DNA from: Cyanobacteria bacterium NC_groundwater_1444_Ag_S-0.65um_54_12
GTDB taxonomy: Bacteria > Cyanobacteriota > Sericytochromatia > S15B-MN24 > VGJW01
Length of the DNA: 12,953 nucleotides
Direction of reading: 5' to 3'
Assembly (NCBI GenBank): GCA_016267585.1
Contig: JACQUT010000292.1
Span: 1-12,953 of the forward strand
The position numbers and the translations under genes were made by a program. Below the pieces are notes generated by a model. The model made no database searches, was not told the origin of the DNA, and was given only the letters and a program-made list of their open reading frames with translations. Positions 1 through 12,953 of this stretch are shown here, piece by piece (the stretch's first letter is position 1; each line of letters begins with the position of its first letter).

Positions 1-9
1 ACAGGTCAT

Positions 10-831
10 GTGGTCGCGTTAGATTCACCGATTCCTACCATTTTTGAGCCAGCACTGCGAAATATTCTGGACATGGCGCAAAATTTCATAGGCTACTTGC
101 CCCAGCTATTGCTGGGCATTTTGCTGTTCGGTATTTTCCTGCGTTTGGCCCGGTGGATACGTGACTGGACCCGCGTCGTGGTTGCGCGTACCACTGCCAA
201 AGATAGTGGAGATGCTGGGTTAATCCTGGGACAAATAGCCTATGGCATAGTAATTTTGGCAGGCTGTGGTGGTGCTGCTGCCATGATGGGGCTGGGACTG
301 GGCAATGTCTTGGCTGGCATAGGCGTATCCGGCATAGTGGTAGGCTTTGCTTTCAAGGATATCCTGGAAAATTACTTGGCAGGAATATTGTTGATGCTTA
401 CCGCGCCTTTCCGTATTGGCGATTCCATAAAGACCGGTGAATTCGAGGGAACGGTACGCACTATCTCTACTCGTAGTACCGCTATCGAGACTCCCGATGG
501 TCAGCTAGTAATTTTGCCGAACGCCAAGATTTATTCCTTACCGCTCATCAACTTTTCTGCCATGCCGCATAAGCGTGGTAGTCTGCGCTTACGAGTGCCT
601 TATGATCGCGATCTGACTGCGATCCGTCATGAAATAATAGCTTTTGTCTCAGAAATCCCAGCCATCCTGCACCAACCGGCACCGGAAGTTTTCGCTGTTG
701 CACTGGATGCCACCGCTATTGATCTGGAGCTGCGGTACTGGACTAAGCATGATGATGCGGTAGCGAGCCGCAGCGCTATCATAACAGTTCTCAAGGAGCA
801 ATTATATGAAAAGAGCATGCCACCGCTATAG
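10..831 (+). CDS. Small MscS-family mechanosensitive ion channel
   Basis: This predicted inner-membrane channel of the small-conductance MscS family opens under membrane tension to release solutes during hypo-osmotic shock. The 273-residue product has three hydrophobic stretches (about residues 30-48, 72-92 and 98-130). The third is the Gly/Ala-rich pore helix (GLGLGNVLAGIGVSGIVVGF, then AFKDILENYLAG). It is followed by the MscS beta-domain signature PFRIGDSI (133-140) and LPNAKIYS (169-176). The C-terminal alpha/beta domain is short and ends in MPPL. I used the GTG at 10, but the frame is open to base 1, so the real start may lie upstream; an internal ATG at 73 is another option. queD follows after 24 bp on the same strand. 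The family call is firm; the start is uncertain. Confidence 0.9.
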   Translation: MVALDSPIPTIFEPALRNILDMAQNFIGYLPQLLLGILLFGIFLRLARWIRDWTRVVVARTTAKDSGDAGLILGQIAYGIVILAGCGGAAAMMGLGLGNVLAGIGVSGIVVGFAFKDILENYLAGILLMLTAPFRIGDSIKTGEFEGTVRTISTRSTAIETPDGQLVILPNAKIYSLPLINFSAMPHKRGSLRLRVPYDRDLTAIRHEIIAFVSEIPAILHQPAPEVFAVALDATAIDLELRYWTKHDDAVASRSAIITVLKEQLYEKSMPPL

Positions 832-845
832 ATCGAGCTTGCACC

Positions 846-850
846 GGAGA
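846..850 (+). promoter_or_regulatory. Ribosome binding site for queD
   Basis: GGAGA lies 5 nt upstream of the ATG at 856 and fits a Shine-Dalgarno site. It supports that start for the QueD-like gene. Confidence 0.6.
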
Positions 851-855
851 TAATC

Positions 856-1272
856 ATGGCAGGTTACGAGGTCGCCAAGAGACTATGCTTTTGTTATGGA
901 CATCGCTTGCTGGAATATGCTGGTAAGTGCCGTAACCTGCATGGCCACAATGCTCTGGTCGAAGTCACGATATCAGCTGCCAGTCTCGACGCTCGTGGCA
1001 TGGTAATAGACTTCAATGATCTGAAACACACCTTGCAAAGCTGGATCGACGAGCAACTGGATCATCGCATGATATTGCGCTCGGATGATCCGTTATTGCC
1101 GATTTTGCGCGAATACGGTGAACCGGTTCTGGCGTTGGAGCAGAATCCCACTGCCGAGAATATCGCACGTTTGATCTTCGAGGCAGGCAGTGCCGAGGGT
1201 ATTGAGTTGCAGGCCGTTCGCTTGTGGGAAACGCCTGATTGTTACGCAGTTTACTCGCCAGTTTGCTCATAG
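856..1272 (+). CDS. queD: 6-carboxy-5,6,7,8-tetrahydropterin synthase (QueD / 6-pyruvoyl tetrahydropterin synthase family)
   Basis: QueD converts 7,8-dihydroneopterin triphosphate to 6-carboxytetrahydropterin in the cytoplasm, an early step toward queuosine and other 7-deazapurines. The 138-residue product has the usual size for the family. It carries the CxxxHGH motif (C25, H29, H31), which supplies the catalytic Cys and two zinc ligands; H16 is the likely third zinc ligand. LDHRMI (67-72) and LWETP near the C-terminus match the family's catalytic Asp-His and substrate-binding Glu regions. The CxxxHGH spacing favours the QueD branch over true sepiapterin-forming synthases. It follows the MscS gene by 24 bp and is probably cotranscribed with it. 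Its stop overlaps the stop of the convergent glycosyltransferase gene by 6 bp. No queC, queE or folE is visible. The family is certain; the exact pterin product is inferred. Confidence 0.88.
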   Translation: MAGYEVAKRLCFCYGHRLLEYAGKCRNLHGHNALVEVTISAASLDARGMVIDFNDLKHTLQSWIDEQLDHRMILRSDDPLLPILREYGEPVLALEQNPTAENIARLIFEAGSAEGIELQAVRLWETPDCYAVYSPVCS

Positions 1273-4200
1273 CGATACTGCCGCGGATCCGATCGGGCAA
1301 CCTAACGATCGCCCAGCCGTGATCCCCGGCGTCGGTGTAAACCAGTTGATTCCCCACAGCTCGGTCGCGGCCGGCACCATACCGGGGCCGTAGTACTGTA
1401 CCAGTTTGCGGGCCAGCGCATCCGTACTTTCCTGCACGAGTTGCCTGGTCCGGTCGGCGGGTTCGCTTCCGAAACTGACCTGGCCGACATGATGGACGAA
1501 GGCGTCGGTGGCGATGACCAGACGATATCCTTGCTCGCGCAGACGCCACGAGAGATCGAGATCATCGTTTCCGAGGAACAGTGCCTCATCGAGCAGTCCG
1601 ACCTCAGCTATGACCCGCCGAGGAACCATCAGACAAAAACCGATCAAGAGCTTGGTCTCGACAACCTTGCCGGCATTCCGCTCAGCTAGCAGATCCGCGA
1701 TCAGATCGGGTACTTTGCCTTCATCAGGAAGATAGCGCTGGTATTTCTGTAATCCCGCCACGTAGTCCGAGGTGGGACCCACGGCTCCCACGTTCGGATC
1801 CGCGAAGGGCTGCTTCATCCGATCGAGCCAGCCAGGCGTGACCACCGTGTCGGGGTTGAGGAGAACGAGATACTCTCCCTTGGCAACCCGCAACCCGACG
1901 TTACTGCCGGCAGAGAAACCGAGATTCTGCTCACTGAAGACTATTCGCACCCGCGGATCTTGTCCTGACAAGCTTTGCAAAAACTCTACGGTACCGTCGG
2001 ATGAGGCATTGTCGACGACTATTAACTCGTCGGCAGCGCCCAGGTTCTGCAGAACGCTCCGGACGCCTTCCGCGATCGTGTGCAGCGAGTTGTAAGTCAC
2101 CATGACCACCGAACTCGAACCGGCTACCGGACCTTGTTCTAGCTTGGCGACCTGCCGCTCGAACGCGCCCGGATCAGGTTCTAGCAACGGCAAACCGAGT
2201 GCCAGGGCGATCGCCCGCTCCTGGTCATCCCCAGAATCCACCCACGCGGTCGCTTGCCGGAAAAGACCGATGCTCGGGGCCGGAGCCTCTACCAGAGCCA
2301 CATCGGGAATACGCTCCGGATCGTGACCTTTGGCCTCCAGCCAGCTAGCGATCGCCCCCTGCATCGTCTCCGCCTGACCGGGCGGTAGCTGGATCACCAG
2401 GGTGATTTCCTGGCCAGCCGACACGGTGGCCAGGAAAGCGGTCAACGGTGTCTCCCAGTTGGTTCCCGAGACGAGCCAACGCCAGCTAGCCGGCTCGTCT
2501 AGCTGGGAAGGTGGCCCATTCCAGTCGAACGATCCAAAAGCGCTGGCAGCCACTCGCAAATTTTCGGCCGTCGCCGACCCGAAAGCCGGGATCCCGAGAC
2601 GGCGCGCGCGCGCGGCCACCTGGGGTGGCCCTATCACGAGATCCGCTGCCATGAGATATCTGGTGAGCCCAGCCGGTACCCCTGGCTGGTCCAGTAGGGA
2701 GATCAGCGGAATATTATCCGGATCCATCCCGTGCCGCTCGATCGCAGTCAGCACGATCGCTTGCACGCTGCTCACGGCAGGTCCGGCCAGGACATGGAGT
2801 CCGACAGCGGCCTCCGGGGGAAAGGCGGCCAGATACGCGGCTATCGTCTCCGCTATGCCACCGCTCGATTGACCTTGCCCAGAGAGGGGATCCCCTGCGG
2901 CGCGCAGCGCCGGGGGAGAGTGGGCAAGGTCAATCGAGCGGTGGCATGAATTGCAACTTTCGCCGCTGTTCGCGGCTTCAGCTCCCAGGAATACGTCAGG
3001 TACGCTAGCGTCCGGAACCAGAACAATATTGAATTTACGACGATCTGGCAGTACAAAGTCTCCGGCAGTGGTAGTGGTAGCGGCACGAACTGCGGTGCCG
3101 GCGCGAAAGAGCAACTGATAGGCATTGGTATCTGCTGCGAGCTGTGGGTTCGCTATGCCGATGTCATGCGCCAGCTGTACCAGGGCAGCAGTCAGCTCCT
3201 GGTTGGGAATAGCGATGGATTGAACTTCTAGCGCCTGCAACCCCGCTTGTTCCAGTAGCTTCAGGAAGCTTTGCCTGGTGAACATGCGCAGATGGGTACG
3301 ATCCAGCAGGCCTTCGTCGGTATAGTCGAAATTACCTGTCAACAGTTCGCGAATCACGGACCAGTGGCCGATGTTCGGAACACAGACCAGCAGCTCGCCC
3401 TGCGGTCCGAGCAAGCGACGATGGGCCGAGAGCACGGCCCCGGGATCTTTCAGATGTTCCAGTACGTCACCATAGATGATGCAGTCGAAAGACCCGTCGG
3501 GATAGGGGATCGCCAGCGTTTCGACATCCCCCTCGATCACCGCGTCAAGGCGTACTCTGGCTGCTGCGGCTGCGTCGGCAAAGGCCTCGATGCCGATCAC
3601 CGCGCGCTCCGGATCCTGCTCCTTTAGCCATGCTCCCAGATATCCGGCAGCGCAGCCTACCTCCAGTATACGCTTGGCAGTGGCTGGAACCATGTCAGCT
3701 AGCCGCTGATTGATGCGGCCGTAATAACCACCTTCCGGTACGCTTCCGACAGCGGAAGCGCGCTCGGCTCGGTCAATGATGACCTGGACCACGCGCTCGG
3801 TGGCGCATCCTTCGCCTGCGGCATTGAGTTCTTCCAGCGTGGCAGCGCGGCCAGTTGCCAGGCGATCGCGAAAAGCCTCGTCATGCAAACACGAACGCAG
3901 CGCTCTGCCTATAGAATCCGGGTCAGGCTGACAGGTGGCGATGCCGGCCTGACCCTCGTAACCGGAGCGCGTCCCCGTCCCGGGTTGCGGCCAGACAATG
4001 GATAGCGCCAGACGCTGGGCTAGCAGCGCGACCACCAGGAAATTGCTGTCCAGTCCCACCACCAGATCGGCAGCCGCCAGGAAAGTCTCTTGGGGAACGT
4101 CCGGCACCATGATCGGAACACCGACCGCCGCGGCGATCTGCCGATGCCACTCCGGCCCGAAATCGTTCAATACTTTATGTCCGGGATGGGGACGGACCAT

Positions 4201-5001
4201 CACGAGCGGCATGGCCGGGCCGAGCTGTGCAATTCCTGCCAGGAATGCGCGGAAGGCTTCGCGCATCATGCCAGAAAGGTCGAAGGTAGTCAGGGTATGG
4301 GCCCAGCTACCGGCGAACCCGACCACTGGCGCGGCGGAAAGGTCGATACCTAGAGCCCGACGCGCCATGTCGCGGTCCAGGGACGCCGCGCGATAAAAGA
4401 TATCCCACTCCGGACGCCCGGTGATAATGATCTGTTCAGCGCTGTTCCGCGGATTCTTGAGGTACCAGTCCCGGGTGTAGGGCCCCGGGGCGCACACTAC
4501 CGTGGTCCGGATCAGGTCGTCGAAATCAGTCAACGGGAAACGGCCAAGCTCTATCCCGTGCGGCAAATGAATAGTGGGAATGTGATGGCGCGCGGCCACG
4601 GCAATCAGGACGCGCAGATTGGGCGCCACGTCGTTGTGAACCACTACGGCCCGGATCGGTCCGGCGCGATGCAGACGCTCGAATGCCTCGGCCAGCACCC
4701 AGAGGCCCGGAAAGCTTTGCAATAACATGGCTCCCCAGCTGGGCGCCAGCTCAGCGGTCAGATCGCGTCCCGACAGGTAAAACGGCCGGGCAGAAATAAT
4801 TTCCCCGATCCAGTGCTGCAAACTACCGTTCAGTTCGGCAAGGTTGACGGACTGGCGAGCCGCATTCCAGTAGGTGGCGAATTCCGGACTCCCCAGCACG
4901 ATCACCCGATATGCTCCCTGGGTTTCGAGCGCCCGGATCAAGCCAGCATGTGCCGTGTGGGCGGAAATCAGTACGATGGGCTTACGAGAGTTCACGTTCA
5001 C
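1267..5001 (-). CDS. Giant multidomain glycosyltransferase/SAM-methyltransferase protein (GT-B - methyltransferase - GT modules - GT2)
   Basis: This predicted 1,244-residue enzyme should assemble and methylate a surface glycan. Residues 1-410 resemble GT-B/CDP-glycerol glycerophosphotransferase-like capsule enzymes (HLPHGIELG 146-154, MVRPHPGHK 268-276). Residues 425-600 are a class I SAM methyltransferase (ILEVGCAAGYLG 445-456, DVLEHL 512-517). Residues 655-820 and 840-955 are two diverged copies of a Rossmann-like GT module. Residues 963-1185 are a family-2 glycosyltransferase (VVDNASSDGT 995-1004, LLNPD 1047-1051, GNDDLDLSWRL 1144-1154). The frame is open to an ATG at 5124, but I chose GTG 5001. 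It has AGGAGG 6 nt upstream, and its GTGA overlaps the stop of the preceding methyltransferase, which suggests translational coupling. A 93-bp palindromic element encodes residues 686-716. Acceptor and donor are unknown; pseudaminic acid is a plausible donor from context. Confidence 0.85.
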   Translation of the reverse strand: MNVNSRKPIVLISAHTAHAGLIRALETQGAYRVIVLGSPEFATYWNAARQSVNLAELNGSLQHWIGEIISARPFYLSGRDLTAELAPSWGAMLLQSFPGLWVLAEAFERLHRAGPIRAVVVHNDVAPNLRVLIAVAARHHIPTIHLPHGIELGRFPLTDFDDLIRTTVVCAPGPYTRDWYLKNPRNSAEQIIITGRPEWDIFYRAASLDRDMARRALGIDLSAAPVVGFAGSWAHTLTTFDLSGMMREAFRAFLAGIAQLGPAMPLVMVRPHPGHKVLNDFGPEWHRQIAAAVGVPIMVPDVPQETFLAAADLVVGLDSNFLVVALLAQRLALSIVWPQPGTGTRSGYEGQAGIATCQPDPDSIGRALRSCLHDEAFRDRLATGRAATLEELNAAGEGCATERVVQVIIDRAERASAVGSVPEGGYYGRINQRLADMVPATAKRILEVGCAAGYLGAWLKEQDPERAVIGIEAFADAAAAARVRLDAVIEGDVETLAIPYPDGSFDCIIYGDVLEHLKDPGAVLSAHRRLLGPQGELLVCVPNIGHWSVIRELLTGNFDYTDEGLLDRTHLRMFTRQSFLKLLEQAGLQALEVQSIAIPNQELTAALVQLAHDIGIANPQLAADTNAYQLLFRAGTAVRAATTTTAGDFVLPDRRKFNIVLVPDASVPDVFLGAEAANSGESCNSCHRSIDLAHSPPALRAAGDPLSGQGQSSGGIAETIAAYLAAFPPEAAVGLHVLAGPAVSSVQAIVLTAIERHGMDPDNIPLISLLDQPGVPAGLTRYLMAADLVIGPPQVAARARRLGIPAFGSATAENLRVAASAFGSFDWNGPPSQLDEPASWRWLVSGTNWETPLTAFLATVSAGQEITLVIQLPPGQAETMQGAIASWLEAKGHDPERIPDVALVEAPAPSIGLFRQATAWVDSGDDQERAIALALGLPLLEPDPGAFERQVAKLEQGPVAGSSSVVMVTYNSLHTIAEGVRSVLQNLGAADELIVVDNASSDGTVEFLQSLSGQDPRVRIVFSEQNLGFSAGSNVGLRVAKGEYLVLLNPDTVVTPGWLDRMKQPFADPNVGAVGPTSDYVAGLQKYQRYLPDEGKVPDLIADLLAERNAGKVVETKLLIGFCLMVPRRVIAEVGLLDEALFLGNDDLDLSWRLREQGYRLVIATDAFVHHVGQVSFGSEPADRTRQLVQESTDALARKLVQYYGPGMVPAATELWGINWFTPTPGITAGRSLGCPIGSAAVSL
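2855..2947 (-). repeat. 93-bp in-frame palindromic element, copy 1
   Basis: The arms 2855-2881 and 2921-2947 form a perfect 27-bp inverted repeat around a 39-nt core (2882-2920). The core contains the palindrome GGGGATCCCC (2886-2895) and a 6-bp hairpin with a GCA loop (2898-2912). The pairing ends at the same T/G mismatch as in copy 2. I set the strand so that the core reads as in copy 2 on the plus strand. The element lies inside the giant glycosyltransferase gene, is 31 codons long, contains no stop in the used frame, and encodes residues 686-716. It lies between the first beta strand and the following helix of a GT module, which looks like a later insertion. I do not recognise the family. 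Confidence 0.9.
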
Positions 5002-6314
5002 CAGTCGCCTCCTACGAGCGGACGCAGCACCCGGGTAAGATGGTTCAGGACCTCGTACTCCAGCAACGGAGCGAACGCTGTACCGCGACGGTCGAAAGTC
5101 CCGTTCGGCGAACGCTGGTACCACCCTTGCGCCCAGCGCCAGGCAACTTGATCGAGCACTCGCGCCTGATGATAAGGGCTCAACAGGGCCATGAAGTCAA
5201 CCGGAACTGGCAAGTACGGCCCGACGAGCTCATTTAGCGCAGCTATCAGCTTCGGCGCGCCCTCCGGCTGCATTCTGACCTGCAAGCCCTGATAGAAAGC
5301 GTCAAACTCGGGATTGCCCATCATCCGGCGCAGGACCCTGGTAGTTAGAGCACCGCTCAAGCTACCTCGCCCACTCTCCCCCGGCGCTGCGCGCCGCAGG
5401 GGATCCCCTCTCTGGGCGAGGTAGCTTGAGCGGTGCTCTGGCGAACTGCCGTCGAGCTCCAGCGCCGGGGGTGGTACCCACGGAGTGGACTGGGTACCGT
5501 CATCACCTGGCACTTCGGCTATTACCAGGTAACCGTACGACACCGTGATGGGTAGACAAGGCAGTACCGTTTGCTCGACGTAGGCCCAGAGTTCTAGCGC
5601 GCCCGGCCAGCGAAAGACATGTTCTAACTCGGCCATCACGGTATCGTTGCTGGTGCCCAGCGCTTCGCGCAGGAGATAGTTATGATTGAAGCTGTCGTAA
5701 GGGACTATCTGGGTGACCACGGCACCAGCTCGCGCCAGAGCAGCACTGACGTCCGGCAGATCAACCTCGGCCTGGTAGTAGTTGGGATCTTTGGGGTGCG
5801 CCATGGCCCCATGCCGCAAACCATTGCGATTGGCCCAGATCACGTTGGGTAAGCTGCACATGTTGAATATCATGCGACCGCCCGGGCGCAAGACGCGGGC
5901 ATATTCCCGCAAGATATCCGTCCATTGCGGGAAATGCGGTACGACCGTGATCGATACTATAGTGTCAAAGCTCGCGGCCTCGTAGGGCAGCTCGAATACC
6001 GATCCCGCGATGAACGGAATGGGGCGAACTCCTGCCGCCTGGCGAGCGACATCGAGCATTTCGGCCGAGATGTCGAGACCGGTGACGTCAAAGCCGGCGT
6101 CGTAGAGGGGAATAGTGAATCGTCCCGTGCCGGCACCGGCATCCAGCACCCGGCCACGTGAATACTGGATGGCCAAGGCGATCTCGCGCAGATTCTTCAG
6201 CGTGGTGACGAAACTATCGTTATATATGTTGACCTGATAGCGCTGCGCAATCCCCTGATTTTGCCAGACCTGCTCTTTCCAGGTGGCTATTTGACTATCT
6301 AGCTTTGAATTCAA
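4998..6314 (-). CDS. Class I SAM-dependent methyltransferase with unrecognised C-terminal domain
   Basis: The 438-residue product has an N-terminal class I methyltransferase domain. Motif I is VLDAGAGTGRF (57-66), the acidic end of strand 2 is GLDISAEMLDVA (79-90), and the post-I and motif IV region includes LPYEAASFDTIVS (109-121) and VLRPGGRMIFN (141-151). It probably methylates a glycan or nucleotide-sugar intermediate; the substrate is unknown. Residues 293-323 are encoded by a palindromic repeat lying in a proline-rich linker (TPWVPPPAL). After it comes a domain of about 115 residues (324-438), rich in aromatic residues, that I do not recognise. The start is TTG at 6314 with GGGAG 7 nt upstream. 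pseI ends 24 bp before it. Its stop overlaps the GTG start of the giant glycosyltransferase gene (GTGA), so the two are probably translationally coupled. Confidence 0.85.
   Translation of the reverse strand: MNSKLDSQIATWKEQVWQNQGIAQRYQVNIYNDSFVTTLKNLREIALAIQYSRGRVLDAGAGTGRFTIPLYDAGFDVTGLDISAEMLDVARQAAGVRPIPFIAGSVFELPYEAASFDTIVSITVVPHFPQWTDILREYARVLRPGGRMIFNMCSLPNVIWANRNGLRHGAMAHPKDPNYYQAEVDLPDVSAALARAGAVVTQIVPYDSFNHNYLLREALGTSNDTVMAELEHVFRWPGALELWAYVEQTVLPCLPITVSYGYLVIAEVPGDDGTQSTPWVPPPALELDGSSPEHRSSYLAQRGDPLRRAAPGESGRGSLSGALTTRVLRRMMGNPEFDAFYQGLQVRMQPEGAPKLIAALNELVGPYLPVPVDFMALLSPYHQARVLDQVAWRWAQGWYQRSPNGTFDRRGTAFAPLLEYEVLNHLTRVLRPLVGGDW
5008..5013 (-). promoter_or_regulatory. Strong Shine-Dalgarno deciding the GTG start at 5001
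   Basis: AGGAGG on the minus strand lies 6 nt before the GTG at 5001-4999, inside the last codons of the methyltransferase gene. It supports a start 41 codons downstream of the longest possible frame. The protein from this GTG begins MNVNSRKPIVLISAH, a normal opening beta strand, whereas the upstream extension is Arg/Pro-rich and overlaps the preceding gene. Confidence 0.8.
5347..5439 (+). repeat. 93-bp in-frame palindromic element, copy 2
   Basis: The arms 5347-5373 and 5413-5439 form a perfect 27-bp inverted repeat around a 39-nt core (5374-5412). That core is identical, base for base, to the reverse complement of the plus-strand core of copy 1. The arms differ from those of copy 1 at 8 of 27 positions, and each change is matched on the opposite arm. 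The element lies inside the methyltransferase gene and encodes residues 293-323 in the linker between the catalytic domain and the C-terminal domain. The reading frame used is the only one of the three on the coding strand without a stop inside the element. Both copies begin at the third base of a codon. Confidence 0.9.
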
Positions 6315-6321
6315 CTTCTAG

Positions 6322-6326
6322 CTCCC
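6322..6326 (-). promoter_or_regulatory. Ribosome binding site for the TTG-started methyltransferase
   Basis: GGGAG on the minus strand lies 7 nt before TTG 6314-6312, in the 24-bp gap after pseI. It supports the TTG start; the next in-frame Met is at residue 86, inside the SAM-binding fold. Confidence 0.6.
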
Positions 6327-6338
6327 GGTCAGGCACCA

Positions 6339-7391
6339 TCAGCCGAGCAATTCCCAGCTTACCGGAGTGCCCCTCTTGACATCATATCTGACTTTCTTAC
6401 CCAGCAGTAACTCATAGTATTTGGGGGCCAGGCCAAAGCCTGGGCGGATCGCCCGGAGGTTCGCCTTCGTGAAGACCTCTCCGGATCGCATATCCTGGGC
6501 CACATACAGCGAGCGACGAAACCGTTTAGCTGCCAGCTCGCGCTCGGTCAGGCCGTAGTGTATCCGGCCCAACGATTGCCAGGCCCTGGTGCTCTCGGTC
6601 ACCAGCGCCGCGAGCTCTGACGGCTCCAGCGAGAATGCCGCATCGACTCCCCCGTCGGCCCGAGACATGGTGAAGTGCTTCTCGATGACCATGGCACCCA
6701 GGGCGACGCTTGCCACCGCCACCCCTATTCCCATGGTGTGATCAGAGAGGCCGACCGGCACCCCGAAGAGATCACGCATGTGGGGGATGGTCAGTAGATG
6801 CGTGTCCTCCGGCGTGGCCGGGTAGCTACTGGTGCACTTGAGCAGGATAAGATCCTGGCAACCGGCTTGTCGCGCTGTCTGTACCGCTTCGTCCAGCTCG
6901 GCCATGGTGGCCATTCCCGTCGAGATGAGCAGAGGCTTGCCAGTCGACGCCACCCGCCGTATGAGTGGCAGGTCCGTGTTTTCGAAGGAAGCGATCTTGT
7001 AAGCCGGTGCACCCAGGGCTTCGAGCAATTCCACCGCCGTGGCGTCGAAGGGGGTGCTGAAGCAGATCATACCCCGGTCCCGGCAACGGTCGAAAATCGG
7101 ACGGTGCCAGTCCCATGGTGTGCTGGCCTGCTGGTAAAGCTGGTAGAGCGAGGTACCTTTCCACAGGCTCTCTGGATCGTCTATGAAGAAATCACCCTCG
7201 TTCAGATCAATTGTCATGGTATCGGCAGTGTAGGTCTGGAGCTTGACCGCGGTCGCACCGGCAGCGGCAGCCGCCTCCACGATTTTCAGGGCACGTTCGA
7301 GCGATTGGTTATGATTGCCGGACAGCTCCGCGATGATGAATGGCGGATGTTTCGGTCCGATCGGGCGGTGGGCGATCGCAATCTCAGACAT
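6339..7391 (-). CDS. pseI: Pseudaminic acid synthase (NeuB family)
   Basis: PseI condenses a 2,4-diamino-2,4,6-trideoxy-L-altrose derivative with phosphoenolpyruvate to form pseudaminic acid, the fifth step of the pathway, in the cytoplasm. The 350-residue length is normal. Residues about 1-280 are the NeuB TIM barrel: FIIAELSGNHNQ (18-29), AVKLQTYTADTMT (48-60), then STPFDA, KIASFE, LISTGMA, LLKCTSSYP, GLSDHT and EKHFT in the expected order. The last 60 or so residues (RRSLYVAQDMRSGE onward) form the SAF/antifreeze-like domain that closes over the active site. ATG 7391 overlaps the end of the upstream formyltransferase gene by 8 nt, with AGGA before it. The SLYQLYQQASTPWDWH segment favours PseI over sialic or legionaminic acid synthases, and the pseB-pseC-pseG context agrees. 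Confidence 0.95.
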   Translation of the reverse strand: MSEIAIAHRPIGPKHPPFIIAELSGNHNQSLERALKIVEAAAAAGATAVKLQTYTADTMTIDLNEGDFFIDDPESLWKGTSLYQLYQQASTPWDWHRPIFDRCRDRGMICFSTPFDATAVELLEALGAPAYKIASFENTDLPLIRRVASTGKPLLISTGMATMAELDEAVQTARQAGCQDLILLKCTSSYPATPEDTHLLTIPHMRDLFGVPVGLSDHTMGIGVAVASVALGAMVIEKHFTMSRADGGVDAAFSLEPSELAALVTESTRAWQSLGRIHYGLTERELAAKRFRRSLYVAQDMRSGEVFTKANLRAIRPGFGLAPKYYELLLGKKVRYDVKRGTPVSWELLG

Positions 7392-7974
7392 GGTTTGTTT
7401 CCTGGCAGCGCGCGGCTCCGATTAGCTGGCGCACCGGGGTATCCCATCCAGCGGTCAGCAGCGAGGCATATGCTGCTTTAGACTTCAGACGATGGGTCGA
7501 TCCGCCGGGTGGCTGTGGTGTTGCAATCGCAGTTCCGGATCGTATGGCTGGCCAGGATTCGCGAAAAAGCTCAGCAATGGCAACCGAGAGTGCCTCGTAA
7601 CTGGTTCGCAGCGTGTCATCCGGGCTAAACGCGACTGCTCGCTGTGCCAGGATAGCTCCGGTATCTATGCCTGGATCGAGGTAGTGAATAGTTACACCCT
7701 TGGGGGTATCCTCGAGGAAGCTCCAGAGATTGGGATCAGCCCCCCGGTTCCAGGGCAGCAGAGAAATGTGAAGATTGATGGCTCGGCTCGGAAATCTGTC
7801 GAGCAGCTCTGCCTGCAAGATGTGGCGGTAGCCGTAGCTTATCAGGAATTCCATGCCCATGGTAGCGAGCTGGCTACCGGTTATGGGTGCCTCGCACGTT
7901 ACCACCTCGTCTCCCTGGCATTCAAGGAAATCGATCAGCGTCTGCCGCGGCGGACCCAACAAGAGCACCTTCAT
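7384..7974 (-). CDS. Formyltransferase-family enzyme, probable UDP-4-amino-sugar N-formyltransferase of the pseudaminic acid pathway
   Basis: The 196-residue product belongs to the methionyl-tRNA formyltransferase/GART fold and should use 10-formyltetrahydrofolate. The catalytic triad is visible: N67 and H69 in NLHISLLPWNRGADP and D104 in LDPGIDTGAIL, with spacing almost as in Fmt. It lacks Fmt's C-terminal tRNA-binding domain, so it is not a housekeeping Fmt. It lies between pseG and pseI, overlapping pseG by 1 nt (TAATG) and pseI by 8 nt. No PseH N-acetyltransferase is visible, so this enzyme probably formylates the C4 amine of the PseC product, giving an N7-formyl pseudaminic acid. As I recall, an analogous enzyme has been named PseJ in other bacteria; I have not verified this. 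The family is firm; the substrate is inferred from context. Confidence 0.85.
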   Translation of the reverse strand: MKVLLLGPPRQTLIDFLECQGDEVVTCEAPITGSQLATMGMEFLISYGYRHILQAELLDRFPSRAINLHISLLPWNRGADPNLWSFLEDTPKGVTIHYLDPGIDTGAILAQRAVAFSPDDTLRTSYEALSVAIAELFRESWPAIRSGTAIATPQPPGGSTHRLKSKAAYASLLTAGWDTPVRQLIGAARCQETNHV

Positions 7975-9077
7975 TAACTTCGTCCTTCCATGGCTGCTAT
8001 TACCCGGTCAGTTCCCCGACCATCAACCAGCATGGCAGCACGTTCAGCCAGTCGCTGTACTTTCACCGGGGAGCCTAGCAAATCCTCGATTGCCTGCTGC
8101 AGCCCGCTCACGGTGACCGCGCTGGCTGTACCGAGATAGATCCCGGCACCATGGGAATTGCAAGCTTCGACAATTCCTTCCTGGTTGCGTGCCACCGCGA
8201 TGATCAACGCGGGCAGGCCCATGCAACAACGTTCCCAGGTAGTCGAACCGCCGGCTCCGATGGCCAGATCGGCACATGCCATGAGTTCGGCCATCTGGTC
8301 GGCTTGTACATACAAGCTAGCACCAGGCAGCTCAGCTACCTGATCTGCGATTTCCTGACGCTGCTGGTTCTGGGCACCGACCACGACAGCGATAGTCAAA
8401 TCTGGTCTGCCAATCCGCCGCAGTGCTGCCAATGCCTTGGCGGTCTCGTCAGTGGCGTCAGTGCCGCCGAAGCACACCAGAACCCGCCGGACGGAACCAT
8501 CTCGCTTCGCCCTGGTCGCCCGGGCGGCTGCGAACTCGGGCCGTAGCAACGCGAACCGGGTACCGAGCAGGAGCTGGCAATCGTCATGCACGAGCTGTCG
8601 ATAGCGTTCCGCGGGATTTGCCCAGATATTTTGGTCCAGCAACAGCTCGACTTCATGAAAGCGATCGGCCACGTCGTCGATCGCCATCAGATGCCGCACC
8701 GCCGGGCGCAAGCTGCGCTCCCAGGTCCGATCGAGAGCATAGTGGTCGACGATCAGCCAATCCGCCATGGGTGCTGCGGATTCTGCTTTCAGCAGATCTA
8801 GCACCTGCTGCGCATCAGTCTGTTGATCCACCCCCAGCCAGGCGGCATGTGGCAAATCTGCAGTAGTAGATATCAGCTCCTGGTTTGGCCGCGGCAAGCG
8901 CCAAACCCTCACGGTACCCCGAGCTTCCAGGAAGCCGCAAAGGTTACCAGGCAGCTCGCGACAGACGAACGTCACTGCTGACCCGCTTTCCCGCAGTGCC
9001 TCGGCCAGGGCGAGGCAGCGGAATACGTGACCGACGCCCATCTGGTGGGAAGCGTCGGCGCGTACCAGGATCTTCAA
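7974..9077 (-). CDS. pseG: UDP-2,4-diacylamido-2,4,6-trideoxy-beta-L-altropyranose hydrolase
   Basis: PseG removes UDP from the modified altropyranose to release the free hexose used by PseI. The 367-residue product begins with the signature RADASHQMGVGHVFRCLALA (6-25). H17 corresponds to the catalytic His of Campylobacter PseG, and a glycine-rich nucleotide-binding loop is present. The second GT-B-like domain has VLVCFGGTDATDETAKAL and ADLAIGAGGSTTWERCCMGLP, the UDP-binding region typical of MurG-like folds. It is not fused to an acetyltransferase, unlike some PseG proteins. The start is TTG 9077, which overlaps the pseF stop as TTGA; GGAGG lies 7 nt upstream. If the neighbouring formyltransferase acts before it, its natural substrate carries a 4-formamido group instead of the usual 4-acetamido group. 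Confidence 0.93.
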   Translation of the reverse strand: MKILVRADASHQMGVGHVFRCLALAEALRESGSAVTFVCRELPGNLCGFLEARGTVRVWRLPRPNQELISTTADLPHAAWLGVDQQTDAQQVLDLLKAESAAPMADWLIVDHYALDRTWERSLRPAVRHLMAIDDVADRFHEVELLLDQNIWANPAERYRQLVHDDCQLLLGTRFALLRPEFAAARATRAKRDGSVRRVLVCFGGTDATDETAKALAALRRIGRPDLTIAVVVGAQNQQRQEIADQVAELPGASLYVQADQMAELMACADLAIGAGGSTTWERCCMGLPALIIAVARNQEGIVEACNSHGAGIYLGTASAVTVSGLQQAIEDLLGSPVKVQRLAERAAMLVDGRGTDRVIAAMEGRS

Positions 9078-9811
9078 CCGTTTGCCTCCAGCTTCTTCTG
9101 CGCGACGTGGGCATTCAGCCTCACCAGCTCGGGATGCCGATCCAGGTACGCGAGCACCCGCTGGGTAGTGATGGGCCCGCCCGCCAGGGCACGAAAGATA
9201 GCGTCGAGCAACTGGAAATCCTCCAAAGTGTCCAGGGTCCAGCGGTGGTGCGAGAGGTCAACGTCATTTACCAGGTGATATAACCGGAATAGCTCGGGGT
9301 GCTGGTAGAGATAGGGGGTGACATGTTCCCGCTCGTGCGGCTTGGTAGCCTGCAAGAAAGCGGTTTCGAGGGCAGCCGCCGTGAACACTTCCGCATCGAG
9401 ACCCCGCGGATAGGTCCGCTGCAGCGTGTTGCTGGCATAATCTACTCCAGCGCCCAGCTGGGCGACGAAGGTCTCTATTAGCGTTCCCAGCACGCCTGGA
9501 TCGAGCAACGGACAGTCGGCTGTCACCCGTAACACCACACGGGCGCCACTTTGCTGCGCTGCCAGGTGATACCGGGCCAGGACGTCATCTTCGCTGCCCC
9601 GAAACCAGCGCGCGCCGCAGCGCTTGGCTTCTTCCACCACCACATCATCGGAAGGACAGACCGTGGTAGCCACGACGATATCCGCCACCGGCGCCGCCTG
9701 AACTCGTGCGATGACATGGGCGAGGACCGTCTGACCGCCCAGCGCCAGCAGTACCTTGCCTGGCAGCCGCGTGGAGCCCATGCGGGCCTGGATGATGGCA
9801 ACCACTCTCAT
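9074..9811 (-). CDS. pseF: CMP-pseudaminic acid cytidylyltransferase, SpsF-type
   Basis: This enzyme is expected to activate pseudaminic acid with CTP to CMP-pseudaminic acid, the last step before transfer. The 245-residue protein opens with the nucleotidyltransferase signature IIQARMGSTRLPGKVL (6-21) and continues with DIVVATT, WFRGSEDDVLARY and VLRVTADCPLLDP, the metal- and nucleotide-binding core of the CMP-sialate-synthetase-like superfamily. The LPGK and DVLARY pattern and the C-terminal RWTLDTLEDF segment match the SpsF (COG1861) group, not classical NeuA. Such proteins commonly take the PseF position in pse clusters. ATG 9811 overlaps the pseC stop as ATGA, with GGAG 8 nt upstream, and pseG overlaps its end. 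Sugar specificity is inferred from the operon. Confidence 0.88.
   Translation of the reverse strand: MRVVAIIQARMGSTRLPGKVLLALGGQTVLAHVIARVQAAPVADIVVATTVCPSDDVVVEEAKRCGARWFRGSEDDVLARYHLAAQQSGARVVLRVTADCPLLDPGVLGTLIETFVAQLGAGVDYASNTLQRTYPRGLDAEVFTAAALETAFLQATKPHEREHVTPYLYQHPELFRLYHLVNDVDLSHHRWTLDTLEDFQLLDAIFRALAGGPITTQRVLAYLDRHPELVRLNAHVAQKKLEANG
9085..9089 (-). promoter_or_regulatory. Ribosome binding site for the TTG start of pseG
   Basis: GGAGG on the minus strand lies 7 nt before TTG 9077-9075, inside the 3' end of pseF. It supports the rare start codon. The resulting protein begins MKILVRADAS, exactly where PseG proteins normally start. Confidence 0.7.
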
Positions 9812-10977
9812 GGCGAAAGCTCCGCGACGGTACGCTGGATGGCCCGGATGACGCGGCGCACGTCGTCATCGTTCATGCGCGGGAAGATAGGGAGCGAAAT
9901 GGCCCGGGCATAGTAGCGCTCAGCTTCCGGAAAGTCACCCGGCAGGTAGCCGAACTTCCGAGCGTAATAGGGTTGCAGATGAACCGGAATATAATGAACA
10001 TTGACGCCTAGCCCTTGTTCCCGCAGCTGATCGAAAGCTTGCGCCCGGTCAATTGTGCGCAATTGTAGAACATAGAGGTGATATGAAGAAAACGCGCCCG
10101 GGCGGATCACCGGGATAATCAGTTCAGGCATGGCCCGAAATGCTTCGTCATAGGCAGCAGATATTGCCAGACGGCGTTCGATGAAAGCAGTCAGACGTTC
10201 GAGCTGCTGGAGTCCGAGAGCGCATTGAAAATCCGTGATGCGGTAATTGAAGCCCAACTCCTGCATCTCGTAGTACCAGGGCCCGTCATATCGCTCGAGT
10301 CGACCGGGATCACGGGCGATGCCGTGGTTCCGCAGCAATAACAGCTTCTCGTATAATTCAGACGAGTTGGTGGTCACTGCTCCACCCTCACCCGACGTGA
10401 TGTGCTTGACCGGATGGAATGAGAAGATGGTCATGGCGCTGTGGGCACATGAGCCAACAAGGTTGTTTTGGCCATTTAGCTGGTAACTGGCGCCGATGGC
10501 ATGCGCAGCATCCTCGATGACCAGAAGTTCGTGTTCCCGGGCTATTTTCCCTAATTCTGACATGTCACACGGCTGGCCAGCAAAATGGACCGGGATCAGC
10601 CCCCGGGTCGCCGGCGTGATGCGCCGCCGAACCGAGGCGGGGTCAAGGCAGTAGGTCACCGGATCGATGTCAGCGAAGCCGGGGCAGGCACCGGTGTAGA
10701 GGAGGCAGTTGGCGGAAGCGACAAAGGTAATGGGCGACGTGATGACCTCATCGCCTGGGCCAAAGCCTGCTGCCAGAGCCGCGAGATGCAGGGCCGCAGT
10801 GCCGTTGGCGACGGCCACGGCGAATTTGGCGCCGCAGCGCCGCGCGAGCGCTCGTTCGAACTCGGCTATCAATGGCCCTTGCGTCAACCAGTCCGACTGC
10901 AGAGCCGCGCTGACGGCCGAGATGTCGCCATCATCAAGCCACTGGTGGCCGTAGGGGATGAAAGGTTGGATCGACAT
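9808..10977 (-). CDS. pseC: UDP-4-amino-4,6-dideoxy-N-acetyl-beta-L-altrosamine transaminase
   Basis: PseC is a PLP-dependent aminotransferase (DegT/DnrJ/EryC1 family). It uses glutamate to aminate C4 of the 4-keto sugar made by PseB. The 389-residue product begins with the typical IPYGHQWLDDGDI motif (7-19). It carries NGTAALHLA (58-66) for phosphate binding, EDAAHAIGA (155-163) with D156 contacting the pyridine nitrogen, and the Schiff-base lysine K191 in FSFHPVKHITSGEGG. HGIARD and YEMQELGFNYRITDFQCALG are further family blocks. The ATG at 10977 lies 44 nt inside the end of pseB, a large overlap, but the N-terminal motif requires it. pseF overlaps its stop by 4 nt. Fifteen of the first nineteen residues look conventional for PseC, so identification is firm. 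Confidence 0.94.
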   Translation of the reverse strand: MSIQPFIPYGHQWLDDGDISAVSAALQSDWLTQGPLIAEFERALARRCGAKFAVAVANGTAALHLAALAAGFGPGDEVITSPITFVASANCLLYTGACPGFADIDPVTYCLDPASVRRRITPATRGLIPVHFAGQPCDMSELGKIAREHELLVIEDAAHAIGASYQLNGQNNLVGSCAHSAMTIFSFHPVKHITSGEGGAVTTNSSELYEKLLLLRNHGIARDPGRLERYDGPWYYEMQELGFNYRITDFQCALGLQQLERLTAFIERRLAISAAYDEAFRAMPELIIPVIRPGAFSSYHLYVLQLRTIDRAQAFDQLREQGLGVNVHYIPVHLQPYYARKFGYLPGDFPEAERYYARAISLPIFPRMNDDDVRRVIRAIQRTVAELSP

Positions 10978-11965
10978 GTTCCCTGATGAGCTCTCTAAGT
11001 TGTTCCACGGTCAGAAAATCCGGGTTGGTACCGCTATGGTAATTGAATCCGGGCTGGCAATAATGCCCCTGGTGCACGGCCATGAACTCCGCGACATCCC
11101 AAAGCGGCAACGCTGGCAGGATGACGAAGTATTTCCCGAACTCTATGGTATTGAGGGCATCGGTTTCGGTGATCATCTCCTCGTGGAGCTTCTCTCCGGG
11201 ACGGAGCCCGACGATTTCTTGCCGGCATGCGGGGGCGATCGCAGCGGCCACATCGCAGATCCGGTAACTGGGGATCTTTGGCACGAAAATCTCACCGCCC
11301 CACATGAGGTCCAGGGCAGCGAGGACCAGCTGCACGCCTTCTAGCAGGGTGATATTGAAGCGCGTCATACGCGGGTCGGTGATCGGCAACACTCCTTCGT
11401 GGCGTTTCTTTAGAAAGTAGGGAATCACGCTGCCACGGCTGCCCATGACGTTACCGTAACGCACCACTGAAAATTGAATAACTCGCTTGCCCTTCATGTT
11501 GTTGGCAGCCACGAACAGCTTGTCCGAACAGAGCTTGGTAGCTCCGTAAAGATTGATCGGGGCAGCGGCCTTGTCAGTGCTGAGGGCTACGACTTTCCGC
11601 ACCCCATTATCGAGGCATGCTTCGATCAGGTTCTGGGCACCGAGCACATTGGTCTGGATACACTCGAAGGGATTGTACTCGGCCACGGGCACGTGCTTGA
11701 GGGCCGCGGCATGCACCACCAGATCGATGCCTTCCAGTGCGCGCCCCAGCCGAGCCTTGTCGCGAACGTCACCGATAAAGTAACGGATCTGCGGAAAGCG
11801 GCGTGGCGAAAACTCTTGCGCCATCTCGAACTGCTTGAGTTCATCCCGGGAAAAGACTACCACTCGGACTATTTCGGGGAAGCGGGTCAGGATGGTTTCG
11901 ACAAACTTCTTGCCAAACGATCCGGTTCCGCCGGTAACCAGGATGGATCTTGCTTGCAACGTCAT
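10934..11965 (-). CDS. pseB: UDP-N-acetylglucosamine 4,6-dehydratase (inverting)
   Basis: PseB starts pseudaminic acid synthesis by converting UDP-GlcNAc to UDP-2-acetamido-2,6-dideoxy-beta-L-arabino-hexos-4-ulose, dehydrating C4/C6 and inverting C5. The 343-residue short-chain dehydrogenase-like protein has the NAD(P) loop TGGTGSFGKKF (11-21), HAAALKHVPVAEYNP (85-99) and the catalytic set T130, D131, K132 in LSTDKAAAPINLYGATK with Y140 and K144. These fall within one residue of the numbering I recall for Helicobacter FlaA1. SVVRYGNVMGSRGSVIP is a further family block. ATG 11965 follows the upstream glycosyltransferase by 14 bp. The end overlaps pseC by 44 nt, and the last few residues (HPLRPPVA) extend slightly past the usual C-terminus. 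Identification is near certain. Confidence 0.95.
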   Translation of the reverse strand: MTLQARSILVTGGTGSFGKKFVETILTRFPEIVRVVVFSRDELKQFEMAQEFSPRRFPQIRYFIGDVRDKARLGRALEGIDLVVHAAALKHVPVAEYNPFECIQTNVLGAQNLIEACLDNGVRKVVALSTDKAAAPINLYGATKLCSDKLFVAANNMKGKRVIQFSVVRYGNVMGSRGSVIPYFLKKRHEGVLPITDPRMTRFNITLLEGVQLVLAALDLMWGGEIFVPKIPSYRICDVAAAIAPACRQEIVGLRPGEKLHEEMITETDALNTIEFGKYFVILPALPLWDVAEFMAVHQGHYCQPGFNYHSGTNPDFLTVEQLRELIREHVDPTFHPLRPPVA

Positions 11966-11979
11966 TTTCCCCGATCAGT

Positions 11980-12953
11980 TCAGCCGCCGGACGCCCACCG
12001 GGCCAACACCGGACCGTCCGGAAACTCCATGACCGGCTTGGCCAGTATACAGGCTAAATGCCGTAATTCGGCATCATGCGGTCCGCCTACCAGCACGATG
12101 CCTTGCGCGGCAGCAACCAAATTGAACAAGGGTTCAGCTCTTTCTATCGCCAATACATCAGGAGTCTCGCCTTGCGGCACTGCTTCTTCCAGGATTTTGG
12201 TCAGCCGTTCTAGCGCATGCGGGGGAGCTGCCGGGACAATGAGCGTCACGCTGGCCGCAGCGGCAAAAGTTTTAGCATAATGCAACACCACTGATTCCCA
12301 GCTAGCGACTGGCGAGTCCCAATCTGGCAGCAGTAAGAGATTGCGGTCTTTCAGTCCTTCGATGGTCAGTGGCTCGACTACCAAGGGTACCGTGGCAGGC
12401 GCTGGCAAGGGAATGAGTAGGTCTTCCGGTCGGATCTTTTCTTGCCACAAAGCTGCCAGCGCTTGCAATTGTGGCCGGAAGCCTGGTGGCACCAGGCAAC
12501 GCCACTTTTCACCAAATTTGCCACTGTTCTCCGTTATTAGCCAATCATAATCATAGTGTTTGCTCTTGAAAGTAACCGAGCCGAAATGATGCAAAAAAAC
12601 ATCGTCGGCGACCCAGATGCGATAACCAGCCAGCTGGGCACGCAAACAAAAGTCGTCATCTTCGAAATTGCCTATGCCAAAGGTCGGGTCTAGACCACCA
12701 ATCTTGCGAACCACCGCAGAGCGCGCCAGCAGGGCAAAGCCAATTACGATATCCGTAAAAAAGCCCTGTCCGGCACAGCGCCGGCGGCGCTGGCGGGCAA
12801 AGTCATGCATGGCTGACAGGCTAGGATAATTCGCCTCCGCTACTTGCTGGCTACTGGCGACGCGATTGGACCGTGGGCCTACTATGCCGATTCGCGGATC
12901 TACGACGAAGCAACGCAGCAGCAAGGTCAGCCATGATTCAGTTACTACTACAT
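11980..12953 (-). CDS. Family-2 glycosyltransferase, 5'-truncated by the window edge
   Basis: The reading frame is open to the right edge, so the N-terminal GT2 nucleotide-binding half is missing. The visible 323 codons begin VVVTESWL and continue ADPRIGIVGPRSN-like sequence. The GGLDPTFGIGNFEDDDFCLR segment contains the ExDD-type acidic motif of GT2 enzymes and is followed by DVFLHHFGSVTF. The last 110 or so residues (from NLLLLPDWDSP) form a Rossmann-like module related to the two modules inside the giant glycosyltransferase at the other end of the operon. A TTG at 12924 could be taken as a start, but conserved GT2 sequence continues upstream of it, so I reject that. pseB follows 14 bp downstream. 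It probably extends or decorates a surface glycan; donor and acceptor are unknown. Confidence 0.85.
   Translation of the reverse strand, partial: VVVTESWLTLLLRCFVVDPRIGIVGPRSNRVASSQQVAEANYPSLSAMHDFARQRRRRCAGQGFFTDIVIGFALLARSAVVRKIGGLDPTFGIGNFEDDDFCLRAQLAGYRIWVADDVFLHHFGSVTFKSKHYDYDWLITENSGKFGEKWRCLVPPGFRPQLQALAALWQEKIRPEDLLIPLPAPATVPLVVEPLTIEGLKDRNLLLLPDWDSPVASWESVVLHYAKTFAAAASVTLIVPAAPPHALERLTKILEEAVPQGETPDVLAIERAEPLFNLVAAAQGIVLVGGPHDAELRHLACILAKPVMEFPDGPVLARWASGG

Follow-up and report, generated by a model that had tools for sequence, protein, structure and literature searches.

The two 93-bp segments in the analysed window (the whole stretch of 12,953 nucleotides) are very likely non-autonomous palindromic transposable elements (MITEs) of the IS630 type. 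In the proposed mechanism, the two 27-bp terminal inverted repeats that flank a short core would be recognised by an IS630-family DDE transposase, which would mobilise the elements in trans.

Two palindromic elements in the window

The initial annotation had described two 93-bp elements with 27-bp perfect inverted arms around an identical 39-nt core in opposite orientation, and this plan was recovered at the positions listed here. E-values and bit scores refer to covariance model R1, which was built from 19 rows selected as the cleaner ones, both window copies among them.

2855..2947, minus strand (family-model orientation): element copy 1, 93 bp (R1 E 2.6e-24, 108.7 bits)
2855..2881, plus strand: copy 1 inverted arm, 27 bp, perfect
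2882..2920, minus strand: copy 1 core, 39 nt, conserved, with a 6-bp hairpin and GGGGATCCCC
2921..2947, minus strand: copy 1 second inverted arm, 27 bp, perfect
5347..5439, plus strand: element copy 2, 93 bp (R1 E 5.4e-24, 107.5 bits)
5347..5373, plus strand: copy 2 inverted arm, 27 bp
5374..5412, plus strand: copy 2 core, 39 nt, identical to the copy 1 core in the other orientation
5413..5439, minus strand: copy 2 second inverted arm, 27 bp
1267..5124, minus strand: host ORF of copy 1, methyltransferase plus glycosyltransferase-2, with the element in frame between both domains
4998..6314, minus strand: host ORF of copy 2, SAM methyltransferase plus an extra C-terminal domain, with the element in frame between them

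Arm complementarity is 100% in both copies, with 39 nt separating the arms. The predicted folding of the window elements is far beyond chance, with z between -11.2 and -11.6 for the four strands folded and none of 200 dinucleotide shuffles equally stable. The branched head proposed earlier was not supported: in the predicted fold, the head consists of one bulged hairpin and a 9-nt single-stranded stretch, and the core palindrome GGGGATCCCC forms no hairpin of its own.

Both copies lie outside the Pfam domain matches of their host ORFs, contrary to the interrupted protein domains described earlier. By arithmetic, copy 1 occupies about residues 726-757, after the methyltransferase match at 474-633 and before the glycosyltransferase match at 1005-1124, and copy 2 occupies residues 293-323, past methyltransferase matches that fall within 47-175. 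For the host methyltransferase of copy 2, no match spanning the element was seen among the matches listed in 58 other genomes. In agreement with the initial annotation, no transposase was recognised among the window ORFs by eye, the Pfam run covering the two host ORFs, and Rfam gave no match in the window at the gathering score.

A dispersed family and its empty sites

A blastn search with copy 1 as the query returned 41 rows in the own draft genome, and R1 returned 69 rows with both strands counted; merged, these correspond to about 42 loci in 2.07 Mb. A non-autonomous mobile family had been suggested, recognisable by many dispersed copies in searches with the core and a covariance model and by empty sites in orthologues, and both signatures were observed. 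The short length (93 bp), the terminal inverted repeats (27-bp arms) and the lack of transposase coding capacity are those of a MITE. The arms mostly end in ATAG, AGAG, AGAC, ATGC or ATGG, with GTAG at one end of one copy (C37), and 8-27 of their 27 positions pair in a fixed register at the 40 loci whose flanks could be read.

The insertions are real, as judged by the sequences of element-free orthologues. In the case of the hydrogenase subunit, exactly 31 residues are missing from all 20 aligned orthologues, the alignment having taken in 20 of the 25 loci found. The element is absent from HypF in 11 of 11 aligned relatives (13 were matched; one misframed and one split match were excluded) and, by gap arithmetic, from the GH65-type protein in all four relatives matching both flanks. 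In these last two proteins, about 12-13 extra residues are present besides the 31, and the HypF of one relative (G013, locus L170) has its own longer loop at the element position. In one gene, the 93-bp form was shown to add a net 31 codons, so that copies landing without a stop codon would be tolerated and translated.

An in-frame reading was obtained for 12 of the 42 loci, and by our reading the genic copies use either orientation and no fewer than four frames. Open frames per element number 2.8 in genic copies, 2.4 in others and 2.5 in shuffled sequences; the frames are thus no more numerous than in the shuffles, and nothing indicates that an open frame is selected for. A rough gene caller placed 25 copies in intergenic regions, 20 of them with a stop codon alongside, which lies at most 20 nt away in 17 of the 20. 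Judging from the open frames, copies that meet no stop would be tolerated and translated where they land in variable parts of proteins or close behind a start codon, and the remaining copies would survive mostly directly behind stop codons.

Sister-genus ends and a probable IS630 link

Among 38 relatives searched with R1, two weak matches in a sister-genus genome (G001) led to the sister elements, and a single match in G010 (L058) was set aside as an unrelated palindrome. G001 contains similar terminal arms of ~25 bp around unrelated cores, with 112 arm matches versus 3 for the reversed control. The core pattern, with up to three mismatches, was matched 22 times in the own genome and not once in the other 385 of 386 genomes of the phylum, and the exact core pattern had no match in a genome-contig collection. 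Five matches of the core pattern in viral contigs represent two distinct sequences with no palindromic arms by eye; plasmids gave two weak partial matches and phages none. At the level of sequence comparison, it is the arms, not the core, that are common to the own genome and the sister genus.

The G001 insertions show a T-X-A target (mostly CTSAG) and a 3-bp duplication. Among the 43 distinct copies whose ends are clear, 42 show the pattern T-X[ATAG..CTAT]X-A with equal X; in a looser count, 44 of 51 rows follow T-X..X-A, the misses being five rows off by one base, one nested row and one real exception. Additionally, one G001 element is nested inside another, and the corresponding empty site was seen. 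Flanks of the form T-X..X-A with equal X occur at 7 of 40 own-genome loci, where about 0.6 would be expected with independent, equal bases, and in only 2 of 23 copies with well-paired arms. Of these well-paired copies, 5 of 23 are flanked by TA at both ends and 17 of 23 at one end or more, and a scan of their flanks found no fixed target duplication. In the sister genus, insertion thus follows the T-X-A rule with its 3-bp duplication; the seven own-genome copies keep these flanks, whereas the young own copies have TA-like flanks with no clean duplication.

A candidate source of the transposase was found at G001 locus L279, where ORFs with HTH_Tnp_IS630 and DDE_3 lie between the two highest-scoring arm-like sites there (18.2 and 15.8 bits), which face inward and have CTG..GAG outside, a flank pattern obeying the rule of the G001 elements. 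These IS ends are identical to the nearest G001 arm at 20/27 and 21/27 positions and to four own-genome arms at 14-19 of 27; the left end (15.8 bits) scores below two chance sites (16.6 and 16.0) that turned up across 275 kb of other sequence, and below a lone site (16.6) in G001 locus L281. The resemblance of the terminal arms to IS630-type transposon ends in the sister genus places the family, in our reading, among IS630-type MITEs, and the term "unrecognised" used earlier no longer applies in its strict sense. Classical IS630 elements duplicate TA, not three bases; an IS5-type reading of G001, taken from the 3-bp duplication, was dropped once the IS630 locus with similar ends was found. The G001 loci with DDE_Tnp_1 and DUF4096 showed no arm-like ends by pattern, nor by matrix for the eight scored. 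No intact IS630 transposase was detected in the own draft, which is 64.6% complete and contains one DDE_3 remnant without arm-like ends.

Concerted arms and related systems

Two properties that could not be seen in the initial annotation are the arms common to the sister genus and the variation of the arms in concert. As compared across copies, the family is unusual in that the core is nearly fixed and the arms differ, yet remain complementary. The 14 closest copy pairs (0-1 core differences, 43 columns) exhibit 3-14 both-sided arm changes and only 0-3 one-sided ones, and the covariation score is 0.493 compared with 0.172 in shuffles (0/500 shuffles as high). The arms are probably corrected against each other at the DNA level. 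They would remain complementary because the palindrome is re-copied arm to arm, by template switching or at transposition, and the constancy of the core would be held by some constraint. Template-switch mutations are described for RNA genes as creating and repairing hairpin stems, with both-sided changes in a single event and perfect stems predicted (PMC8794818); their extension to a MITE family is our inference.

A somewhat unlikely alternative to this correction step, which leaves the MITE reading itself untouched, is stepwise compensation, where complementarity arises only through a transposase choosing good palindromes in each active lineage, with no DNA-level arm copying. Arm decay follows core decay (Spearman 0.56, p 0.014, n=19), so that more core changes go with more arm mismatches, and arms are common within subfamilies, which suggests that they are inherited on transposition; both observations suit stepwise compensation. 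However, the scarcity of one-sided changes in the 14 closest pairs speaks for arm correction, and the G001 arms are imperfect alike in many copies of elements that are nevertheless widespread, so that perfection appears unnecessary for movement there. A further idea, which we consider improbable, is that the mobiliser switched from reading the repeat sequence, as in the sister genus, to reading the hairpin structure and core. If true, the arms would be free to drift but would have to stay complementary, each move or replication rewriting one arm from the other; new arm variants would then arise in one step and, with the 31-codon gain, yield a self-perfecting, gene-tolerant mobile hairpin.

It is very unlikely that the family consists of REP/REPIN-like elements moved as single-stranded hairpins by a RAYT (Y1 tyrosine transposase). 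The elements are dispersed hairpins, mostly 3' of genes as in REPs (PMC3733652), and a RAYT-like gene is present, with one Y1_Tnp match in the own genome (a 150-aa frame) and a G001 counterpart in a similar neighbourhood (L111, L112). However, there are no copies around the own RAYT, where the best arm-like site reaches 7.5 bits, and the G001 RAYT locus has a shortened element on one side only. In G002 and G004 a Y1_Tnp gene is present, but arm matches are not above the control. The arm ends differ from the GTAG/CGTC tag of REPs, and the 3-bp duplication at G001 insertions disfavours Y1 transposition, which in its IS200/IS605 type is not known to leave a target duplication. Selected RNA structures (terminators, mRNA stabilisers, spliced or bypassed RNA inserts), with arms co-varying because the RNA fold is needed, are likewise very unlikely: the covariation and the 20 of 25 intergenic copies beside stop codons would suit them, but G-T mismatches (9) show no excess over A-C (13), contrary to RNA-level selection, genic copies occur in both orientations and at least four frames, arms and core decay together, and the window has no Rfam match.

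As IS630-type MITEs, the elements most likely work mechanically like RUP and, within genes, like the Rickettsia palindromic elements (RPEs), as compared by description. RUP (repeat unit of pneumococcus) is a short MITE of 107 bp with IS630-like terminal inverted repeats and a TA-type target, linked to IS630-Spn1 and described as intergenic (PMC2229807); in contrast, the present elements have 93 bp, a nearly complete palindrome, copies lying in frame, arms that vary in concert and a core that is fixed, with the 3-bp T-X-A duplication in G001. RPEs are palindromic, multicopy elements of 105-146 bp found in frame within conserved protein genes, with target duplications listed as unknown (PMC2229807, PMC10969869). 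They had been named as the closest concept, and the likeness is fair for in-frame genic insertion (12/42 loci); nothing shows membership of Rickettsia families, the host is another, and for the present family both the type of the ends and a related transposase can be named. ERIC and the 107-bp form of Correia/NEMIS are likewise described as stem-loop MITEs with TA at their ends and in-frame fusions, whereas variable arms around a fixed core are absent from their description in PMC2229807.

Rickettsia is the best-known source of palindromic elements inserted in frame, and similar behaviour is found here in another lineage, represented by a draft genome, with a transposon family to blame. With near-identical cores and arm changes that are often both-sided and seldom one-sided, the family offers a natural record of concerted change in palindrome arms, through which DNA-level arm correction and selection for structure become testable against each other in a mobile element.

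The 93-bp element and its copies in the genome

The two 93-bp segments proposed in the initial annotation are both present with perfect 27-bp arms, and their 39-nt cores are identical in opposite orientation:
2855-2947, minus strand, copy 1 of the element
5347-5439, plus strand, copy 2 of the element

Judged by folding energy, these elements are more stable than shuffled sequences by over 11 standard deviations, and the predicted head is a bulged hairpin rather than the branched structure first suggested. Both copies are read in frame in host ORFs on the minus strand. They were thought to interrupt protein domains; instead, both fall outside the Pfam matches of their host proteins. Between the two copies, the core shows no differences, while the arms carry 8 both-sided changes and no one-sided change.

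Copy 2 is placed in ORF 4998-6314 at an apparent fusion border between a methyltransferase domain and a C-terminal domain (residues ~315-436), the latter showing 46% identity to a portion of a free-standing 210-aa ORF in the relative G006. Two 18-nt direct repeats (707-724 and 817-834), both beginning ATGCCACCGCT as the arm of copy 1 does, were observed towards the end of an ORF resembling a mechanosensitive channel; they do not rank among the window's nine top-scoring sites for the arm matrix. Additionally, the gene run at 6339-11965 resembles a pathway for nonulosonic acid of the pseudaminic-acid type, including dehydratase, aminotransferase, cytidylyltransferase, glycosyltransferase-like, formyltransferase-like and synthase genes, as labelled from reading the ORFs.

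The genome containing the window (G000) is a 2.07-Mb draft in 411 contigs, the window being one of them, with 64.6% completeness. In this genome, blastn with copy 1 as query returned 41 rows, and R1, a covariance model of 93 positions built on 19 copies, gave at least 69 rows with both strands counted and 150 of 682 first-look candidates scored. Merging both sets yielded 42 loci, including partial and weak ones. The search suggested earlier, with core and covariance model across the whole genome, thus revealed many dispersed copies. With as many as 3 mismatches allowed, a search for the core pattern gave 22 matches in this genome and none in 385 other genomes of the phylum.

Insertions in and beside genes

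Empty sites in orthologues, initially put forward as a test of mobility, were observed for three genes. In contig C81, an element lies in a hydrogenase small-subunit-like gene, and exactly 31 columns are missing from all 20 aligned orthologues (54-68% identical; their records carry the names of several phyla). A second element on C81 lies further along, in a HypF gene, and is absent from 11 of 11 aligned relatives (13 matched). The element in the GH65-type protein of C224 is absent in all four relatives matching both flanks (G004, G005, G009 and G010), which also lack ~13 residues besides the element.

Eight copies are internal and in frame (the two of the window, two in C81, and those in C224, C305, C190:2116 and C101). 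Four others (C51, C364, C38 and C42) are placed at residue 4 or 5, in frame and directly after a putative start, and precede apparent signal or prepilin sequences, as read by eye. Three copies within ORFs are partial or poorly bounded (C190:3498, C321 and C147). According to a rough gene caller, 25 of the 42 loci are intergenic, C42 included; a stop codon lies beside 20 of these 25, always within 65 nt and in 17 cases within 20 nt.

Sister-genus elements and candidate transposase

In G001, which belongs to the same family but a different genus, R1 matched two elements of 126 bp whose terminal arms are similar but whose core differs. A search for the arm pattern gave 112 matches in G001 and 3 with the reversed control; none of the other 18 relatives had more than one. 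Among the G001 rows read out, 42 of 51 measure 128 bp. Among distinct copies whose ends are clear, 42 of 43 have T-X before and X-A behind the element, with equal X (44 of 51 in a looser count); these flanks read as a 3-bp duplication T-X-A, mostly in CTSAG. Loci L209 and L211 contain nested elements, one within another, whose uninterrupted form in L207 and L212 represents the empty site. One G001 element (L217, 244-414) holds an extra unrelated insert of ~45 nt in its core. In L228 (G001:C426), many GC-rich inverted repeats with GGGTGGGGCCGGCCTCCGTGCC, common to the core of the 128-bp elements, adjoin a broken IS5-like transposase. A near-perfect ~64-bp palindrome of different sequence in the relative G010 (L058, 1500-1564) possibly represents a separate family.

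In the own genome, the flank rule holds at 7 of 40 loci (C316, C317, C190:2116, C364, C101, C200 and C206), some with ill-defined ends, and in only 2 of 23 well-paired copies. Among the latter, T precedes the element in 16 (binomial p 7e-7) and A follows in 15 (p 4e-5), which suggests TA-type targets without a clean duplication.

DDE_Tnp_1 had no match in G000, and arm-like ends were not found at its ten matches in G001. DDE_3 gave four matches across both genomes. One of them, L279 (G001:C5), comprises overlapping ORFs for HTH_Tnp_IS630 (129 aa) and DDE_3/IS630 (202 aa); its top arm weight-matrix sites are its two borders, inward-facing, at 18.2 and 15.8 bits, with CTG and GAG outside, following the flank rule of the elements. 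The best sites in 275 kb of other sequence reach 16.6 and 16.0 bits, and therefore only the right end exceeds chance by score; the left end convinces by place, direction and flank. Because the L279 ends resemble the arms and follow the flank rule, the arms can most probably be classed as terminal repeats of IS630 type, which would make the 93-bp form a derived MITE, a non-autonomous mobile element with terminal inverted repeats. A DDE_3 remnant in the own genome (52.5% identity over 80 residues) showed no arm-like ends.

Concerted arm changes and relation to known families

In the 19 cleaner copies, which were picked for regularity and are thus biased toward pairing, 94.9% of arm cells are paired and both-sided changes occur at 23 of 27 arm pairs. 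The covariation score of the whole structure is 0.493, compared with 0.172 in shuffles (0 of 500 reach it) and at most 0.079 when slid. Across 40 loci with readable flanks, 8 to 27 of 27 arm positions are paired in a fixed register. Averaged over pairs of these 19 copies, there are 6.2 differences in the 43 core columns, along with 9.3 arm changes affecting both sides and 2.5 affecting one side. The 35 arm mismatches include 9 G-T and 13 A-C, and therefore give no pointer to pairing at the RNA level. Greater core divergence is accompanied by more arm mismatches (Spearman 0.56, p 0.014, n=19). We infer that the arms were copied from each other at the DNA level and decayed thereafter; selection on active copies is a possible alternative source of their complementarity. 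For the proposed arm-to-arm copying, template switching, described for hairpin stems in PMC8794818, may serve as a model.

A REP/RAYT reading of the family was tested and does not fit. Y1/RAYT genes in G000 (L111, 1501-1854) and G001 (L112, 725-1081) have similar neighbourhoods and adjoin apparent segregation/condensation genes, as read by eye, which suggests vertical inheritance and possibly domestication.

The literature search, in which most papers were judged from their listings, returned no recognised description of the 93-bp family. By mechanism, the nearest known system is RUP, presented in PMC2229807 as a MITE tied to IS630-Spn1. Within genes, the family behaves like RPEs, for which PMC2229807 and PMC10969869 review the in-frame copies. 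The 93-bp family is best described as a probable IS630-type MITE family whose core is nearly fixed and whose arms vary in concert.
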